Of a stretch of 64,000 nt of DNA, positions 1 through 64,000 are shown one piece after another (within the stretch, counting starts at the first letter, position 1; every line of letters begins with the position of its first letter). The stretch lies in the NCBI RefSeq assembly GCF_000230735.2, contig NC_019962.1, positions 868,001-932,000 on the forward strand, written 5' to 3'. The DNA is from Natrinema pellirubrum DSM 15624 (GTDB taxonomy: Archaea > Halobacteriota > Halobacteria > Halobacteriales > Natrialbaceae). The notes under the pieces were generated by a model. It had not been told where the DNA came from, searched no databases, and was given only the letters and a program-made list of their open reading frames with translations. The position numbers and the translations under genes were made by a program.

Positions 1-1124
1 GGCTCCAGAAGCTGCTGGTGGTCATGATGGTGATCCTGACCGGGCTTCCGATGGTGTTCGCCGGCGGCTTCCTGCCAGCCCAGCAAACGCTGCAGCTCGG
101 CGGCCTCGCTCTCGAGGGAACGCAGGTTCAGCTCCTGATGTTCGCCCAGATCCTCGTCGGGGGGATCCTCATCCTCTACATGGACGAGGTCGTCAGCAAG
201 TGGGGCGTCGGGAGCGGGATCGGCCTGTTCATCATCGCCGGCGTGAGCCAGCGACTGGTCACCGGGCTCGTCCAGCCCGCACAGGGCGGGTTCCTCTTTG
301 ACTGGTATCGCATCCTGACCGGTCAGGTCGACGTCGGATCGCTCGTTTCGGCGAGCGGACTCCAGACGCTGCTGATCGGCGAGGGACAGCTCATCGCACT
401 ACTGACGACGCTGCTGATCTTCGGGATCGTCGTCTACGCGGAGTCGGTCCGCGTCGAGATTCCGCTGAGTCACGCCCGCGTCAAAGGCGCTCGCGGTCGC
501 TTCCCCGTGAAGCTCATCTACGCGAGCGTCCTGCCGATGATCCTCGTTCGCGCCGTGCAGGCGAACGTCCAGTTCATGGGCCAGATCCTCAACCGGCAGT
601 GGAGCGGCATGCCCGCCTGGCTCGGTACCTACTCGCAGGGCCAGCCCGACGGCGGGTTCTTCTACTACGTGTCGCCGATCTACTCGCCGCAGGACTGGAT
701 GTGGTTCACGGCGAACGTCTCCCAGGAGTGGTGGCAAGTGCTGATCCGCATCGGTATCGACGTCACGTTCATGGTCGTCGGCGGTGCGATCTTCGCCATC
801 TTCTGGGTCGAAACGACCGACATGGGGCCCGAATCGACGGCGAAGCAGATCCAGAACTCCGGGATGCAGATCCCCGGCTTCCGACAGAACGTCGGCGTCA
901 TCGAGAAGGTCATGGAGCGGTACATTCCGCAAGTGACCGTCATCGGCGGCGCACTGGTCGGCCTGCTGGCCGTCTGGGCGAACATGCTCGGTACCATCGG
1001 TTCCGTCTCCGGGACGGGGCTGCTGCTCGCGGTCTCGATCACGTACAAGCTGTACGAGGAGATCGCCGAGGAACAGCTCATGGAGATGCACCCGATGATG
1101 CGCCAGATGTTCGGCAACGAGTAA
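1..1124 (+). CDS. secY: Preprotein translocase subunit SecY (5' end outside window)
   Basis: Channel-forming subunit of the Sec translocon in the cytoplasmic membrane, which exports unfolded proteins and inserts membrane proteins. The frame is open from base 3, so the gene begins before the window; about 373 C-terminal residues are visible and roughly the first 110-120 (signal-anchor region and first helices) are missing. The conserved segment MDEVVSKWGVGSGIGLFI, long hydrophobic helices and the basic cytosolic loops of the SecY family are present. It ends in TAA. Archaeal SecY usually sits at the end of the spc ribosomal protein operon, often followed by adk; here adk is about 9.4 kb downstream. 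Confidence 0.97.
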   Translation, partial: LQKLLVVMMVILTGLPMVFAGGFLPAQQTLQLGGLALEGTQVQLLMFAQILVGGILILYMDEVVSKWGVGSGIGLFIIAGVSQRLVTGLVQPAQGGFLFDWYRILTGQVDVGSLVSASGLQTLLIGEGQLIALLTTLLIFGIVVYAESVRVEIPLSHARVKGARGRFPVKLIYASVLPMILVRAVQANVQFMGQILNRQWSGMPAWLGTYSQGQPDGGFFYYVSPIYSPQDWMWFTANVSQEWWQVLIRIGIDVTFMVVGGAIFAIFWVETTDMGPESTAKQIQNSGMQIPGFRQNVGVIEKVMERYIPQVTVIGGALVGLLAVWANMLGTIGSVSGTGLLLAVSITYKLYEEIAEEQLMEMHPMMRQMFGNE

Positions 1125-1801
1125 ACCGTTCGCCGTATCCCGACGACCTGCCTTTCCTCGTTTTCACCGTCCGATAGCGACGCTCTTCTCGAGGCTCGCT
1201 GCTTCTCGTACCCGATCCGGACCGAACGATAGGGTCGAGCCGGGTCGATTCTGCATGTGTAGCTCTTTCTCTAGCCGAGACGATCCACCGCGAGCGGTAC
1301 ATCACCGAAGCGCCGTCGAGACGGCTTTTTCAGGGAATCAGCAAGCGTCAGTATAAACCGATGACCGACTCGACTGTCTCCGCGACGCAGTTGGGGTCGT
1401 ACTCCCGAGCGGGTGGCGGATTCCGTCGTCAGGCTGCCGGGGTTCGAGCCGAGTGACGGATAATGGACCGGGACGATCGAACTCGGCCTCGGGGACCCTC
1501 AGTAATACAACTCGGCAACGTGAAACCGCGCTCGTTTGCCGTCCGTACCGAACGTTGAGAACGGGTACCCGGCGCTCTCAGTCGGTCGTGGCACCAATTT
1601 CGGTCCTCTGTCACCCAGTCCATCTCCTCGTGGAAAACGGTGCTGTCCGGATTCGTAGGCTCCAGAACCAATCGGTGCTGTCGAGTTTGAACGTGGCTGT
1701 GACAGTCGAGAGGTTACTCGAGCGACGCTAAAGACGAATACGAATCCCGCCCGAGCGGCGGGAGAAAGGACGTGCCCGATCGTTGCGACGAGACGGCGCG
1801 G
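1125..1801. other. Gene-free stretch after secY with promoter-like and hairpin elements
   Basis: No convincing protein is seen in 677 bases between secY and the convergent oxidase subunit gene. Open frames here have arginine/serine-rich, non-acidic translations typical of shadow frames. A TATA-like element (TATAAA, 1352-1357) lies in the middle with only a 31-codon frame beginning at 1361, so a small RNA or a relic promoter is possible. A 7-bp inverted repeat sits at 1745-1763. Confidence 0.5.
1745..1763. terminator. Hairpin between convergent secY and oxidase subunit IV genes
   Basis: TCCCGCC, a 5-nt loop, then GGCGGGA forms a perfect 7-bp GC stem about 40 bp beyond the stop of the minus-strand gene ending at 1802. 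It has no strong T-tract. Its position suggests transcript termination or 3'-end stabilisation, but this is inference. Confidence 0.35.
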
Positions 1802-2068
1802 TTACTGAATCGAGTACCCAGCAGCGAGGGTCAGCAGGACGACCATGAACGCCGCGGTGAGCATCATGTAGGTGATCGAGCGGGGTTCGTCTTTCAGGTG
1901 CTGGAAGTAGCCGGCGATCAACGAGACCTTGATGGCCGCCAGAATCATCGTCCCGATTATTGCCATCTCGTAGGTGAAAATGTCCGGGAAGTGGAAGAAA
2001 ACGAACTTCCCCGTAGCCAGCAGTAGCAGTGCCACGTAAATCAGGCTGTACGTCCGAATGCTCGCCAT
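1802..2068 (-). CDS. Cytochrome c oxidase subunit IV-like membrane protein
   Basis: An 88-residue protein with three hydrophobic helices (about residues 5-25, 35-55 and 65-86) and the short conserved connection YFQHLKDEPRS. Size and layout match the prokaryotic oxidase subunit IV family (COX4_pro/CyoD-like), an accessory subunit of haem-copper oxidases. The start MASIRTYS at 2068 is preferred because a TATA box lies 23-32 bp upstream; the frame stays open further upstream but that sequence is arginine-rich and overlaps the promoter. The gene is separated from the subunit II and I+III genes (8698-9687 and 6218-8698), and presumably supplies the small subunit of the same complex. Confidence 0.8.
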   Translation of the reverse strand: MASIRTYSLIYVALLLLATGKFVFFHFPDIFTYEMAIIGTMILAAIKVSLIAGYFQHLKDEPRSITYMMLTAAFMVVLLTLAAGYSIQ

Positions 2069-2090
2069 TGGTGGTGAATGTGGGCGACGG

Positions 2091-2100
2091 ATACTTATAC
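2091..2100 (-). promoter_or_regulatory. TATA box for the oxidase subunit IV gene
   Basis: On the minus strand this reads GTATAAGTAT, centred about 27 bp upstream of the ATG at 2068. Such spacing places transcription start at or near the start codon, i.e. a leaderless mRNA. Confidence 0.6.
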
Positions 2101-2190
2101 CTTCCTCATATGACCCCAAACGGAACGTGCCCCCGCGACGTAGCCACCGCTCGCCGTGGGCGGTACCCGGGAACTGGAAACGACACGTAG

Positions 2191-3618
2191 ATGCACGACC
2201 AGCCCAAATCGCCGCCAATGAGTGGACGGTCGGCTTTCGTCCGCCGGTTCGGTATCGGCCTCGCAGTCGCGTTCGTCACGCTGGCTGTGGGTGCCGGCGT
2301 CGCCGCCGCCAGCAACGTCGCCGCCGGTCTCACCGGCGGCAGCGACGTCTCCGTGCCGACGTGGCTCTACCTCGCGACCGGCGGCGGCGCGGTCGGGGCT
2401 TCGGCGCTGTTGACCATGCTCGTCACCGACCGGGAGGTCATCGGGGCGTATCACGATCGCACCCTCGAGTCGTCTGCAAAGCGGTTGGAGTCTGCCGGTG
2501 GCCTGCTGCTTGGCGTCGTTGGACTCCTCGGACTGGCCGGCATTCTCGTCGTCGGCGTCCTCGGACCGAACATCGGGCTGGTCAGCGCGACGGTTCTCGT
2601 GACCTTCGCCGGCGGCCGCGCGCTGTTGACGATCGTCACGTACACGGTCGGGAACCCCTGGCCCGCGCTGAACCCCTGGCGACGGATCGCCGAGGCGCTG
2701 CCGAGCGCGGGTGAGCCCTACCCGGAGGCCTACCGTTCCTGGCCCGCCGTAATCGCCCTGCTAGCGTTCGTTTGGCTCGAGGTGGTCGCGCCGCTGACGT
2801 CGTCGCCCGTGGTGTTGACGTTCGTCATCGTCATGTACTCGCTGTTTACCCTCTCGGGCGCGGCCGTGTTCTCCCCTGAGACGTGGTTCCGTCGCGGGGA
2901 TCCGCTGTCGCTGTGGTTCCGGTGTTACGGGGCCGTCGCCCCGATCCAGCGGACCGACGACGGACTCGAGCTGCGGTTTCCGGGCGCGCGCTTGAGCGAG
3001 TCCGACCTCGTGACCGACCGGTCGCTCGTGGCCTTCGTGCTGGCGCTGGTCTGGGAGCTGACCTACAGCGGCTTCATCGTCACGCCGGTCGGCGTCCGAA
3101 CGATCGAGGCGCTGGTCGGGATCGGCCTGCCGCCGGAACTGGTCTATCTGGCGCTGTTGGCGGGCGGGTTCGCGGCCTTCTGGAAGGTCTATTGGATCGC
3201 GATCGATCGGACCCGTGAGCGAGCCGAGACGTATCTCTCACGGGAGTATCTCGGCCTGCGACTCGCGGCCCCGTTGCTTGCCATCGCGGCCGGCTACCAC
3301 CTCGCACACTACGTCGGCTTCGGGCTCTCGCTGTGGCCGTCGCTGGTCGACGCCGTGGCGATGCCGCTGAACCCGCCGCCGAACCCGACGCGCTATGCCC
3401 TGCCGGGCTGGTTCGGCTACGTCGAGATCGCGGGTATCCTGCTCGGTCACGTCCTCGCGGTGTGGGTCAGCCACACCGTTTCCTTCGACCTGTTTCCCGG
3501 AAAGCTGCAGTCGATCAGGAGCCAGTACCCGCTGATCATCGTGATGATCTTTTTCACGATGGCGAGTCTATATCTCGTCTCGCAGGGCTCGATGAGCCCG
3601 CCCTACGTCCCGAGTTGA
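2191..3618 (+). CDS. Polytopic membrane protein next to terminal oxidase genes
   Basis: A 475-residue integral membrane protein with about eleven hydrophobic helices (for example near residues 20-45, 61-80, 103-125, 185-203, 208-228, 280-300, 315-337, 355-380, 405-430, 446-466). I do not recognise a named family. Several aromatic and histidine-bearing helices (AAGYHLAHYVGF, ILLGHVLAVWVSHTVSF) could bind haem or metal, but no known motif is met. It is transcribed divergently from the oxidase subunit IV gene with a shared 122-bp intergenic region, which suggests co-regulation with respiration. The start is either ATG 2191 or ATG 2218 (MSGRSAF); the first gives nine extra hydrophilic residues. 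Confidence 0.75.
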   Translation: MHDQPKSPPMSGRSAFVRRFGIGLAVAFVTLAVGAGVAAASNVAAGLTGGSDVSVPTWLYLATGGGAVGASALLTMLVTDREVIGAYHDRTLESSAKRLESAGGLLLGVVGLLGLAGILVVGVLGPNIGLVSATVLVTFAGGRALLTIVTYTVGNPWPALNPWRRIAEALPSAGEPYPEAYRSWPAVIALLAFVWLEVVAPLTSSPVVLTFVIVMYSLFTLSGAAVFSPETWFRRGDPLSLWFRCYGAVAPIQRTDDGLELRFPGARLSESDLVTDRSLVAFVLALVWELTYSGFIVTPVGVRTIEALVGIGLPPELVYLALLAGGFAAFWKVYWIAIDRTRERAETYLSREYLGLRLAAPLLAIAAGYHLAHYVGFGLSLWPSLVDAVAMPLNPPPNPTRYALPGWFGYVEIAGILLGHVLAVWVSHTVSFDLFPGKLQSIRSQYPLIIVMIFFTMASLYLVSQGSMSPPYVPS

Positions 3619-3716
3619 CGGCCCGTCCGATCGACGAGCCGTTGTGATGATCCGTCGGTCGGTGCGGGGTTCCGAACCGGCAATCACTTCTTCGCGCCGC
3701 CGTAACGACCGACCGA

Positions 3717-4001
3717 ATGGCGACCGAACGCGCGCTCGAGCCGGAGTACGAGGTGCCGACGGACGGCCCGGAAGCGACCTGTCCGTACTGCGGGCGGCCG
3801 TTTCGGTCCGACCGCTACGCCACCTTCCACGTCGGGGTCGAACACGCCGAGGAGTGTACGGACGCGGAGCAGGAGGCCTTCGACGAGGAACGCGACGACG
3901 AGGAGTACGACCTGTTTACCTTCCACTTCAAGACCGCTATTTCGGTGTTTCTCGTCTACTTCCTGTTTACGTTCATCTACGCGCTCGTCTGGGCCGGGTA
4001 G
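3717..4001 (+). CDS. Small zinc-finger-type membrane protein
   Basis: A 94-residue protein with an N-terminal zinc-binding-like motif (CPYCGRPF at residues 22-29, followed by a histidine-containing stretch ATFHVGVEHAEEC), an acidic linker and one C-terminal hydrophobic helix (about residues 70-92). The domain order suggests a cytosolic zinc finger anchored to the membrane. The family is widespread in haloarchaea next to respiratory genes as far as I recall, but its function is not known to me. It lies about 100 bp after the polytopic membrane protein and could share its transcript. Confidence 0.75.
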   Translation: MATERALEPEYEVPTDGPEATCPYCGRPFRSDRYATFHVGVEHAEECTDAEQEAFDEERDDEEYDLFTFHFKTAISVFLVYFLFTFIYALVWAG

Positions 4002-4070
4002 ATCGTACCGTTTGCCGACCAGTTCGGTATCCAGAATCTCTTTGCCCGCTGATTACACAGTACTGGTCAC

Positions 4071-5684
4071 ATGGTCGCTGGCTTCCCTCGCCCGGACGCC
4101 CTCGGAACTCTCATCATCGTCTTCCTTCTGCTCGTCTCCCTCAGCACCCCGTTTGCCCTCGGGGTGGCCGGATCCGCCGACCCCGGAACGGCCGCTGCGG
4201 ACGACTCGATCGTCATCGACGACGAGTTGCCGACCGACGGCCCCACTGTCGAGGTCGTCGTCAGGCTCACCGAGCCGACTGTTCCCGACGGTGTAAGCGA
4301 CGCCGAGGCCGAACGACGGCTCGAGGCCCACGCCGAGGCAACGCAGGACCCCCTGCTCGAGTACGCCGACGACAGACGGGGGTTGGCCGTCGAAGAGCGC
4401 TTCTGGCTGACCAACGCCGTGGTCCTCGAGGTCGACACCGGACGGGTAGCGTACGAGACCTTCGACCGGTTCGACGCGGTCGAGGCGGTTCACGAGAACA
4501 TCGTGGTCTCGGTCCCCGAGCCGCCGTCACGCGCGAACGCGACGGCATCAGGGCCGACCGCGACGACGGCAGCGACCGCGGGCGCGTCGCGAACGACGAA
4601 CGGGCTCGCGCAGGTGAACGCACCCGCTGTCTGGGACGAGTACGACGCCCGCGGTGAGGGCGTCCGCGTCGCGGTACTGGACACCGGCGTCGACCCGGAC
4701 CACCCCGATATCGACCTCGCGACCGAGGACCTGTCGGATCCGACCTATCCCGGCGGCTGGGCGGAGTTCGACGCGACCGGGCAGCGGGTCGAGTCGGTGC
4801 CACACGACACCGCCGTCCACGGGACCCACGTCAGCGGGACGGTCGCCGGCGGGGCCGCGAGCGGGACCGCCATCGGCGTGGCCCCCGACGCCGAGTTGCT
4901 TCACGGGCTCGTTCTGAATGAGACGAGCGGCACGTTCGCCCAGATCGTTGCCGGAATGGAGTGGGCCGTCGAGCGAGACGCCGACGTCCTCAGCATGAGC
5001 TTCGGGGCGACCGGCCGATACGCTCAGCTGATCGATCCGGTTCGAAACGCGCGGGCGAGTGGCGTCGTAGTCGTCGGCGCGGTCGGTAACGAAGGGCCAG
5101 ACACCTCGGGGAGCCCGGGCAACGTCTACGAAACGCTCACCGTCGGCGCGGTCGATTCGACCGGGACCGTCCCACCGTTCTCGGGCGGTGAACGCATCGC
5201 CCGCGAGGAGTGGGTCGGATCCTCGGTTGACTGGACGGCCCCGTCGTCATACACCGTCCCCGACGTCGTCGCACCCGGTGTCGCCGTCACGAGCGCCACC
5301 CCTGGCGGCGGGTACGAGTCGCTTCCGGGAACGTCCATGGCAACGCCACACGTCTCCGGGACGGCCGCCCTGTTGCTATCGATCGCACCCGATGCGACGC
5401 CGACGGAGATCGAAGCCGCGCTCACCCGGACCGCTCGAGTGCCCGCTGACGCCGACAGCGAGACGATCGCGACTCGCTACGGCGCGGGCATCGTCGACGC
5501 CAGCGCTGCCGCGGACACGATCGCACCCGTTCGCGGAACGAGCCGCCCGACCACCGACGGCTCGAGCGATACCGAACCCGGTGGCGACTCGTTCTCGACT
5601 GTGGCCGTCATCGGGAGCGTCGCGTTGCTCGCGGTCTGTCTCGGCCTCGTCGTTCTGGTTCGGTATCGACCGGGCGACCGGTAA
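4071..5684 (+). CDS. Secreted, membrane-anchored subtilisin-like serine protease
   Basis: S8-family endopeptidase of 537 residues. An N-terminal hydrophobic signal (about residues 10-33) is followed by a propeptide-like region (about 55-150), a Thr/Ala-rich linker and the catalytic domain. The triad is visible as Asp204 (VAVLDTGVD), His250 (HGTHVSGTVAGG) and Ser422 (GTSMATPHVSG); AVGNEG supplies the oxyanion Asn. After a Ser/Thr/Asp-rich spacer, a hydrophobic helix (about 507-529) and a short basic tail (RYRPGDR) would leave the enzyme on the outer face of the membrane. Unlike halolysins it has no long C-terminal extension. A stand-alone gene, convergent with the ferredoxin gene. Confidence 0.92.
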   Translation: MVAGFPRPDALGTLIIVFLLLVSLSTPFALGVAGSADPGTAAADDSIVIDDELPTDGPTVEVVVRLTEPTVPDGVSDAEAERRLEAHAEATQDPLLEYADDRRGLAVEERFWLTNAVVLEVDTGRVAYETFDRFDAVEAVHENIVVSVPEPPSRANATASGPTATTAATAGASRTTNGLAQVNAPAVWDEYDARGEGVRVAVLDTGVDPDHPDIDLATEDLSDPTYPGGWAEFDATGQRVESVPHDTAVHGTHVSGTVAGGAASGTAIGVAPDAELLHGLVLNETSGTFAQIVAGMEWAVERDADVLSMSFGATGRYAQLIDPVRNARASGVVVVGAVGNEGPDTSGSPGNVYETLTVGAVDSTGTVPPFSGGERIAREEWVGSSVDWTAPSSYTVPDVVAPGVAVTSATPGGGYESLPGTSMATPHVSGTAALLLSIAPDATPTEIEAALTRTARVPADADSETIATRYGAGIVDASAAADTIAPVRGTSRPTTDGSSDTEPGGDSFSTVAVIGSVALLAVCLGLVVLVRYRPGDR

Positions 5685-5715
5685 CCGCGGCCGGCTGTCG
5701 GTCGACGACACGCAG

Positions 5716-6060
5716 TCAGGACTTCGACGAAGGCCGACGCGGGAGGATCTGTCCCCACACGTGCTTGTCGAGACAACGGACTGTCAGCGGCTCCTCGACC
5801 GTGAGACAACAGGAGAGCCGCGGATAGCCGAACCGGACCGCCGCGGCATCGTGCCAGTGGGTCGGTTCCGGTGCGGGGTCGACCTCGACAGTGCAGGTCG
5901 AACACAGTCCCCGTCCTCCGCAGTTGGCAACCCGTGAGACCGTTCCGTAAACGGGGAACCCGTGTTCGAGCAGCGCATCCCGAAGGATCGTGCCGGACGC
6001 TACTTCGATGACGCGTTCGCTCTCGTCGGTGATCACGGTTACCGGAATGGCCGCGCTCAT
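5716..6060 (-). CDS. 2Fe-2S ferredoxin
   Basis: A 114-residue plant/adrenodoxin-type ferredoxin, a cytosolic one-electron carrier. The cluster-binding pattern is visible: NCGGRGLCSTCTVEV provides three cysteines and the fourth lies in PRLSCCLTV near residue 85. The N-terminus is the usual beta-grasp (VTVITDESERVIEVASGTILRDALLEHG). It is about 150 bp downstream of the fused oxidase subunit I+III gene on the same strand, but a strong hairpin lies between, so it may have its own promoter. The redox partner cannot be read from the context. Confidence 0.9.
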   Translation of the reverse strand: MSAAIPVTVITDESERVIEVASGTILRDALLEHGFPVYGTVSRVANCGGRGLCSTCTVEVDPAPEPTHWHDAAAVRFGYPRLSCCLTVEEPLTVRCLDKHVWGQILPRRPSSKS

Positions 6061-6195
6061 ACTCGCAGTACGGGCCCGAGGTACGTGGTGCTAGTGGTGG
6101 CGAGAGCTACTTGCCAATCGGTATCGGCGACAGGAAGCATCGAAACTGTACGATTGCCCGTAACCGTTCGAACGCAAAATCACGACCGCACGGCG

Positions 6196-6219
6196 AAAGC
6201 CCGCGTCGGCGCGGGCTTT
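6196..6219 (-). terminator. Strong hairpin terminator at the end of the oxidase I+III gene
   Basis: A perfect 10-bp inverted repeat (AAAGCCCGCG, 4-nt loop, CGCGGGCTTT) overlaps the TAA stop of the gene ending at 6218. The symmetrical A and T ends would let it work in both directions, though only the minus-strand oxidase transcript reaches it directly. Confidence 0.6.
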
Positions 6220-8698
6220 ACATCAGGTAGAACAGCGGGAACAGGAAGACCCAGACGATGTCGACGAAGTGCCAGTAGAGTCCGAAGGACTCGACGGGTG
6301 CGTGGTCCTCCAGGTAGGCATCCACCGAGACGACACGGTAGATCATGAACAGCGCGACCAGAACCCCGAGGATGACGTGCAGGGCGTGGAGCCCGGTCGT
6401 CACGAAGTACAACGAGTACTCGATCCCGCTGAACCAGTAGTGACCGTCAGCGAACTTGCTGCTGTACTCGAAGGCCTTGACGCCCATGAACACGAGGGCA
6501 AGCAGGACCGTCGCGCTCAGTGCGCCGAGCAGTCCCTTCTTGTTCTCGCGCTCGGCCATCACATGTGCGAGGATGACCGTGAAACTCGAGGTCAGCAGGA
6601 CGTAGGTGTTGAACAGGCCGGCCTCGGTGATGGCATCGAGATGCCATGCGTCCCAGCCCATGTGGATGCGCATGAAGAGATACGCTCCGATGGCGGCACC
6701 GAAGACGACGACGTCCGAGGCCAGGAAGACCCAGACGCCCATCTTCTGGTTGCTGACACCGCCAAAGGGCCACCGTTCGGCGACCGCCATCTCGGGTGCG
6801 TCGAACTGTTCGCGGCCGAACTGGAACAGCGAGACCCCGAGCATCACCACTCCAAGAACCATGAGGGCCGGATAGATGATGTTCTGTGCGGGTGCCGAAT
6901 CGAGCGTCACGAAGTTACCGACCTCGCTGTGGATATGCGACTCGACGAACGAGAAGACGTACGGCGTGATACCGCTGAGTCCGAGGAAGAACGTAAACGT
7001 CGCGACACCGATACCGAGCGGCCAGATACTGGCGTGGTCGGCGTGTTCCTCCTCGTGGCTCGTCGCTGCACTGGTCGCTTCCTGTGCGACGCCGCCGTCG
7101 GTCGCGGTGGCAGTATCGTCGACGAACTCGAGGCGGCCGCTGGCGTAGCTGGGCCGGTCGGTCCAGTTCTCGAGCGGTGGTGGTGACGGGATCGCCCACT
7201 CTGCGGTCCGGGAGTAGGTCCACGGGTTATCGGGCGCGTCGGGGCCGGAGATCAGGCTCTTCCCGAGCGTGTAGAACATGATCAGGAACGAAGCCCCGAA
7301 CACGAACGCGCCGACGGTCGCCAGTTGGTGGTAGAACTGTGCGCCCTCGCCGTAGTGGAAGACGCGACGCGGCGTCTCCCAGGCCATGAACATCGGGAAG
7401 TACAGCAGGTTGAACCCGATGAAATAGACGGCGAAGTTGAGCTTTCCGAGCCGTTCGGAGTACATCTTCCCGGAGATCTTGGGCCACCAGTAGTAGATGC
7501 CGCCCATCAGTGCCGTGACGCCCGAGACCATCACGTAGTGGAAGTGAGCGACGACCCAGTAGGTGCCACGGAACTCGTAGTCCAGCACGACGGCGCCGAG
7601 GAACACGCCCGTGATACCACCGAGGATGAACAACACGAGCGCACCAAGCGAGAACAGGAACGGCGTCGTAAAGCGGACCCGCCCCTTGACCATCGTGTAG
7701 ATCAGCGCGAAGACCATCAGGTCGAAAGGCAACGAGATCCCGATCGTCGTCGCCATGAACAGGGTCTTGATCGGGAGGTTGATCGTCGACAGGAACATGT
7801 GGTGCATCCAGACGAGGAACGACTGAACGGCCACGAGGACCATCGCGATGATGACCCACTTCCGGCCGACGAGTCGGCGTCCGGTAAACGTCTGGAACGT
7901 CTCGAACATGATCCCCAGAGCCGGGAAGAAGACGATATACACCTCCGGATGGCCGAAGAACCAGAAGATATGCGCCCACAGCAGGCTCGAGCCCTGATCA
8001 GTCGCGAAGTACTGCGTGAGGAACAGCCGATCGACCGAAAGCAGTAGCACGGCCGCCAGCAGTGCTGCGAACGCAAACAGCATCATCCAAGCGGTCAGCA
8101 GCCACGACCACGAGAACATCGGCATGTTCCAGAGACCGAGTCCTTCCGCACGGGATCGGTGCATCGTAGTCAGGAAGTTCACCGTCCCGATCGTGATGGA
8201 GATACAGAACAAGACCAAGCCAAGGACCATTGCGTTACCGCCGGTCATCGCCTCCATCGCCGGGGTATAGGTTGGCACGTTCAGTGGGGCATACATCGTC
8301 CAGCCGCCGGAGAACGAGCCACCCTGGAAGAACGAAACCCCCATCAGAATGCCGGAGAACAGGTAAAACCAGTAGCTCAGCGCATTCAGTCGGGGGAACG
8401 CGAGGTCCTTCGCACCGATTTGGAGCGGCACGAAGTAGTTAGCGAAGCCGCTTGCGATCGGGGAGAGGAACCAGAAGACCATGATGAGTCCGTGTCCGGA
8501 CACGGCCTGGTAGTACTGGTCGTTCGTCAGCAGTCCGGTGCCGCCGGTCTGCCACAGGTGGGCCCGAAACAGCAGCGCAAGGAGGCCACCGAACAGCAGG
8601 AAGAACATCGCCGTCGTCAGATAGAGGATACCGACGTCTTTGTGGTTGGTCGTGACCAGCCACCGCTTGATCGACCGTTTCGGCGGAAGGTCACCCAT
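6218..8698 (-). CDS. Fused cytochrome c oxidase subunits I and III
   Basis: An 826-residue haem-copper oxidase protein that reduces O2 to water and pumps protons. The subunit I part has the haem ligand His69 (SGHGLIMVF), the CuB ligands His250 (GHPEVY, with cross-linking Tyr254) and His299/His300 (WMHHMF), and the haem pair His385/His387 (AHFHYVM). After a hydrophilic Ala/Thr/Glu linker (about residues 520-560) comes a full subunit III with seven-helix character (KMGVWVFLASDVVVFGAAIGAYL ... HFVDIVWVFLFPLFYLM, split here). Such I+III fusions occur in caa3/SoxM-type oxidases and haloarchaea. The ATG overlaps the subunit II stop by one base (TGATG), so the two are translationally coupled. Confidence 0.96.
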   Translation of the reverse strand: MGDLPPKRSIKRWLVTTNHKDVGILYLTTAMFFLLFGGLLALLFRAHLWQTGGTGLLTNDQYYQAVSGHGLIMVFWFLSPIASGFANYFVPLQIGAKDLAFPRLNALSYWFYLFSGILMGVSFFQGGSFSGGWTMYAPLNVPTYTPAMEAMTGGNAMVLGLVLFCISITIGTVNFLTTMHRSRAEGLGLWNMPMFSWSWLLTAWMMLFAFAALLAAVLLLSVDRLFLTQYFATDQGSSLLWAHIFWFFGHPEVYIVFFPALGIMFETFQTFTGRRLVGRKWVIIAMVLVAVQSFLVWMHHMFLSTINLPIKTLFMATTIGISLPFDLMVFALIYTMVKGRVRFTTPFLFSLGALVLFILGGITGVFLGAVVLDYEFRGTYWVVAHFHYVMVSGVTALMGGIYYWWPKISGKMYSERLGKLNFAVYFIGFNLLYFPMFMAWETPRRVFHYGEGAQFYHQLATVGAFVFGASFLIMFYTLGKSLISGPDAPDNPWTYSRTAEWAIPSPPPLENWTDRPSYASGRLEFVDDTATATDGGVAQEATSAATSHEEEHADHASIWPLGIGVATFTFFLGLSGITPYVFSFVESHIHSEVGNFVTLDSAPAQNIIYPALMVLGVVMLGVSLFQFGREQFDAPEMAVAERWPFGGVSNQKMGVWVFLASDVVVFGAAIGAYLFMRIHMGWDAWHLDAITEAGLFNTYVLLTSSFTVILAHVMAERENKKGLLGALSATVLLALVFMGVKAFEYSSKFADGHYWFSGIEYSLYFVTTGLHALHVILGVLVALFMIYRVVSVDAYLEDHAPVESFGLYWHFVDIVWVFLFPLFYLM

Positions 8699-9687
8699 CA
8701 GTTCTCACCTCCGTCGTTCGTTTCGCTTGCATTGCTTTCACTCTCGTTCATCTCGAGCGTGTAGGTCTCGTCGACCGGACCGGTCATGTCGAACTGGTCT
8801 TCGACCGTCTCGAACTGCCCGTTGGTCGACTCGATCGTCACGTTGTATTGGCCGGCCTGTTCGATGTCGGTGATCTCGATCGTGCCGTTGTCGAACTCCT
8901 CGGCCGTGAAGCTACGGTCCTCGATGGAGTCGTTCTCCTGATGCTCGAGGGTCAGCTCGTAGCCCTCGGTGACTCGGGATTCGTTTCCGTCGACCATGGT
9001 GAACTGCATCGTCAGCTGGTTGTCCATCCACTGGTCGAACTCGTCTTCCTCCATGACCTGAAGCGTCCCGACCATCGAGGTGTGGTACTCGCCACAGAGT
9101 TCGAAACACTCGATCTCGGATTCGCCGGGTTCGTCGGCCTGGAACCACGTCTTGTCGTATTCGCCGGGGATCGCGTCGGCTTTCACCCGTTGGTCGGGTA
9201 TGCCGAAGTTGTGCCAGACGTCACCCGACGTTACCTGCAACCAGACACGGTCTCCCGCGGGCACTCGCAACGTTCCACTTGCCTCGATCCCGTTCTCGTA
9301 CTCGTAGAACCAGGCGAAGCCTTCTCCGGTAACTTCGACCTCGATCGAATCCTGCGCGTCGTCAGTGCCCGGATCCTCGACGTACAGCAACATCCCGTAC
9401 GTCCAGATCACCAGCGAAATGACAATGACGGCGCTGATGCCGAACGAGAGAAACAGTTTCTTGCCGCCCTTTCCGCCCGTCGGTAACTCCCCGACCGATG
9501 GCAGATCCTCGTCGTCGCCCGCAGGCTCGCCGGTGTCGCGGTACTTGTACGCGTTGTACAAAGTGTATGCGACCACGACGATGCCGACGAGCGTCCCGAG
9601 TCCGAGGAATACCAGGAAGATATTCTCGAACACGTCGACGCGGGTCCGCTGCATCGGTGCGATGAGTGCGCTGTAGAGTGTGTTCAT
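8698..9687 (-). CDS. Cytochrome c oxidase subunit II with C-terminal extension
   Basis: A 329-residue CuA-bearing subunit that takes electrons from a halocyanin-like donor. Two transmembrane helices (about residues 24-45 and 78-101) precede the cupredoxin domain, which has every CuA ligand: His159 (VWHNFG), Cys194, Cys198, His202 and Met205 (CFELCGEYHTSM). The protein continues about 110 residues beyond the usual end, with Asp/Asn/Thr-rich beta-like sequence that is outside the cell by topology. It is first in the operon with the fused subunit I+III gene. Start ATG at 9687; an alternative is not obvious. Confidence 0.95.
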   Translation of the reverse strand: MNTLYSALIAPMQRTRVDVFENIFLVFLGLGTLVGIVVVAYTLYNAYKYRDTGEPAGDDEDLPSVGELPTGGKGGKKLFLSFGISAVIVISLVIWTYGMLLYVEDPGTDDAQDSIEVEVTGEGFAWFYEYENGIEASGTLRVPAGDRVWLQVTSGDVWHNFGIPDQRVKADAIPGEYDKTWFQADEPGESEIECFELCGEYHTSMVGTLQVMEEDEFDQWMDNQLTMQFTMVDGNESRVTEGYELTLEHQENDSIEDRSFTAEEFDNGTIEITDIEQAGQYNVTIESTNGQFETVEDQFDMTGPVDETYTLEMNESESNASETNDGGEN

Positions 9688-10014
9688 CTCTTTTGAATGC
9701 CGGTTATATGTCGGAGGATGATTGCTGAGGGCACTTATCTATTTGGAAACCGCCCGACTGATACGGTCTGGCGGTCGCAACGTCCGATCCCCGTTTCGGG
9801 CGACGACACGACCACCAACTGTCTCGATTCATCACTGTGGGGTTGGGCCCGATACCCTTCTTTCTGTCGCCGATAGACTGCTATCGTGTCGTATTGTCTA
9901 CATGTTACTCTTCGATATGTGGCTTTTGACGAACGTGTTCGCTTCCAGTGCCGGTGGGGACGCGAAACGGAGCCGATCAAACCGGAATGCAATCGCTTCA
10001 GTTCGCTCCCGCGC
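9688..10014. promoter_or_regulatory. Upstream region of the oxidase operon
   Basis: 327 bases without a convincing gene. On the minus strand there are two TATA-like elements before subunit II: CATATAAC near 9703-9710 and AGATAAGTG near 9732-9740; the latter would give a short leader of about 20 nt. The rest (9750-10014) shows no feature I can support. Confidence 0.4.
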
Positions 10015-10449
10015 TTATATTTCGACCACCCAGACCCGCACCGTCGACGGCAGCTCGTACACCTCGAGGAAGACGTCGTCGAGAAACTGTGCGATCCGGT
10101 TCGGATCCGCTTTCGCGCTGATCCGGACGTTGACTCCCTCGGCCTCCTCGGGACGGTGGAGATCGTCGATCTTGAACGCAGGGAACGCCTCAAGGCGGGA
10201 CTTTACCGACTCGAGTTCCGCGTCGGTACAATCGAGGTTGATCGTCCCGTCACCGAACTGAATCCAGGGGACGCCCGGATCGGTGGTCGCCTCGTCGGTC
10301 GTGGTGTCTTCCGATCCAGCGTCGGCCTCGAGTGCAGTCTCGTCGACCTCGAAGGTACAAAACGCGCTGTTTCGATCACGATGAGCGGTGATAGCGTCGA
10401 CGTACAGTTTCCGTCGCTCGGCGGGTTCGGCGGCGTCGAAGCGGGTCAT
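10015..10449 (-). CDS. Conserved haloarchaeal protein of unknown function
   Basis: A 144-residue soluble, acidic protein. It begins [20 protein letters not shown], has a low-complexity Asp/Thr/Glu stretch near residues 45-60, and ends with a compact alpha/beta-looking domain ([19 protein letters not shown] ... [22 protein letters not shown], split). I do not recognise the family. It is divergent from adk, 59 bp away, with a TATA-like CTTAAAGA about 23 bp upstream of its ATG, so it is probably expressed from a leaderless promoter. Confidence 0.75.
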
Positions 10450-10479
10450 ACACCGATGGACGTGCCCGATTCTTTAAGA

Positions 10480-10486
10480 CTTTATG
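10480..10486 (+). promoter_or_regulatory. TATA box of adk
   Basis: CTTTATG, centred about 26 bp upstream of the adk ATG at 10509, fits a leaderless haloarchaeal promoter in the short divergent intergenic region. Confidence 0.5.
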
Positions 10487-10508
10487 TGACGCCCGTAAAC
10501 GGTGTCGT

Positions 10509-11144
10509 ATGGCACAGCCACGAATCCTGATCCTCGGTGCGCCCGGGGCAGGGAAGGGCACCCAGAGTGCAAAGATCACCGAGGAGTTCGGCGTCGATCA
10601 CATCACGACCGGCGACGCCCTGCGGTCGAACAAGGAGATGGACATCTCCGACATGGACACCGAGTACGACACGCCCGGCGAATACATGGACCAGGGCGAA
10701 CTCGTCCCCGACGACGTCGTCAACGCGATCGTCGACGAAGCACTCAGCCAGGCCGACGGCTTCGTCCTCGACGGCTACCCGCGGAACCTAGAGCAGGCCG
10801 AGGAACTCAAAGACATGACCGACCTCGACGTCGTCCTCTATCTCGACGTCGGCGAAGAGGAACTCGTCCACCGGCTGACCGGCCGGCGACTCGACCCCGA
10901 GACGGGCGACATCTACCACGTCGAGTACAACCCGCCCGAGGACCCCGAAGTGGAGGACCGACTCGAGCAACGCGACGACGACACCGAGGAGACGGTCCGG
11001 GAGCGACTGTCGGTCTTCCACGAGAACACGGAGCCGGTCATCGAGTACTACGACGAGCAAGGCGACTTAGAGCGGATCGACGGCGAGCAGGCCCCCGATG
11101 CGGTCTGGGACGAAGTCAAGGCGACGATCGAAGACACCGCGTAA
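10509..11144 (+). CDS. adk: Adenylate kinase
   Basis: Converts AMP + ATP to 2 ADP in the cytosol. The 211-residue protein is of the bacterial/long type used by haloarchaea: Walker [11 protein letters not shown] at residues 10-19, NMP-binding region with [16 protein letters not shown] near residue 83, and a LID segment ([19 protein letters not shown]) without zinc cysteines. The C-terminal helix ends ATIEDTA. Part of the archaeal secY–adk–DUF106–cmk–truB neighbourhood. Confidence 0.97.
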
Positions 11145-11157
11145 CCCACTGAGACAG

Positions 11158-12708
11158 TCACTTATTTTTCACGTCTAGCGTGTGGACCGCGACGTTGAGG
11201 TGGGTGATATTCGGCGGCAGAACGTATCCTTCTTCGGGATACACACTAGGTCCGTATCCCTTGAGTTCGGGATCCCAATTGAAGTTGAGGTTCCCCTTAT
11301 TGTCTTTATTCTTGTCTTTGTCTTTGTCCTCCCCGTTTCCACCTCCCCCTTGTACGTATACTGAGGAAGTAACAATCGAACCCGTGAAATCCGGGTTGGA
11401 ACGTAAACAGGCTTGTGCATCTCCTACCGATCCTACGTCACAGTTTCCGTTAGCGACCTCGTTTGTACCATCCCAATCGTTACTCGGTGCATAGACCACG
11501 CCTTCGAAAGTCCCTCCCCCCATGAAAAACGACATGTCGGGGGTACCGTACAGTTGTATGTTCTTAGCACTCCCACCGTCCGATGCGACCTCTCCGCCCG
11601 ATATTTTCACATTTTCAGTAGTATATATTTTCAAAACATTATCTGTTCCATTGGAATCGACCGATAGTCCGCCACTATTTACATTCAGGCTTCCATTTAT
11701 TATCAGTGTCGCGTCGCCCTCTGTGAGGGTAAACTCGACTTCGTCATCTACGGTAACATCACCGTCGGCGTAATATGTCTCGCTCGACAGGTCAGTCTCA
11801 ACATCCGACCAGTTCTTTGTCTCATTGTTTCCGGAATGTCTCTCTACGAGATCTCGAATAACGTCACCGATTTCTGGGTACGACGTTCCGCTTTGGACAC
11901 CGTCGACTGAATTCGGATTTCCGCCGACATCGTACCCGTCTTCTTCAGAAACGGCAACGCCAGTATTGAACGCCCCTTCGAGGTCACGCAGGCCGAGTTC
12001 GACCTTCACGTATCCCTTGTCTCCCTCGAGCTGCGTGACGTTCCGGACAGATGCGTCGCCGACCTCCTCTTCGAAGTACAACTCCCAGCCGCGATAGTAC
12101 TTGCTCGTGATCTCGAGCGTGACGGTATCGTCCTCGACGACGGTTGTGTTCCGGACCGGGTCCGTACCATTGTGACGAATGTCTACTTCGCCCGAACTGA
12201 GTTCGCGTTCACCACTGACAGTGGTCACGGGCAACGAAAGAGTTTGTTCTTCAGCGCTGTAGGCGATAGACGGTTGTGAAATCATCCGCGTCTGATTACC
12301 TGTCTCTCGCCAGACGCCGCCGGCCTGATAGGCGACGATGCTCCCGTCGTCGCCCTCGTATTCGATCGATCCCATTGTGAGGGTCTCGTTTACGTTTCTC
12401 GCTTTTATCGTGATCTCACCGGTCGCAGTCCTCGTAACTGCCCCCTTCTGGCCGGCATCGAACGTCATCGACTTCGGTGCATCGCCGTCTTTCGATACCG
12501 TCGCCATCTGTTTACTCAACTCGACGAACGCCTGTTCGACGCGTTCGCTTTCGGCCTGCTGTTCCGTGCTGGTCATAACGTCCCCGGCGACGAGCAGAAT
12601 GCCGACGCTGATCGTCGCGACCATTCCGATCAGCAATACAAGCGCGAGTATCGCGCTTTGTCCCCGCTGTGACGGATCGGCCGGTCCGTCAACTCTTCGG
12701 AAGCCCAT
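11158..12708 (-). CDS. Pilin-like exported protein (DUF7289-like)
   Basis: A 516-residue protein with a prepilin-like N-terminus (QRGQSAILALVLLIGMVATI, residues 15-34) and then a long hydrophilic, N-glycosylation-rich extracellular region (NETL, NQTR, NGTD, NETK, NGSL). It contains parallel-beta-like sequence (GDVTVDDEVEFTLTEGDATL) and, near residue 455, a Gly-rich plus Asp/Lys repeat segment (GGGGNGEDKDKDKNKDNKGN). This resembles haloarchaeal DUF7289-type surface proteins; I infer a pilus-associated or adhesive role. The 3' half has lower GC than adjacent genes. It lies opposite to adk and DUF106, inserted between genes that are usually neighbours, which suggests a later arrival. Confidence 0.75.
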   Translation of the reverse strand: MGFRRVDGPADPSQRGQSAILALVLLIGMVATISVGILLVAGDVMTSTEQQAESERVEQAFVELSKQMATVSKDGDAPKSMTFDAGQKGAVTRTATGEITIKARNVNETLTMGSIEYEGDDGSIVAYQAGGVWRETGNQTRMISQPSIAYSAEEQTLSLPVTTVSGERELSSGEVDIRHNGTDPVRNTTVVEDDTVTLEITSKYYRGWELYFEEEVGDASVRNVTQLEGDKGYVKVELGLRDLEGAFNTGVAVSEEDGYDVGGNPNSVDGVQSGTSYPEIGDVIRDLVERHSGNNETKNWSDVETDLSSETYYADGDVTVDDEVEFTLTEGDATLIINGSLNVNSGGLSVDSNGTDNVLKIYTTENVKISGGEVASDGGSAKNIQLYGTPDMSFFMGGGTFEGVVYAPSNDWDGTNEVANGNCDVGSVGDAQACLRSNPDFTGSIVTSSVYVQGGGGNGEDKDKDKNKDNKGNLNFNWDPELKGYGPSVYPEEGYVLPPNITHLNVAVHTLDVKNK

Positions 12709-12917
12709 TTATACACTCTACCCGTTCGGGAAACCTTATGATAAAACGTTCGACCGATCAAACCGTTTATGTCGCTCCAAACCCGCCGAATGGAGCCGTC
12801 GACCGGTGGAAGTGTTCCGACGTCGGTATGGCTCACCGATCGGCCGATCGTCGGTCCGTCCTCACGGGAGTACCGAAGAAAAACACTTGTATAGCCGACG
12901 TGCCCTAGCCCAAGCAG

Positions 12918-13856
12918 ATGACGCGTACAGCCGAAAAGATCGACGCCCTCGTCCGCGAGGATTCCTCGATGGCGGCGGCCCTCGAGGCCATCCGCGAGGA
13001 AGCCGACAGGAACGGCGGCGAGGTTCAATGGGCCGACGTCAGCGACGACCTGACGAGCGGCCAGTGGGGGCGATTGATCGAAAAAGGCGTTCTAGTCGAC
13101 GGCGACGACGGGTTCGAAATCGCCGATCGCGAGGCCTTCGATCGGGCGCTCGACGGCGACGGTGACGGCGGAAGCGCGGCCGCCGACATCGAGATCGACG
13201 AGGAGCAATCGAGCTGGTCACAGTGGGACAAACTCGCCGGCGTCGGCGCATTGCTGTTGATGCCCGGCTACTGGTTCGACTCGATCCGCAACGTCGTCGG
13301 GAGTACGCTCGACCTCGCGCTCGGCCCGCTCGACGCGGCGTTGCCGTTTTACGCCGTGATCCTCTCGGTTGCACTGATCACCGGCCTCTACTCCTCGCTG
13401 CTCCAGGCGAACCTGATGAACCCCGAGATTATGGCGAAATATCAGGAACGGATGAAAGCCGTTCAGGAAGAGCAGAAGGACCTCCGACAGGAGAAAAAGG
13501 AGGCCGAGGAACGCGGCGCGAGCGAGGCCGAGATCGAACGCCTCGAGAACGAGATCGAGCGCGCACGCGAAGAGCAGATGGAAGCCATGGCCGACAACCT
13601 CGGCATGTTCAAAGAGCAGTTCCGGCCGATGGTCTGGATCATGCTCTTTACGATCCCGATGTTCCTGTGGATGTACTGGAAGATGTACGGCGGGATCAGC
13701 AGCGAGATGGTCGTTATCCCGCTCGCCGGCGAGGTCTCGTGGGGCGACCGCTTGCAGGGATTCATCCCAGTATGGCTCTTCTGGTACTTCCTGTGTTCGA
13801 TGGCCTGCAACCAGCTCATCCGGAAGGCACTGGACATCAACATGTCCCCGTCGTAG
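12918..13856 (+). CDS. DUF106 / EMC3-like membrane insertase homologue
   Basis: A 312-residue protein of the archaeal DUF106 family, which structural work links to the Oxa1/YidC/EMC3/Get1 insertase superfamily. Visible are an N-terminal soluble, winged-helix-like part (about 1-95), a first membrane region (about 105-165, ending LYSSLLQANLM), a long charged coiled coil (about 172-222, rich in Glu/Lys/Arg) and two more helices (FRPMVWIMLFTIPMFLWMYW and IPVWLFWYFLCSMACNQL). Three helices with a cytosolic coiled coil is the insertase layout. The N-terminal extension is longer than in many archaeal members. Its place between adk and cmk near secY is the conserved archaeal context and fits a role in membrane protein biogenesis. 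Confidence 0.88.
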   Translation: MTRTAEKIDALVREDSSMAAALEAIREEADRNGGEVQWADVSDDLTSGQWGRLIEKGVLVDGDDGFEIADREAFDRALDGDGDGGSAAADIEIDEEQSSWSQWDKLAGVGALLLMPGYWFDSIRNVVGSTLDLALGPLDAALPFYAVILSVALITGLYSSLLQANLMNPEIMAKYQERMKAVQEEQKDLRQEKKEAEERGASEAEIERLENEIERAREEQMEAMADNLGMFKEQFRPMVWIMLFTIPMFLWMYWKMYGGISSEMVVIPLAGEVSWGDRLQGFIPVWLFWYFLCSMACNQLIRKALDINMSPS

Positions 13857-13957
13857 GCCGGCCACACTGCGCTTCGGATCGAACGTCCACCGTCGTCGGA
13901 ATTCCGCCGACAGCGGAGACGAAAAGTCTCATTAGTGCCACCCTCCCCAGATAAGGT

Positions 13958-14536
13958 ATGTTACTCACCGTCTCCGGCCCGCCGGGTAGCGGGAAGAGTA
14001 CGACCGCGGAGTTGCTCGCCGATGCCTTCGATCTCGACCACGTCAGCGGCGGCGACATCTTCCGCGAACTCGCCGACGAGCGGGGGTATACTCCCCTCGA
14101 GTTCAACAAACTTGCCGAGGAAAACGACGAGATCGATCGCGATCTTGACCGGCGACTGCGAGAGATCGCCGTTGAGGAAGACGATCTGGTCCTCGAGTCG
14201 CGACTCGCCGGCTGGCTGGCCGGCGACCAGGCCGACTTCCGGTTCTGGCTCGACGCACCGGCGCGAGTCCGCGGCGAACGTATCGCCGAGCGCGAGGAGA
14301 AGGACCCGGCCCGGGCAACCGAGGAGACGAAGGCCCGCGAGGCCAGCGAGGCCCAGCGCTATCAGGAGTACTACGGCATCGATATCCGGGACCTGACGAT
14401 CTACGATCTATCGGTGAACACGGCCCGCTGGGAGCCCGAGGCGGTCCTCGATATGCTCGTCACCGCCGTCGAACGCTACGCGGCCAACGGCGACGAGGGG
14501 AAAGCACGCGTCGAACTCGAGAACGGCTTCGAATGA
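13958..14536 (+). CDS. cmk: (d)CMP kinase, archaeal type
   Basis: Phosphorylates CMP/dCMP with ATP. The 192-residue protein has Walker [10 protein letters not shown] at residues 6-14, a GGDIFRELA substrate segment, [12 protein letters not shown] near residue 77, and the short archaeal form without the bacterial insert. It is the upstream partner of truB, whose ATG overlaps the cmk TGA (ATGA at 14533-14536), so the two are translationally coupled. Confidence 0.95.
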
Positions 14537-15438
14537 GCCTCCGTGGCCCACCGGCGGAGCGCTCGCCCGCCGACCTGCTCACCTTCGGCGTCGTCAATCT
14601 CGATAAGCCACCCGGTCCGTCCTCGCATCAGGTCAGTGGATGGCTCCGCGATGCGGTCGCGGAGACGCTCGCCGATCAGGGGGCGGCGACGATCGATCGC
14701 GCCGCCCACGCGGGGACGCTCGATCCCAAAGTAACCGGCTGCTTGCCGGTCATGCTCGGCGATGCGACCCGCCTCGCACAGGTCTTCCTCGAGGGGGCAA
14801 AGGAGTACACCGCCGTCCTCGAGTGCCACGCGCCGGTGCCGGCCGACGCGGAATCGGTCGTCGCCGAGTTTGAGGGGCCGATCTATCAGAAGCCGCCGCG
14901 GAAAAGCGCCGTCGCGCGTCGCCTGCGCGTGCGCGAAATCTACGATCTCGAGGTTCTCGAAGCCGAGGACCGCCGGCTCCTGTTGCGGATCCGCTGTGAG
15001 AGCGGCACCTACGTCCGCAAACTGTGTCACGATCTGGGGCTGGCACTCGGCACCGGCGGACACATGGGCCACCTGCGTCGGACCGCCACCGATCCGTTCG
15101 ACGACCGGACACTGCACTCGGCCCACGACTTCCTCGATGCGCTGGCCTTCTGGGTCGAAGACGACGACCCCGAGCCGCTGTTCGACGTCGTCGATCCCGC
15201 CGAACGGATCCTCGAGGGGATCCCCAGCGTCGTGGTCGCGGAGTCGGCCGCCCGCGAAATCGCGCAGGGGGCGCCGGTCTACGGCCCCGGCGTCATCGAG
15301 GCCGACGACGGAATCGAGCAGGGGTCGCTGGTCGCCTGTTACACGCCCGACGACGCGGCGGTCTGTCTGGGCGAACTCGTCGCGAGTCCGGACGCCGACG
15401 AGGGCGTCGTCGTCGACCTCGAGCGAGTCCTCGTCTAG
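14533..15438 (+). CDS. truB: tRNA/rRNA pseudouridine synthase TruB/Cbf5
   Basis: Archaeal Cbf5, the catalytic subunit of H/ACA RNPs, which isomerises uridine in rRNA and can act on tRNA U55. In 301 residues it has the family motifs [16 protein letters not shown], the catalytic Asp in [15 protein letters not shown] (about residues 57-71), a [10 protein letters not shown] strand and a [12 protein letters not shown] motif, followed by a PUA domain (about 215-300) that binds the RNA 3' end. Overlaps cmk by 4 bp. Start ATG 14533. Confidence 0.96.
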
Positions 15439-15509
15439 GGGTGAAACTGGATGCCGCACCGACCTCGAAACGACACCCTTAAGCGGCAGACGGCCATCGG
15501 TTCACGTGC

Positions 15510-15580
15510 GGGACCGTGGGGTAGTGGTATCCTCTGCGGATGGGGTCCGTAGGACCCGAGTTCAATTCTCGGCGGTCCCA
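15510..15580 (+). tRNA. tRNA-Pro (anticodon GGG)
   Basis: A 71-nt cloverleaf without encoded CCA. Acceptor arms GGGACCG (15510-15516) and CGGTCCC (15573-15579) pair fully, with discriminator A15580. The anticodon stem TGCGG/CCGTA encloses the loop ATGGGGT, giving anticodon GGG at 15542-15544. The T arm is CCGAG-TTCAATT-CTCGG. No intron. It lies just after the truB operon and marks the left edge of a variable region. Confidence 0.96.
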
Positions 15581-15671
15581 CTTTTCGCGACGCAACGAAC
15601 GAGGGAGCGACGCGACCGCCGTGACGTGAGGAGCGAAACGTGGGAGCAGGGAACGGCTTTGCCGTGACCGT

Positions 15672-15680
15672 GGTCCCACT
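15672..15680 (+). repeat. Short repeat of the tRNA-Pro 3' end
   Basis: GGTCCCACT repeats the end of the tRNA gene plus flank (15575-15583) 97 bp downstream. Such tRNA-end copies can be remnants of attachment sites left by integrated elements; at 9 nt this may also be chance. Confidence 0.3.
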
Positions 15681-15781
15681 CGAAATTTTTTCAAGTGTTC
15701 AACTATTAGCGGCTCGTACTCCTGGGCCGGCCGAAAATCCAATTCTATATTTCTATATATTACCACGTATCCGGCAGGTTA

Positions 15782-16069
15782 TCCGGAGGTGGTCGGCGTG
15801 ACGGTCGCACCGTTGCCGTCGGTCAATCACTCGACGTACCAGCACTGTGGGCCCACGTTACAGACCGCTTCCGTCGTGTCTTCGGTGATGACGAGGATCG
15901 GGTCCACTGCTGTGGTGATGACGACGTACCGAAGTTCGTTCAAGGCGCTTTTCAGACCCTTAAGCGTGATAATCTTACGCTCGAGCAGCGTTGGGAGATT
16001 GCCAAGACGCGATCGATGCGAGTGATGACGTTCGAAGTCGGGTCCGCGACCGTCTTTGATGCTGAGTAG
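15782..16069 (+). pseudogene. Start-less reading frame, remnant of an unidentified gene
   Basis: The frame is open from 15710 to the TAG at 16067-16069 but has no ATG or GTG until near its end. The translation from about 15800 on looks protein-like: DGRTVAVGQSLDVPALWAHV, then DDEDRVHCCGDDDVPKFV, then LTLEQRWEIAKTRSMRV. It is acidic and balanced, unlike the shadow frames nearby. I read it as the 3' end of a gene that lost its 5' part; the family is not recognised. It lies between tRNA-Pro and the accessory zinc-ribbon gene. Confidence 0.4.
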
Positions 16070-16111
16070 ACGACGTAGATTTATAACATCGTACTAGCAA
16101 CAAGAGGTCAC

Positions 16112-16555
16112 ATGAGCGTTGCGAAGGTTGAGTGCAATCAGTGTGGACGCACCTTCGAAGTTAATACGGGATACTTTCAGAAGTACGGCTCTGATCCGTA
16201 CTGTCCTGATTGCTTAATTCATACCGATTGTGAAAACTGTGGGCGCGGCCTTCGTCTCCGTCCATCTCGGTATCAAGAGCTTGGTGGCGACCCGATCATT
16301 TGCTCACAATGTGATCAGCAATCGAAGCCTCAGGGTACAAGACAAGAAAAGAAGAAAACGTCGTTCTGGTATGGGCTGGCACCTGGGGAAAAGGTCGTCT
16401 TCCCGATTGTAGTCTTAGTCGGCATTGGCGCTCTTCTATCCATATTCGTGTATCCCGAGGTCACAGGCGAGCAAGTAGGTAGTGCGATAGGCGCATGTTT
16501 TCTTCTTACCTTCTGGATGATGTCACGAGGCGAAAAGAACAATCCAAACTCGTAG
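16112..16555 (+). CDS. Zinc-ribbon membrane protein
   Basis: A 147-residue protein with three cysteine pairs (CNQCGRTF at residue 8, CPDC about 31, CENCGRGL about 40, and CSQC about 64), which suggests one or two zinc ribbons, a Lys/Gln-rich linker, and two hydrophobic helices near residues 95-140. Codon use is less GC-rich than in the neighbouring housekeeping genes, consistent with an accessory gene. A TATA-like TTTATAAC lies about 30 bp upstream of the ATG, and GAGGT just before the start could act as a ribosome binding site. Function unknown. Confidence 0.65.
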   Translation: MSVAKVECNQCGRTFEVNTGYFQKYGSDPYCPDCLIHTDCENCGRGLRLRPSRYQELGGDPIICSQCDQQSKPQGTRQEKKKTSFWYGLAPGEKVVFPIVVLVGIGALLSIFVYPEVTGEQVGSAIGACFLLTFWMMSRGEKNNPNS

Positions 16556-16627
16556 TGGCGGTAATCGGTAGCACTCAAAAAATCGAATACGGTTGTCGTC
16601 GGTCGGGAACTGCCGATCCCGCGGGCG

Positions 16628-16798
16628 TCAGTCCGTCCCCTCGAGCTGGAGGTCCGGCGGAACGGGACAGCCACAAGGGGAGGCGATCCCCGGCCCGGGG
16701 CCGGAGACGGTCATAAGCCAGACGGGCCGACCGCAGCGGGGGCAGTCTGGGACCGGTCGCTCGTCATCGGCCGCGCTTGAGGCGGCGTCGTCGGTCAT
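16628..16798 (-). CDS. Small CPxCG-related zinc finger protein
   Basis: A 56-residue protein: an acidic N-terminus (MTDDAASSAADDERPVPD), CPRCGRP, a Gly/Pro-rich bridge and CGCPVPPD. Four cysteines in this order match the small one-domain zinc finger proteins common in haloarchaea, which have been linked to regulation and adaptation. A GTG 45 bp upstream gives 15 more residues, but the TATA-like element GGATATAAAC near 16856-16865 would start transcription downstream of that GTG, favouring ATG 16798. Confidence 0.7.
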   Translation of the reverse strand: MTDDAASSAADDERPVPDCPRCGRPVWLMTVSGPGPGIASPCGCPVPPDLQLEGTD

Positions 16799-17452
16799 GG
16801 TCGCCTCCGCGGGGGCGTGGGCACTGTTCGGGGTTGATTCCACCGTCGTGCGGGACGTTTATATCCCGGTAGAATGTAGCCGAACATGGCTTTCGAAGGC
16901 TAACCGCCTTGGAAGCCGAGTCTCGGGTGTCTGTAGCACCCGGGGCATTTCGATGCGCGCCCCCATCGCATTCTCGGTTGGAGACTGGCTTCCGTTCGAA
17001 TTGTCGATACGCCCGAACTTATATCTACTGCAAACCCATAGGAATTTTACGCTCGAGCGGAAGAACATGTTACTGGAGGACCACCATAGGTTGGTTGGGA
17101 TTGTTTATGATTTTAGATTACAATTGTCGGCTGAGAACGTTAGTAGAGTCCTACGTTTTGCGCTAATCGCGAGACGGCACGGCTTCAAGCCCGTGCTGTA
17201 ACCCCTCCAGTGGCCCTTGATTATCAGCTATGAAATCGATCGCGATAGTTTTCACTAGCTCTGACTCTCACGATCCCATACCTATATATGGTCCAAATGG
17301 GCTGGTAGTGATATCAGCATCCGACGAACGGATGAGGGAAAACGTAGGTGCAGGGTCGGACCCCCAGCCCCCATGCGCCAACTGACCCAACCACTGGGTC
17401 GGGAATAAGTTTTCCTACCGTTCAGGACGGTGCTGTGCGGTGATTCGAAACT
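16799..17452. promoter_or_regulatory. AT-richer intergenic region upstream of the pilin genes
   Basis: 654 bases with no convincing gene. It holds the TATA box of the zinc finger gene (about 16857-16864, minus strand), a hairpin (GCACGG, 8 nt, CCGTGC at 17177-17196), a segment from about 17184 to 17300 that is similar to one at 18473-18590, a second hairpin (GACCCA/TGGGTC, about 17379-17397) and a TATA-like GAATAAGTTT about 45 bp before the first pilin ATG. A long leader or a small RNA is possible. Confidence 0.5.
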
Positions 17453-17866
17453 ATGGACGCAACACAACTCAGACCGAAGTTAATCGGAAGCGAAGACGAA
17501 CGAGCAGTATCGCCAGTCATTGGAGTTATTCTTATGGTCGCAATTACGGTCATTCTTGCGGCCGTGATTGCGGCGTTCGTGTTGGACCTTGGCCAAAGCC
17601 AAGGTGCAAATGCACAAGCTGGATTGTCCTTTGACGAGAATGAGGAGGCATCTGGCGATATTGAAGTAGTGGCAACGGTGAATTCCGTCGAACGAGCAGA
17701 TTCAATTACTGTCGAAGGGTGTGGTGATACTAAGGATCTGAGTTCACCTAGCGCGGGAGACACAGCAACTCTCACCTCTAATGACTGCAGCGGTGAAACG
17801 ATTACCGTTACTGGGACTACGGACGGGAACGAGAACGTGATTACCCAATACGATGTTGAGGGCTAA
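17453..17866 (+). CDS. Type IV pilin (PilA-like)
   Basis: A 137-residue precursor of an archaeal adhesion pilus subunit. The N-terminus ([17 protein letters not shown]...) holds the class III signal peptide and hydrophobic core of the archaeal Pilin_N family; prepilin peptidase PibD would cut before the hydrophobic stretch. After the helix come the conserved [14 protein letters not shown] and a short Thr/Asp/Gly-rich head with two cysteines (CGD, NDCSG) that could form a disulphide. The gene sits 3 bp before a second pilin, so both are probably on one transcript. Confidence 0.92.
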
Positions 17867-17869
17867 AAT

Positions 17870-18331
17870 ATGGACGGAAAACAAATAAAAATGAATCTCA
17901 TTGGGGATTCAGAAGAGAGAGCAGTATCACCTGTTATTGGTGTTATCCTAATGGTTGCGATCACAGTTATTCTCGCAGCTGTGATCGCAGCATTCGTATT
18001 GGACCTGGGTCAGAGCCAAGGTGCAAACGCACAGGCTGGAATGGACTTTAATGAAGACAGTGATCAAGTGACTATCACTATCAATTCTGTTGAAAGAGCA
18101 GACAAGATTCAAGTGGGAACAACCGTTTCCAGTAGTGACTGTTCGAACGGTGGTGACCTTCCCTACGACATGGGGACAGATGTCGGAGGCACGTTCGTCT
18201 TAGAAACGGATGACGGAACGATAAACAACGGTGGCGACCAATCTTGCGACTTCAGCGACAGTGATGAAATCCAAATCATCGGTGTGTACGATGGTAGTGA
18301 CAACGTGATCACTACGTACAACCCTAACTAA
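17870..18331 (+). CDS. Type IV pilin (PilA-like), tandem paralogue
   Basis: A 153-residue pilin precursor. Its hydrophobic core ([20 protein letters not shown]) and [14 protein letters not shown] are the same as in the upstream pilin at protein level, although codons differ, so the duplication is old or has been under selection at the N-terminus. The head domain differs and carries cysteines (SSDCSN, QSCDFSD). Codon use is AT-richer than the genome average here. Probably co-transcribed with the preceding pilin and assembled by the same PilB/PilC machinery, which is not in this window. Confidence 0.92.
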   Translation: MDGKQIKMNLIGDSEERAVSPVIGVILMVAITVILAAVIAAFVLDLGQSQGANAQAGMDFNEDSDQVTITINSVERADKIQVGTTVSSSDCSNGGDLPYDMGTDVGGTFVLETDDGTINNGGDQSCDFSDSDEIQIIGVYDGSDNVITTYNPN

Positions 18332-18882
18332 GTTCACTATCTCTTTTCACCGAACTTCTTGCCGTCTTGTAATAGTAGTTAAGTCTAGGTGAGAGGGCGA
18401 GTATTGTGACTATTGGATTCCGCTCTTTTGATGGGGGCAGACCTGAATCCTGAGAGTGCGATGATCCAAGTGTTCAAGCCGCTGCTGTAACCCGTTCTGG
18501 TCGACCCTGATTATCGCGTGTGGAAACGCTCGCACCGTATCGCTCGGCCGGACCCCACTCACTATCTGGTACCTATATGAGGGTTCCACCGATGGGATAC
18601 ACTCGCAGCCGTCGCGGACGGGATCGAACGACGGCGCTCGAGTGGGGGTTCGACCGCGATTGCTCGAGGCCGACACGGATTCGAGCAGGAGGACCGTCCG
18701 GGGGCTGCAGAGTGGATGGAAAATGGGGGACACGACGATCGATCCGCGGGGACAGGTGGCGACAGCGGCTGGTGGGTGCCGACGGCGGCCGACGCCGTAC
18801 CGCGCTACCGACACCGTCGCAGCCCGACGCGAGCCGGGGTGGGCTCGCGGGCCATGCGACGACTCGATCCAGGGGTGGGTCG
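18332..18882. promoter_or_regulatory. Upstream region of the third pilin gene
   Basis: 551 bases without a supported gene. The part 18473-18590 resembles 17184-17300 upstream of the tandem pilins: both begin TTCAAGCC, share GCTGTAACCC and TGATTATC, and reach a TATA-like ACCTATAT 96 or 98 bp later. From about 18600 to 18882 the sequence returns to high GC; its open frames are Arg/Gly-rich and I do not consider them genes. Confidence 0.5.
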
Positions 18883-19325
18883 ATGACTAGCGGCGACGGT
18901 CCGTCACGACGAGCGGACGACCGGGGGTAAGCCCGGTCGTCTCGACCGTTCTCATGGTTGCGGTCGTCATCGTCTTGGCAGCCGCCATCGGAACGTTTTT
19001 CGTCGGCTTCGGCGACCCGCTCGCTGGCGGTACCCGCGCCTCGATCGAAACGGCGGTCGCGCCCGGCACCGACGACGGCTCGGTGACGGGAGTCGTCCTC
19101 GAGATCGGCTCGAGCGACCGCGTCGAGATCACGGCCGAAACCGACGGTGACGACATCACCGACGGCACGACGACGGACTCGGCGATCGAACGAACCGCCA
19201 TGGAAAGCGGCGAGCGGCTCACCGCTGAAGTGGGCCCCGCGGGGGATACCACGATCGAATTCACCGGTGTCGCGTACACGTCGCGTTCGGAGTCGATCGT
19301 CCTCGAGCGGGAGATCACGATCTGA
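18883..19325 (+). pseudogene. Pilin-like protein gene broken by a one-base deletion
   Basis: A start at ATG 18883 encodes MTSGDGPSRRADDRG and then meets TAA at 18928. In another frame, directly at that point, the typical pilin core resumes: GVSPVVSTVLMVAVVIVLAA, followed by a 100-residue acidic beta-rich head ending VLEREITI (stop at 19325). The frames join perfectly if the run of five G at 18923-18927 were six, giving DDRGVSPVV, the usual cleavage region. The only in-frame start in the second frame is ATG 18954, inside the hydrophobic helix. Either a pseudogene, a slippery/phase-variable tract, or a sequence error. Confidence 0.75.
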
Positions 19326-19682
19326 GCGGCGACGCCCTCTCGAACCGCTGACCGAGCCGACCGAAAAAATACAATTGCGACGCCCGAACGCGTGACCGAA
19401 CGGCCGTCGTGACGCCCGAGAGACGGCCGCTCGACGGTGGGTGGAATGCCTCTGACAGCCCACTGGTGCCGGGCGGCCGTGACACCAGCTCCGCTGGGCT
19501 ATATACGTGTAAGGAGAACGGGTATAAACGTATTTGGGATTTCTACCTCGGGTGATGCGTTCGGATACAATCGCTCGAGTGGGATCACTACCGACACAAA
19601 TCTGATGTCTGTCTGACGTGCGTCTGCCGTGTGTCAGCAAAGGATCGAGGGGCTTATTTACATCGTCGTTGGCCGCTGACAT
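19326..19682. promoter_or_regulatory. Intergenic region with two promoter-like elements
   Basis: 357 bases after the broken pilin. TATAAA at 19523-19528 precedes, by 27-32 bp, an ATG at 19555 opening a 16-codon frame (MRSDTIARVGSLPTQI); this has the spacing of a leaderless start but may be chance. CTTATTTA at 19653-19660 lies about 26 bp before the HalOD1 gene ATG at 19683 and is a likely promoter for it. Confidence 0.45.
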
Positions 19683-19958
19683 ATGCCCACGACGGTTCCG
19701 ACCAGCATTCGGGTTGTACAGGGGGTGGCGGCGCGCGAAGGTGTCGATCCGATCGATCTCGAGCCGCCATTGCATGCGGTCGTCGACACTGACGCACTGG
19801 ACACGCTATGTCGGTCGGTCGACGACCGGTCGCGGACGCCGGTCGCCGTCGAGTTCTCCTATCACGGCCATCGTGTCCATATCGACGACTCGGGCGAGAT
19901 AGAAATTTCCGCGGACGTCTCGACCGCGGGATCGACGGCGGGCGAAAACGAGGACTGA
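19683..19958 (+). CDS. HalOD1 output domain protein
   Basis: A 91-residue stand-alone halobacterial output domain 1 protein. The pattern is visible: SIRVVQGVAAREGVDPIDL, LHAVVDTDALDTLC and VAVEFSYHGHRVHIDDSGEI with a short Ser/Thr/Glu tail. HalOD1 domains occur in haloarchaeal signalling proteins, fused to response regulators or alone, and are thought to transmit signals; the precise role is not known. A leaderless-type TATA box lies about 26 bp upstream. Confidence 0.85.
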   Translation: MPTTVPTSIRVVQGVAAREGVDPIDLEPPLHAVVDTDALDTLCRSVDDRSRTPVAVEFSYHGHRVHIDDSGEIEISADVSTAGSTAGENED

Positions 19959-20017
19959 TCCGGAACGGGACGCTCACAGCACCGGTTCTCGGGAGGTACC
20001 GAACGCGACTGTAGCGA

Positions 20018-21301
20018 CTACTCCACTGCGACGGACGTCGTGTCCGGTGTGAACAGGGACTCTCCCAGATAACCCCAGTCGTCGAAGTCCCGGTCACCGC
20101 CGCCGGTGGAGAAGCCGTAGTAGTCGCTCGGCGCGTTGTAGTTCATCACGCTCGGGTACTGTGTAAAGGCGTACTGATCGGAGTCGATTCCGTCGAAGTC
20201 CCCGTTGGAGAGACCGAGCGAGTGACCGAGTTCGTGCATCGCCGTCGATCCGGTCTCGTGGCGTTCGGGTTGGGCCTCGACCATCATGGTCCCCAGCGTC
20301 ACTTTTCCAATGACGTTCGTCGTCGCCGTCCCGCCCGCGACGTCGTTGACGATCACCAAGTAGTGATACCCCGCACCCGAGCCGTCGAAGTACTGGGACC
20401 GATACTGCGTCAGGTCGTCGACGTCCGTCTCGCGGTCCCAGGGAACCGTCTCGTCGAAAACGAGATGCAGGTCCGCACCCGTCGATCCGTCCGGGTTGTC
20501 GAGCGGGGCGTCCGCGAACCGGTCGACGATCCGATCGGCTTCCGCCTCCGAGAGGTCGGTTCCCTCCATGGTGTCTATCTCGACGTAGACGTCCGTCCGA
20601 AGCGGATCCGCGTCGGGGAGACGGTCCCCTCGGTGGACCTCCGTCCCGTCCTCGAGGCCGTCGCCGTCGGTGTCCGGATCGGTCGGATCCGTGTCGTACT
20701 CGTCGACCTCGGCGCCGTCGTCCAACCCGTCGCCGTCGGTATCGGCCGCAGTCGGATCGGTCCCGTGTAAGCGCTGCTCCATGCCGTCCTCGAGGCCGTC
20801 GCCGTCCGTATCCGGATCGGTCGGGTCGGTGCCGTACTCACGGCGTTCCGCAGCGTCGTTCAGCCGGTCGTCGTCCGTGTCGCTGTCGTTGGGGTCCGTG
20901 CCGGCCTCGATCTCGAGGCCGTCCGTGAGGCCATCGCCGTCCGTATCCGCGACCGTGGGATCGGTCTCGTACTCGCCGACCTCGACACTGTCGTCCAGCC
21001 CGTCGCCGTCCGTGTCGGTCGCCGTCGGGTCGGTCCCGTACTCGTTCACCTCAGTGCCGTCCTCGAGCCCGTCGCCGTCGGTATCGACCGCAGTCGGATC
21101 CGTTCCCAACCGGCTCTCCACGTCGTCGTCGAGACCGTCACCGTCGGTGTCGGCCTCGAGCGGTGCGGTCCCGTCCCGGACCTCCGTGACGACCGACCGT
21201 CCGTCGCCATCGAGGTCGACGACCGTCGTGCCCGCCACGACCCCCGCGGTGAGCAGGCCGATGACGAGAACGAAGGCGGTCAGGGCTCGCGACGATAGCA
21301 T
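20018..21301 (-). CDS. Secreted metzincin-like protease with thrombospondin type-3 repeats
   Basis: A 427-residue exported protein. A hydrophobic signal (about residues 6-25) is followed by at least eight Ca2+-binding type-3 repeats of the form DTDGDGL(D/E)DG with a period of about 25 residues (about 30-245), then a metallopeptidase-like domain. The zinc motif [11 protein letters not shown] and a Met-turn-like YPSVMNYN segment mark it as metzincin-like; the usual third ligand (His or Asp) is Asn. The start [10 protein letters not shown] at 21301 is chosen because of the signal peptide; the frame is open far upstream but that part is antisense to the helicase. Its substrate is unknown; the repeats would need Ca2+ and suit high salt. 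Confidence 0.88.
20634..21160 (-). repeat. Tandem Asp-rich repeats encoding calcium-binding loops
   Basis: At least eight imperfect copies of a roughly 72-78 bp unit, each containing a version of GACACCGACGGCGACGG-type sequence that encodes DTDGDGL. They lie within the protease gene and explain the strong DNA-level periodicity here. One copy has degenerated (DTDDDRLND). Confidence 0.85.
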
Positions 21302-21466
21302 TTCCTGACAGTCACGAACGAGGGGATATCTGTGTTGTGGCTCCCCCGTGACTGCCATCGGCCATCGGCTCCCGGCACGACTGCCGTCGGCGCGGTCCCT
21401 GCCAGCTGTTTCACTTTCACTGCGCCGTCCAAACCCTCTTACACGCCGCCCCCTGAGACGACGAGC

Positions 21467-24289
21467 ATGGACGGGAACGACGGCCTCGAGTTGCCGGTCG
21501 CCGACGCCGAGTTGCCCTTCGATCCCGACACCACGACGATCGCCGACCGCGACGTCTTCGACTCGCTCGAGCCTGCCGTCCAGGAGTGGTGGCTCGAGGA
21601 GTTCGGGGAGTTCGTCCCCGAGAACGGGGGTTTCTTTACGCCGCCACAGCGGGGCGCGATCCCGAACGTCCACGCGGGGACGAACACGTTGATCTGTGCG
21701 CCAACGGGGTCGGGCAAGACCCTCGCGTCGTTTACCGCGATCATCGACGAACTCTACCGGCGCGACCGCGAATCGTCCGACGTCGACGGACGAAGTCCGT
21801 CTGCCCGGGAGACGGCGTCTCCCGGTGGCCTCGAGAACTCGGTCTACTGTCTCTACGTCTCGCCGCTCAAATCGCTGGCCAACGACATTCACCGCAATCT
21901 GACGGTCCCCCTCGAGGGAATCGAGTCCGTCGTCGACCGACGCGACGGCGAGGGGATGGGCGAGATCCGCCACGCCATCCGTCACGGCGACACCGACGAC
22001 AGCGAGCGCCAGAAGATGCTCGAGGAGACGCCCCACATCCTCAATACGACCCCCGAGACGCTTGCAATCTTGCTCAACTCGCCGAAGTTCCGCGAGAAGC
22101 TCCGCACCGTCGAGTACGTCATCGTCGACGAGATCCACTCGCTGGCCGCGGGGAAACGCGGCACCCACCTCTCGGTCAGCCTCGAGCGGCTCGAGTCGAT
22201 GGCCCACGGCGAGATCACCCGGATCGGCTGTTCGGCGACGATCGAACCGCTCGAGGAGGTCGCGGAGTTTTTGGTCGGCCGCCGGGAGCCCGGCGGCCCC
22301 TCCCGAGATTACGAGATCGTCGACGCTCGCTTCGCCCGCGAGTTCGACATCGAACTCGAGTGTCCGACCGACGACCTGATCAACACGCCTCGCGAGGTCG
22401 TCCAGGACCGGTTCTACCGGATGCTCCACGATCATATCCAGGCCCACACGAATACGCTCGTGTTCACTAACACCCGCTCGGGGGCCGAACGGGTCCTGCA
22501 TAACCTCCGGGAGCGGTTCGACGCCTACGACGAGGACAACTCCGGCTGTCATCACGGCAGCCTCTCGAAGGAAGTCCGACAGGACATCGAGGGCCGCCTG
22601 AAGTCGGGCAACCTCGACGTCGTCACCTCCTCGACCAGCCTCGAGTTGGGGATCGACATGCCTCACGTCGACCTCGTGGTCCAGGTCGGCTCGCCCAAGT
22701 CGGTCGCTTCCCTCCTCCAGCGGGTCGGCCGCGCGGGCCACCGGGTCGGCCAGACCGTCACCGGCCGCGTGATCGCGCTCGACCGCGACGAACTCCTCGA
22801 GTGTGCGGTCATGCTCAAAAAGGCCGAAGAAGGGTTCGTCGACTCGGTGTCGATTCCCGAGAACGCCCAGGATGTCGCCGCCCAGCACGTCTACGGGATG
22901 GCCATCGCCGAGATCCGTCCCGAGGCCGACCTGAAAGCGACGCTCCGCCGCGCGTATCCCTACCGGAACTACGACGAGGCCGAGTACGAGTCGCTCATGC
23001 GCTATCTCACGGCCGACTACGCCGGTCTGGAGGAGAAAAACGTCTACGCGAAGGTCTGGCGCGACGAGAATGACCCGCCCGACGGCCAACACCACCACGA
23101 GGCGTTCCCCGTCGGCGAACCGCTGATCGGCAAGCGCGGCCGCCTCGCGCGGGTCATCTACATGACCAACATCGGGACGATCCCGGACTCCTTTACCTGT
23201 GATGTCTACACGCGCGCGAGTGACGAGTGGGTCGGCCAACTCGACGAGAACTATCTGGACACCCTCGAGAAGGGCGACGTCTTCGTCCTCGGCGGCGATC
23301 ACTTCGAGTTTCGCTACCGCAGGGGCTCGAAAGTCTACGTCGACCGGACGAGCGCGCGCCCGACCGTCCCCTCGTGGTACTCCGAACGCCTGCCGCTGTC
23401 GTACGATCTCGGCCGCGAGATCCTGGCCTTCCAGGGAGAACTCCTCGAGCGCTACGCGGCTGGCGGGCCGCCGCGGGTCCGGGCGTGGCTCCGGGAGTTC
23501 CCGCTGGACGACGACAGCGTGCGTGCGATCGCTCGCCTGTTCGACCACCAGTGTCGGTACGCCGGCATCGAGAGCGTCAGCACGCCCGACCGCCTCGCCG
23601 TCGAGGTCGTCCGCGACCGCGAGGAGTACGAGCGCCACTACTACGTCCACTCGATGTACGGCCGGAAGGTCAACGACGGCTTCTCGCGACTGCTTGCCTA
23701 CCGCTGCGCCCAGGAGGCGACGGCCAACGTCCGCGTTGCGGTCGCGGACAACGGTTTCGTCCTCTCGATGCCGCTCAACCGCAAGGTCGACCTCGAGGGG
23801 ATCCTCGCCGACCTCGAGGCCGAGCAGGTCCGGGACGATCTCCGGGCCTCGCTGTCGGGGACCGACCTGCTCCAGCGGTACTTCCGGATCAACGCGACCC
23901 GCGCGCTGATGATCCTCAAACGCTACAAGGGCTACGAGAAGTCGGCCAGCGAACAGCAGGTCTCGAGCGAGATGCTGCTGGGCTTCGCCGAGGACCTCGA
24001 CGACTTCGCGGTGATCGAGGAGACCTACCGCGAGATCCTCGAGGACAAACTCAACGTCGACGAAATCGAGGCCATCGTCGCGGCGATCGACGCGGGTGAG
24101 ATCGACCTCGCCAGACAGCCACTGGACTCGCCGACGCCGCGAGCCTTCGGGCTGGCCACGCTATCGGCAAGCGACGTCGTCCTCGCCGAGGACGAGAGCG
24201 CGGCCTTGCAGTCGTTCCACGAGCGGGTCCTCGAAGAGATCGGCGAGGAGTCGCTGGCGGGGATTACCACCGGATCGGACGAGGAGTAG
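21467..24289 (+). CDS. Lhr-type ATP-dependent DEAD/DEAH helicase
   Basis: A 940-residue superfamily 2 helicase of the Lhr group. Motifs: Q-like [10 protein letters not shown], Walker A APTGSGKT (about residues 81-88), Walker B VDEIH (about 220), SAT, and motif [11 protein letters not shown] (about 422). The C-terminal half has the winged-helix and Lhr-specific domains ([38 protein letters not shown]). Lhr proteins unwind DNA and RNA-DNA hybrids, probably in repair. The start MDGNDGLEL (21467) is chosen over earlier starts because the upstream part is not protein-like and belongs to the promoter shared with the divergent protease gene. Confidence 0.93.
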
Positions 24290-24391
24290 CGATTCGCCCA
24301 GACGGTCGATGGAACCGCGTGCCCGCCGTCGTTCGGCGATCGAGTTAACAGCGGTAGTCTGCTCCCAAACTGACTTTATCTTGGAAACTGA

Positions 24392-24411
24392 ATTGGTGGC
24401 ATGTCACCAAT
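24392..24411. promoter_or_regulatory. 20-bp palindrome, likely operator, before the hydrolase gene
   Basis: ATTGGTGGCATGTCACCAAT is symmetrical except at two central positions. A TATA-like CTTTATC lies at 24374-24380, so transcription should start within or next to the palindrome. A regulator bound here would block initiation; the adjacent Lrp-like gene (25388) is a candidate. Confidence 0.45.
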
Positions 24412-24502
24412 GATAATGCGAGGGCCCACCACACGACACGGCGCTGGAAGTACCGAGCCGGTCCGCGACCCCAACCAAACGGCGACCCCGGGTGATCGGT
24501 AG
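24410..24502 (+). other. Possible 30-codon leader frame in phase with the hydrolase
   Basis: An ATG at 24410, about 33 bp after the TATA-like element, opens a 30-residue frame (MIMRGPTTRHGAGSTEPV...) that ends at TAG 24500-24502, directly before the hydrolase ATG and in the same phase. It may be a leader peptide or merely untranslated leader. Confidence 0.3.
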
Positions 24503-25357
24503 ATGGTCGACCACGAGACTTGGTCCGACGAGCAGTCGGCCACGACGGTATCGGTCGACGGCCACGACCTCGAGATCGCCTACCACGAGGCCGGTCCCGC
24601 CGACGCCGACGAACCGCCGGTCGTCTTCGTCCACGGCATCCCGACCTGGTCGTATCTCTGGCGTGACGTCGTCCCGCCGGTCGCCGAGGACCGCCGGACG
24701 ATCGCGCTCGATATGGCCGGCTACGGCAACTCCGCAATGGACGACGGCTTCGATCGCTCGATCCGCGCCCAGGAGGGCGTCCTCGAGGCCCTGCTCGACG
24801 ATCTCGGTCTCGAGAAGATCGCGCTGGTCGCCCACGACATCGGCGGCGGCGTTGCGCTGCGTTTCGCCGCGCACAACCCCGGGATCGTCGATCAGCTCGT
24901 CCTCTCGAACGCCGTCTGCTATGACTCCTGGCCCGTTGAGTTCGTCTCGAATCTGGGCCTGCCCGCGACCGCCGACATCGACCGCGATGAACTCGAGGGC
25001 CGCCTCGACGCGGCGTTCGTCGAGGGAGCCTACGGCGAGTCCGACCCCGAGTTCGTCGACGGGATGAAAGCGCCGTGGCTGACCGACGAGGGCCACCTGT
25101 CGCTGGTCCGTAACGCCGTCGCGACGAACACGAACCACACGACCGAGATCGAGTACGGGGCGATCGACGCCGAGACGCTGTTGCTGTGGGGCGAAGACGA
25201 CGTGATGCAGCCCTACAGCTACGCCGAGCGACTGGCCGATGACATCGACGACGCCGAACTCGCGCCGCTGTCGGCGGCCTACCACTGGGTCCCCGAGGAC
25301 CGATCGGAGGCGTACGCCGAGCGGCTCCGCGAGTTCCTCGCGGGAGCGGAACCATAA
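24503..25357 (+). CDS. Alpha/beta hydrolase, haloalkane dehalogenase-like
   Basis: A 284-residue cytosolic hydrolase. The oxyanion motif FVHGIPTWSYLW (about residues 47-58) is followed by a nucleophile elbow VAHDIGGG with Asp rather than Ser (about 113-120), then WGEDDVMQP (acid) and a C-terminal AYHWVPED with the catalytic His. Asp as nucleophile, with HGxPTxSYLWR, is typical for haloalkane dehalogenases and epoxide or fluoroacetate hydrolases. Real substrates are unknown; the neighbours are acyl-CoA genes. An Lrp-like regulator follows 30 bp downstream. Confidence 0.88.
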   Translation: MVDHETWSDEQSATTVSVDGHDLEIAYHEAGPADADEPPVVFVHGIPTWSYLWRDVVPPVAEDRRTIALDMAGYGNSAMDDGFDRSIRAQEGVLEALLDDLGLEKIALVAHDIGGGVALRFAAHNPGIVDQLVLSNAVCYDSWPVEFVSNLGLPATADIDRDELEGRLDAAFVEGAYGESDPEFVDGMKAPWLTDEGHLSLVRNAVATNTNHTTEIEYGAIDAETLLLWGEDDVMQPYSYAERLADDIDDAELAPLSAAYHWVPEDRSEAYAERLREFLAGAEP

Positions 25358-25387
25358 AATCATGTCCGCAACGAAACTCACGGTAAC

Positions 25388-25909
25388 ATGAGCGGCGACC
25401 CACCGAACTGGGAGTTCAAGGACCGCGATATCGCGATCCTGAGCGAACTCTCGGCAGATCCGCAGTTGTCCTCGCGCGAACTGACACAGGTACTGGAATC
25501 GGAGTACGATATCGACGTCTCTCACGTCACCGTCAGCGAGTCGATCCGGCGGATGCGCGACGAGGGCGTCTTTCGCGAGGCGATCATCCCCAACGAGGAG
25601 TACTACATCTTTGCGCTGTTCGAATTCAAGTTCAATCCCGAACACTTCGACGAGTACTGGCGCGACGCGATGGAGTACATCAAGCAGGACAAACACACCC
25701 TGTTTTTCTTCCTCTCGGACGGGGAGTATCAGTGGAAGACGGTCATGATGTTCCGGGACAGACAGGAAGTGTCCCAGTGGATCCACGACTGCTACTCCGA
25801 ACACGGCGCAGTCATCGCCAACATTCGTAACTCGGCGATCCACAACGTCCTCAAGTTCCAGACCGATCCGCGGATCTACGAGGAACTTGGCGAGGATCGT
25901 AGCGACTGA
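25388..25909 (+). CDS. Lrp/AsnC-like winged-helix regulator
   Basis: A 173-residue DNA-binding protein. The N-terminal part (KDRDIAILSELSADPQLSSRELTQVLE ... VSHVTVSESIRRMRDEGVF, split) is a winged helix in which the VSESIRRM helix would contact DNA. The C-terminal part (about 80-165) is rich in aromatic residues and resembles the ligand/dimer region of Lrp-like proteins, but is not a textbook RAM domain. Located between a hydrolase and a beta-oxidation operon, it may control either; the palindrome at 24392 is a candidate site. Confidence 0.82.
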   Translation: MSGDPPNWEFKDRDIAILSELSADPQLSSRELTQVLESEYDIDVSHVTVSESIRRMRDEGVFREAIIPNEEYYIFALFEFKFNPEHFDEYWRDAMEYIKQDKHTLFFFLSDGEYQWKTVMMFRDRQEVSQWIHDCYSEHGAVIANIRNSAIHNVLKFQTDPRIYEELGEDRSD

Positions 25910-26024
25910 GATTCGCTTTCACAGCGACTGGTCCGTCGACACGCGGAAAATCGAACCCACGAGTGGTCTCGACGGCCGGCACCACGACGGCTCCGGGAGT
26001 CGGGACACGGCCGCTCGAGACGCG

Positions 26025-26480
26025 TTAGTCGCTGTCGATACCGTCCCGGAAGAGCCGATAGGTGGTGCGGCCGACGGCGGCCTCGCCGTCGTCGCCTGTC
26101 ACCGTCACGTCCGTAACGCCGGTCGAACCACCGACCCGGAGGACCTCCGCCTCGGCGCGGAGGTCGCCGGTCGCCGGCCGCAGATACGAGACGTTGAGAT
26201 CGGTCGTCGTCAGATGGGACTCGCTGGGGTTCTCGAACGTACTCCGCAACGCGAACGCGCTCGAGGTATCGATCAGCGTCGCGACGATGCCGCCGTGAAC
26301 CGGATCCGGCCCCTCGGTACCGATGGGGTTCTCGAAGTCCTCGTTCTGCTCGATGACGAGGACCGCGCGCCCGTCCTCGAGGTAGTCGACCCCGATGTCG
26401 AGCCACGACAGGTAGCCGTGGCTCTGGACGAACGAGTCCCATTCGGGCCACGCAGACGGGTCGTCCGGTCCGTCGGTCAT
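26025..26480 (-). CDS. PaaI-type hotdog thioesterase
   Basis: A 151-residue acyl-CoA thioesterase of the PaaI/4HBT hotdog family, which releases CoA from dead-end acyl-CoAs. Typical elements are NPIGTEGPDPVHGGIVATLIDTSSAFALR (split here: the GGIVATLID helix carries the catalytic acid Asp) and TTDLNVSYLRPATGDL. The start MTDGPDDPS at 26480 lies 1 bp after the TGA of the 3-hydroxyacyl-CoA dehydrogenase gene, so it is translated in the same operon. Confidence 0.9.
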   Translation of the reverse strand: MTDGPDDPSAWPEWDSFVQSHGYLSWLDIGVDYLEDGRAVLVIEQNEDFENPIGTEGPDPVHGGIVATLIDTSSAFALRSTFENPSESHLTTTDLNVSYLRPATGDLRAEAEVLRVGGSTGVTDVTVTGDDGEAAVGRTTYRLFRDGIDSD

Positions 26481-26481
26481 G

Positions 26482-28434
26482 TCACTTGCCCTCGAACTCG
26501 GGCTCGCGGTCCTCGGCGAACGCCGCGGTGCCCTCGAGGACGTCCTCGGTGCTGGAAAGCAGGCCAAAGCCCTGGCTCTCCATGGCGACGGCGGCCGCGA
26601 TGCTTGCGTCCTCGCCCTCGTTCATGACTTTCTTGGCGATCTTGAGGGCGATCGGCGGGCCGCCGGCCAGGTCGTCGACGAACTCGGAGACGGTGTCGTC
26701 GAAGTCCTCGCGCTCGACCGAGCGGTTGATGAGGCCCCACTCCTCGGCGCGGTCGGCGTCGATGTGGTTGCCCCGGAAGACCAGTTCCTTCGCGCGGGTC
26801 TCGCCGAGGACGCGGGTGAGTCGCTGGGTACCGCCGCCGCCGGGGATCAGGCCGAGGTTGATCTCGGGCGCGCCGAACGAGGAGCGCTCGGTCGCGACCC
26901 GCAGGTCACAGGCCAGCGCGAGTTCGAGGCCGCCGCCGAGACAGAAGCCGTCGATCTTCGCCAGCACGGGCCGTTCGAAGTCGTTGACCGTCTCGAAGGC
27001 CGGCGTGACGTCCATCAGGTCGGTCGGATCGGCGTCGCTGAAGCCGGAGACGTCCGCACCGGCACAGAACGCCTGATCGCCCGCGCCCTCGATGGTCGCA
27101 CAGCGGACCTCGTCGGTGTCGACGTTCGAGAACAGGTCGTCGATCTCGGCGAGCAGGTCGTCCGAGAGCGCGTTCATCCGCGAGGGACGGTCAAGTTCGA
27201 CGGAGAGGACGCCGTCCTCGAGGTCGTAGTTCAGGTCGTGGTAGGGACCGAGGCTGTCGTCGTCGTAGGTGTAAAAGCCTGCGCCGGCTTCCTCGCCGGT
27301 CTTGCCCTCCGCGACGAGTTGCTCGAGGTACGGGTGGGGCTCGAAGCGGTCCTCGCCCGTCTCCTCGTAGAGGGTCTCGAGCTTCTCGAGGACCGTATCG
27401 AGGCCGATCTTGTCGGCGCGTCGGCAGATACCCTCGGGGAAGCCGAGCCCGAGCTGGACGCCGATGTCGACCTCCTCGGGGGTTGCGACGTCCTCACCGA
27501 CGAGGAACGCGGCGCGGTTGATCATGCGGGCCTCGACGCGGAGCCAGTCGAAGTCGCCCGCGTCCTCGGGTTCGTAGTCGGCGCCGTCGCCGTCCTCGTA
27601 GTCGTAGAAGCCCTTGCCGGTCTTCTGGCCGAGGTCGCCGGCCTCGACTTTCTCCTCGGTGATCGGCGGGATCGGGCTGTCGCCTTCCTTGCGGACGTGG
27701 TAGCCGACGTCGATACCGGTGAGGTCGCCGAGTTCGAACGGCCCCATCGGGTAGCCCCGCTCGTGGACCATCGTCGCGTCGGCCTCCCGGATCGTCGCCT
27801 CGTCGTTCGAGACCATGAACGCGGGTTCGCCACCGAAGGGGCCGACGATCGTGTTGACGACGAAGCCGCGGACGTCCTTGCGGACGTAGATCGGCGTCTT
27901 GTCGATCGACTCGACCCACTCGTAGCCGGCTTCCGCCGCCTCGTCGCTGGTGTCCTCGCCGTAGATGACCTCGACGAGGTCCATCTTGACCGGCGGGTTG
28001 AAAAAGTGCAGGCCGAGGACGCGCTCCGAGGAGTCGACGGCCTCCGCGATGTCGGAGATCGGCAGGCTCGAGGTGTTGGTCGCCAGCAGCGTGTCACCGC
28101 TGGTGTACTCCTCGAGGTCGGTGAAGATGTCGTGTTTCAGGTCCAGATCCTCGGGTGCGGCCTCGATCACGAGGTCTGCGTCGGCGACCGCTTCTTCGAG
28201 ATCCGTCGTCGTGTCGATCCGACCGAGGACCTCTTCGGCGGAGTCCTCGAGCATCTCCTTTTCCTCGAGTTTCTCGACGCTCCACTTGATCGACTCGTAG
28301 CCGTCCTCGATGAACTCGTCTTTGATGTCACGCATCGTGACATCGTAGCCGGCCATCGCGGTCACTTCGGTGATTCCGTGCCCCATGTTCCCCGCGCCTA
28401 GTACTGCCACGCGGTCGATGCTGTCCAGTGACAT
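26482..28434 (-). CDS. 3-hydroxyacyl-CoA dehydrogenase / enoyl-CoA hydratase fusion
   Basis: A 650-residue bifunctional beta-oxidation enzyme. The dehydrogenase comes first: Rossmann motif VAVLGAGNMGHGIT (about residues 9-22), NTSSLPI, and GLHFFNPPVKMDLVEVI (about 140-156), followed by the C-terminal helical domains with FEL/PIGP-like YPMGPFELGDLTGID. After about residue 390 comes an enoyl-CoA hydratase (crotonase) domain: RPSRMNALS, AFCAGADVSGF and GFCLGGGLELALACD with the oxyanion Gly residues and the conserved Glu. This order, opposite to bacterial FadB, is common in archaea. Start MSLDSIDR at 28434, supported by a TATA box 25-32 bp upstream. Confidence 0.95.
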   Translation of the reverse strand: MSLDSIDRVAVLGAGNMGHGITEVTAMAGYDVTMRDIKDEFIEDGYESIKWSVEKLEEKEMLEDSAEEVLGRIDTTTDLEEAVADADLVIEAAPEDLDLKHDIFTDLEEYTSGDTLLATNTSSLPISDIAEAVDSSERVLGLHFFNPPVKMDLVEVIYGEDTSDEAAEAGYEWVESIDKTPIYVRKDVRGFVVNTIVGPFGGEPAFMVSNDEATIREADATMVHERGYPMGPFELGDLTGIDVGYHVRKEGDSPIPPITEEKVEAGDLGQKTGKGFYDYEDGDGADYEPEDAGDFDWLRVEARMINRAAFLVGEDVATPEEVDIGVQLGLGFPEGICRRADKIGLDTVLEKLETLYEETGEDRFEPHPYLEQLVAEGKTGEEAGAGFYTYDDDSLGPYHDLNYDLEDGVLSVELDRPSRMNALSDDLLAEIDDLFSNVDTDEVRCATIEGAGDQAFCAGADVSGFSDADPTDLMDVTPAFETVNDFERPVLAKIDGFCLGGGLELALACDLRVATERSSFGAPEINLGLIPGGGGTQRLTRVLGETRAKELVFRGNHIDADRAEEWGLINRSVEREDFDDTVSEFVDDLAGGPPIALKIAKKVMNEGEDASIAAAVAMESQGFGLLSSTEDVLEGTAAFAEDREPEFEGK

Positions 28435-28743
28435 GGTCGTTCCATTGCCGGGAACCGTCTTAATACCACCGAACCGAATTAGCAATGTTAAGCCCGTTGT
28501 CGGCCGTTGCACATCACGTACGTCGATTCGCGTTCATCGCGACCGTCGGTAACGGCGGTCGGGGAGCGGCCGAGCGGACGGGTCGACCGGCCGACTCGCA
28601 CGCGCCCGTTCTGCGGCGTCGACGTTTCTCGCGGACCGGCCGACCGACGTCGTGGTGGCGTGCCGGCAGTGTCCGATGGCTATCGCGACCGCTGAACGCG
28701 AACGCGTGTTCCGCCCGAAGAAACCCGGCCCGACGACGCGAGC
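28435..28743 (-). promoter_or_regulatory. Promoter region of the beta-oxidation operon
   Basis: 309 bases between two minus-strand genes. GTATTAAG (28459-28466 on the plus strand as CTTAATAC) lies 25-32 bp upstream of the dehydrogenase ATG, a leaderless-type TATA box. Beyond about 28500 I see only the 3' flank of the phosphotransferase gene and no further feature. Confidence 0.6.
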
Positions 28744-29805
28744 CTACAGCGGTTCGTCGCCCTCGATGATCCGTTTGGCCCGCGCGGCCAGTGCCGGCAC
28801 GCGGTCTTCCATCAACGGGTACATCGGGTCGTCGCTGTTGCCCTCGAGGTAGCGCCGGAAGAACATCTCGCCGAGCCCGGCGAGTTTGTACACCGCGAGC
28901 GCGCGGTAGAACCGCTCGTGTTCGAACTCGTAGCCGGTTCGGGCTTCCCAGCGGTCGACCAGTTCGCGGCGGGTCGGATACCCCTCCCGTTCCATGAACC
29001 GGGTGACCAGTTCCGGGAGTTCCGGATCGGGATCCTTCGCGTCGCGCCAGTACGACAGCATCCAGCCGAGGTCGGCTCGGGGATCGCCCAGCGTGGCCAT
29101 CTCCCAGTCGAAGACGCCGATCAGCTCCGGCGGCGTCCCCGGCCCGAACATCACGTTGTCGAGCTTGTAGTCGCCGTGGACGAGCGTGTGTGGGTGTTCG
29201 TCGGGCACGTTGTCGCGGAGCCAGTCGCCGACCTCGTGGAGGTCGGGAACCTCGCGTTCGTCCTCCGTGACCTCGAACGCCCACGAGAGCTGTTTGCCCC
29301 AGCGGTCGACCTGCCGTTGTGTGTACCCCCCGGGGCGGCCGAACTCGCCGAGGCCGAGCGCCTCGTAGTCGAGGTCGTGGATCGTCGCCAGCGTATCGAC
29401 GAGTTCCTCGCCGACGCGCTCGCGGTGATCGGGGTCGGCGAACCGCTCCGGCTCTGCCTCCCGGAGGACGTCGCCCTCGAGTTGCTCCATCACGTAGAAG
29501 TCGCTGCCGATGACGTCGTGGTCCTCACAGGCAAGCACCGGCGTCGGCACCGGGACGTCGGTGTCGGCGACCGCGTTTGTCACGCGGTATTCGCGAATGA
29601 CGTCGTGGGCCGTATCGGCGGTCTCGCCCGGCGGCGGCCGGCGGATGACCAGTTCCCGGTCGCCCCAGGTGACGAACAGCGTCTCGTTGGAGTGGCCCTC
29701 CTGATGGCGGGCGATGTCGTACTCGTCGACCTCGCCGAGGTGGTCCCCCAGATACGCGACCAGCGCGCCCTCGTCGACGAGGCGTTCGTAGTAGTTCTCG
29801 CTCAT
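28744..29805 (-). CDS. APH-type phosphotransferase, ACAD10-like
   Basis: A 353-residue protein kinase-fold enzyme of the aminoglycoside phosphotransferase family. The N-lobe (EGHSNETLFVTWGDRELVIRR, split) has the ATP-binding Lys/Arg region; LVHGDYKLDNVMF (about residues 198-210) is the catalytic loop with the base Asp, and IGVFDWEMATLGDPRADLGW (about 217-236) holds the Mg-binding Asp. The closest known relatives are ACAD10/ACAD11 kinase domains that phosphorylate 4-hydroxyacyl-CoA before its oxidation, which fits the neighbouring beta-oxidation genes. Antibiotic resistance is unlikely. Confidence 0.9.
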   Translation of the reverse strand: MSENYYERLVDEGALVAYLGDHLGEVDEYDIARHQEGHSNETLFVTWGDRELVIRRPPPGETADTAHDVIREYRVTNAVADTDVPVPTPVLACEDHDVIGSDFYVMEQLEGDVLREAEPERFADPDHRERVGEELVDTLATIHDLDYEALGLGEFGRPGGYTQRQVDRWGKQLSWAFEVTEDEREVPDLHEVGDWLRDNVPDEHPHTLVHGDYKLDNVMFGPGTPPELIGVFDWEMATLGDPRADLGWMLSYWRDAKDPDPELPELVTRFMEREGYPTRRELVDRWEARTGYEFEHERFYRALAVYKLAGLGEMFFRRYLEGNSDDPMYPLMEDRVPALAARAKRIIEGDEPL

Positions 29806-30079
29806 GGGAACCGGTGGGTGCTATGGCCGTCGTCGCGGGCCGATACGGTGTCGTTCGTGGCGGTTCGCTTTGTAGTGGGCATTGTCGTGTGCTACTATAT
29901 CTCCCCCTTTACGAAAATAGTTACGCCACGAACTCTCTTTTACAATGTTTGCGGGTTGGAAGTTACCATGCAACATGCCGACTCGCGGACGACGCGGTGA
30001 CAACCGAGTCCGAACCGGGCGGGGCGACCGTCGGGAACGTCCTGCCCGAAGTTCCGAATCGATACGCCGCTCGAGAACG

Positions 30080-30811
30080 CTACCCGTCTCGTGTCCCGTC
30101 GACGATCTCGAGGATTTCCTCGGGCGATTCGATCCGATAGGAGACCGCGGGGCCGGCCTCGGCACCGAAGGCGACGCCGTGCAGGCCGCTCTCGTCGGCC
30201 CCTTTCACGTCGTGATCGTAGCGGTCGCCGATCATCAGCGACCGCTCGGGGGCGACGCCGGCTTTCTCGATGGCCGTCTCGAACATGGCCGGGTCGGGTT
30301 TGGTGTAGCCGACCTCCTCGGAGGTTGTGATCGAATCGAAGTGTTCGCGGACGCCGAACCGCTCGAGCATCCGTTTCCCCTCGGCGTCGTCGACGTCGCT
30401 GACGACGCCGACGTGGAGGTCCCGGTCAGCCAGCCGTTCGATCGCCTCGACGGCTCCCGGCACCGGCTCGATCGACGCCGCGACGATCTCCTCGAACAGG
30501 GGTTCCCACTCCTCGCGGGGGACCTCCTCACCGACGATGGCCGCCACGGCACGGTGATACCCATCGCGTGCGGACCGAAACTCCGTGCCGTCGCGTTCGC
30601 GGAAGTAGTCGCCCACGGTCGTCCGCCACGTCTCGACGGCCTCGTCGACGGTTGTCTCGAGGTCGTAGCGGTCACAGAGCTGCGCGACGAACTCGGCGTG
30701 GGCGCCCTGTACTGACTCGAGCCCGAGGATGACGCCACCAATGTCCCAGAAGACGGCCTCCCACTCGGGGTCCGTTCGGGCGGCCGCGCCATCGGCTCCA
30801 TCACTGCTCAT
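30080..30811 (-). CDS. HAD-family phosphatase
   Basis: A 243-residue haloacid dehalogenase-like hydrolase. Motif I is degenerate: AVFWDIGGVIL has Asp as nucleophile but Gly where the second Asp (DxD) usually stands, as in some dehalogenase/sEH-N-like HADs. Motif II lies in GVVSDVDD, the motif III Lys in GYTKPDP, and motif IV in MIGDRYDHDVKGA. A helical cap (about residues 40-110) is present. Start MSSDGADG at 30811; an upstream ATG in frame adds 63 Arg-rich residues across the promoter and is not favoured. Fatty acid-linked HADs of this type occur next to ACAD10-like kinases, so a joint role is possible. Confidence 0.87.
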   Translation of the reverse strand: MSSDGADGAAARTDPEWEAVFWDIGGVILGLESVQGAHAEFVAQLCDRYDLETTVDEAVETWRTTVGDYFRERDGTEFRSARDGYHRAVAAIVGEEVPREEWEPLFEEIVAASIEPVPGAVEAIERLADRDLHVGVVSDVDDAEGKRMLERFGVREHFDSITTSEEVGYTKPDPAMFETAIEKAGVAPERSLMIGDRYDHDVKGADESGLHGVAFGAEAGPAVSYRIESPEEILEIVDGTRDG

Positions 30812-31001
30812 CGGCGCGCCCCCTGGCCGTCGATCGGTTCGCTCTCGTCCGTCTCCGTACTCGTCTGGTCGAATCCGCCGCTCGCTCGCGTGGTTCCTCT
30901 CATAGCTTGGGTCCCGGCGACGGTCGATGACCGATCGCCGTCGAATGAGTATGTGTGCAGGCGATTCGCATTCACTTAACGGTACGGTATTCATACCCAT
31001 C

Positions 31002-31008
31002 TTTATTA
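31002..31008 (+). promoter_or_regulatory. TATA-like box upstream of the SDR gene
   Basis: TTTATTA lies 34-40 bp before the mini-frame ATG at 31042 and 72-78 bp before the SDR ATG at 31080. Transcription should start near 31032. Confidence 0.45.
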
Positions 31009-31041
31009 ACAGTTACTGCAAATAGCCAATCGGAGCTAACA

Positions 31042-31083
31042 ATGGAAACCAACACGCACGCAGTCGCCGGTGATCGCGTATGA
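31042..31083 (+). other. Possible 13-codon leader peptide overlapping the SDR start
   Basis: METNTHAVAGDRV ends at TGA 31081-31083, which overlaps the SDR start codon as ATGA. It begins about 10 nt after the predicted transcription start. This arrangement allows translational coupling; whether it is translated is unknown. Confidence 0.35.
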
Positions 31084-31859
31084 GTACCGAACAGTTCAGC
31101 GTCGATGGCGACGTCGCCATTATTACGGGCTCCTCGAGCGGGATCGGGAAGTCGATCGCGGAGCGGTTCGCCGCGGACGGCGTCGACGTAGTCGTCTGCT
31201 CGCGCGAACAGGACAACGTCGATCCGGTCGCCGAGGGGATCAACGAGAGCGACAGTCCCGGGCAGGCGCTGGCCGTCGAGTGCGACGTAACCGACCGCGA
31301 GGCCGTCGAGGCACTCGTCGAGGCCACCGTCGAGGAGTTCGGCGGACTCGACGTACTGGTCAACAACGCTGGGGCCTCGTTCATGGCCGACTTCGACGAC
31401 ATCTCCCCGAACGGCTGGGAGACGATCGTCGACATCAACATCAACGGCACCTATCACTGCACCCACGCCGCCGCGGAGCATCTCAAGGACGGCGGCGGCG
31501 GTGCGGTGATCAACCTCGCCAGCGTCGCGGGCCAGCGCGGTTCACCGCTGATGAGCCCCTACGGCGCGGCCAAGGCCGCGGTCATCAACCTGACGACGAC
31601 GCTGTCCTACGAGTGGGCCGACGACGACGTCCGGGTCAACTGCATCGCGCCCGGCTTCGTCGCCACGCCCGGCGTCGAGAGCCAGATGGGCGTCTCCGCG
31701 GACGATATCGACCGGACGGACGTCGCACGGCGGATCGGCACCGTCGAGGAGATCGCCGATCTCACCCAGTTCCTCGCCAGTCCGGCCTCGTCGTACATCG
31801 TCGGTGAGACGATCACGGCCCAGGGCGTCCCACAGATCGAAGAAGACCACGACGTGTAG
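31080..31859 (+). CDS. Short-chain dehydrogenase/reductase
   Basis: A 259-residue NAD(P)-dependent oxidoreductase of the classical SDR family. It has the cofactor motif ITGSSSGIGKSIAE (about residues 15-28), NNAG (about 97-100), a catalytic Ser within INLASVAGQRGSPLM (about 143-150), the active-site YGAAKAAV (Tyr about 161, Lys about 165) and a C-terminal SSYIVGETITAQGV. The substrate cannot be told; the setting next to acyl-CoA and HAD genes suggests a 3-oxoacyl or hydroxyacyl reductase, but glucose dehydrogenase-like activity is also possible. It is divergent from the HAD gene. Confidence 0.93.
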   Translation: MSTEQFSVDGDVAIITGSSSGIGKSIAERFAADGVDVVVCSREQDNVDPVAEGINESDSPGQALAVECDVTDREAVEALVEATVEEFGGLDVLVNNAGASFMADFDDISPNGWETIVDININGTYHCTHAAAEHLKDGGGGAVINLASVAGQRGSPLMSPYGAAKAAVINLTTTLSYEWADDDVRVNCIAPGFVATPGVESQMGVSADDIDRTDVARRIGTVEEIADLTQFLASPASSYIVGETITAQGVPQIEEDHDV

Positions 31860-32149
31860 CCGGCACGCGCTCGCGCCGGCGCTCGGTCCGTTCGATCGCT
31901 GGTCGCTCGGGAGACGACCACCGAACGCGGGGTCTTCACCCGCAGACGGACACGAGTTTTCGACGACACGTCTCGGAAAACGAGCGGTTTCTTCGGTCCG
32001 AGACGGACCGGTTCGTGTACCCCCTCCATTATACGGGTAGGGTGACCGAAGCAAGAAAGTCGACTGTCGGAACTCCACGTTAGACGCGGAAACGATTACT
32101 CGCTATTTAGCGGCGTCTCGAGAGTGGGTCGACCGGGTACTACCCACCA

Positions 32150-32835
32150 ATGACGGACAATTCGGATCGGTTCGACCTCGGTCGTCGACCCGTCCTCGGC
32201 GGACTCGCAGGCGTATTGGCTACCGGTGCTGCCGGCAGTGTGGCTGCGGGCGGCGACGACCATCACGAATCGAACGACGCGATGAGAGACGAACCCGTCG
32301 ACGAACCGCCCGAGGCGGTGCCGGACGAGTTCGAAAACGACATCGCGATCCTGAACTACGCGCTCACGCTCGAGTACCTCGAGCGGTGTTTTACACCCGC
32401 GGCATCCGGAACATCGACGAGGCCGCCCTCGAACAGCTGGGGCCGGAAGAGGTGCCGGTCCTCAATCGGCTCCGTGTCGTTCGGGATCACGAGATCACGC
32501 ACGCGGAGACCCTAGCTGAGACGATCGAAGCGCTCGGCGGCGATCCCGTTCCGAGTCCGGAGTTCGACTTCGGAACGGCCGTACAGGACCCCGCCGAGTT
32601 CGTCGCCACCGCCGCCGCGCTCGAGGACATCGGCGTCTCGGCCTACGCGGGTGCCGCGCCGTCGATCGAGAACGCGGCACTGATTCCGCCGGCACTGAGT
32701 ATCCACAGCGTCGAGGCGCGACACGCCTCGTACCTGCGGGAGCTGAGCGGCGAGATCGGGTTCCCGATGGCCTTCGATCAACCCCGGTCTCGCTCGGAGG
32801 TCCTTGAGTTGGCCAGTGGGTTCATCGTCGAATAG
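32150..32835 (+). pseudogene. Exported ferritin-like domain protein, frameshifted
   Basis: The first frame (32150 on) gives a twin-arginine-type signal (LGRRPVLGGLAGVLATGAAG), an acidic linker and the start of a ferritin-like helix (AILNYALTLEYLE), then turns into nonsense. A second frame continues from the same point: FYTRGIRNIDEAALEQLG ... DHEITHAETLAETIEALGG, then SIHSVEARHASYLREL, ending at 32835. Adding one G after 32383 (GAGCGGTG to GAGGCGGTG) restores LEYLEAVFYTRG, as expected in this family (ferritin_2-like, often in dessication- and membrane-linked proteins). The metal-ligand Glu/His residues (E in LEYLE, EITH, SVEARH) are then in place. Pseudogene or sequence error. Confidence 0.8.
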
Positions 32836-32965
32836 CGCGCGAACGCGACGCTTTCGGCCCGGTGTTATCGGTCCGGGGACGACCGCGTCGGCGACCCGTA
32901 AACGGCCGTCCCCACGCCGCCGGTTCCCATACACCCAAAAGGGACGGTTTCGTCTGTGGACAACG

Positions 32966-33967
32966 ATGACAGACAGAGATGTCCACCTTCCGGTCGCTGC
33001 ACAGCCGACGATCGACTCGATCGTCGACTACGCACGGACCGCCGAGGACGGCGGCTACGACTGCGCGTGGCTCCCCGAGACGTGGGGTCGGGACGGCGTG
33101 ACCGTCCTCTCGGCGATGGCCGAACGCACCGAGGAGATCGATATCGGCTCGAGCATCCTCAACACCTACTCGCGATCGCCGGCCCTGCTTGGCCAGACGG
33201 CGGCGACGCTGCAGGAACTCTCCGAGGGCCGGTTCCGGCTCGGGCTCGGTCCGAGTGGCCCCGTCGTGATCGAGAACTGGCACGGCGTCGAGTTCGGCAA
33301 CCCGCTCAAGCGCACCCGCGAGACGGTCGAGATCGTCCGGCAGGTTCTCTCCGGCGAGACGGTCGACTACGACGGCGACGAGTTCGACCTCTCGGGGTTC
33401 CGACTCCGGTGTGAGCCGCCGGAAACCTCGCCCCCGATCGAGGTGACGGGGATGGGACCGAAGGCCGTCGAACTCGCGGGCCGGTTCGCCGACGGCTGGC
33501 ACGGCATCATGCTCACTCCCGACGGGATGGAAGAACGCATCGCGGATATCGAACGCGGGGCCGATCTGGGCGACCGCGACCGCGACGACGTCCAGGTCAC
33601 CGCCGGCGTCACCGCCTGTGCGCTCGAGGACCCCGACGAGGCCCGCGCGCTCGCCCGCCAGCACATCGGCTTCTACGTCGGCGGCATGGGTACCTTCTAC
33701 CGCGACGCCCTCGAGCGACAGGGCTACGACGAGGCCACCGAGATCTACGATTCGTGGCAGGACGGCGACCGCGAACACGCCCTCGAGCTGGTCGACGAGA
33801 ACATCCTCGACGACCTCTGTGCGGCCGGCAGCCCCGAGACCGCCCGCGAGCAACTCGAGCGCTACGAGGATGTCGACGGGCTCGACGCCATCGCGGTCAG
33901 CTTCCCGCGCGGGGCCGACGAGGACCAGGTCCGCGAGACGATGAAAGCGGTCGCGCCCGAGAACTGA
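32966..33967 (+). CDS. F420-dependent LLM-class oxidoreductase (NP1902A-type)
   Basis: A 333-residue TIM-barrel flavin/F420 enzyme of the luciferase-like monooxygenase group, close to the 5,10-methylene-tetrahydromethanopterin reductase-like haloarchaeal family. Typical segments are YDCAWLPETWGRDGVTVLSA (residues 30-49), SILNTYSRSPALLGQTAATL, FRLGLGPSGPVVIENWHG, and GMGPKAVELAGRFADGW. The electron donor is expected to be reduced coenzyme F420. Start MTDRDVHLP at 32966; earlier starts would run into Arg-rich, non-conserved sequence. Substrate unknown. Confidence 0.9.
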   Translation: MTDRDVHLPVAAQPTIDSIVDYARTAEDGGYDCAWLPETWGRDGVTVLSAMAERTEEIDIGSSILNTYSRSPALLGQTAATLQELSEGRFRLGLGPSGPVVIENWHGVEFGNPLKRTRETVEIVRQVLSGETVDYDGDEFDLSGFRLRCEPPETSPPIEVTGMGPKAVELAGRFADGWHGIMLTPDGMEERIADIERGADLGDRDRDDVQVTAGVTACALEDPDEARALARQHIGFYVGGMGTFYRDALERQGYDEATEIYDSWQDGDREHALELVDENILDDLCAAGSPETAREQLERYEDVDGLDAIAVSFPRGADEDQVRETMKAVAPEN

Positions 33968-34022
33968 CCCGGTTCCGAAACGGGGTTTCGGCTCCCCTCG
34001 GAGCTGCGTCGGCTGCGAACTG

Positions 34023-34817
34023 CTATCGCGTCCGCAGGAAGGAGTCGATTTCTGCAGCGATTACGTCCGGGGCCTCGGCGGGGCCACTGTGGCTCACACC
34101 GTCGAACTCGACGAGGCGGCTGTGTGGGAGCGCATCGTGGGTCGCGCGAGCGCTCTCTCGGAGAAACCCGGGGCCGTCGGTGCCGGTCAAGACGAGTACG
34201 GGGGCGGCAACGGCCAGACTGCTCGGAAGGCGGTATCGCTCGACGGCGCGGTTCATCCGGACGACCTCCTCGGCGAGGTCCGTACACGCCGGCCAGACCG
34301 GCCACTCCGCGAGCCACGCGTCGAGGTCGTCGATCCCGTCGGGGTGGAGGACCTGTTCGACGTACCGCTTTACCGCCTCACGTCGTTTCCCCGCGTCGAT
34401 GAGCGTCTGCATCCGGTCCGCGAGGTCGGCGTCCGCGCGGTAGTCGTCGGGAAGGATCGCCGGTTCATACGCGACGACTGCCGCGACCGCCGCTTTCGTC
34501 GCGGTTTCGATCGCGGTGAGCGCGCCGTAGGAGTGACCGAAGAGGATCGGCTCCTCCTCGAGTGCGTCGACGAGCGTTCGGACGTATTCGACCTCTCGGG
34601 CCAGTACCTCGTCGGCGCTGGTCTCGGCCCGATCGTCGAGACACGTCCCGAACCCCGGGCGTTGCGGGACGATCGCGGCGTATCCGTCCAGGTGTGGAAC
34701 GACCGGCTGCCAGTATTCCGTCGGGGCCATTCCGCCGTGAAGGAGGATCAGCGGCGGGCCGTCACCGTGGCGCTCGTACGTTACCTCGATGCCAGCGTCG
34801 GACTGTGTCGTCTGCAT
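34023..34817 (-). CDS. Alpha/beta hydrolase
   Basis: A 264-residue serine hydrolase. LILLHGGMAPTEYW holds the oxyanion region, FGHSYGAL the nucleophile elbow with Ser (about residue 95), VLTGTDGPGF the acid, and FDGVSHSGPAEAP the catalytic His near the C-terminus. It resembles arylesterase/menaquinone-type esterases but no specific substrate can be named. It is divergent from a bat-type regulator 120 bp away, which may control it. Confidence 0.9.
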   Translation of the reverse strand: MQTTQSDAGIEVTYERHGDGPPLILLHGGMAPTEYWQPVVPHLDGYAAIVPQRPGFGTCLDDRAETSADEVLAREVEYVRTLVDALEEEPILFGHSYGALTAIETATKAAVAAVVAYEPAILPDDYRADADLADRMQTLIDAGKRREAVKRYVEQVLHPDGIDDLDAWLAEWPVWPACTDLAEEVVRMNRAVERYRLPSSLAVAAPVLVLTGTDGPGFLRESARATHDALPHSRLVEFDGVSHSGPAEAPDVIAAEIDSFLRTR

Positions 34818-34937
34818 GCGACACTGCGTTCGAGGCGGACCGAGCTAAGCGGTTCTCTCAGTGATGGGGGCTTTTAAATAGAGGGGGATACGACCACTTT
34901 TCGACACGTCCATTTGCACGGCGGGAAACGACGCGGT

Positions 34938-35624
34938 ATGGGTCTCGTCGCAGCGTTCGACATCCACTGCGATGCGCTTCCGCTCGTCGGGGTTGCGAGA
35001 GCAGCGCCCGAGGCGAAGATCGTTCTCAGGCTGCAGTTCAACCACGGCGAGCGGCCGCTGTTTATCGTCACTGTGACGGGCGGTTCACGGACGGCGGTCG
35101 AGGCGGCCTTGACCGACGCCGAGGACGTCGACGAGTGGGCAGCGATCGGAACGGCCGGCTCCACGCGACGATACCAGGCGACGCCGGCGCTCAGTCTGGC
35201 GGAACAACTCGGCGATCACATCGACGACCTCGCCGGACTCGAGGCGCTTGCTACCGCCGAAGCAACCATCGAACGGATCGAAGTGACCGCCGACGGGTGG
35301 CGCCAGTCGGGGTGGTTCGCCACCCGAGCGGCGTTCGACGAGTTCTCGTCGTTCTGGCAACGAAACGCGGGGTTTCGATTGCGCCGTCTCACTCACGACG
35401 GGGCGCCAGAGCCGCCCGGCGACGGCCTCTCCGATCGCCAACGTGAGGCACTCAGAACGGCCTACGAGCTGGGCTATTTCGACGTCCCTCGCCGGACGTC
35501 CTTGGATGCGATCGGGACGGAATTAGGGATCTCGGCGTCGTCGGTATCGGAGCGGCTTCGCCGCGCGCAAACGCATCTCATCGAGGAGACGGTCGCGACG
35601 ACGTGGCCGCCGCTTCCCGAGTAG
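34938..35624 (+). CDS. Bat-type HTH transcriptional regulator
   Basis: A 228-residue haloarchaeal regulator. The C-terminal HTH_10 domain is clear: LSDRQREALRTAYELGYFDVPRR then LGISASSVSERLRRAQTHL. The N-terminal 150 residues are a variable sensor-like domain without recognised motifs. Start MGLVAAFDIH at 34938, eight codons after an alternative start. Divergent from the alpha/beta hydrolase gene. Confidence 0.9.
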   Translation: MGLVAAFDIHCDALPLVGVARAAPEAKIVLRLQFNHGERPLFIVTVTGGSRTAVEAALTDAEDVDEWAAIGTAGSTRRYQATPALSLAEQLGDHIDDLAGLEALATAEATIERIEVTADGWRQSGWFATRAAFDEFSSFWQRNAGFRLRRLTHDGAPEPPGDGLSDRQREALRTAYELGYFDVPRRTSLDAIGTELGISASSVSERLRRAQTHLIEETVATTWPPLPE

Positions 35625-35832
35625 CGGACGGCTGAATCGCTCCCCGCTGCTCGAGGCGCTGCCCGGCAGAGCGACGGGACTTCCGTTCTGGTAGCATCGC
35701 CATCGGTACACACCGGTCTCCGTGGTCGAAACTGACACTGCCGAGAACCGGATCGCGCCGGCCTCCCGTCGATCCCGCTCGAACGGTGGGCGCTCCGACA
35801 GCTACAAACCGTGCATCCACCCAGTTCCTGCT

Positions 35833-36846
35833 ATGCCCGGCAAGGTGAGTCCGGACGACTTGCTCGCGCACGTCTTCGAGCGGACGGAGACGGCCGACGA
35901 GACGGTGCTACAGGGCCCCGCTGACGGCGAGGACGCCGCCGCGATCGACTGGCCCGACGGCGAGGGAACGCTCGTGGTCAGCTCCGACCCGATCTCGCTG
36001 GCGGCCTCGGCGGTCGGCACGCTCGGCGTCTACGTCGCCTCGAACGACGTGGCCGTCTCCGGCGCGGACCCGCGCTGGCTGACCGCCGTCGTCTTGCTCC
36101 CGAGCGACGCCGAGACCGAGGGCGGTGCCGACGGCTCCCTCCTCGAGGAAATCGCCGACGACCTCCACGCCGCCGCCGGCGAGATCGGCGCGTCGATCGT
36201 CGGTGGCCACTCGGAGTACGTCGACCAGCTCGAGCGGCCGCTGCTCTCGCTGACGGCGATGGGAGCGACGGATCGGTTCGTCCCGACCGGCGGGGCCGAA
36301 CCCGGTGACGCGGTGATCCTGACCAAGGCGGCGGGGCTCGAGGGGTCGGCCGTCCTCGCGGCCGACTTCGGCGACGACCTCGGGATCGACGCCGAGACGC
36401 GCGAGCGCGCCGAGTCGTTCCTCGACGAGATCAGCGTCGCCCCTGAGGCCCGGCTCGTCCGCACGGACGCGACGGCGATGCACGATCCCACTGAGGGCGG
36501 GGTTGCGGCCGGTCTGCTCGAGGTGGCCCGCGCGTCCGGCGTTCGCCTCGAGGTCGACCGCGATGGCGTCCCGGTCCGCGAGGCGACGGCGCGGCTGTGT
36601 GATGCCGCCGGGGTCGATCCGCTGCGGATCTTCGGCTCCGGCGCGCTGGTTGCGACCGTTCCCGGCGACGCCGTCGATGGCCGTCTCGAGGCACTTTCGG
36701 ACGCGGGGATCGAGGCCGCGAAAATCGGGACGGTACGGGAATGCGAGGGGGACGAGCCGGCACTCGTTCTCGACGGTGAATCGATCGTCGAGCCGATCGA
36801 GGACGATCTCTACCCGCTCTGGGAGCGGGCCGACGGCGCGGACTGA
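35833..36846 (+). CDS. AIR synthase-related (HypE-like) protein
   Basis: A 337-residue ATP-dependent enzyme-fold protein of the PurM/HypE/SelD/ThiL superfamily. Seen are SSDPISLAASAVGTLGVYVASNDVAVSGADPRWL (split; N-terminal ATP/metal-binding strand with SNDVAVSGA), IVGGHSEYV, AMGATDRFVPTGGAEPGD and HDPTEGGVAAGLLEVA. It lacks the C-terminal Pro-Arg-Ile-Cys tail of HypE that accepts carbamoyl groups, so a hydrogenase role is unlikely; archaeal genomes without hydrogenase carry it with unknown function. Start MPGKVSPDD at 35833. Its 3' end overlaps the convergent channel gene by 37 bp. Confidence 0.87.
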   Translation: MPGKVSPDDLLAHVFERTETADETVLQGPADGEDAAAIDWPDGEGTLVVSSDPISLAASAVGTLGVYVASNDVAVSGADPRWLTAVVLLPSDAETEGGADGSLLEEIADDLHAAAGEIGASIVGGHSEYVDQLERPLLSLTAMGATDRFVPTGGAEPGDAVILTKAAGLEGSAVLAADFGDDLGIDAETRERAESFLDEISVAPEARLVRTDATAMHDPTEGGVAAGLLEVARASGVRLEVDRDGVPVREATARLCDAAGVDPLRIFGSGALVATVPGDAVDGRLEALSDAGIEAAKIGTVRECEGDEPALVLDGESIVEPIEDDLYPLWERADGAD

Positions 36847-37979
36847 CCCCCGGTCCCACCGCCGCCCGACAGCGCGCCCAGTGTCGCCTCGATCACCAGG
36901 GTTTCGGGATCGACGACGGCGTCCGCACCGGCCCACTCGAGCGATTCGACCGTCCGGCCGTCGGCGAGCGCGACGATTCTCGCGTCCGTCATCGACCGGG
37001 CGGCCGCCACCAGCCGCGCCCCGTCTCGGTTCCCGGCTCCGATGAGGACCGCGTCACAGGTGTCGAGAGCGGCACGCTCGAGCGTCCGCTCCGCAGTCGG
37101 GTCGCCGTCGACCGACTCGACACCGTCAGGTAGCACCGCGGTCGACTCCTCGTCGGTCACGACCGTGATCGATGCCCGTCCGGCGAGCGCCGCGATCACG
37201 GGCCGAACCGTCTCGCCGGCCCCGACGACGACGACCCGCGACTCGTCGTGGATCCGGCCACTGGGTTCGTCACCGACCGTTCGGTCCTCCTGCCCCGTCG
37301 CGCGTCGGCCGGCCCGCGCGAGACGCGCCTCGACCGCGGGACCGAGCAGACTGCCGGCCGTGGCCGCGAGCGTCGCCGGACCGAGGACGACCAGCGAGAC
37401 GGCGAACAGCCGCGCCGCCTCGGTTCTCGCGTGGACATCGCCGTAGCCGACCGTACTCGCCGTCACGACGGTGAAATACACCGCGTCGACGACGCCCTCG
37501 ACCCCGTCGAACCCGCTTCGGAGCGCGTACGCACCGGCCGTTCCGTAGCAGCAGACGCCGACGATTGCAAGCAGCGCGCCGACCTGGGTCGCGTTGAGGT
37601 GGCTCGCACGCGTGAACCGTCGGCTCGCCGTTACGAGAACGACGAGTCCGCCGATCGAGAGGAGGACGAGCGGGAGAGAGAGCGCCCGGAACTGGGCGAC
37701 GCCGTGTGCCCCGGAGAGAAAGACGAGGCCCACGGCAACGAGATACGCCACCCGGTAGCCACGGCGCATTCCCCAGACGGTGACGAGCAACGCGAAGCCG
37801 ATGACGGTCCCGCTAAACTCCGCCGCAGTCTGGAGATCGGCGAGCGAGCCGCCACCCTCGAGGGCCGGCCGGGTGAGAATCGCACCGATCCCGGTTGCGA
37901 TCGACATGAGTGCGATGACGGTGACGATCACGATCGCGACGCGGCCGCCGGGCCGATGCGGATGAAACGCCTCGAGCAT
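36810..37979 (-). CDS. Potassium channel with TrkA-N (RCK-like) domain
   Basis: A 389-residue membrane protein. Five or six hydrophobic helices fill residues 12-145; the pore loop with the selectivity filter TASTVGYGDV lies about residues 173-182, followed by the inner helix (LFAVSLVVLGPATLAATAGSL). The cytosolic part is a Rossmann-like TrkA-N domain: VVVVGAGETVRPVIAAL (about 250-266), VVTDEES, VDGDPTAERTLERAAL and AVLIGAGNRD. Such channels let K+ move and are gated by ligands or NAD(H); important for a cell that keeps molar K+. The C-terminal tail is Gly/Ser-rich. Confidence 0.93.
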   Translation of the reverse strand: MLEAFHPHRPGGRVAIVIVTVIALMSIATGIGAILTRPALEGGGSLADLQTAAEFSGTVIGFALLVTVWGMRRGYRVAYLVAVGLVFLSGAHGVAQFRALSLPLVLLSIGGLVVLVTASRRFTRASHLNATQVGALLAIVGVCCYGTAGAYALRSGFDGVEGVVDAVYFTVVTASTVGYGDVHARTEAARLFAVSLVVLGPATLAATAGSLLGPAVEARLARAGRRATGQEDRTVGDEPSGRIHDESRVVVVGAGETVRPVIAALAGRASITVVTDEESTAVLPDGVESVDGDPTAERTLERAALDTCDAVLIGAGNRDGARLVAAARSMTDARIVALADGRTVESLEWAGADAVVDPETLVIEATLGALSGGGGTGGQSAPSARSQSG

Positions 37980-38120
37980 ACTGCTCCTACGCCCGCACCG
38001 GCGGTAAATCCCCGTCGGTCCCGGTACACCGGAGACGTGGGCGCGTTCGTGACCGACGTCGGTGACTGCCTGCCGACAGTACGAACCGTCCCGCGGACGC
38101 CGATCCCGAACGGGATCGAT

Positions 38121-38894
38121 TTACGACCGCGTCGACTCGAGCGGGCCGATCTCGAGTTGCCCCACGGCGGCCGGTACGAGAAAGATGCCGGCGACCAGGA
38201 TCGCGTACAGGACGACCAACAGCGGTTCGACCGTCGTGACGATGGACTCGAGTCCCCGAACGAGCGCGACGAACCCGACGCCGACGACGAGGACGACGGC
38301 CGCCTCGAGTCGGGAGCGCAGCGCCGGCAGGACGGACAGTCGCCGCGATCCCAGCAGCCCGCCGATCGCGCCCCCGAGACCGAGCAGGGCGTCTTCCCGT
38401 CCGCCGGCGATGACGAACGCGGGCACCGAGAGGGCGAGCGCGATCGCGAATCCGATCGTTGGATCGCCGCGCGTGACCCGGTCCATGGCAGCGACGAAGG
38501 CGACCCCGAGCGCCGCGCCGACGATCACGTCTCCCAGATAGTGGACCCCCAGAACGACCCGCGAGAGCGAGACGAGGGCGACGAGCGCCGCGGCGGCCGC
38601 CAGCGCCCGCGGGTCACCCGCCCGGTCGTACGCAGAGACGAGGCCGCCGTAGACGACCGCCGCAGCGAAGGCGTGCCCGCTCGGAAAGCCGTAGCCCTCG
38701 CGCTCGCCCTCGAGGGGGATCGGCATGACGTCGGCCGGCGGTCTGGGGAGGGCAAACAGCGCCTTGAGCGAGAGCAACAGCGCCAATCCGGCCACCGCGT
38801 AGCTGATCACGAGCGCGCTGCGGCGGCGGTCGACACACCAGAACAGCACGGCGAGCAAAACCATGAGCGCGGTCGTCCCGCCGAGTTCGGTCAC
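38121..38894 (-). CDS. PAP2-family membrane phosphatase, start in doubt
   Basis: Type 2 phosphatidic acid phosphatase-like enzyme (257 residues from GTG 38894) with all three signature parts: KALFALPRPP, YGFPSGHA and SRVVLGVHYLGDV, and about nine hydrophobic helices. It probably dephosphorylates a lipid phosphate or polyprenyl diphosphate. The same frame remains protein-like upstream (LEAQSEAVRGVVPVEYADLV), back to ATG 38966, but the codon after that ATG is TGA (38961-38963). A TATA-like TTTAGGTAG about 30 bp before 38966 suggests that this was the original start. So the gene is either shortened, relying on the GTG, or damaged. Confidence 0.85.
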   Translation of the reverse strand: MTELGGTTALMVLLAVLFWCVDRRRSALVISYAVAGLALLLSLKALFALPRPPADVMPIPLEGEREGYGFPSGHAFAAAVVYGGLVSAYDRAGDPRALAAAAALVALVSLSRVVLGVHYLGDVIVGAALGVAFVAAMDRVTRGDPTIGFAIALALSVPAFVIAGGREDALLGLGGAIGGLLGSRRLSVLPALRSRLEAAVVLVVGVGFVALVRGLESIVTTVEPLLVVLYAILVAGIFLVPAAVGQLEIGPLESTRS

Positions 38895-39132
38895 GAAGAC
38901 GACCAGGTCCGCGTACTCGACCGGGACGACGCCCCGGACCGCCTCGCTCTGGGCCTCGAGTCACATCTCGGCCGGCACGTGACGCGTCGGCTACCTAAAC
39001 GTTCGTTTCGGCGGACGCGTCTCGCGGGTCCCGTACTGACGATCGCGTCGGACCGTTTCCACCGATCGGGACGGTCGCTCCCGCCGGAATCACTTTGATA
39101 ATAGGTGCCATTTGGCCGGACAGTGGCCCAGT

Positions 39133-39846
39133 ATGAACGATACACGAAACCGCGACCGAACGCCACGGGTGCGGGAGATCGAGTTCGAGATCACTGCGCC
39201 CGCGTATCCGTTCATCCGGGCGTCGGCCGAACTCGAGTGTCGGGTCGAACTGGCGGAGATGGTCCCCCGCGGGAACGGCCGCTACGCCGAGTTCTTCACG
39301 GTTGCTGGGGTCGAACCGACCCGGATCACGGATCTCGCTTCCGACCACGAGAGCGCCGACGTTCGGTCCCTCCGCGAACGCGAAAACGGTGCGTTGCTCG
39401 AGTTCCTCGTCGCCGAGGACTGCCCCGCGGTGGAACTCGCCGAACTGGGGGCGCTGCCGCGGACGGTTCGAGGCAGCGACGGGGACGGCCGGATCGTCGC
39501 CGAAGTACCGCCGCGGGACGACGCCGGCGGAATTACGGACGCGTTCCTCGAGCGCGTGCCGGAAGCGACGTTCGTCGCGAAGCGGGAGACCGACGCGCTC
39601 ACGACGCCGTTCAGCCGGACCGCGTTCCGGCAGGAACTGCGCGCCCGACTCACCGACCGCCAGCGGGAAGTCCTCGAGGCCGCGTTCGAAGCCGGCTACT
39701 ACGACTGGCCCCGCGAGTGTTCGGGCGAGGACGTCGCGGCCGAACTCGGCATCGCGTCGCCGACGTTCTCCCAACACATCCACGCCGCCGAGCGCAAACT
39801 CCTCGCGATGGCCTTCGAGGACAGGGCCGACGACGAGGCCAACTGA
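39133..39846 (+). CDS. Bat-type HTH transcriptional regulator
   Basis: A 237-residue haloarchaeal regulator. The HTH_10 domain (about residues 175-230) reads LTDRQREVLEAAFEAGYYDW ... VAAELGIASPTFSQHIHAAERKLL. The N-terminal region is a DICT/GAF-like variable domain (VREIEFEITAPAYPFIRASAELECRVELAEMV, split). Start MNDTRNRDR at 39133, with a TATA-like TTGATAATA about 30-38 bp upstream. Divergent from the PAP2 gene. Confidence 0.9.
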   Translation: MNDTRNRDRTPRVREIEFEITAPAYPFIRASAELECRVELAEMVPRGNGRYAEFFTVAGVEPTRITDLASDHESADVRSLRERENGALLEFLVAEDCPAVELAELGALPRTVRGSDGDGRIVAEVPPRDDAGGITDAFLERVPEATFVAKRETDALTTPFSRTAFRQELRARLTDRQREVLEAAFEAGYYDWPRECSGEDVAAELGIASPTFSQHIHAAERKLLAMAFEDRADDEAN

Positions 39847-39879
39847 CCGCCAGGACGCGGTCGATCGCCGGCCGTTCGA

Positions 39880-40191
39880 TCAGTCGGACGGAGCGACGAC
39901 GATCCGTCCGTCTCCATAGACCGCGACCACACAGCCCTCGTAGGAGAGCGAGAGTCGCTCCGGCCGCGCTCGCGGCCGTCGATCGAAGAGCCGGTCGACG
40001 GCGGTCGTCTCGACCGCCTCGTACAGTGGCTGCATGGTCGTCGGGTCAGTGCCTCTGACGGCTGCAACCGCCCGAACGATCGAGGACGATGGCGTGTCCG
40101 CATCGTCCCAGTCGTACCGTGCGGTATACGTCTCGTCGTCGCGCTCGAACGCCGGGCAGTCGCCCGCCGCGGCGGTGTCTCGCTGAGTCAT
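39880..40191 (-). CDS. HalOD1 output domain protein
   Basis: A 103-residue protein with the HalOD1 pattern: SIVRAVAAVRGTDPTTMQPLYEAVETTAVDRLF (split) and LSLSYEGCVVAVYGDGRIVV. It begins MTQRDTAAAGDCPAF. Convergent with the bat-type regulator, 33 bp apart. A signalling role is likely; the partner is unknown. Confidence 0.85.
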   Translation of the reverse strand: MTQRDTAAAGDCPAFERDDETYTARYDWDDADTPSSSIVRAVAAVRGTDPTTMQPLYEAVETTAVDRLFDRRPRARPERLSLSYEGCVVAVYGDGRIVVAPSD

Positions 40192-40297
40192 CTGAATCAC
40201 CGGGCTGCCGCGTTCATACCGACGCAGGCGAGGTGGTTAGTAGCGATACCTATAGCTCATGGGCAACATATCAGCCTACTGACTCTCGGTGGGCCCG

Positions 40298-43174
40298 TTA
40301 CTGCCGCGCCCACTCGAGCATGCGCTCGTAGACCGGATCGCTCGCGAGCGCCGACGAGTCGCCGACCAACACCAGCGCCCGCTTGGGCCGTGTCAGCGCG
40401 ACGTTGATCCGCCGGTAGTCCTCGAATATCGGTCCCTCGAGCGAACCGGTCGCGGTGAACGAGACGATGATGACTTCCTGGCTCGAGCCCTGGAAGCGGT
40501 CGACGGTGTCGACGGTGACGTCGTCGGGGACCGTACTCGAGATCTCCGAGACCTGCGCTCGGAACGGAGCGATGACGCCGATGTCGGATCGCTCGAGACC
40601 GGCCGCTTCGTAGCGCTCGATCAGGTCGGCGATTCGTTCGGCCTCCTCGCTGTCGGTGTACTGGCTCCGGTCGCCCTCGACGTCGACGAACGAGACGGGA
40701 TCGGACAGGGTCTCGGGCAGGGCGTCCCGGGAGACGCCCTCGAGGTCGTCCAGCGTTCGTCCGGCGACCTCGGGCGTCGCCGGTCGTAGCTGTCCGTCGT
40801 AGAACTCGGTGGAGGCGAAGACCTGAATGCGCTGGTTCATCCGGTACTGGCGATCGAGCATGACGCCGGCGTCGGGATAGCGCTCGACCAGCCGCTCGAA
40901 CAGCGACTCGGTGAGGTCGTTCTCGGCGCGCACGACGGGCGGCAGCTGCTCGTGGTCGCCGACCAGCACGAACCGCTCGGCGAGGTTGATCGCCGCGCAG
41001 GTCCCGGGCTCGGTCAGCTGGGCGGCCTCGTCGACCAGCGCGGCGTCGAAGGCTTGTTCTTTCATGATCCGCGATCCGCAGGTCGCCGTCGTCGCCGCCA
41101 CTACCTGCGCGTCCTCGAGTTCGGCGACCCGGTCGGCGGGCTCGCCCGCCCGCTCGAGCCGGTAGGGCTCCATCTCGTCGCTGACCCCGCTCTCCGAGCC
41201 GACGCGGACGACATCGACGGCTTCGCCGTCTCCACTCCGTTGCGTCTCCGACGCAACGCTGTCCTCGTCGATGACGTCCTCGAGTTGCTCGAGCAGGGCC
41301 TCCAGAGCGTTGTCGACGGCGCGGTTCGTAAAGGCCGACAGCAGGACCCGCTCGCCGCGTTCGACCATCGCGCGGATGGCTCGAGCGATGGTGTAGGTCT
41401 TCCCGGTCCCCGGCGGGCCGTGGATCAGCGCGCAGTCCTCAGCACCGACGGCTTTCCGAACGGCCTCGTTCTGGCGCTCGTTGTTGTCGATGAAGGCCTC
41501 GTCGATCTCCTCAAATTCGGGCTCTGCGCGGCCGAACAGGACGTCTTTGCGCCGCTCGTCGCCTTTCAGGAGCGCGTCGTGCATCGCGACGAGCAACCGG
41601 TCGGTCGTCAGCTCGGAGGGGTAGACGTCGAGCCGGGTGACCGCGACCGGCTCGTCCGCCGTGATCACGACCTCGTCGTCGAGTCGCTCGATCCGCGCCA
41701 GCTCCGAGTCGCCTCGAACCGGGTCCCCGTCGCTGGCCAGCACCAGGTCGCCCTCGCGGAGCTTCGAGTTCGCGCCGCCGGTCCGGCGCGCCCGCAGTTC
41801 CCAGCGCCCGCCCTCGAGCGGCCGTTTTGCGACGAACTCGAGGTCGATCAGCGCGCGGTCATCGTCGGCCCGTTCCTCCGCGGTCTGTTCCCAGAGCTTG
41901 GCGTACTCGCGGTGAACCTCCCGGCGCTCCTCCTCGATCGCCCGGTAAAACCGGTCGAAGTACTCGCGCTCCTCGGCCGGCAGCGCCTGCCCGATCTGGC
42001 CGGCCTTCGACTCCTGATCCAGCCGGCCGGAGACGACCATGCAGGTGTCCTGTTCGAAGCAGTACTCGCATTTCGCGTCGGCCTCGTAGCCGGTCGGAAT
42101 CTCTCCGCTCGTCTCTTTTGCGGCGATCTCGTTGCGGAGCCGGACGACGTACTTCAGCAAGCCGTCGCCCATCGTGAACTCCTTTGCGGGGGTCAGGTCG
42201 CCGGTCTCCTCGTTGCGATCGAGCGCCGAGTTCTTCGTATAGAGGAGCGTCCCGATATCGACGTCGCCGCCGTGTTCCTCGAGCAGGAGTGCGTAACAGG
42301 CGGCCTGCACCTTGTCCTTGAACCGCGGTTCCTTCTTGAGGTTCTTGCCGGTCTTGAGTTCGACCGGTGCGCCCCGGCGGACGGCGTCGGCCCGGCCGCG
42401 AATGCCGAACGTTTCGCTGATGAGCAACTGCTCGGAGCGCCAACTGTCTTCCTCGGTGAGCCGGCCCTGCTCGAGCCAGCCCTCGATCGCTTTGGCGTTC
42501 TCCCGGATCTCCTCTTTGACCGCGTCGGGCGTCTCGCCTAACAGCCCCAACTGGAGGCCTCGCTCCTCGACGCGGGCGTCGATCGACTCCTCGAGGTCCC
42601 GCCCGCGAAGCAGGTCGCCGAAGACCTCGTGGACGAGCGTCCCTTTCACGACGGGATAGTTCAGCGGCACTCCGGAGAGCTTGTTCAGGTAGTAGAGCCG
42701 GGGACACTCCACCCAGTTGCGGATCGAGGTGACGCTGACGAGAAAGGATGGTTCGACGACGACGTAGGACTCGCCCGTCGTCTTGTACTGGGTCTCGCCC
42801 TGATACTCCTCTTCTTTCGCGTTCGTCACGACCAGTTCCATCCCCGGCTCGAGCAACTCGGCCGACTCGGTCCACTTGTTCCAGAGCGTCACCGTCGTTT
42901 CGCGGCCGTCCGCGACGGCCGCCGTGCCGCCGTCGCTGCGCGTCGGCGTAGCGTCGCCGGCGGGCTCGTCGTCGGTTGCGAGCCGGACCGGGACCTCCGC
43001 GAGATCGCTTTCGCCGTAGCTCGTCGACACCGTTCGCACGTCGACCTCGCCGGCGACGGTTCCGCGTACGTACACAGCTATCGTCACGAGCGAGCGATCA
43101 AAAACGCTATCGGTCCCGGCGGCGACCGGCTCGTCTCCCCGCTCGCGGGACACGATGCCCACGATAACATTCAC
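40298..43174 (-). CDS. Dna2-like nuclease-helicase
   Basis: Up to 958 residues: an iron-sulphur PD-(D/E)XK nuclease fused to a superfamily 1B helicase, as in Dna2/Cas4-type proteins that process flaps and broken ends. The nuclease part has VECPRLYYLNKL (first Cys, about residue 157), KGTLVHEVF, GRADAV, VELKTGKN (catalytic Lys) and the remaining cysteines in CEYCFEQDTC (about 366-375). The helicase has Walker A GPPGTGKTYT (about 598), DEAAQL, GDHEQLPPV, DRQYRMN and TVDRFQGSS, INVALTRPK. The true N-terminus is uncertain: GTG codons near residue 30 (VTIAVYVRG) are alternatives to ATG 43174. Confidence 0.92.
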   Translation of the reverse strand: MNVIVGIVSRERGDEPVAAGTDSVFDRSLVTIAVYVRGTVAGEVDVRTVSTSYGESDLAEVPVRLATDDEPAGDATPTRSDGGTAAVADGRETTVTLWNKWTESAELLEPGMELVVTNAKEEEYQGETQYKTTGESYVVVEPSFLVSVTSIRNWVECPRLYYLNKLSGVPLNYPVVKGTLVHEVFGDLLRGRDLEESIDARVEERGLQLGLLGETPDAVKEEIRENAKAIEGWLEQGRLTEEDSWRSEQLLISETFGIRGRADAVRRGAPVELKTGKNLKKEPRFKDKVQAACYALLLEEHGGDVDIGTLLYTKNSALDRNEETGDLTPAKEFTMGDGLLKYVVRLRNEIAAKETSGEIPTGYEADAKCEYCFEQDTCMVVSGRLDQESKAGQIGQALPAEEREYFDRFYRAIEEERREVHREYAKLWEQTAEERADDDRALIDLEFVAKRPLEGGRWELRARRTGGANSKLREGDLVLASDGDPVRGDSELARIERLDDEVVITADEPVAVTRLDVYPSELTTDRLLVAMHDALLKGDERRKDVLFGRAEPEFEEIDEAFIDNNERQNEAVRKAVGAEDCALIHGPPGTGKTYTIARAIRAMVERGERVLLSAFTNRAVDNALEALLEQLEDVIDEDSVASETQRSGDGEAVDVVRVGSESGVSDEMEPYRLERAGEPADRVAELEDAQVVAATTATCGSRIMKEQAFDAALVDEAAQLTEPGTCAAINLAERFVLVGDHEQLPPVVRAENDLTESLFERLVERYPDAGVMLDRQYRMNQRIQVFASTEFYDGQLRPATPEVAGRTLDDLEGVSRDALPETLSDPVSFVDVEGDRSQYTDSEEAERIADLIERYEAAGLERSDIGVIAPFRAQVSEISSTVPDDVTVDTVDRFQGSSQEVIIVSFTATGSLEGPIFEDYRRINVALTRPKRALVLVGDSSALASDPVYERMLEWARQ

Positions 43175-43262
43175 TTACCGGCGTTCCCGGGCTCCGTTCC
43201 CGGCCGGCCGCGAGTGGAACGGACGGGCCGTTTTTGCGATCAGGCCCCGAACGTCCGTTACT

Positions 43263-43835
43263 ATGAGTGACCCGAACGGCGACGACCGTCGGCGGGGTGA
43301 CGGGCCCGGGGCCGGCGACGAGCCGCCGACCGACGACGGCCCGATCAACCGACCGGAATCGGCGTCGGCCGACATCGACTCGGGGACCGGCGTCGGCGAC
43401 GGGGAGCGGCCCGGCGGCCACGATCCGCGAGACGAGTCGACACAGGTCGCCAGCGAGGAACGACGGCGCAAGACGTCGGTCGTCAGTCTGCTGGTCGCCG
43501 TCCTCGGCGCGTGGGTCGCGCTTTCGGTGCTGGTTTTCCAGAGCGGTGGCGCTCCCGCGTCCAACGACGTCCTCGTCGGACTCGCGGTCGCGCTGGCCGC
43601 CGGCTACAACTACTATCGCGTGACGAACGACATCCCGCTCAGTCCCGCGATCGCCTCGCTGGTCGCGCTCCTCGGGATCTGGTTGATCGTCTCGGCAGCC
43701 CTGCTCGGGATGACCGGCGGGCTGTTCTGGAGTACGCTCGTGACCGGGCTCCTGATCGCCGGGCTCGCGGGGTACAACGCCTACGAGGCCCGCGAGGCCC
43801 GAACGGTTGCGACCGACTCCGGCACGGGGATCTAG
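43263..43835 (+). CDS. SPW-repeat-like membrane protein
   Basis: A 190-residue protein with a long charged, Asp/Gly/Pro-rich cytosolic N-terminus (about 1-68) and four hydrophobic helices (about 70-180). The helices come in two similar pairs: WVALSVLVF.. NDVLVGLAVALAAGYNYY and WLIVSAALLGM.. FWSTLVTGLLIAGLAGYNAY, which is the SPW-repeat pattern. Function unknown. Start MSDPNGDDRR at 43263. Its stop overlaps that of the convergent gene by three bases (43833-43834 shared). Confidence 0.82.
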   Translation: MSDPNGDDRRRGDGPGAGDEPPTDDGPINRPESASADIDSGTGVGDGERPGGHDPRDESTQVASEERRRKTSVVSLLVAVLGAWVALSVLVFQSGGAPASNDVLVGLAVALAAGYNYYRVTNDIPLSPAIASLVALLGIWLIVSAALLGMTGGLFWSTLVTGLLIAGLAGYNAYEAREARTVATDSGTGI

Positions 43836-44071
43836 GGCTCGGCCTCGAGCCGGCGGAGCCGGTGTTCGGCGGCGTGATGGCCCATCGCGACGACCGAAAA
43901 GGCGACCATGACGACGGCGAACCCGACCGAGACGATCGGCGAGACGCCGTTGACGTACCCGTTCCAGAGCTGGCCCAGCGCCAGCGCCAGCGGGGCGATC
44001 GTCAGCAGCGAACTCTTGGCAGGTGCAGCGCGGAACAGATCGACGAGCGACGGTGAGCGACGAGTGGACAT
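43832..44071 (-). CDS. Small two-helix membrane protein
   Basis: A 79-residue protein: a basic N-terminus (MSTRRSPSLVDLFRAAPAK), two hydrophobic helices (about 20-37 and 42-62) and a His/Arg/Glu tail (GHHAAEHRLRRLEAEP). I do not recognise the family. It is short, but codon use and hydrophobicity look real. Divergent from the gene at 44220 and convergent with the SPW-like gene. Confidence 0.6.
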   Translation of the reverse strand: MSTRRSPSLVDLFRAAPAKSSLLTIAPLALALGQLWNGYVNGVSPIVSVGFAVVMVAFSVVAMGHHAAEHRLRRLEAEP

Positions 44072-44219
44072 AGGGAAAGCGTCGGTTACCGTCCCTGTCG
44101 GCGGAGTCAGTGTATTCCTTTCGGTTCCGGAACGGTCCGTTTCGGGGCGTAACAGTCCGTTCTCGGCGTCTTTCGGTGGAACCGATACGTTCATTCTGCC
44201 GGCGATCCAACCCTCGCCT

Positions 44220-44771
44220 ATGCGGATACGCGAGTGGCAAGACGTACTCGAGGACGTCACGGAGCGCGACGTCGATCCGGAGGACTGGCGCGCAGTCGCC
44301 GGCGACCGCGCCGGCGGCGTCGGTGAAGACATGTACCTCGCGCATCCTCGGGCCGGCGTCTTCTTCCTGAAAACGTACGCGAAAAACCCCTTCGAGGTAC
44401 GGGGGGTCGGCACCCGCGTCGCCCGGAACATAGACGACGAGATCGGGTCGTTCATGCCCGAGCGGGACTCGGGCGGCCGCTTTGCGGTCCAGTCACCGCC
44501 CGAGGACGAGGCACAGGCCGAGACGGTCGGCAAGCGCCTCGAGACGGTGCTGGAAACCCACGCGGACGCGCCGACCCGGCCCCAGGACCTGTTCGACGAC
44601 GTGATGGACGCGCTCGAGAGTCCCGCGTTCGGACCGATGGAGTACGACCAGTACGACCGGCCCGACGACCTTGCGGCCCTCGCCGACCGCTTCGAGGAAG
44701 CCGACGAACTACTCGATGCCGAACTCGAGGACCTGATCGAGACCGACGAGGTCGATCGGGGCTTCATGTAG
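44220..44771 (+). CDS. Conserved haloarchaeal protein of unknown function
   Basis: A 183-residue soluble, acidic protein that starts MRIREWQDVLEDVTERDVDP and ends DEVDRGFM. It has RAGVFFLKTYAKNPFEVRGVGTRVAR (split) near residue 45, a possible binding surface, and a Glu/Asp-rich helical second half. I recognise it only as a type of protein found in haloarchaea, with no known activity. The start is preferred because upstream frame sequence is poor and runs into the divergent promoter. Confidence 0.75.
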   Translation: MRIREWQDVLEDVTERDVDPEDWRAVAGDRAGGVGEDMYLAHPRAGVFFLKTYAKNPFEVRGVGTRVARNIDDEIGSFMPERDSGGRFAVQSPPEDEAQAETVGKRLETVLETHADAPTRPQDLFDDVMDALESPAFGPMEYDQYDRPDDLAALADRFEEADELLDAELEDLIETDEVDRGFM

Positions 44772-44801
44772 CGGTCGGGACCGCGGCCGAGGCGTTCGCG
44801 T

Positions 44802-45206
44802 TCAGTACGGATCGTATTCCGCGACGGAGAGAACCGACTGTACCTCGTCGTCCCAGAAGTGTTTCTCGGCGGTCGCGAACGTCGCTCCGTGTTCGCGAGC
44901 GACCGCCGCGATGAGCGCGTCCGGGTGGTCCGCCGGGACGCCTCGATCCAACAGTTCGCTCTGCAACGATGCGGCCTCGTCGGCCGTCCGTGCGGTTACG
45001 TCAAGTACGTCCATCGACGACGTGACGGCCCGTCGGATCGCGTCCGGGGTGCCGTCGATGTAGCCGTGTACGGCGCCCATGTACGCCTCGTAGAGGACTA
45101 TCGCCGGCACTCCCCACGCCTCCTGTTCGTACCGTTGCAGGAAGCGACGAGCGTCGTCGGTTCCGTCGAGATAATCGCTGAGAAGGTTGTTATCAAGTAC
45201 GAGCAT
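44802..45206 (-). CDS. VapC-like PIN-domain ribonuclease toxin
   Basis: A 134-residue PIN-domain protein, expected to be a Mg2+-dependent RNase. The acidic residues are visible: Asp5 in LVLDNNLLSDYLDG, Glu near residue 40 (LYEAYMG), Asp in DHPDALIAAVA (about 95) and a C-terminal acidic site after TFATAEKHFWDDE. The unusual DNN in place of DTN/DTS near the N-terminus is tolerated in the family. The ATG follows directly on the TAG of the upstream antitoxin gene (TAGATG), typical for vapBC. Confidence 0.88.
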   Translation of the reverse strand: MLVLDNNLLSDYLDGTDDARRFLQRYEQEAWGVPAIVLYEAYMGAVHGYIDGTPDAIRRAVTSSMDVLDVTARTADEAASLQSELLDRGVPADHPDALIAAVAREHGATFATAEKHFWDDEVQSVLSVAEYDPY

Positions 45207-45434
45207 CTACTTCGACTCCTCGATGCGGTCCCTCGTTCCCGCCCGCAACTCCTCTCGCATCCGCTCCAGTCCCGCCCGCGTTTCCGTGTCCGTTTCCGAA
45301 AGGACGCCGAACCCGGCCCACTTGTCGCCTTCGGTGAGTCGTATAATCACGTCCTCGTAGCTTTCGTCCTCACGTTTATGGAGATCCAGTCGGTCTTTCG
45401 CTTCGTCCGAAACCCGGATCGACGTGTCTCCCAT
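45207..45434 (-). CDS. VapB-like antitoxin
   Basis: A 75-residue protein with the archaeal VapB N-terminus (MGDTSIRVSDEAKDRLDLHKREDESYEDVIIRL, split): a ribbon-helix/AbrB-like dimerisation and DNA-binding part followed by an acidic/basic tail that would wrap the toxin. It is the first gene of the module. Start ATG 45434, with three GTATG/CATAC repeats across and before the start that may form its operator. Confidence 0.82.
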   Translation of the reverse strand: MGDTSIRVSDEAKDRLDLHKREDESYEDVIIRLTEGDKWAGFGVLSETDTETRAGLERMREELRAGTRDRIEESK

Positions 45435-45457
45435 GTATGGGAATATGTATGCGTATG
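45435..45457 (-). promoter_or_regulatory. CATAC repeats and TATA region at the vapBC promoter
   Basis: On the minus strand CATAC occurs three times (45453-45457, 45447-45451, 45435-45439) with an AT-rich TATA-like CATACATATT in between, just upstream of the antitoxin ATG. Direct repeats this close to the start fit autoregulation by VapB/VapBC. Confidence 0.4.
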
Positions 45458-45537
45458 CAAAACGCTTTCCCTCGTTCGAGACCGCTTCCGAATCTGCGTC
45501 CGATGGCTCTTTGAAAACGGCCGCCGAGGATACAGCC

Positions 45538-45936
45538 ATGTCAGCGACCGCGAGCCCCGAGACCGTCGTCCGCGGCTACTACGACGCGCTCCGGAACGGC
45601 GACCCCCTCGAGCTGTACTTCCGCGCCGACGACTCGACGGTGAAGTTCGGGATCAGCGAATCGCTATTCGGCGGCGGGGCCATCGCCGCGGCCCTCGCGG
45701 AACAGACCGCAACGACCGCCGACTGGACGATCGAGAGCCGGGGGCTCGTCGTCGATCAGCGCGAGACGTTCGCGACCTACGCCGACGAGGTGACGATGGT
45801 CTGGACCGACACGGAGGACAGCGACCGACGCCGGTTCGACAGTCGCTGGAGCGGGACGCTGGTTCCGACAGACGACTCGAGCGCGCCCGACTGGCGGTTC
45901 GCGCTCATGCACGTCAGTGCCCCGCACGAGCTATGA
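45538..45936 (+). CDS. SnoaL/NTF2-like protein
   Basis: A 132-residue protein of the nuclear transport factor 2 fold: VVRGYYDALRNGDPLELYFRADD at the N-terminus (split), a mid region TADWTIESRGLVVDQRETFATYADEVTMVW and the final strand DWRFALMHVSAPHEL. Such domains bind small ligands or act as steroid isomerase-like enzymes; no catalytic residues can be named. It is divergent from vapB and overlaps the next gene by 4 bp (ATGA). Confidence 0.82.
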   Translation: MSATASPETVVRGYYDALRNGDPLELYFRADDSTVKFGISESLFGGGAIAAALAEQTATTADWTIESRGLVVDQRETFATYADEVTMVWTDTEDSDRRRFDSRWSGTLVPTDDSSAPDWRFALMHVSAPHEL

Positions 45937-46148
45937 GCGGGCGGGGTCGCGGCTCACCGCGCTCGAGCGGCGTCTCGGACGCGGCCACCCAGCTCAAGGT
46001 CGCTTTCGTGTTGCTGGTCGGCCTGTCGGGTGGGCTGGTCGCGTTTCAGGGCGAGGCGTCGCCGCTCGTGATCGGCGCGGCGATCCTCGGCGGCATCGTC
46101 GCCGGGAGCGTGTTGCTCTGGTACCTGATCTGGATCACGACTGGCTGA
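45933..46148 (+). CDS. Small two-helix membrane protein
   Basis: A 71-residue protein with a basic, Ser/Gly-rich N-terminus and two hydrophobic helices (about 22-41 and 46-68, the second ending WYLIWITTG). Its ATG overlaps the TGA of the NTF2-like gene, so they are co-translated. Unknown function; the pair is possibly one membrane-linked unit. Confidence 0.7.
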   Translation: MSGRGRGSPRSSGVSDAATQLKVAFVLLVGLSGGLVAFQGEASPLVIGAAILGGIVAGSVLLWYLIWITTG

Positions 46149-46191
46149 ACGTCCGGGCGACCACCACGCGAGGGAAAACGGGAGATTCGGG

Positions 46192-47148
46192 TCAGCGGTC
46201 GACGCGTCGGAGCCACGTCCCCGGCGCGTCGAGTTCGTCGTGGCTCGGCAGGTACTCCGGCCCCTCCCAGACGAGACTTGCCGTCTTGAGGTCCCGGACC
46301 GCGACGACGTGTTCGAAGAAGTCCTTGCCGCGTTCGTACTGGCGCTCTTTCAGTCCCAGGCCGAGCAGCCGTCGGAAGAGCTTCTGGATCGGTCCTCGGC
46401 CCTGCCGGCGCTCGTCGAGTTTTCGCCGCAGGTCCTCGTACTCGTCGTCGAAGGCGTGGTCCATCAGGAGTTCGGCGTACCCCTCGACGACGGTCATCGC
46501 GGCGTCGAGATCGCGGAACGCCTCGCGGTCGAACGATCCCTCCGAGAGGTTGGCGATCCCGTCTTCCATGCGGGTCTCGAGGTGGTCCGAGAGCCACGGC
46601 GCGGCCCCGAACTCGGCGGCGTGGGTTACCTCGTGGAAGGCGATCCAGCGGCGGAATCGATCGGCGTCGACGTCGAGTTGGTCGGCCGCGTTGAGGATGT
46701 TCGGCCGGACGAAATACAGCGCGTGGTCGTCGGTCGGGGCGTCGGCGAGCAACAGCGGATCGTACTGACCGAGGACGTTCCGCCCGAGAAAGGAGAGCAT
46801 GACCGTCATCGTCCCCGTGTTGATCGTCCGCGCGATCCCGGGGAAGGTACCGGTGTGGGTCTCGAGGGCACCCATGACCCGTTCGAAGGTGGCGACGTTG
46901 GCGTCGATCCAGTGGTGGCGGTTCTGGATCTCGATCGTCTCGGGGACGTCGAATTCGGCCCCGGAGACGGCGCGGACGGCCGCTCTGGCATCGCGAACGT
47001 CGCGGGCGTAGGCCCCGCGTTCGCCGGCCTCGAGCGCGAGCGAGCCGGGGTCGGTCGCGGCCTTGGCGGCCTCCGCGGCGGATCGCCAGTCGATCGCGTC
47101 GTCACCGGATGCCCCGGCAACTGCCCGGGCGCTACGATAGAGATTCAC
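46192..47148 (-). CDS. Zinc-dependent metalloprotease-like protein (DUF2342 type)
   Basis: A 318-residue protein of the family described as coenzyme F420 biosynthesis-associated (DUF2342). It has RVMGALETHTGTFPGIARTI, LGQYDPLLLAD, LYFVRPNI and the zinc motif FHEVTHAAEFGAAPWL (HExxH, about residues 171-175), and VVEGYAELLMDHAFDDEY. A hydrolase role is inferred from HExxH only. GTG 47148 (NLYRSARAVAG follows) is preferred; TTG 47175 would add nine residues. F420-dependent enzymes such as that at 32966 exist in this genome. Confidence 0.85.
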   Translation of the reverse strand: MNLYRSARAVAGASGDDAIDWRSAAEAAKAATDPGSLALEAGERGAYARDVRDARAAVRAVSGAEFDVPETIEIQNRHHWIDANVATFERVMGALETHTGTFPGIARTINTGTMTVMLSFLGRNVLGQYDPLLLADAPTDDHALYFVRPNILNAADQLDVDADRFRRWIAFHEVTHAAEFGAAPWLSDHLETRMEDGIANLSEGSFDREAFRDLDAAMTVVEGYAELLMDHAFDDEYEDLRRKLDERRQGRGPIQKLFRRLLGLGLKERQYERGKDFFEHVVAVRDLKTASLVWEGPEYLPSHDELDAPGTWLRRVDR

Positions 47149-47246
47149 GACCCCAAATAGGGGAAGGACCCGCAAAAGCGTTCGGCTCAGTGGGCCGATT
47201 CACCGCCGGTCGGTCCGACGCCGGCCGCCGATCAGTCAGGTGGCGA

Positions 47247-47543
47247 TCAGTTGACGATGACGTCGGGCTCCTCGTCGGCCTCGAGGTCGGACTCCTCGTC
47301 GTCGCCGCGGAACTTCTTGGCGGCCGCGGCGATACCGGCCAGGACGACCAGTGCGACCAGCGCGCCGATGGCACTTTTGCCGCTCCCACTGGACTCCTCG
47401 TCGCTTTCGTCGGATTCAGTCTCGAGGTCGGCTTCGGACGTCGATTCCGCGGATCCGATCGGCAGCGCCTCGCCGACCGAGCCGAGGCCGATCTGGGGGG
47501 TGTCGATGTGCAACTCTACGAGGGTGAACTTTTTATCTCCCAT
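47247..47543 (-). CDS. Small membrane protein with acidic regions
   Basis: A 98-residue protein: MGDKKFTLVELHIDTPQIGLG at the N-terminus, a Ser/Glu/Asp-rich linker, one hydrophobic helix (about residues 58-77) and a charged tail. The conserved N-terminal segment suggests a folded or interacting part, but I know no function. Start at 47543, five codons after another ATG. Confidence 0.7.
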   Translation of the reverse strand: MGDKKFTLVELHIDTPQIGLGSVGEALPIGSAESTSEADLETESDESDEESSGSGKSAIGALVALVVLAGIAAAAKKFRGDDEESDLEADEEPDVIVN

Positions 47544-47803
47544 GAGCGGACGGTCCACGAGTACACACTTAGCCGTTTGGTTAGGTATGGGATAGCAGCG
47601 GTGTACGAGCCGGCTACCGGTTCGAGCGCCGGCCGGCCGACCGCGTCGAATCGTCAGCCGTACCGAGAGTAGTCAGACCGCTGCCAGTAGCAGCTACGGG
47701 GACCCCGTGACCGGGCGGGAAACATCGTGTTATTCGCCGCTGAACGGCCCCCGTCGGAGCCGGGACCGGTACGATTAAGTGTCCATCACCAGCCGTGTTG
47801 CGT

Positions 47804-48028
47804 ATGAGTGGACGACCGCTGGACGTCCTCGAGGCGTCGCTCGGCGAACGCGTCACGGTACGACTCAAGAGCGGCGACGAGTACGTCGGTGATCTCTCCG
47901 GGTACGACCAGCACATGAACCTCGTCCTCGAGGACGTGACGATCCCCGTCGAGGGCGTCGATCAGGAGGCTCCGGCCGAAGACACAACCATTATACGCGG
48001 CGACAACGTCGTCTCGATTACTCCATGA
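47804..48028 (+). CDS. Archaeal Sm-like RNA-binding protein (LSm)
   Basis: A 74-residue Sm-fold protein that forms heptameric rings and binds U-rich RNA; in haloarchaea it affects many sRNA-linked processes. Sm1 is [39 protein letters not shown] (split), Sm2 is [10 protein letters not shown]. It forms a dicistron with rpl37e through a 4-bp ATGA overlap, a gene order found throughout haloarchaea. Confidence 0.96.
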
Positions 48029-48201
48029 CTGGTGCAGGAACCCCGAGCCAAGGAAAGAAGAACAAGACGACCCACACCAAGTGTCGTCGCTGCGGAGAGA
48101 AGTCCTACCACACCAAGAAGAAGGAATGCTCGTCGTGTGGCTTCGGCAAGTCCGCCAAACGCCGCGGCTACGAGTGGCAGTCGAAGTCCGGCGACAACTG
48201 A
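48025..48201 (+). CDS. rpl37e: 50S ribosomal protein L37e
   Basis: A 58-residue ribosomal protein: [20 protein letters not shown], then [10 protein letters not shown] and [18 protein letters not shown], giving the four-cysteine zinc finger of L37e. Short and basic, unlike most proteins here. Overlaps lsm by ATGA at 48025-48028. Confidence 0.96.
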
Positions 48202-48331
48202 TCGGTTTCTCTCTCGCTCTCCTTTCGGACACCGACCCGGGAGCCGCCGGTCCGTCGGTTCCCCCTTCGACCCGAGTCGCGACCGAGCCGCCGATGAACA
48301 ACCCTTAGTTCGCCGCCCCGAAGGATCGCGT

Positions 48332-49525
48332 ATGGAGACGACTGACGCCTTCGCGGGGCTCGAGTGCGTCGACTGCGGGACCGTCATCGAGGCTACCGCC
48401 GAGGCCCACCGATGTCCCGAGTGTGACGGTCCGCTCGACCCGCGCTACGATTACGACGCGATCGACCTCGATCGCGAGACGCTCGAGGGTCGGCCGGCCG
48501 ACTCGCAGTGGCGCTACGCCGAACTGCTGCCGTTTACCCGCGAAACGGCGGTCACGACCCGAGAGGGCGCGACGCCGCTGGTCGACTGTCCCGACCTGGC
48601 CGACGAACTCGGCGTCGAGCGGGTCCTGCTCAAAGACGAAGGCCGGAACCCGACGGGCTCGGTCCGCGACCGCGGCGCGTCGGTTGCGGTCACGGCGGCG
48701 ACCCAAAGCGACGCCGACGATGTCGCGCTCCCGTCGACCGGCAACGGCGGCCAGGCCGCGGCGGCCTACGCGGGCCGGGCCGGCCTCGAGTCCCACGCTT
48801 ACCTCCCCTCGCGCTCGGGCTTTACGAACAAGGCGATGGTCAACGTCCACGGCGGCGACATGAACGTCGTCGGCGGCCGCTACGGCGACGCCGTCGGCGC
48901 GTTCGAAGAGGCGCTCGCCGAACACGACGACTGGTACTCGCTGCGAGCCTTCGAGACGCCCTATCGCCACGAGGGGATCAAGACGCTGTTCTACGAACTC
49001 GTCGAAGACCTCGAGTGGGACGTGCCGGACGCGATCTGTTACCCGACGGGGATCGGGACGGGGATCGTCGGCCTCGCCAAGGCCGCCCGCGAATTCGAGG
49101 AACTGGGGCTGATCGACGAGACGCCCGCACTCTACGCCGCGCAGGCCTCTGGCTGTGCCCCGATCGCGGACGCCGTCGCCGACGGCCGCGACGACCTCGA
49201 TCCCGTCGAGCGCCCCGACACCATCTGTGGCGAACTCGAGATTCCGGACCCGCCGGCCGGCTCGTGGGTCCTCGAGGCGCTCCGGGAGACCGACGGCGAC
49301 GCGGTCGCGACCGACGATCCCGACATCCTCGAGGCGGCCGTGCGGGTGGCCCAGACGACCGGCCTCGAGCCGACCCCGAGCGCGGCGGCGGCCGCCAGCG
49401 GCGCGTGGGAACTCGCCGACCGCGGTGCGTTCGACGGCGACGAGACGGTCGTGATCGTCTCGACGGGCGCGGGCAACAAGGAGGCCGACGTGTTGCGCAG
49501 CCATCTGATGGGACAGGGCATTTAG
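48332..49525 (+). CDS. Threonine synthase-like PLP-fold protein lacking the PLP lysine
   Basis: A 397-residue fold-type II PLP enzyme family member. An N-terminal zinc ribbon (CVDCG at 12-16, CPEC at 28-31) precedes the catalytic fold. The glycine-rich phosphate loop (PSTGNGGQAAAAYA), SRSGFTNKAM, and YPTGIGTGIVGL are as in threonine synthases. However, the motif that normally reads NPTGSFKDRG is NPTGSVRDRG, with Arg112 in place of the lysine that binds PLP. Threonine synthase activity is therefore doubtful. Start METTDAF at 48332. Single gene with its own promoter. Confidence 0.88.
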   Translation: METTDAFAGLECVDCGTVIEATAEAHRCPECDGPLDPRYDYDAIDLDRETLEGRPADSQWRYAELLPFTRETAVTTREGATPLVDCPDLADELGVERVLLKDEGRNPTGSVRDRGASVAVTAATQSDADDVALPSTGNGGQAAAAYAGRAGLESHAYLPSRSGFTNKAMVNVHGGDMNVVGGRYGDAVGAFEEALAEHDDWYSLRAFETPYRHEGIKTLFYELVEDLEWDVPDAICYPTGIGTGIVGLAKAAREFEELGLIDETPALYAAQASGCAPIADAVADGRDDLDPVERPDTICGELEIPDPPAGSWVLEALRETDGDAVATDDPDILEAAVRVAQTTGLEPTPSAAAAASGAWELADRGAFDGDETVVIVSTGAGNKEADVLRSHLMGQGI

Positions 49526-49659
49526 ACAGCCCCAGTACCGGGTAATACCCCCGAATACAGCCGGTATAACCGCTATCGGGCGCCCAGTTGGGCACGGCGA
49601 ACCGAACGCTTTCACCGACAGAGCCTTGACTCCGAGACGAGTAGACGAACCGAGTTCAA

Positions 49660-49833
49660 ATGTGTGAACATTCACCAGAGTGTTCGAACGGGGTCACGTG
49701 CCAGCTCGTCCTCGAGAACGGTGAGACTGGCCTCGAGACCGCCGAATACTACTGTAAGGCACATCTGGTGCTGCGGATCTGGGAGGTCGAGAACGACAGC
49801 TCGATGCGGGCCGTCAGCGCTGAACAGCTGTAG
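49660..49833 (+). CDS. Small zinc-finger-like protein
   Basis: A 57-residue protein: MCEHSPECSNGVTCQLVLEN, then ETAEYYCKAHLVLRIWEVEN and a short tail ending AEQL. The CEH..C...C and C..H arrangement suggests a treble-clef/zinc-binding fold. It is too short for usual gene-finding thresholds but well formed, with acidic composition. Function unknown. Confidence 0.7.
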   Translation: MCEHSPECSNGVTCQLVLENGETGLETAEYYCKAHLVLRIWEVENDSSMRAVSAEQL

Positions 49834-50068
49834 GCCGGATCGGCCTCGATCGACGCGCTTGCCGTCGCTCACGACCCGATCGTCGCGCCGGGGTCGGCCC
49901 GCCCGCGACCGGGAGGTGAGGGTCGATCGCGCCCGAGGGCCGCGGCGCGCTCGAGTCGGCCAACGACGCACTCGAGCCGGCCGGGCCACTGCCCCCACCG
50001 TGTGACCGCGTCCCTCGCGACGGGGTCGTTCCGTAGCGTTTTTGCTGGTTGTCGGGAAACGACGCGGT

Positions 50069-50770
50069 ATGACTGCCCCCTGGGACGATTGGAACCACGT
50101 TCTCAAGCTCGATCCGGACAAGGAGCTGCCCGAGGGCGTGACCTACGGTGACCTCTGTGCGACCGGAACGGACGCCATCGAGGTCGGCGGGACCATGGGT
50201 ATCACTGAAGAGAACATGAGCGCCGTCATCGAGGCCTGTGCCGAACACGACGTTGCTCTCTATCAGGAGCCGTCCAACCCCGAGGTCGTCCTCGAGGACG
50301 ACGCGTTGGACGGCTATCTCATTCCGACGGTGTTCAACGCCGGGTCGCCGTTCTGGATCACCGAAGCCCACAAAGAGTGGGTCCGCCTCGAGGGCGAACT
50401 CGATTGGGAGCGGACGACGACGGAGGCCTACATCGTGATGAACCCCGAGGCCGACGTCGCGGAGCTGACCGAGGCCAACTGCGACCTGGGTGCCGACGAC
50501 GTCGCCGCCTACGCGACCGTCGCGGAACACATGTTCGGCCAGGAGATCGTCTACGTCGAGTACTCCGGTACCCTCGGCGACGAGGGCGTCGTCCAGGCCG
50601 CCGGCGAGGCGACCGACGAGTCGACGCTGTTCTACGGGGGCGGCATCCACGACTACGACTCCGCGTACTCGATGGCCCAGTACGCCGACGTTATCGTCGT
50701 CGGTGACCTCGCACACGACGAAGGGATCGAGGCGGTCCGCGAGACCGTCGACGCGGCCAACGACGCGTAA
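50069..50770 (+). CDS. Geranylgeranylglyceryl phosphate synthase
   Basis: Makes the first ether bond of archaeal membrane lipids, joining geranylgeranyl diphosphate to sn-glycerol-1-phosphate. The 233-residue TIM barrel has [14 protein letters not shown] (Mg/G1P region), [45 protein letters not shown] (split), [12 protein letters not shown] and [14 protein letters not shown] with the phosphate-binding Gly cluster. Start [10 protein letters not shown] at 50069. An essential house-keeping gene. Confidence 0.96.
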
Positions 50771-50843
50771 CGACACACCGGATCGGTTGGTAAACCCGAA
50801 AGTAGCCTCAACTGTTTTATCGCTTCGCGGTGGACGACCCCGC

Positions 50844-51494
50844 ATGAGTCTCCACGTCGCCTTCGAGGCGTCGTCGCCGTCGCTGGTCCTCGGCCCGACC
50901 CTCGACGCCCTCCCCTCGCTCGAGGTCGCCCTCGAGCGCCAGTACGCGCTCGATCCCGCACGCCCGATCGCGTTTTGCTGGACTCGCTGTCGGAACCGAA
51001 AGCGACTCGAGCGGGCGCTGGCCGCCGACCCGACGGTCGCCCGGTTCGACAGGATCGCCAGCGGGGATGACCGTGACCGCTACCGATTACAGCGAAGCGA
51101 GACGAACGTCGTGGGGGCGTACCGCCAGTGGGTCGCTGCCGGCGGCGAGTTGCTCGAGTGCCGGGGTGCGGACGGTCGCTGGAACGTCGAGATGCGGTTT
51201 CCCGACCGGACATCGTTCGGCCGGTATCACGACTTCCTCGTCGACGAGGGCGTCTCCGTCGAACTCCGCCGACTCGCCGAGACCGACGCTCGCTCGCGAC
51301 GGGCCGGCGACCCCACGCTGACGGACCGCCAGCGGGAGGCACTGGCGCTGGCCCACGAACGCGGCTTCTTCGAGGTCCCCCGCGAGACGGACTTAGCCGA
51401 GATCGCCGCCCAACTCGAGATTTCGAACCAGGCGGTCAGCGAACGGTTGCGACGCGGACAGGCGCGGCTGGTCGAGTCTCACGTCGTCGACTAA
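50844..51494 (+). CDS. Bat-type HTH transcriptional regulator
   Basis: A 216-residue haloarchaeal regulator with an HTH_10 domain at the C-terminus: LTDRQREALALAHERGFFEV ... LEISNQAVSERLRRGQARLV. The N-terminal 150 residues contain WTRCRNRKRLERALAADPTV and a RFPDRTSFGRYHDFL segment as in related regulators. It lies 74 bp after the lipid synthase gene but probably has its own promoter. Target unknown. Confidence 0.9.
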   Translation: MSLHVAFEASSPSLVLGPTLDALPSLEVALERQYALDPARPIAFCWTRCRNRKRLERALAADPTVARFDRIASGDDRDRYRLQRSETNVVGAYRQWVAAGGELLECRGADGRWNVEMRFPDRTSFGRYHDFLVDEGVSVELRRLAETDARSRRAGDPTLTDRQREALALAHERGFFEVPRETDLAEIAAQLEISNQAVSERLRRGQARLVESHVVD

Positions 51495-51511
51495 GTCCGC
51501 CCGATCCCGGA

Positions 51512-52321
51512 CTATTCGACGATCAGTTCCCGCAGGCGGGGAAGCGCCTCGGTCACGTCCTCGCGGACGACCGCGTCGGCGACGTCGTCACACGGGGTCG
51601 ACTCGAGGTTGACGATCCCGACGGTCCCGCCGGTCGAGGCGGCAAGCCGGGGCAGCGACGCGGCGGGTTCGACGACCAGCGAGGAACCGATCGCGAGGAA
51701 GGCGTCGCTTTCCCGCGCGAGCGACCGGGAACGCTGGAGGACCGCACCGGGCAACTGCTCGCCGAAGAGGACCACGTCGGGTTTGAACACGCCGCCGCAC
51801 TCGCAGGTCGGCGGCAACTCGCCGTCGGCCGCCCGCTCGAAGATCGGATCGCCGTCCTTGCGTTTCCCGCAGTCCGTACAGCGGACCCGCTGGGAGTTGC
51901 CGTGTAACTCGAGGACCGTCGGTTCGTCGGCGGCCGTCGCGGCGGGATCGCCGTCCGCGTCACCGGCGTCCCCGTCGCCGACCGCCGCCGCGGCGTCGCC
52001 GTGGAGGCCGTCCGTGTTCTGGGTCAGAACCGCCTCGAGGTGGCCGTCCCGTCCCATGGCGGCCAGTGCCTCGTGGGCGGCGTTCGGCTCGAAATCGCCG
52101 TCGAACATCGCTCGCTGGAGGTCGACCCGATCGGCCCAGAACCCCTCGGGATCGCGCTGGAACCGGCCGTACGCGAACTGTCCCTGGTCGAACTGCTCCC
52201 AGACGCCGTCGTCGCCCCGGAACGTCGGCACGCCCGACGGCGCGGAGATGCCCGCACCGGTGAAGGCGACGGCGGTGTCCGCGTCCCGAACCGCGGTCGC
52301 GAGTCGCTCGAGGTCGTTCAT
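51512..52321 (-). CDS. Sir2-type NAD-dependent protein deacylase
   Basis: A 269-residue sirtuin that removes acyl groups from lysine using NAD+. [17 protein letters not shown] (about residues 20-36) binds [12 protein letters not shown] follows near 99, ELHGNSQ has the catalytic His (about 139), and the zinc site is CTDC with CECGG. An insertion of about 20 Asp/Gly/Ala residues ([20 protein letters not shown]) before ELHG is longer than in most sirtuins and is probably a salt-adaptation loop. Divergent from aspS. Confidence 0.94.
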
Positions 52322-52407
52322 ACGGGTCGTATCGTTTCCGATGCGGCAAAACGTTACCCTCGATCCGAACGGCTGGGCTTAAGTTGCGCCTGCGTGAATC
52401 GAGTGGT

Positions 52408-53712
52408 ATGCAGGACAGAACCTACACGGCCGACGCCGAGCCGGGCGACCACGTCACCGTCGCCGGCTGGGTCCACGAGATCCGCGACCTCGGGGGCATC
52501 GCGTTCCTGATTCTCCGGGACAGCTCGGGCAAGATCCAGATCAAGTTCGAGAAAGACGAGATGGACGAGGAGTTAGTCGAGACGGGACTCGACGTCTCCC
52601 GCGAGAGCGTCATCAAGGTCTCCGGCGATGTCGAGGAAGAGCCCCGCGCGCCGACGGGCGTCGAGGTCACGCCCGAGTCGCTCGAGGTCGTCGCCCCCGC
52701 CGACCCCGAACTGCCGCTCGACCCCTCGGAGAAGGTCGACGCCGATCTCTCGACCCGACTGGACAACCGTACTCTCGACCTCCGCAAGGAGGAGGTCCAA
52801 ACGGTCTTCGAGATCCGTTCGGACGTGCTGCGTGCGGTCCGTGACCAGTTCCGCGACTACGATTGTACGGAGATCAACACGCCGAAGATCGTCGCGACGG
52901 GGACCGAGGGCGGCACCGAACTCTTCCCGATCACCTACTTCGGCGAGGAGGCCTTCATGAACCAGTCGCCACAGCTGTTCAAGCAGCTGGTCGCGGGCTC
53001 GAACGTCGAGCGGGTCTTCGAGATCGGCCCGATCTTCCGCGCGGAGGAACACAACACGCCGCGGCACTTGAACGAGGCCACCTCGATCGACTTCGAGGGC
53101 GCGTTCTGTGACCATACCGACGCCATGGACGTCGCCGAGGGCATCGTCAAAGCCGCCTACGAGTCCGTGCAGGAGAACTTCGGCGACCAGCTCGAGGAAC
53201 TCGACCTCGCCGAGGACTTCGCAGTTCCCGAGGGTGACTTCCCGCGGATCAGCTACGAGGAGGCCCTCGAGCGCATCAACGCCACGGGCGAACTCGACGA
53301 GCAGCTCGTCTGGGGCGACGACCTCTCGACGCCCGCCGAGGAGGCCCTCGGGCAGGACGTCGGCGGCCACTACTTCATCACGGACTGGCCCAGCGAGATC
53401 AAGCCGTTCTACATCAAGGATCACGACGACGACTCCGAACTGTCGACCGGCTTCGACCTGATGCACCCGCGGATGGAACTGGTCTCGGGCGGTCAGCGCG
53501 AACACCGCCACGAGAAGCTCATCGAGGGCTTCGAACAGCAGGGACTCGATCCCGACCAGTTCGAGTACTACACCAAGATGTTCAAGTACGGCATGCCGCC
53601 CCACGCCGGCTTCGGCCTCGGCGGCGAGCGTCTGCTCATGACGATCCTCGGGCTGGACAACATCCGGGAAGCGGTGTTGTTCCCGAGAGATCGCCAGCGT
53701 CTGAGCCCATAG
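52408..53712 (+). CDS. aspS: Aspartate–tRNA ligase
   Basis: Charges tRNA-Asp. The 434-residue enzyme is of the archaeal/eukaryotic class IIb type: an N-terminal OB-fold ([23 protein letters not shown], split), then class II motif 2 ([14 protein letters not shown]) and motif 3 ([21 protein letters not shown], split). [20 protein letters not shown] is archaeal. Whether it also charges tRNA-Asn cannot be judged from the fold alone. Start MQDRTYTAD at 52408, with a CTTAAG TATA-like element about 30 bp upstream. Confidence 0.96.
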
Positions 53713-54058
53713 GCGAAGACGCTGGGAGCCAGCGAGACGAGCGGTGCGAGGCCGACCGAAGGAGGCCTCGAGTAGCGAACGGGGAGGGACGACCCGTGAG
53801 CGAAGCGAAGTCTCGCCGGACCGGCAGCGACTCTCGCCGTAGTCGAGGTCGCTGTTCGTCGAGCGACAAGAACAGGGTGACGAAGACCCGTGTCTCCCCG
53901 ACGCTGTAGACGATCGCTATCGGTACCGCCCGCCGATCAGTACCGATACGTGACGCGGGATGTGTCGGGAACACGCTTCGAGCGAGAGAACGGTCTCGGG
54001 TCCGTCGCCTCGGAGTCACGACTTCGTCACAGCCGACGACTCGTGAGTGCCAGCTCCA
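53713..54058. other. Intergenic region after aspS
   Basis: 346 bases without a gene. The first 120 bases are built from purine-rich blocks (GAGCGAAGCGAAG-like, AGCGAACGGGGAGGGACGA) often seen after haloarchaeal genes. No tRNA, hairpin terminator or clear promoter is seen. Confidence 0.4.
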
Positions 54059-54891
54059 CTAGTCGTTACAGGAGCCGCTGTTGATGGCCGCTGCAAGATC
54101 CGAACCGACGGCGTCGTCGCCGAGATACGCGAGGTGACTGCCGACGCTATCGGTCACGTCGACATCGGTGTAGTTCGAGCCGGGATCACAGCCGGCTCCT
54201 TCGGTCCCGAGTGCGGTGTCGCCGAACCCGCCGTAGGCAGAGCCGACGGTCGAGTCGTTCTGGGAGTGATAGTTCCGGACTTCACACGCGTTGTTGAGAC
54301 CGGGGTTCCACGGATCGCCACAGATCTCGGAGCCGTCGGCAGCAGTGCCGAGGCCGGCGACGGTCTCGACCCCGTAGCGCTCGAGAGCTTCGTCGCGGTC
54401 CAGTAGACACAGCGGCCGCCCAGCGAGTGACCGACCAGCCGGACGTTCCCGCCGCCGGCGTCGGAAAAGTCTTCGATGAGGCCGGCGACGACCTCGCCGA
54501 CGTCCTCGGTATCGCTTTCGGCGCCGAAGTAGTTGAGCGTGGTGGCGGGCCACTCGATCGCGACGGTCTCGTCGGGCGTATAGCCCCCGGCAACGAGCGA
54601 GTCCCTGACGTCGGTGGCCTGGCTCGAGACGGTGGTATCGCCGAACCAGCCGTGAATGAACACCAGCAGTTCGTCCGTGACTGGCAGGTCGTCGTCGGCG
54701 TCCCAGCCGAACCAGCCGTTGTCGACCTCGATCGTGTCCGGGCCGAGGAACTGCGCGGACGCCGAGCCGGAGGCGGCGGTCAGTCCTGCACCGCCGAGCA
54801 ACGTCGTGCCGGTGGCCTTCAGGAGGGTCCGTCGGTCGGTCGTCGATTCGGTCGCAGCCGGAACGTCACTGGACATGTCATCAGTTGGCAT
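54059..54891 (-). pseudogene. Tat-exported alpha/beta hydrolase (lipase-like), frameshifted
   Basis: The 5' part (from 54891) encodes a twin-arginine signal (DRRTLLKATGTTLLGGAG), VFIHGWFGDT (oxyanion), LVGHSLGGRCVYWTATKL with the nucleophile Ser, then loses sense. Another frame continues at once with GVETVAGLGTAADGSEICGD, NACEVRNYHSQNDSTVGSAY (acid and His loop) and ends at 54059. The frames join if the run of four C (54370-54373, plus strand) were five. An extracellular lipase/esterase is likely for the intact form. Starts MPTDDMSS (54891) or MSSDVPAA (54876). Pseudogene or sequence error. Confidence 0.8.
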
Positions 54892-55215
54892 GCGGGCCGA
54901 TCCTTCGACGAACCGATGATTGTAGCTTTCTTCTCCATACAGAGCGTATTCAAAACCGGGTAGACAGACGACTATCTCCGCGGACGATCGATACCACTGC
55001 CCGGGCCCGATAGCCCGACTCGCTCGAGGGCGGGCACAGCCCTCGCCTCGAGTCGGCACGGCTCTACTACTGAACCGGGTTCCACACCGTTCGAACGGCG
55101 GCTGTGCAATGACGTTCAGTGGACCTCAGAGGGAGAGCGACGGACCGATTGGAATACGGCGCGTGCGGGCGCGAACCTGCAAGGTTATATCGTTCGGGCA
55201 GAAAGCGGGGGCGTA

Positions 55216-56043
55216 ATGCGTGAGGAGGCGACGGCGTTCGTTCCCGGCCACGTTACGGGCTTTTTCAGCACGCACCCGGACGACGATCCGACGAAGGCGG
55301 GCTCACGGGGCGCGGGACTGACGCTTACGGACGGTGTCGAGGTGACGGTCGAACGAGCGGCGGAGACGACGGTCTTCCTCGACGATGTCGAGATCGAGAT
55401 CGAACCGGTCGAGACCGTCCTCGAGACGATCGACGTGAGCGCTCGGATCGACGCGACCTCGGAACTGCCGATCGGGTCCGGGTTCGGCGTCTCGGGGGCG
55501 ATGGCGCTCGGAACGGCCCTGGCCGCGAACCGCGTGTTCGGCTGCAAGCTCTCGATGAACGAACTCGTCACGATCGCACACGGGGCCGAGGTACAGGCCG
55601 GGACGGGGCTGGGCGACGTCGTCGCACAGGCCCACGGCGGCGTTCCGATCCGCCTCGAGCCGGGCGGGCCACAGGACAACAAACTCGACGCCGTCCCCGC
55701 CCGGGCGCGCGTCGAGTACGTCACATTCGGGGAGCTGTCGACGGCCGACGTTCTCTCGGGCGATACCGAACAGTTGACCGCGGCCGGGCAGGAGGCGCTC
55801 TCCCGCGTCGTCGAGGAACCGACGCTGCTGTCGTTCATGTACGCCTCGCGGCTGTTTGCCCGCGACGCCGAGTTGCTGACCGATCGGGTCCGCGAAACGA
55901 TCGCCGAGGTGTCGGACGCCGACGGGCAGGCCTCGATGGCGATGCTCGGCGAAACGGTCTTCGCGCTCGGGACCGGCCTCTCCGATGCCGGCTACGAGCC
56001 GTCGGTCTGTGCGACCCACCCCGCCGGTGCGGTTCTGAAGTGA
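55216..56043 (+). CDS. Pantoate kinase
   Basis: GHMP-family kinase of archaeal CoA biosynthesis: pantoate + ATP gives 4-phosphopantoate. The 275-residue protein has AFVPGHVTGFFSTHPDDDP at the N-terminus, the GHMP ATP loop LPIGSGFGVSGAMALGTALA (residues 89-108), GTGLGDVVAQAHGGVPIR and a C-terminal TGLSDAGYEPSVCATHPAGA. The next pathway enzyme is encoded at 59519. A TATA-like GGTTATAT lies about 30 bp before the ATG. Confidence 0.94.
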   Translation: MREEATAFVPGHVTGFFSTHPDDDPTKAGSRGAGLTLTDGVEVTVERAAETTVFLDDVEIEIEPVETVLETIDVSARIDATSELPIGSGFGVSGAMALGTALAANRVFGCKLSMNELVTIAHGAEVQAGTGLGDVVAQAHGGVPIRLEPGGPQDNKLDAVPARARVEYVTFGELSTADVLSGDTEQLTAAGQEALSRVVEEPTLLSFMYASRLFARDAELLTDRVRETIAEVSDADGQASMAMLGETVFALGTGLSDAGYEPSVCATHPAGAVLK

Positions 56044-56492
56044 GTGGGTCCCGATATCGGTCGATTGGTGCCACTTTTCGGTGCTGTCGTGTCCACGAGA
56101 GACGAGTACGTTCACGCGCCGTCGACAAGCGCCGGAGCCACGCGACGGGTCCGGGGCTCGTCGCGTTTAAGTACGTCATACTCGTATCAGCTGGTATATA
56201 GATATATCGAGAAACCGCAGGACGGCGAACCGGATGCGTCTCGCTTTCCGCGATGAGCCCCCGATGGCCCGCTCGAGTCGCCGTTCGTTCCACTGCTATT
56301 TTTCACCAACATAATACAGAGGGTTCGTCTCGGACCGGTTACTGCCATCCCGTCGTTTCGAGAACGGATATTCGACGGCGGAAATCGACCGCCAGGGTTC
56401 GGTGAGCGAGCGGGTCGCTGGAAATACCAGAACCGAAATCATTGGCCAAAAATTTATTATGGCACGTTCGAGTTATCGGGCCAAGTTTCGAA
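56044..56492. promoter_or_regulatory. Upstream region of the DUF1508-repeat gene
   Basis: 449 bases without a supported gene. An AT-rich tract with TATATAGATATATC lies near 56196-56209 and TTTATTATG at 56453-56461, the latter 32-40 bp before the ATG at 56493 and the likely TATA box. The AT-rich segment without adjacent gene could be a second promoter giving a longer leader. Confidence 0.45.
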
Positions 56493-59396
56493 ATGGCTTC
56501 ACGCACTGACATTCACCAAAACCTGTTTCAGTTGTACGAACACTACGTCGGGGAACCCGACTCGAGCAAGGACGTCTACGGTTACTGGCTGTTCATCGTC
56601 GGCTACGTCATCGGGGCCGCGGGCGTGGCGACGTTCGTCGTCGGGTACGCAGGCGAGGGGGAGCCGTACACGCTGATCAGGGCCTCCGGGATCACCGCTG
56701 CGACCGGACTCGCGCTCTGTCTGTTCGGGATCGTACTGATGTTACCGGTGCGGAAACGGGGGATCCAGGCGAGTTTCGTCGGCCTGCTCGTCTCGTTTGC
56801 GGGCGTCGGCTTCTTCGGGTGGGCGTATCCGAACAACTGGCGGGAACTCGGCGTCGACTACAGCGTCGAGGTGATCTCCGTCTACACGTTGGGGATCGGA
56901 ATCATCGCGGGGGTGACGGCCCTCGTCCCTATTTTAACCGGCCAACGCGGCATGTTCGTCGAAGAGGAAGGCCAGACCGAGGACCCGCCGATCCTCACCG
57001 GCGACGCGATGGAAAGCGCCCAGTTCGCCGCCTTCCGTGACGACAACGGCGACTGGCAGTGGCACGTCCTCCACCTCGAGGCCCTGGCCCAGAGTACGGA
57101 GAGTGCGGTGACGCGGCCGGAGGCCACGGAGGGCATCGAGCGGGTAAAATCCCAGATCAGTTCCGCGGGGCTGATGGAGCTGACGACCTCCGCGTTCCGG
57201 CTCTACGAGGACCGCGACGGCACCTGGCAGTGGACGCTCGCGCGCGACGACGGCTCGATCGTCGGTGCCTGTGCCGGCGAGTTCGACGAGCGCGACGGGG
57301 CCGAGGAGTCGGTGAGCTTCCTGAAAGACGAGGGACCGGACGCCGACGTAATCGAGATCGAGGGGGCGGCCTTCACCTACGAGGAGCGCCGCGACAAGTG
57401 GTACTGGCAACTGGTCGACGACGACCGCGTGCCACTGGCCTCGAGCGAGACGGGCCACTCGACCCAGGAACGAGCCGAAGAGGCCGCCCACACCTTCGCC
57501 GAACGGTTCGATCGGGCGCGGGTCCTCGACGTCGAGAACGTCGGCGTCGAACTCCGCGAGCGGGCCGACGGCTGGAGCTGGCGGATCGTCGACGCCGCCG
57601 ACGACGTCCTCGCGACCAGTACCGACGCCTTCGACTCCCGGCGCGACGCCGAGGAGGCCGCCGAAGCGCTGTTGCCCGAACTCGAGTCGGCGTCGGTCAC
57701 CGTCGCCGGCGAGCCGACCTACGAACTCTACGAGTCCGGGGAAGAGTGGCGCTACCGGCTCGTCGACGAGAACGAACACGTCGTCGCGCGCAGTCCCGAG
57801 GGCACCGACGACCGCCTCGCGGTCGATACGTGGACCGAGCGGTTCGGTGACAACGCCGCCGACGCCGATGTCGTCGAAATCGACGACGCGGAGTACGAGG
57901 TCTATCCGGCCGAAGACGTCGACGCCGGCAGCGCCGCCTCGACGCCCGACGACGACCTCCCCGCGGCGATCGAGGAGCCCGAACCGGCGGCCGACGGCGG
58001 GACGGCCGTCGACGCCCCCGACGCCGAGGATGCGAGCCCGTGGCACTGGCGGCTCGTCACCGACGACCGCGACGTCGTCGCCGCGAGTACCGAACCCCAT
58101 CCCGACGCCGAGTCGGCGACTGCTGCCATCGAACGGGTCCGCCAGCAGGCCAGCGAGGCGGAACTCATCGAGTTCGAGAACGCCGCCTTCCAGGTCTACG
58201 AGGCCGACTCCGGCGAGTGGCGCTGGCGGCTCATCGACGAGGACGGCAACGTCCTGGCCGACAGCGGCGCTGAACACACCTCCCGCGGCGAGGCCGCCGA
58301 GGCGATGATGACGCTCAAAGAGCAGGCCCCCGAGGCCGAACTGCTCGAGATCGAGACCGCGGCGTTCGAACTCTTCGTCAACGAGGACGACGAGTGGGGC
58401 TGGCGGCTCATCGACGAGGCCGGCAAACTCGTCGCCGAGGACCCCGCGACCCACCCGACCCGCGGGGCCGCCCGCCAGGCGATGAACCGCCTGCTCGAGC
58501 ATCTCGACTCGGACGTGCGGACGATGGATCGGGCGATCTTCCAGCCGTACGCGACCGAGGACTGGCACTGGCGGTTCGTCCTGCCGTCGGGCGAAACGGT
58601 CGCCGTCGACGGCGAGGCACACCCGACCCAGGACGAACTGGTCGACAGTCTCGAGGACGTCCGGACGGCGGCGGTGTCGGCCCGTCGGCACACGATCGGC
58701 GACGTCTCGATCCAGCTCTATGGCACCGACGAGTGGCGCTTCCGGCTGCTCGATCGCGACCGTCAGGAGATCGCCGATGCGACCGTCTCCGACGCCGACC
58801 GCGAGGCGGCGATGGACGGCGTCGAGGATCTCAAGCGACACGCGGGCGACGCGCCGATCTTCGCGATCGAGGACGCGGCGATCCGCGTCGACGACGCGGA
58901 CGGCTGGTCGTGGGAACTCGTCGACGGCGACCGGACCGTCATCGCCGAGGCGGTCGACGACGAACCCGATCGCGAGACCCTGCTCGAGGCGATCGAGGAG
59001 GTCCGTCAGCTCGCACCGATGGCCGGCCGGGTCGACTTCGACGTCGCCTCCTTCGAACTCGTCGCCGACGAGGACGACCGCTGGCAGTGGCGGCTCATCG
59101 ACGAGGACGGCCGCACCGTCGCGACCGGCTCCGAGACCCACGAGACGGCCGACGACGCCCGCGACGCCCTCGCGGACGTCCGCGGCCTGATCGAGTCGGC
59201 GAGCATCCTCGAGATCGACAGCGTCTCGTTCGAACTCCACACCGCAGAGGACGGCTGGGTCTGGCAGCTGATCGACGAGTACGGCGCGACGATGGCCGAG
59301 AGTACCCAGACCTACGAGAATCGTACCGAGGCCCGCGAGGCGATGAACGACGTGAAGGCCCAGGCCCCCGACGGCTGGATCACCTTCACGGAGTGA
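56493..59396 (+). CDS. Membrane protein with about 13 tandem DUF1508 (YegP-like) repeats
   Basis: A 967-residue protein. Residues 1-155 have a short N-terminus (MASRTDIHQNLFQLYEHY) and four hydrophobic helices; the rest (about 171-967) is made of 13 units of 55-62 residues with the pattern (A/S)xFxLYxxxDxxWxWRLxDxxG...ATSxxxxxSxxxAxxAxxxVrxxAxxA. This matches the DUF1508/YegP domain, normally found as one or two copies (e.g. HVO_2922). Units 7, 8, 12 and 13 are closest to consensus; unit 6 has a 40-residue Pro/Glu/Asp insertion. The array is probably cytosolic. Function unknown. It sits between pantoate kinase and phosphopantothenate synthetase. Confidence 0.9.
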   Translation: MASRTDIHQNLFQLYEHYVGEPDSSKDVYGYWLFIVGYVIGAAGVATFVVGYAGEGEPYTLIRASGITAATGLALCLFGIVLMLPVRKRGIQASFVGLLVSFAGVGFFGWAYPNNWRELGVDYSVEVISVYTLGIGIIAGVTALVPILTGQRGMFVEEEGQTEDPPILTGDAMESAQFAAFRDDNGDWQWHVLHLEALAQSTESAVTRPEATEGIERVKSQISSAGLMELTTSAFRLYEDRDGTWQWTLARDDGSIVGACAGEFDERDGAEESVSFLKDEGPDADVIEIEGAAFTYEERRDKWYWQLVDDDRVPLASSETGHSTQERAEEAAHTFAERFDRARVLDVENVGVELRERADGWSWRIVDAADDVLATSTDAFDSRRDAEEAAEALLPELESASVTVAGEPTYELYESGEEWRYRLVDENEHVVARSPEGTDDRLAVDTWTERFGDNAADADVVEIDDAEYEVYPAEDVDAGSAASTPDDDLPAAIEEPEPAADGGTAVDAPDAEDASPWHWRLVTDDRDVVAASTEPHPDAESATAAIERVRQQASEAELIEFENAAFQVYEADSGEWRWRLIDEDGNVLADSGAEHTSRGEAAEAMMTLKEQAPEAELLEIETAAFELFVNEDDEWGWRLIDEAGKLVAEDPATHPTRGAARQAMNRLLEHLDSDVRTMDRAIFQPYATEDWHWRFVLPSGETVAVDGEAHPTQDELVDSLEDVRTAAVSARRHTIGDVSIQLYGTDEWRFRLLDRDRQEIADATVSDADREAAMDGVEDLKRHAGDAPIFAIEDAAIRVDDADGWSWELVDGDRTVIAEAVDDEPDRETLLEAIEEVRQLAPMAGRVDFDVASFELVADEDDRWQWRLIDEDGRTVATGSETHETADDARDALADVRGLIESASILEIDSVSFELHTAEDGWVWQLIDEYGATMAESTQTYENRTEAREAMNDVKAQAPDGWITFTE
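57003..59393 (+). repeat. Array of ~13 DUF1508-coding units of about 175 bp
   Basis: Each unit encodes a WxWRL(I/V)D core, such as WQWHVL, WQWTLA, WYWQLV, WSWRIV, WRYRLV, WHWRLV, WRWRLI, WGWRLI, WHWRFV, WRFRLL, WSWELV, WQWRLI, WVWQLI. The protein repeats are diverged to about one third identity by eye, so the array is old rather than freshly expanded. Confidence 0.85.
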
Positions 59397-59518
59397 CGGC
59401 GCCGGCGGCTCGCACCGACTACTGACCGGTCCGTTTCGCCGCGGGGACGCGGCGCTCGATCGAGTCGACTCGGCGGGCGATCGGGCCGTTTTTTATCGAT
59501 CGAACCCAGTGATCGATC

Positions 59519-60298
59519 GTGACCGATTACGACAGCGTCTCCGCCGACGTCGAAAACGAGGAGGAGATCCCGGCAGACCACCCCAGATACCAGGATCTGC
59601 TCACTCGTCACCGCATCGAGCGGGGCGTCGAGAAGGGGATCACCCACCTCCAGGGGATGCACGCGGAGGGGCGAGGCAGCGCCTTCGACTACCTGCTCGG
59701 CGAGGAGACGATACCCAGCGCCGACGCGGCCGAACGGGCGGCCGCGGCACACCTCCTGCTGGCCGACCGGCCCGTCCTCTCGATCAACGGCAACGTCGCG
59801 GCGCTGGTCCCCGGCGAGATGGCTGAACTCGCCGACGCAACCGGTGCCGACCTCGAGGTCAACCTCTTCAACCGGACGCCCGAGCGGATCGAGGCCATCG
59901 CCGATCACCTGCGCGACCACGGTGCGGACGACGTGAAAGGGCTCGAGGCCGACGCGCGGATCCCGAACCTCGATCACCAGCGGGCGAAGGTCGACGCCGA
60001 CGGGATCTACGCGGCCGACGTCGTGCTGGTTCCCCTCGAGGACGGCGATCGCGCGGAAGCCCTCGACGAGATGGACAAGACCGAGATCGTCATCGATCTC
60101 AACCCCCTCTCGCGATCGCCGCAGGTGGCCGACGTCCCGATCGTCGACAACATCATTCGCGCGGTACCGAACATAACCGATCACGCGCGTGGGCTGGCCG
60201 ACACCGATGAGGCCACCCTCCGTGCGATTATCGAGAACTTCGACCGCGAGCGCGCGCTCGAGGCGGCGGAAGAGCGGATCCGGTCGGGCGATCTCTGA
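59519..60298 (+). CDS. 4-phosphopantoate–beta-alanine ligase (phosphopantothenate synthetase)
   Basis: Archaeal CoA pathway enzyme (DUF137 family): 4-phosphopantoate + beta-alanine + ATP gives 4'-phosphopantothenate. In 259 residues it shows HPRYQDLLTRHRIERGVEKGIT (split), LLGEETIP, LSINGNVAALVPGEM, LEVNLFNRTPERIEAI and VIDLNPLSRSPQVADVPIVDN (split), all typical. The start is GTG 59519. It follows the DUF1508-repeat gene by 122 bp and completes the pair with pantoate kinase. Confidence 0.95.
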   Translation: MTDYDSVSADVENEEEIPADHPRYQDLLTRHRIERGVEKGITHLQGMHAEGRGSAFDYLLGEETIPSADAAERAAAAHLLLADRPVLSINGNVAALVPGEMAELADATGADLEVNLFNRTPERIEAIADHLRDHGADDVKGLEADARIPNLDHQRAKVDADGIYAADVVLVPLEDGDRAEALDEMDKTEIVIDLNPLSRSPQVADVPIVDNIIRAVPNITDHARGLADTDEATLRAIIENFDRERALEAAEERIRSGDL

Positions 60299-60429
60299 CC
60301 GAAACTCGCCCGACTCGACGGCCGGCTGACACCATCGTTCGAGTCGGTCCTGAACCCGCCGATCGGAACCGCCGTTCGGGTTCGGCGCATCGACCCGATC
60401 GCCCCTCATACGGGTTGTGTCCCGATTTC

Positions 60430-60464
60430 CCGGTGGGACCGCAGGGTAGTCGCGGTCCCACCGG
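60430..60464 (+). other. 13-bp stem hairpin resembling a shortened tRNA-Pro
   Basis: CCGGTGGGACCGC and GCGGTCCCACCGG pair perfectly around AGGGTAGTC. The inner 26 nt (60435-60460) match tRNA-Pro at 15510: GGGACCG, two differing bases, GGGTAGT, two bases, then CGGTCCCA, i.e. acceptor 5' strand, start of the D arm and acceptor 3' strand plus discriminator, with positions about 18-65 missing. It lies 130 bp after the CoA gene and 60 bp before tyrS. It could be a terminator, a tRNA-derived element or a leader structure. Confidence 0.6.
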
Positions 60465-60488
60465 CAATGACTGACAGTAGACCGTATC

Positions 60489-60508
60489 AGGAGGTATAAA
60501 TTCCTCCT
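60489..60508 (+). promoter_or_regulatory. tyrS TATA box within an inverted repeat
   Basis: AGGAGG-TATAAATT-CCTCCT: the TATA box (60495-60500) lies between 6-bp inverted arms and 25-30 bp before the tyrS ATG at 60525, implying a leaderless transcript. The symmetrical arms may be a regulator site or part of an extended BRE region. Confidence 0.6.
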
Positions 60509-60524
60509 CCGGTTCCCTCCGTAC

Positions 60525-61520
60525 ATGGACGCCTACGAGTTACTCACGCGAAACGCCGAGGAGGTCGTCACCGATGAGGAGGTCCGGGACCTCACGGAGG
60601 ATCCCGAAGGCAAGCGGGCCTACGTCGGCTACGAACCCTCCGGCGTCCTCCATCTGGGGCATCTCCTGACCGCGAACAAGCTCATCGACCTCCAGGAGGC
60701 CGGCATGGAGGTCGTGATCCTGCTGGCGGACGCCCACGCCTACCTCAACGAGAAGGGGTCACTCGAGGAGATCCAGGCGACTGCCGAGCGGATGAAGGCC
60801 CAGTTCCTCGCGTACGGCCTCGACGAGGAGCGGACCGAGTTCGTCTACGGCTCGACGTTCCAGTTCGACGAGGAGTACACCCGCGATCTCCACACCCTCG
60901 AGCAGGCGACGACGATGAACCGCGCCCAGCGTGCGATGGCCGAGATTCAGGGCGACGAGACGGTCAAGGTGAGTCACCTGGTCTACCCGCTGATGCAGAC
61001 GCTCGACATCGAGTACCTCGACCTCGATCTGGCCGTTGGCGGGCTCGACCAGCGGAAGGTCCACATGCTCGCCCGCGAGAAGCTGCCGGAACTGGACTAC
61101 GAGGTCCGCCCGGCGATCCACACCCCCATCCTCGCCGACCTCACGACCGGCGAGGGGAAGATGTCCTCGAGCGAGGGAACCACGATCTCGATGGAGGACT
61201 CGACCGCGGACGTAGAAGAAAAGGTCAATTCGGCGTACTGTCCCCCAACGCGGGATCCGGAGCCCGACGACGAGGGCAACGAGCGCGAGAACCCGGTCCT
61301 CGAACTCTTCGAGTACCACGTCTTCCCCCGCTTCGAGGAGGTCGTGGTCGAACGACCCGAGGAGTACGGCGGCGACCTGACCTACGAGGACTACGAGCCG
61401 CTGGCGGCCGACCTCGAGTCCGGCGAACTCCACCCCGCCGACGCGAAGGGGACGCTGGCGACCTACCTCGACGAACTGATCGCGCCTGGTCGCGAGAAGC
61501 TACGCGAACTCCGGGACTGA
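60525..61520 (+). CDS. tyrS: Tyrosine–tRNA ligase
   Basis: Charges tRNA-Tyr. The 331-residue class I synthetase is of the short archaeal type: YVGYEPSGVLHLGHLLTANK (residues 34-53) with HLGH as HIGH motif, tyrosine-pocket residues in YPLMQTLDIEYLDLDLAVGG (split after 20), and GKMSSSEGTTIS (about 205) as the KMSKS loop. Start MDAYELLTRN at 60525, supported by the TATA box. Confidence 0.96.
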   Translation: MDAYELLTRNAEEVVTDEEVRDLTEDPEGKRAYVGYEPSGVLHLGHLLTANKLIDLQEAGMEVVILLADAHAYLNEKGSLEEIQATAERMKAQFLAYGLDEERTEFVYGSTFQFDEEYTRDLHTLEQATTMNRAQRAMAEIQGDETVKVSHLVYPLMQTLDIEYLDLDLAVGGLDQRKVHMLAREKLPELDYEVRPAIHTPILADLTTGEGKMSSSEGTTISMEDSTADVEEKVNSAYCPPTRDPEPDDEGNERENPVLELFEYHVFPRFEEVVVERPEEYGGDLTYEDYEPLAADLESGELHPADAKGTLATYLDELIAPGREKLRELRD

Positions 61521-61617
61521 CCGGGGTCGTCTCTCGTTTTTCGTCGCCGCCGCGTCGCCGCGGTCACACGGCCGGCGATCCAGCCGATTGAAGTGAGCGC
61601 GGCCCCCTCTCGAGGAT

Positions 61618-62556
61618 ATGAACGACACGCGACGCGCGGTCCTCGAGGCGCTTGCCGACGGCCCGGTTTCGGGGCCGGAACTGGCCGACGCCCTCGACGT
61701 CTCGCGGGCGGCCGTCTGGAAACATATCGAGGCGCTGCGCGAGGCGGGCTTCGAGATCGAGAGCGGGCCGAACGGTTACGATCTCGGCGAGATCGAGGCG
61801 TACAACGCACCCGCAGTCGAGTTCGGGCTCGAGGCCCCGTTTTCGGTCGAGTATCACGACTCCATTGGGAGTACCAACGACCGGGCGCGCGAACTCGCGG
61901 GCGAGGGCGCGACCGACGTAGTCGTCCTCGCGGACGAACAGACCGGTAGTCGCGGTCGTCTCGAGCGCGAGTGGACGGCGCCGCCGGGCGGCGTCTGGCT
62001 GAGCGTCGTCACCCGGCCCGATATCGCGCCCGCGCAGGCCCCGCTGTACACGCTCGCGATCTCGGTTGCGACGGCGCGAGCGGCCCGCGAGGCGGGCGTC
62101 GATGCTCGAATCAAGTGGCCCAATGACGTGGTCGTCCCGGTCGGCGACGACGGCGACTACCGGAAGCTTTCGGGGATTCTCACGGAGATGGAAGGCGAGA
62201 CCGACCGCGTCGAGTGGGTCATCGTCGGGCCCGGCATCAACGCGAATATCGACGCCGACGCGCTGCCCGAGGGCGCGACCAGCATCCGTGAGGAGGCGGG
62301 TGACGTCGACCGCCGGCGGTTCGTCCAGCGCCTGCTCGAGTCCTTCGACGACCACCGCAACGACCTCGAGGGGATCGTTCCCGCGTGGCGTGAACTGGCA
62401 CTGACGCTCGGCCAGCGGGTGCGGGTGGACCGCCCCGCGGGCGAGATCGTCGGGGAGGCGGTCGACGTGACCGAGTCGGGCGCGCTCGTCGTCGAGACTG
62501 ACGACGGGCGGGTGACGGTTTCGGTAGGCGACTGCGAACACCTCCGTCCGGTATAG
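61618..62556 (+). CDS. birA: Biotin–[acetyl-CoA carboxylase] ligase with HTH domain
   Basis: Attaches biotin to carboxylases. In 312 residues it has an N-terminal winged helix (VLEALADGPVSGPELADALD and VSRAAVWKHIEALREAG), then the ligase: GSTNDRARELA, biotin/ATP loop DEQTGSRGRLEREWTAPPGG (split after 20), IKWPNDVVV and GPGINANID, and a C-terminal SH3-like part. The HTH suggests that it also represses biotin genes, as bacterial BirA does. No biotin genes are in the window. Confidence 0.95.
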   Translation: MNDTRRAVLEALADGPVSGPELADALDVSRAAVWKHIEALREAGFEIESGPNGYDLGEIEAYNAPAVEFGLEAPFSVEYHDSIGSTNDRARELAGEGATDVVVLADEQTGSRGRLEREWTAPPGGVWLSVVTRPDIAPAQAPLYTLAISVATARAAREAGVDARIKWPNDVVVPVGDDGDYRKLSGILTEMEGETDRVEWVIVGPGINANIDADALPEGATSIREEAGDVDRRRFVQRLLESFDDHRNDLEGIVPAWRELALTLGQRVRVDRPAGEIVGEAVDVTESGALVVETDDGRVTVSVGDCEHLRPV

Positions 62557-62613
62557 CGGTCTCGAGCGGCGGCGGGGGAAAAGCGACGACTGCAGCGACT
62601 TTTGTCCCGATCC

Positions 62614-63090
62614 TCACTCGGCGGTGAGTCGCGGCTCCTCGGGCCGGTCCTCGAGATCGACGGGATCGACCTGTACTGTCAGGACCGGCACCGAGGCGCG
62701 TCTGACGACCCGCTCCGTGACGCTACCGAGCAGCAGCCGGTCGATCCCCCCACGGCCGTGTGTCCCCATCACGATCAGATCGCAGGCCTCGGGCCCGGCC
62801 TCGTCGACGATGACCTGGCTCGGTGACCCCTCCCGAATCGCTGTCTCGACGGTGACGTCGTCGGGCGCGAGTTCCGCGACCCGATCGACCGCCATTTGCC
62901 CCTCGCCCCGAAGCGCGTCGCTGACGCCCTCGAGTGCGGTTTCCATCGGCAGCCCGCCGTAGCCGGCGGCGTTCACGACGTAGAGCGCACGGATCGTCGC
63001 GTTGTGCAGTTGTGCGAGGTCGAACGCGTACTCGAGGGCCCGTTCGACCTCCCGGGAGCCGTCGGTCGGGACGAGGATGCAGTCATACAT
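62614..63090 (-). CDS. Universal stress protein (UspA family)
   Basis: A 158-residue Usp-fold protein: YDCILVPTDGSREVERALEY at the N-terminus and the ATP-binding GTHGRGGIDRLLLGSVTERVVRRASVPVL (split; G-2x-G-9x-G-S/T pattern present) at the C-terminus, followed by a VDPVDLEDRPEEPRL tail. ATP binding is therefore likely. Start ATG 63090, with TATA-like CATATAGTG about 30-37 bp upstream. A stand-alone gene. Confidence 0.93.
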   Translation of the reverse strand: MYDCILVPTDGSREVERALEYAFDLAQLHNATIRALYVVNAAGYGGLPMETALEGVSDALRGEGQMAVDRVAELAPDDVTVETAIREGSPSQVIVDEAGPEACDLIVMGTHGRGGIDRLLLGSVTERVVRRASVPVLTVQVDPVDLEDRPEEPRLTAE

Positions 63091-63246
63091 TATGCTATAT
63101 GGTGCCATACAACAGACCACTATATGAGTGTTTTTCTGACAGGAACGACCATCCGCCGAACTGACGGGTTCGCGACCGGCCGGTCCTGCCGTTCGCGGGC
63201 GAGAGGGAGGGAAACGCTGATACAGCGGCCGCGCCAACCGAGGGGC

Positions 63247-63714
63247 ATGAGCGACAACCCGTGGACGGACCGGATCGTCGGCGAGCGGATGACCGTCGAT
63301 CAGGAGTTTTCGGCGCGGATCGAGGAGTCGCAGTTCTCCAACCAGCAGTGGAGCCTGATTATGACCGCCACGGAGTTCGAGATCGAACACCCCGACGAGC
63401 CCGACCGAGCGCGGATCGTCGCCGACACCGACAAACTCGACGGCGTCATCCCCGAACTCGAGAACGTGCAGGCCGGCATGGGTGCGATGGCCGGCGGACC
63501 TGGCGGACCCGGGGGATCGGACTCGTCGGACGGTGGCATCGTCGACTCGATCATGGGCGCACTCGGTATGGGCGGGGACAGCGGCCCCTCGGAGGCCGAG
63601 CAGCGGAAAGCGGCCGAGCGGCTCACCCAAGAGTATGCGGACGAACTCCAGTCACACCTCGAGTCGAAGGGCCGTTGGGAGTCGGTTCGGGAGAGCGTCG
63701 CCGACGGGCGCTGA
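63247..63714 (+). CDS. DUF5799-like haloarchaeal protein
   Basis: A 155-residue acidic protein: MSDNPWTDRIVGERMTVDQE, then FSNQQWSLIMTATEFEIEHP, a Gly/Pro/Met-rich centre (MGAMAGGPGGPGGSDSSDGG), and a helical C-terminus (AAERLTQEYADELQSHLESK). This agrees with a haloarchaea-only family (DUF5799) of unknown role. Divergent from the stress protein gene. Confidence 0.82.
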   Translation: MSDNPWTDRIVGERMTVDQEFSARIEESQFSNQQWSLIMTATEFEIEHPDEPDRARIVADTDKLDGVIPELENVQAGMGAMAGGPGGPGGSDSSDGGIVDSIMGALGMGGDSGPSEAEQRKAAERLTQEYADELQSHLESKGRWESVRESVADGR

Positions 63715-63738
63715 GCCGACAATGCGGACACCGGTGAC

Positions 63739-63882
63739 TCAGTCACCGGCGTGAAACATCGTGTACTCGCTGGTCTCGTAGATGTTGATCAGTTCGGTCA
63801 CCAGCTCGTCGTAGGACTCGTCGTCGACCCGTAGTTCGTCCAGCCGTTCGATCGTTTCCGCCTCGAGTTCGACGGATGGCAT
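63739..63882 (-). CDS. Small DUF7557-like protein
   Basis: A 47-residue protein (MPSVELEAETIERLDELRVD ... ELVTELINIYETSEYTMFHAGD, split) resembling the N-terminal half of VapB-type antitoxins: a strand, then two helices. No toxin gene is adjacent inside the window; the partner could be absent. Short starts upstream give a Cys/Arg-rich extension that is not favoured. Convergent with the DUF5799-like gene. Confidence 0.75.
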   Translation of the reverse strand: MPSVELEAETIERLDELRVDDESYDELVTELINIYETSEYTMFHAGD

Positions 63883-64000
63883 ACCCGGTCGTTCGCCGCC
63901 GATCGGCAAAAACGCCACGGGGGACCGGTTGTCTCCGGAGGCCGCAGTGGCGGTGCATTCGCTGCAAGCCACAGCACCTTTAGGTGCGGTTCCCGACCGT

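Follow-up and report, generated by a model that had tools for sequence, protein, structure and literature searches.

Recurrent loss of the PLP lysine in a threonine synthase paralogue of haloarchaea, a probable pseudoenzyme family

The genome of Natrinema pellirubrum DSM 15624 encodes a threonine-synthase-like protein with an arginine in place of the lysine that forms the Schiff base with pyridoxal phosphate (PLP). We found the gene in a stretch of 64,000 nucleotides (the window). Judged by its sequence, its product is homologous to enzymes and has lost an essential catalytic residue. The lysine-less protein would almost certainly perform no PLP-lysine catalysis, and it has quite likely retained a non-catalytic role. 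Overall, we consider it probable that it represents a recurrently evolved PLP pseudoenzyme, that is, a threonine synthase paralogue in which a second, non-catalytic role was kept.

The gene (48332..49525, + strand) starts with the ATG at 48332, a choice set by relatives beginning at the same residue, ends with the stop codon at 49523-49525 and encodes 397 amino acids. Codon 112 (48665..48667, + strand) is CGC and places Arg within the motif NPTGSVRDRG. In phmmer alignments with the solved threonine synthases 2zsj, 1uim and 2d1f, Arg112 lies opposite the Lys of NPTGSFKDRG, which bears out the initial annotation of this site. The same annotation described the zinc ribbon, the general fold and the phosphate-binding loop as kept. 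Its first two statements hold: the N-terminal cysteines C12, C15, C28 and C31 (48365..48424, + strand) are present, as in most family members, and the protein is predicted to fold like threonine synthase. An AlphaFold model based on 40 family sequences (mean pLDDT 90.3, pTM 0.92) has threonine synthases as its best PDB matches, and the model of a lysine-bearing relative matched the same structures; the modelled protein thus has the fold-type II PLP fold of threonine synthase. The loop, however, is not kept as such. Residues 238-247 (49043..49072, + strand), which we take to be an altered PLP phosphate loop, read PTGIGTGIVG, with Ile241, versus PTGGGVGLVG in lysine-bearing relatives, and residues 135-141 (48734..48754, + strand) read STGNGGQ versus SAGNAGQ. 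The protein contains a PALP domain (PF00291, E 2e-66) and scores 323.1 bits with the NCBIfam threonine synthase model NF006050, above the cut-off of 303, and 141.6 bits with the thrC model TIGR00260, below the cut-off of 167.1. It therefore resembles the threonine synthases (NF006050/PRK08197 group; TIGR00260 ThrC) in fold, zinc ribbon, the frame NPTG...DRG and its NF006050 score, but differs in the missing lysine, the altered loop and its TIGR00260 score. Lysine-bearing orthologues at the same locus, for example those of Halopiger (L064) and Natrialba (L063), share about 70-78% identity and the same neighbours, but have kept GTFKDRG, SAGNAG and PTGGGVG.

Two further threonine-synthase-like genes of this genome, with 37% and 35% identity, bear the lysine. 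One of them (L002) is a canonical ThrC with 292.5 bits for TIGR00260, and thrB is present as well. The window gene is thus ruled out as the sole thrC copy. In the class, a ThrC above the TIGR00260 cut-off occurs in 388 of 391 genomes. A second, lysine-bearing family member (L139, G024:C3; 45% identity) was seen on a smaller contig of a Natrinema genome. In Haloferax volcanii, a strain with a transposon insertion in HVO_2969 (thrC3), presumably one of the threonine-synthase-like paralogues, is reported to grow again when given the combination of glycine, serine and threonine (PMC4300041).

A sequencing error or private mutation is ruled out, since the identical Arg is found in the three closest relatives: Natrinema thermotolerans (L037; 97% identity), N. 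mahii (L038; 96%) and L010 (95%). The initial annotation had considered a point change in the only copy, which these relatives and the lysine-bearing ThrC exclude; homologues with Lys together with the lack of another thrC in the genome were to suggest a sequence error or private mutation. Homologues with Lys do exist, the other thrC is there, and the pattern is one of repeated loss. A match to the gene was found in all 61 genomes searched (its own and 60 relatives), some of these being the canonical paralogue only. Conservation of the Arg, which the annotation had raised, does not extend across haloarchaeal homologues, where it is one of many replacements. Orthologues have K at position 112 in Natrialba, Natronococcus, Halobacterium, Haladaptatus and Halorussus, T, A, R or K in Natrinema, A or T in three species of Natronorubrum and K in a fourth, L in Halorubrum, Halogranum and Halopenitus, D in Halarchaeum, and N in one metagenome-assembled genome; distant family members also show G, Q, F, V and further R. 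A thinned set of 119 sequences contains K 53 times, L 19, T 16, A 16, R 4, D 3, V 3, I 3, N 1 and M 1. The flanking NPTG...DRG is kept while residue 112 varies. Among 27 sequences of the Natrinema clade it is the 11th most variable of 397 positions, and position 109 is invariant.

At the DNA level, a pattern for the lysine-less motif (GRNPTG, two free codons, a codon with any base but A in the middle, DRG) matched 142 of 391 genomes of the class, and a pattern for the Phe-Lys motif matched 118; both are undercounts because GRNPTG is required, and the former misses residues such as Asn, Asp and Gln, whose codons have A as their middle base. The reversed pattern, used as a control, matched 0/391. 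Both motifs occur together in at least nine genomes (G075, G104, G128, G145, G175, G315, G318, G331, G359). Five Natrinema sequences (L028, L040, L044, L013, L027; motif GTSK or NSTGTSK) have Lys112 amid otherwise lysine-less pocket states. In these, the lysine would be a relic or a return, and PLP binding is probably not restored. We grouped them as lysine-less in the 75- and 74-row trees described below, in the Natrinema variability analysis and in the column and paired tests, and counted them as K in the comparison with the neighbour-gene tree.

For tree building, the pocket columns were omitted. The direction of change is inferred: since the paralogues carry lysine, we treated it as the ancestral state. 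The first careful trees, with 75 and 74 rows, required 4 and 5 state changes, at least 3 and at least 4 of them forced by starred branches, and two earlier tests did not reject a single lysine-less clade (p 0.119 and p 0.067), L078_N being omitted in both from the clade held together. We then added 60 more loci, chosen by motif. For the quick tree we discarded 18 rows that were paralogues, outgroups or partial sequences and another 21 with long branches or frameshifts; thinning the 175 rows kept by identity gave 119. The resulting tree requires 8 changes, 7 of them forced, if the five Natrinema sequences with Lys112 count as lysine-less, and 10 if they count as K. From the 119 rows, 60 were picked by hand, with the newly found near-sister pairs included and those Natrinema sequences absent. 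The careful tree of this set requires 10 changes, at least 8 of them forced, and one lysine-less clade was rejected (AU p 9.4e-5). On the 60-row set, a single origin of all lysine-less copies is therefore rejected, after the two non-significant tests. Its sister pairs include L167_R/L076_K, L169_T/L131_K, L078_N/L075_K and L163+L165_A/L205_K.

We also compared lysine states with a tree built from four of the gene's neighbours at 46 loci. The states are interleaved on it, with 6 changes, at least 4 of them forced; part of the 6 is due to the Natrinema sequences with Lys112 in a lysine-less background. L031_K (G023) and L050_K represent the lysine-bearing form among lysine-less neighbours, and L056_A shows the reverse. 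In all three, the form of the gene at the lsm-rpl37e locus disagrees with the neighbour-gene tree, as though species or genera had swapped alleles. Such mismatches can arise when recombination replaces an allele, when the lysine is lost in parallel, or through both.

Loss of the lysine is accompanied by further changes. We compared 50 lysine-bearing with 69 lysine-less sequences and found 69 columns with at least 95% agreement across the two forms, among them N106, P107, T108, G109, D113, R114, G115, Q141, R161, F164, K167, K217, Q271 and C275. Another 26 columns, including F111, A136, A139, T206, K216, G241, V243, G301, G308 and S310, are conserved in the lysine-bearing form and freed or changed in the lysine-less one. 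In a scan of all 397 columns over 7 phylogenetically independent pairs, in which the Natrinema Lys rows of lysine-less background counted as lysine-less, the top positions after 112 were 308, 136, 111 and 241; each changed in the same direction in about 6 of 7 pairs and in the opposite direction in none, with a value of 0.2 for the median column. We take positions 136-139 and 240-244 to be the PLP-ring and phosphate contacts of threonine synthase. As far as these alignments go, lineages that lost the lysine independently went on to change at the same sites, most of them in the presumed PLP pocket. In the young loss L078_N, only F111C, K112N and V243G are changed among 20 tabulated positions, and in L167_R and L169_T positions 136, 206 and 241 are already changed.

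Such parallel changes are what one would expect if a single shared function had been gained, with the pocket remade after each loss for a new ligand or PLP-free chemistry through adaptive, convergent changes. Separate lineages share the altered positions and in many cases arrive at similar residues: A136 became T or P in 62/69 rows, G308 A or P in 53/69, G301 E in 50/69 and I184 Y or F in 53/69. However, many different residues occur at positions 112, 241 and 206, as would be expected under relaxed constraint; no more than about 2 of the 7 independent pairs show a change at 301 and 184; and canonical ThrC itself has T at 136. We consider this explanation unlikely. A bolder form of it, which we also hold to be improbable, adds that at least eight conversions gave rise to proteins without PLP whose pockets were rebuilt in a partly convergent way and served one shared new purpose, for instance amino-acid sensing that acts on transport or threonine synthesis, and that enzyme and pseudoenzyme alleles swap at one locus between species and genera. 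The retained fold and the many pocket neighbours kept could in turn be read as signs of an enzyme that still binds PLP, without an aldimine, and uses another base. This is very hard to reconcile with a residue 112 that is often aliphatic and a phosphate loop that is altered too, position 241 not being Gly in 97% of the lysine-less rows.

The lysine-less protein has been kept under purifying selection after the loss. The lysine-less clade of Natrinema (351 pairs) and the Natronorubrum group (15 pairs) both had a median dN/dS of 0.163, compared to 0.136 and 0.125 in two lysine-bearing groups; Halarchaeum gave 0.208 (3 pairs) and the lysine-less group of Halorubrum and Halopenitus 0.271 (28 pairs). 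Constraint is not uniform, given the last of these values and the loss of zinc-ribbon cysteines in up to 10 of 66 lysine-less rows. Together with a frameshift near the C terminus in one strain of N. hispanicum, the somewhat higher dN/dS of that one group could suggest a functionless gene that is decaying towards loss in each lineage. But the reading frames are open, dN/dS stays far below 1 across the whole genus and in other families, and 209 of the 397 columns are invariant among the 27 Natrinema sequences, so that we give decay hardly any credence. The first option put forward in the initial annotation, that a lysine-free paralogue would be a pseudoenzyme or have a new role, gains support from this selection and from the lysine-bearing ThrC elsewhere in the genome.

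We then looked for a conserved operon partner, but the neighbours, both at the Natrialbaceae loci and at 36 loci elsewhere, single out no function. Upstream of the gene lie what we take to be an Lsm-like protein (47804-48028, + strand) and ribosomal protein eL37 (48025-48201, + strand); downstream lies a presumed geranylgeranylglyceryl-phosphate-synthase-like gene, "ggps" (50042..50770, + strand), common to many Natrialbaceae loci. The order in this family is lsm-rpl37e-gene-ggps, and both lysine forms occur downstream of lsm and rpl37e. Further upstream, the reading frame at 46192-47175 (- strand), with a presumably zinc-protease-like HEVTH motif, is a neighbour kept in Natrialbaceae loci with either form. 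A small protein of 57 amino acids with several cysteines (49660-49833, + strand) is encoded just 3' of the gene in most Natrinema loci fetched. Outside the Natrialbaceae, 16 of the 36 loci examined have a downstream ORF belonging to the LysE cluster; 6 of the 16 are lysine-bearing and 10 lysine-less. Downstream genes for a DtxR/FeoA regulator, a GDT1 cation antiporter and a LysE-type exporter were seen at L101:7282-9456, L083:7981-9520 and L084:7947-8711; these domains were confirmed with Pfam, DtxR/FeoA at one locus, GDT1 at three and LysE at two. These neighbours hint at amino-acid or metal physiology, but do not explain loss of the lysine because they are the same with both forms. No tandem second copy was found at the examined loci save a weak match (29%) about 4.5 kb away in L098; the same search also picked up, in L055/L034, the two halves of a frameshifted copy.

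The reading we prefer, a pseudoenzyme that has kept a second role, could have come about as follows. The ancestral protein would have borne the lysine and already had two roles, a PLP reaction and a non-catalytic function; we infer the latter because it explains most simply why the lysine was lost again and again while the protein stayed under constraint. The reaction may have become dispensable, perhaps covered by canonical ThrC or another enzyme, while the other role was still needed. Lineages without need of the reaction would then have lost the lysine and let the pocket drift, with the scaffold being maintained by the second role. Closure of the two domains around an amino-acid-like ligand may persist and serve to regulate a partner, for instance ThrC or, where the genes adjoin, a LysE-type exporter. 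Such a ligand-gated partner role in amino-acid metabolism is a working guess that we put forward only tentatively.

Inactive paralogues kept beside an active partner have been described. Examples in which the catalytically dead paralogue is reported to activate its partner are trypanosomatid deoxyhypusine synthase (PMC3663545) and plant PDX1.2; they differ from the haloarchaeal family in their folds and pathways and in having known partners, whereas the family described here shows recurrent loss and candidate partners only. We found no description of lysine-less haloarchaeal threonine synthases in the open-access literature, most subscription journals lying outside the coverage of our search. 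Threonine synthases and pseudoenzymes are both known; what we rate as new is a family of PLP pseudoenzymes that originated several times over, in part recently. For annotation, our results are a warning, since the threonine synthase model NF006050 accepts lysine-less members above its cut-off and would name them threonine synthase. A pseudoenzyme family often traces back to one old loss. Here, there are many replicate losses, some of them young, with lysine-bearing sisters that in places sit at the same locus. This makes the non-catalytic job of the protein testable by comparing sister species.
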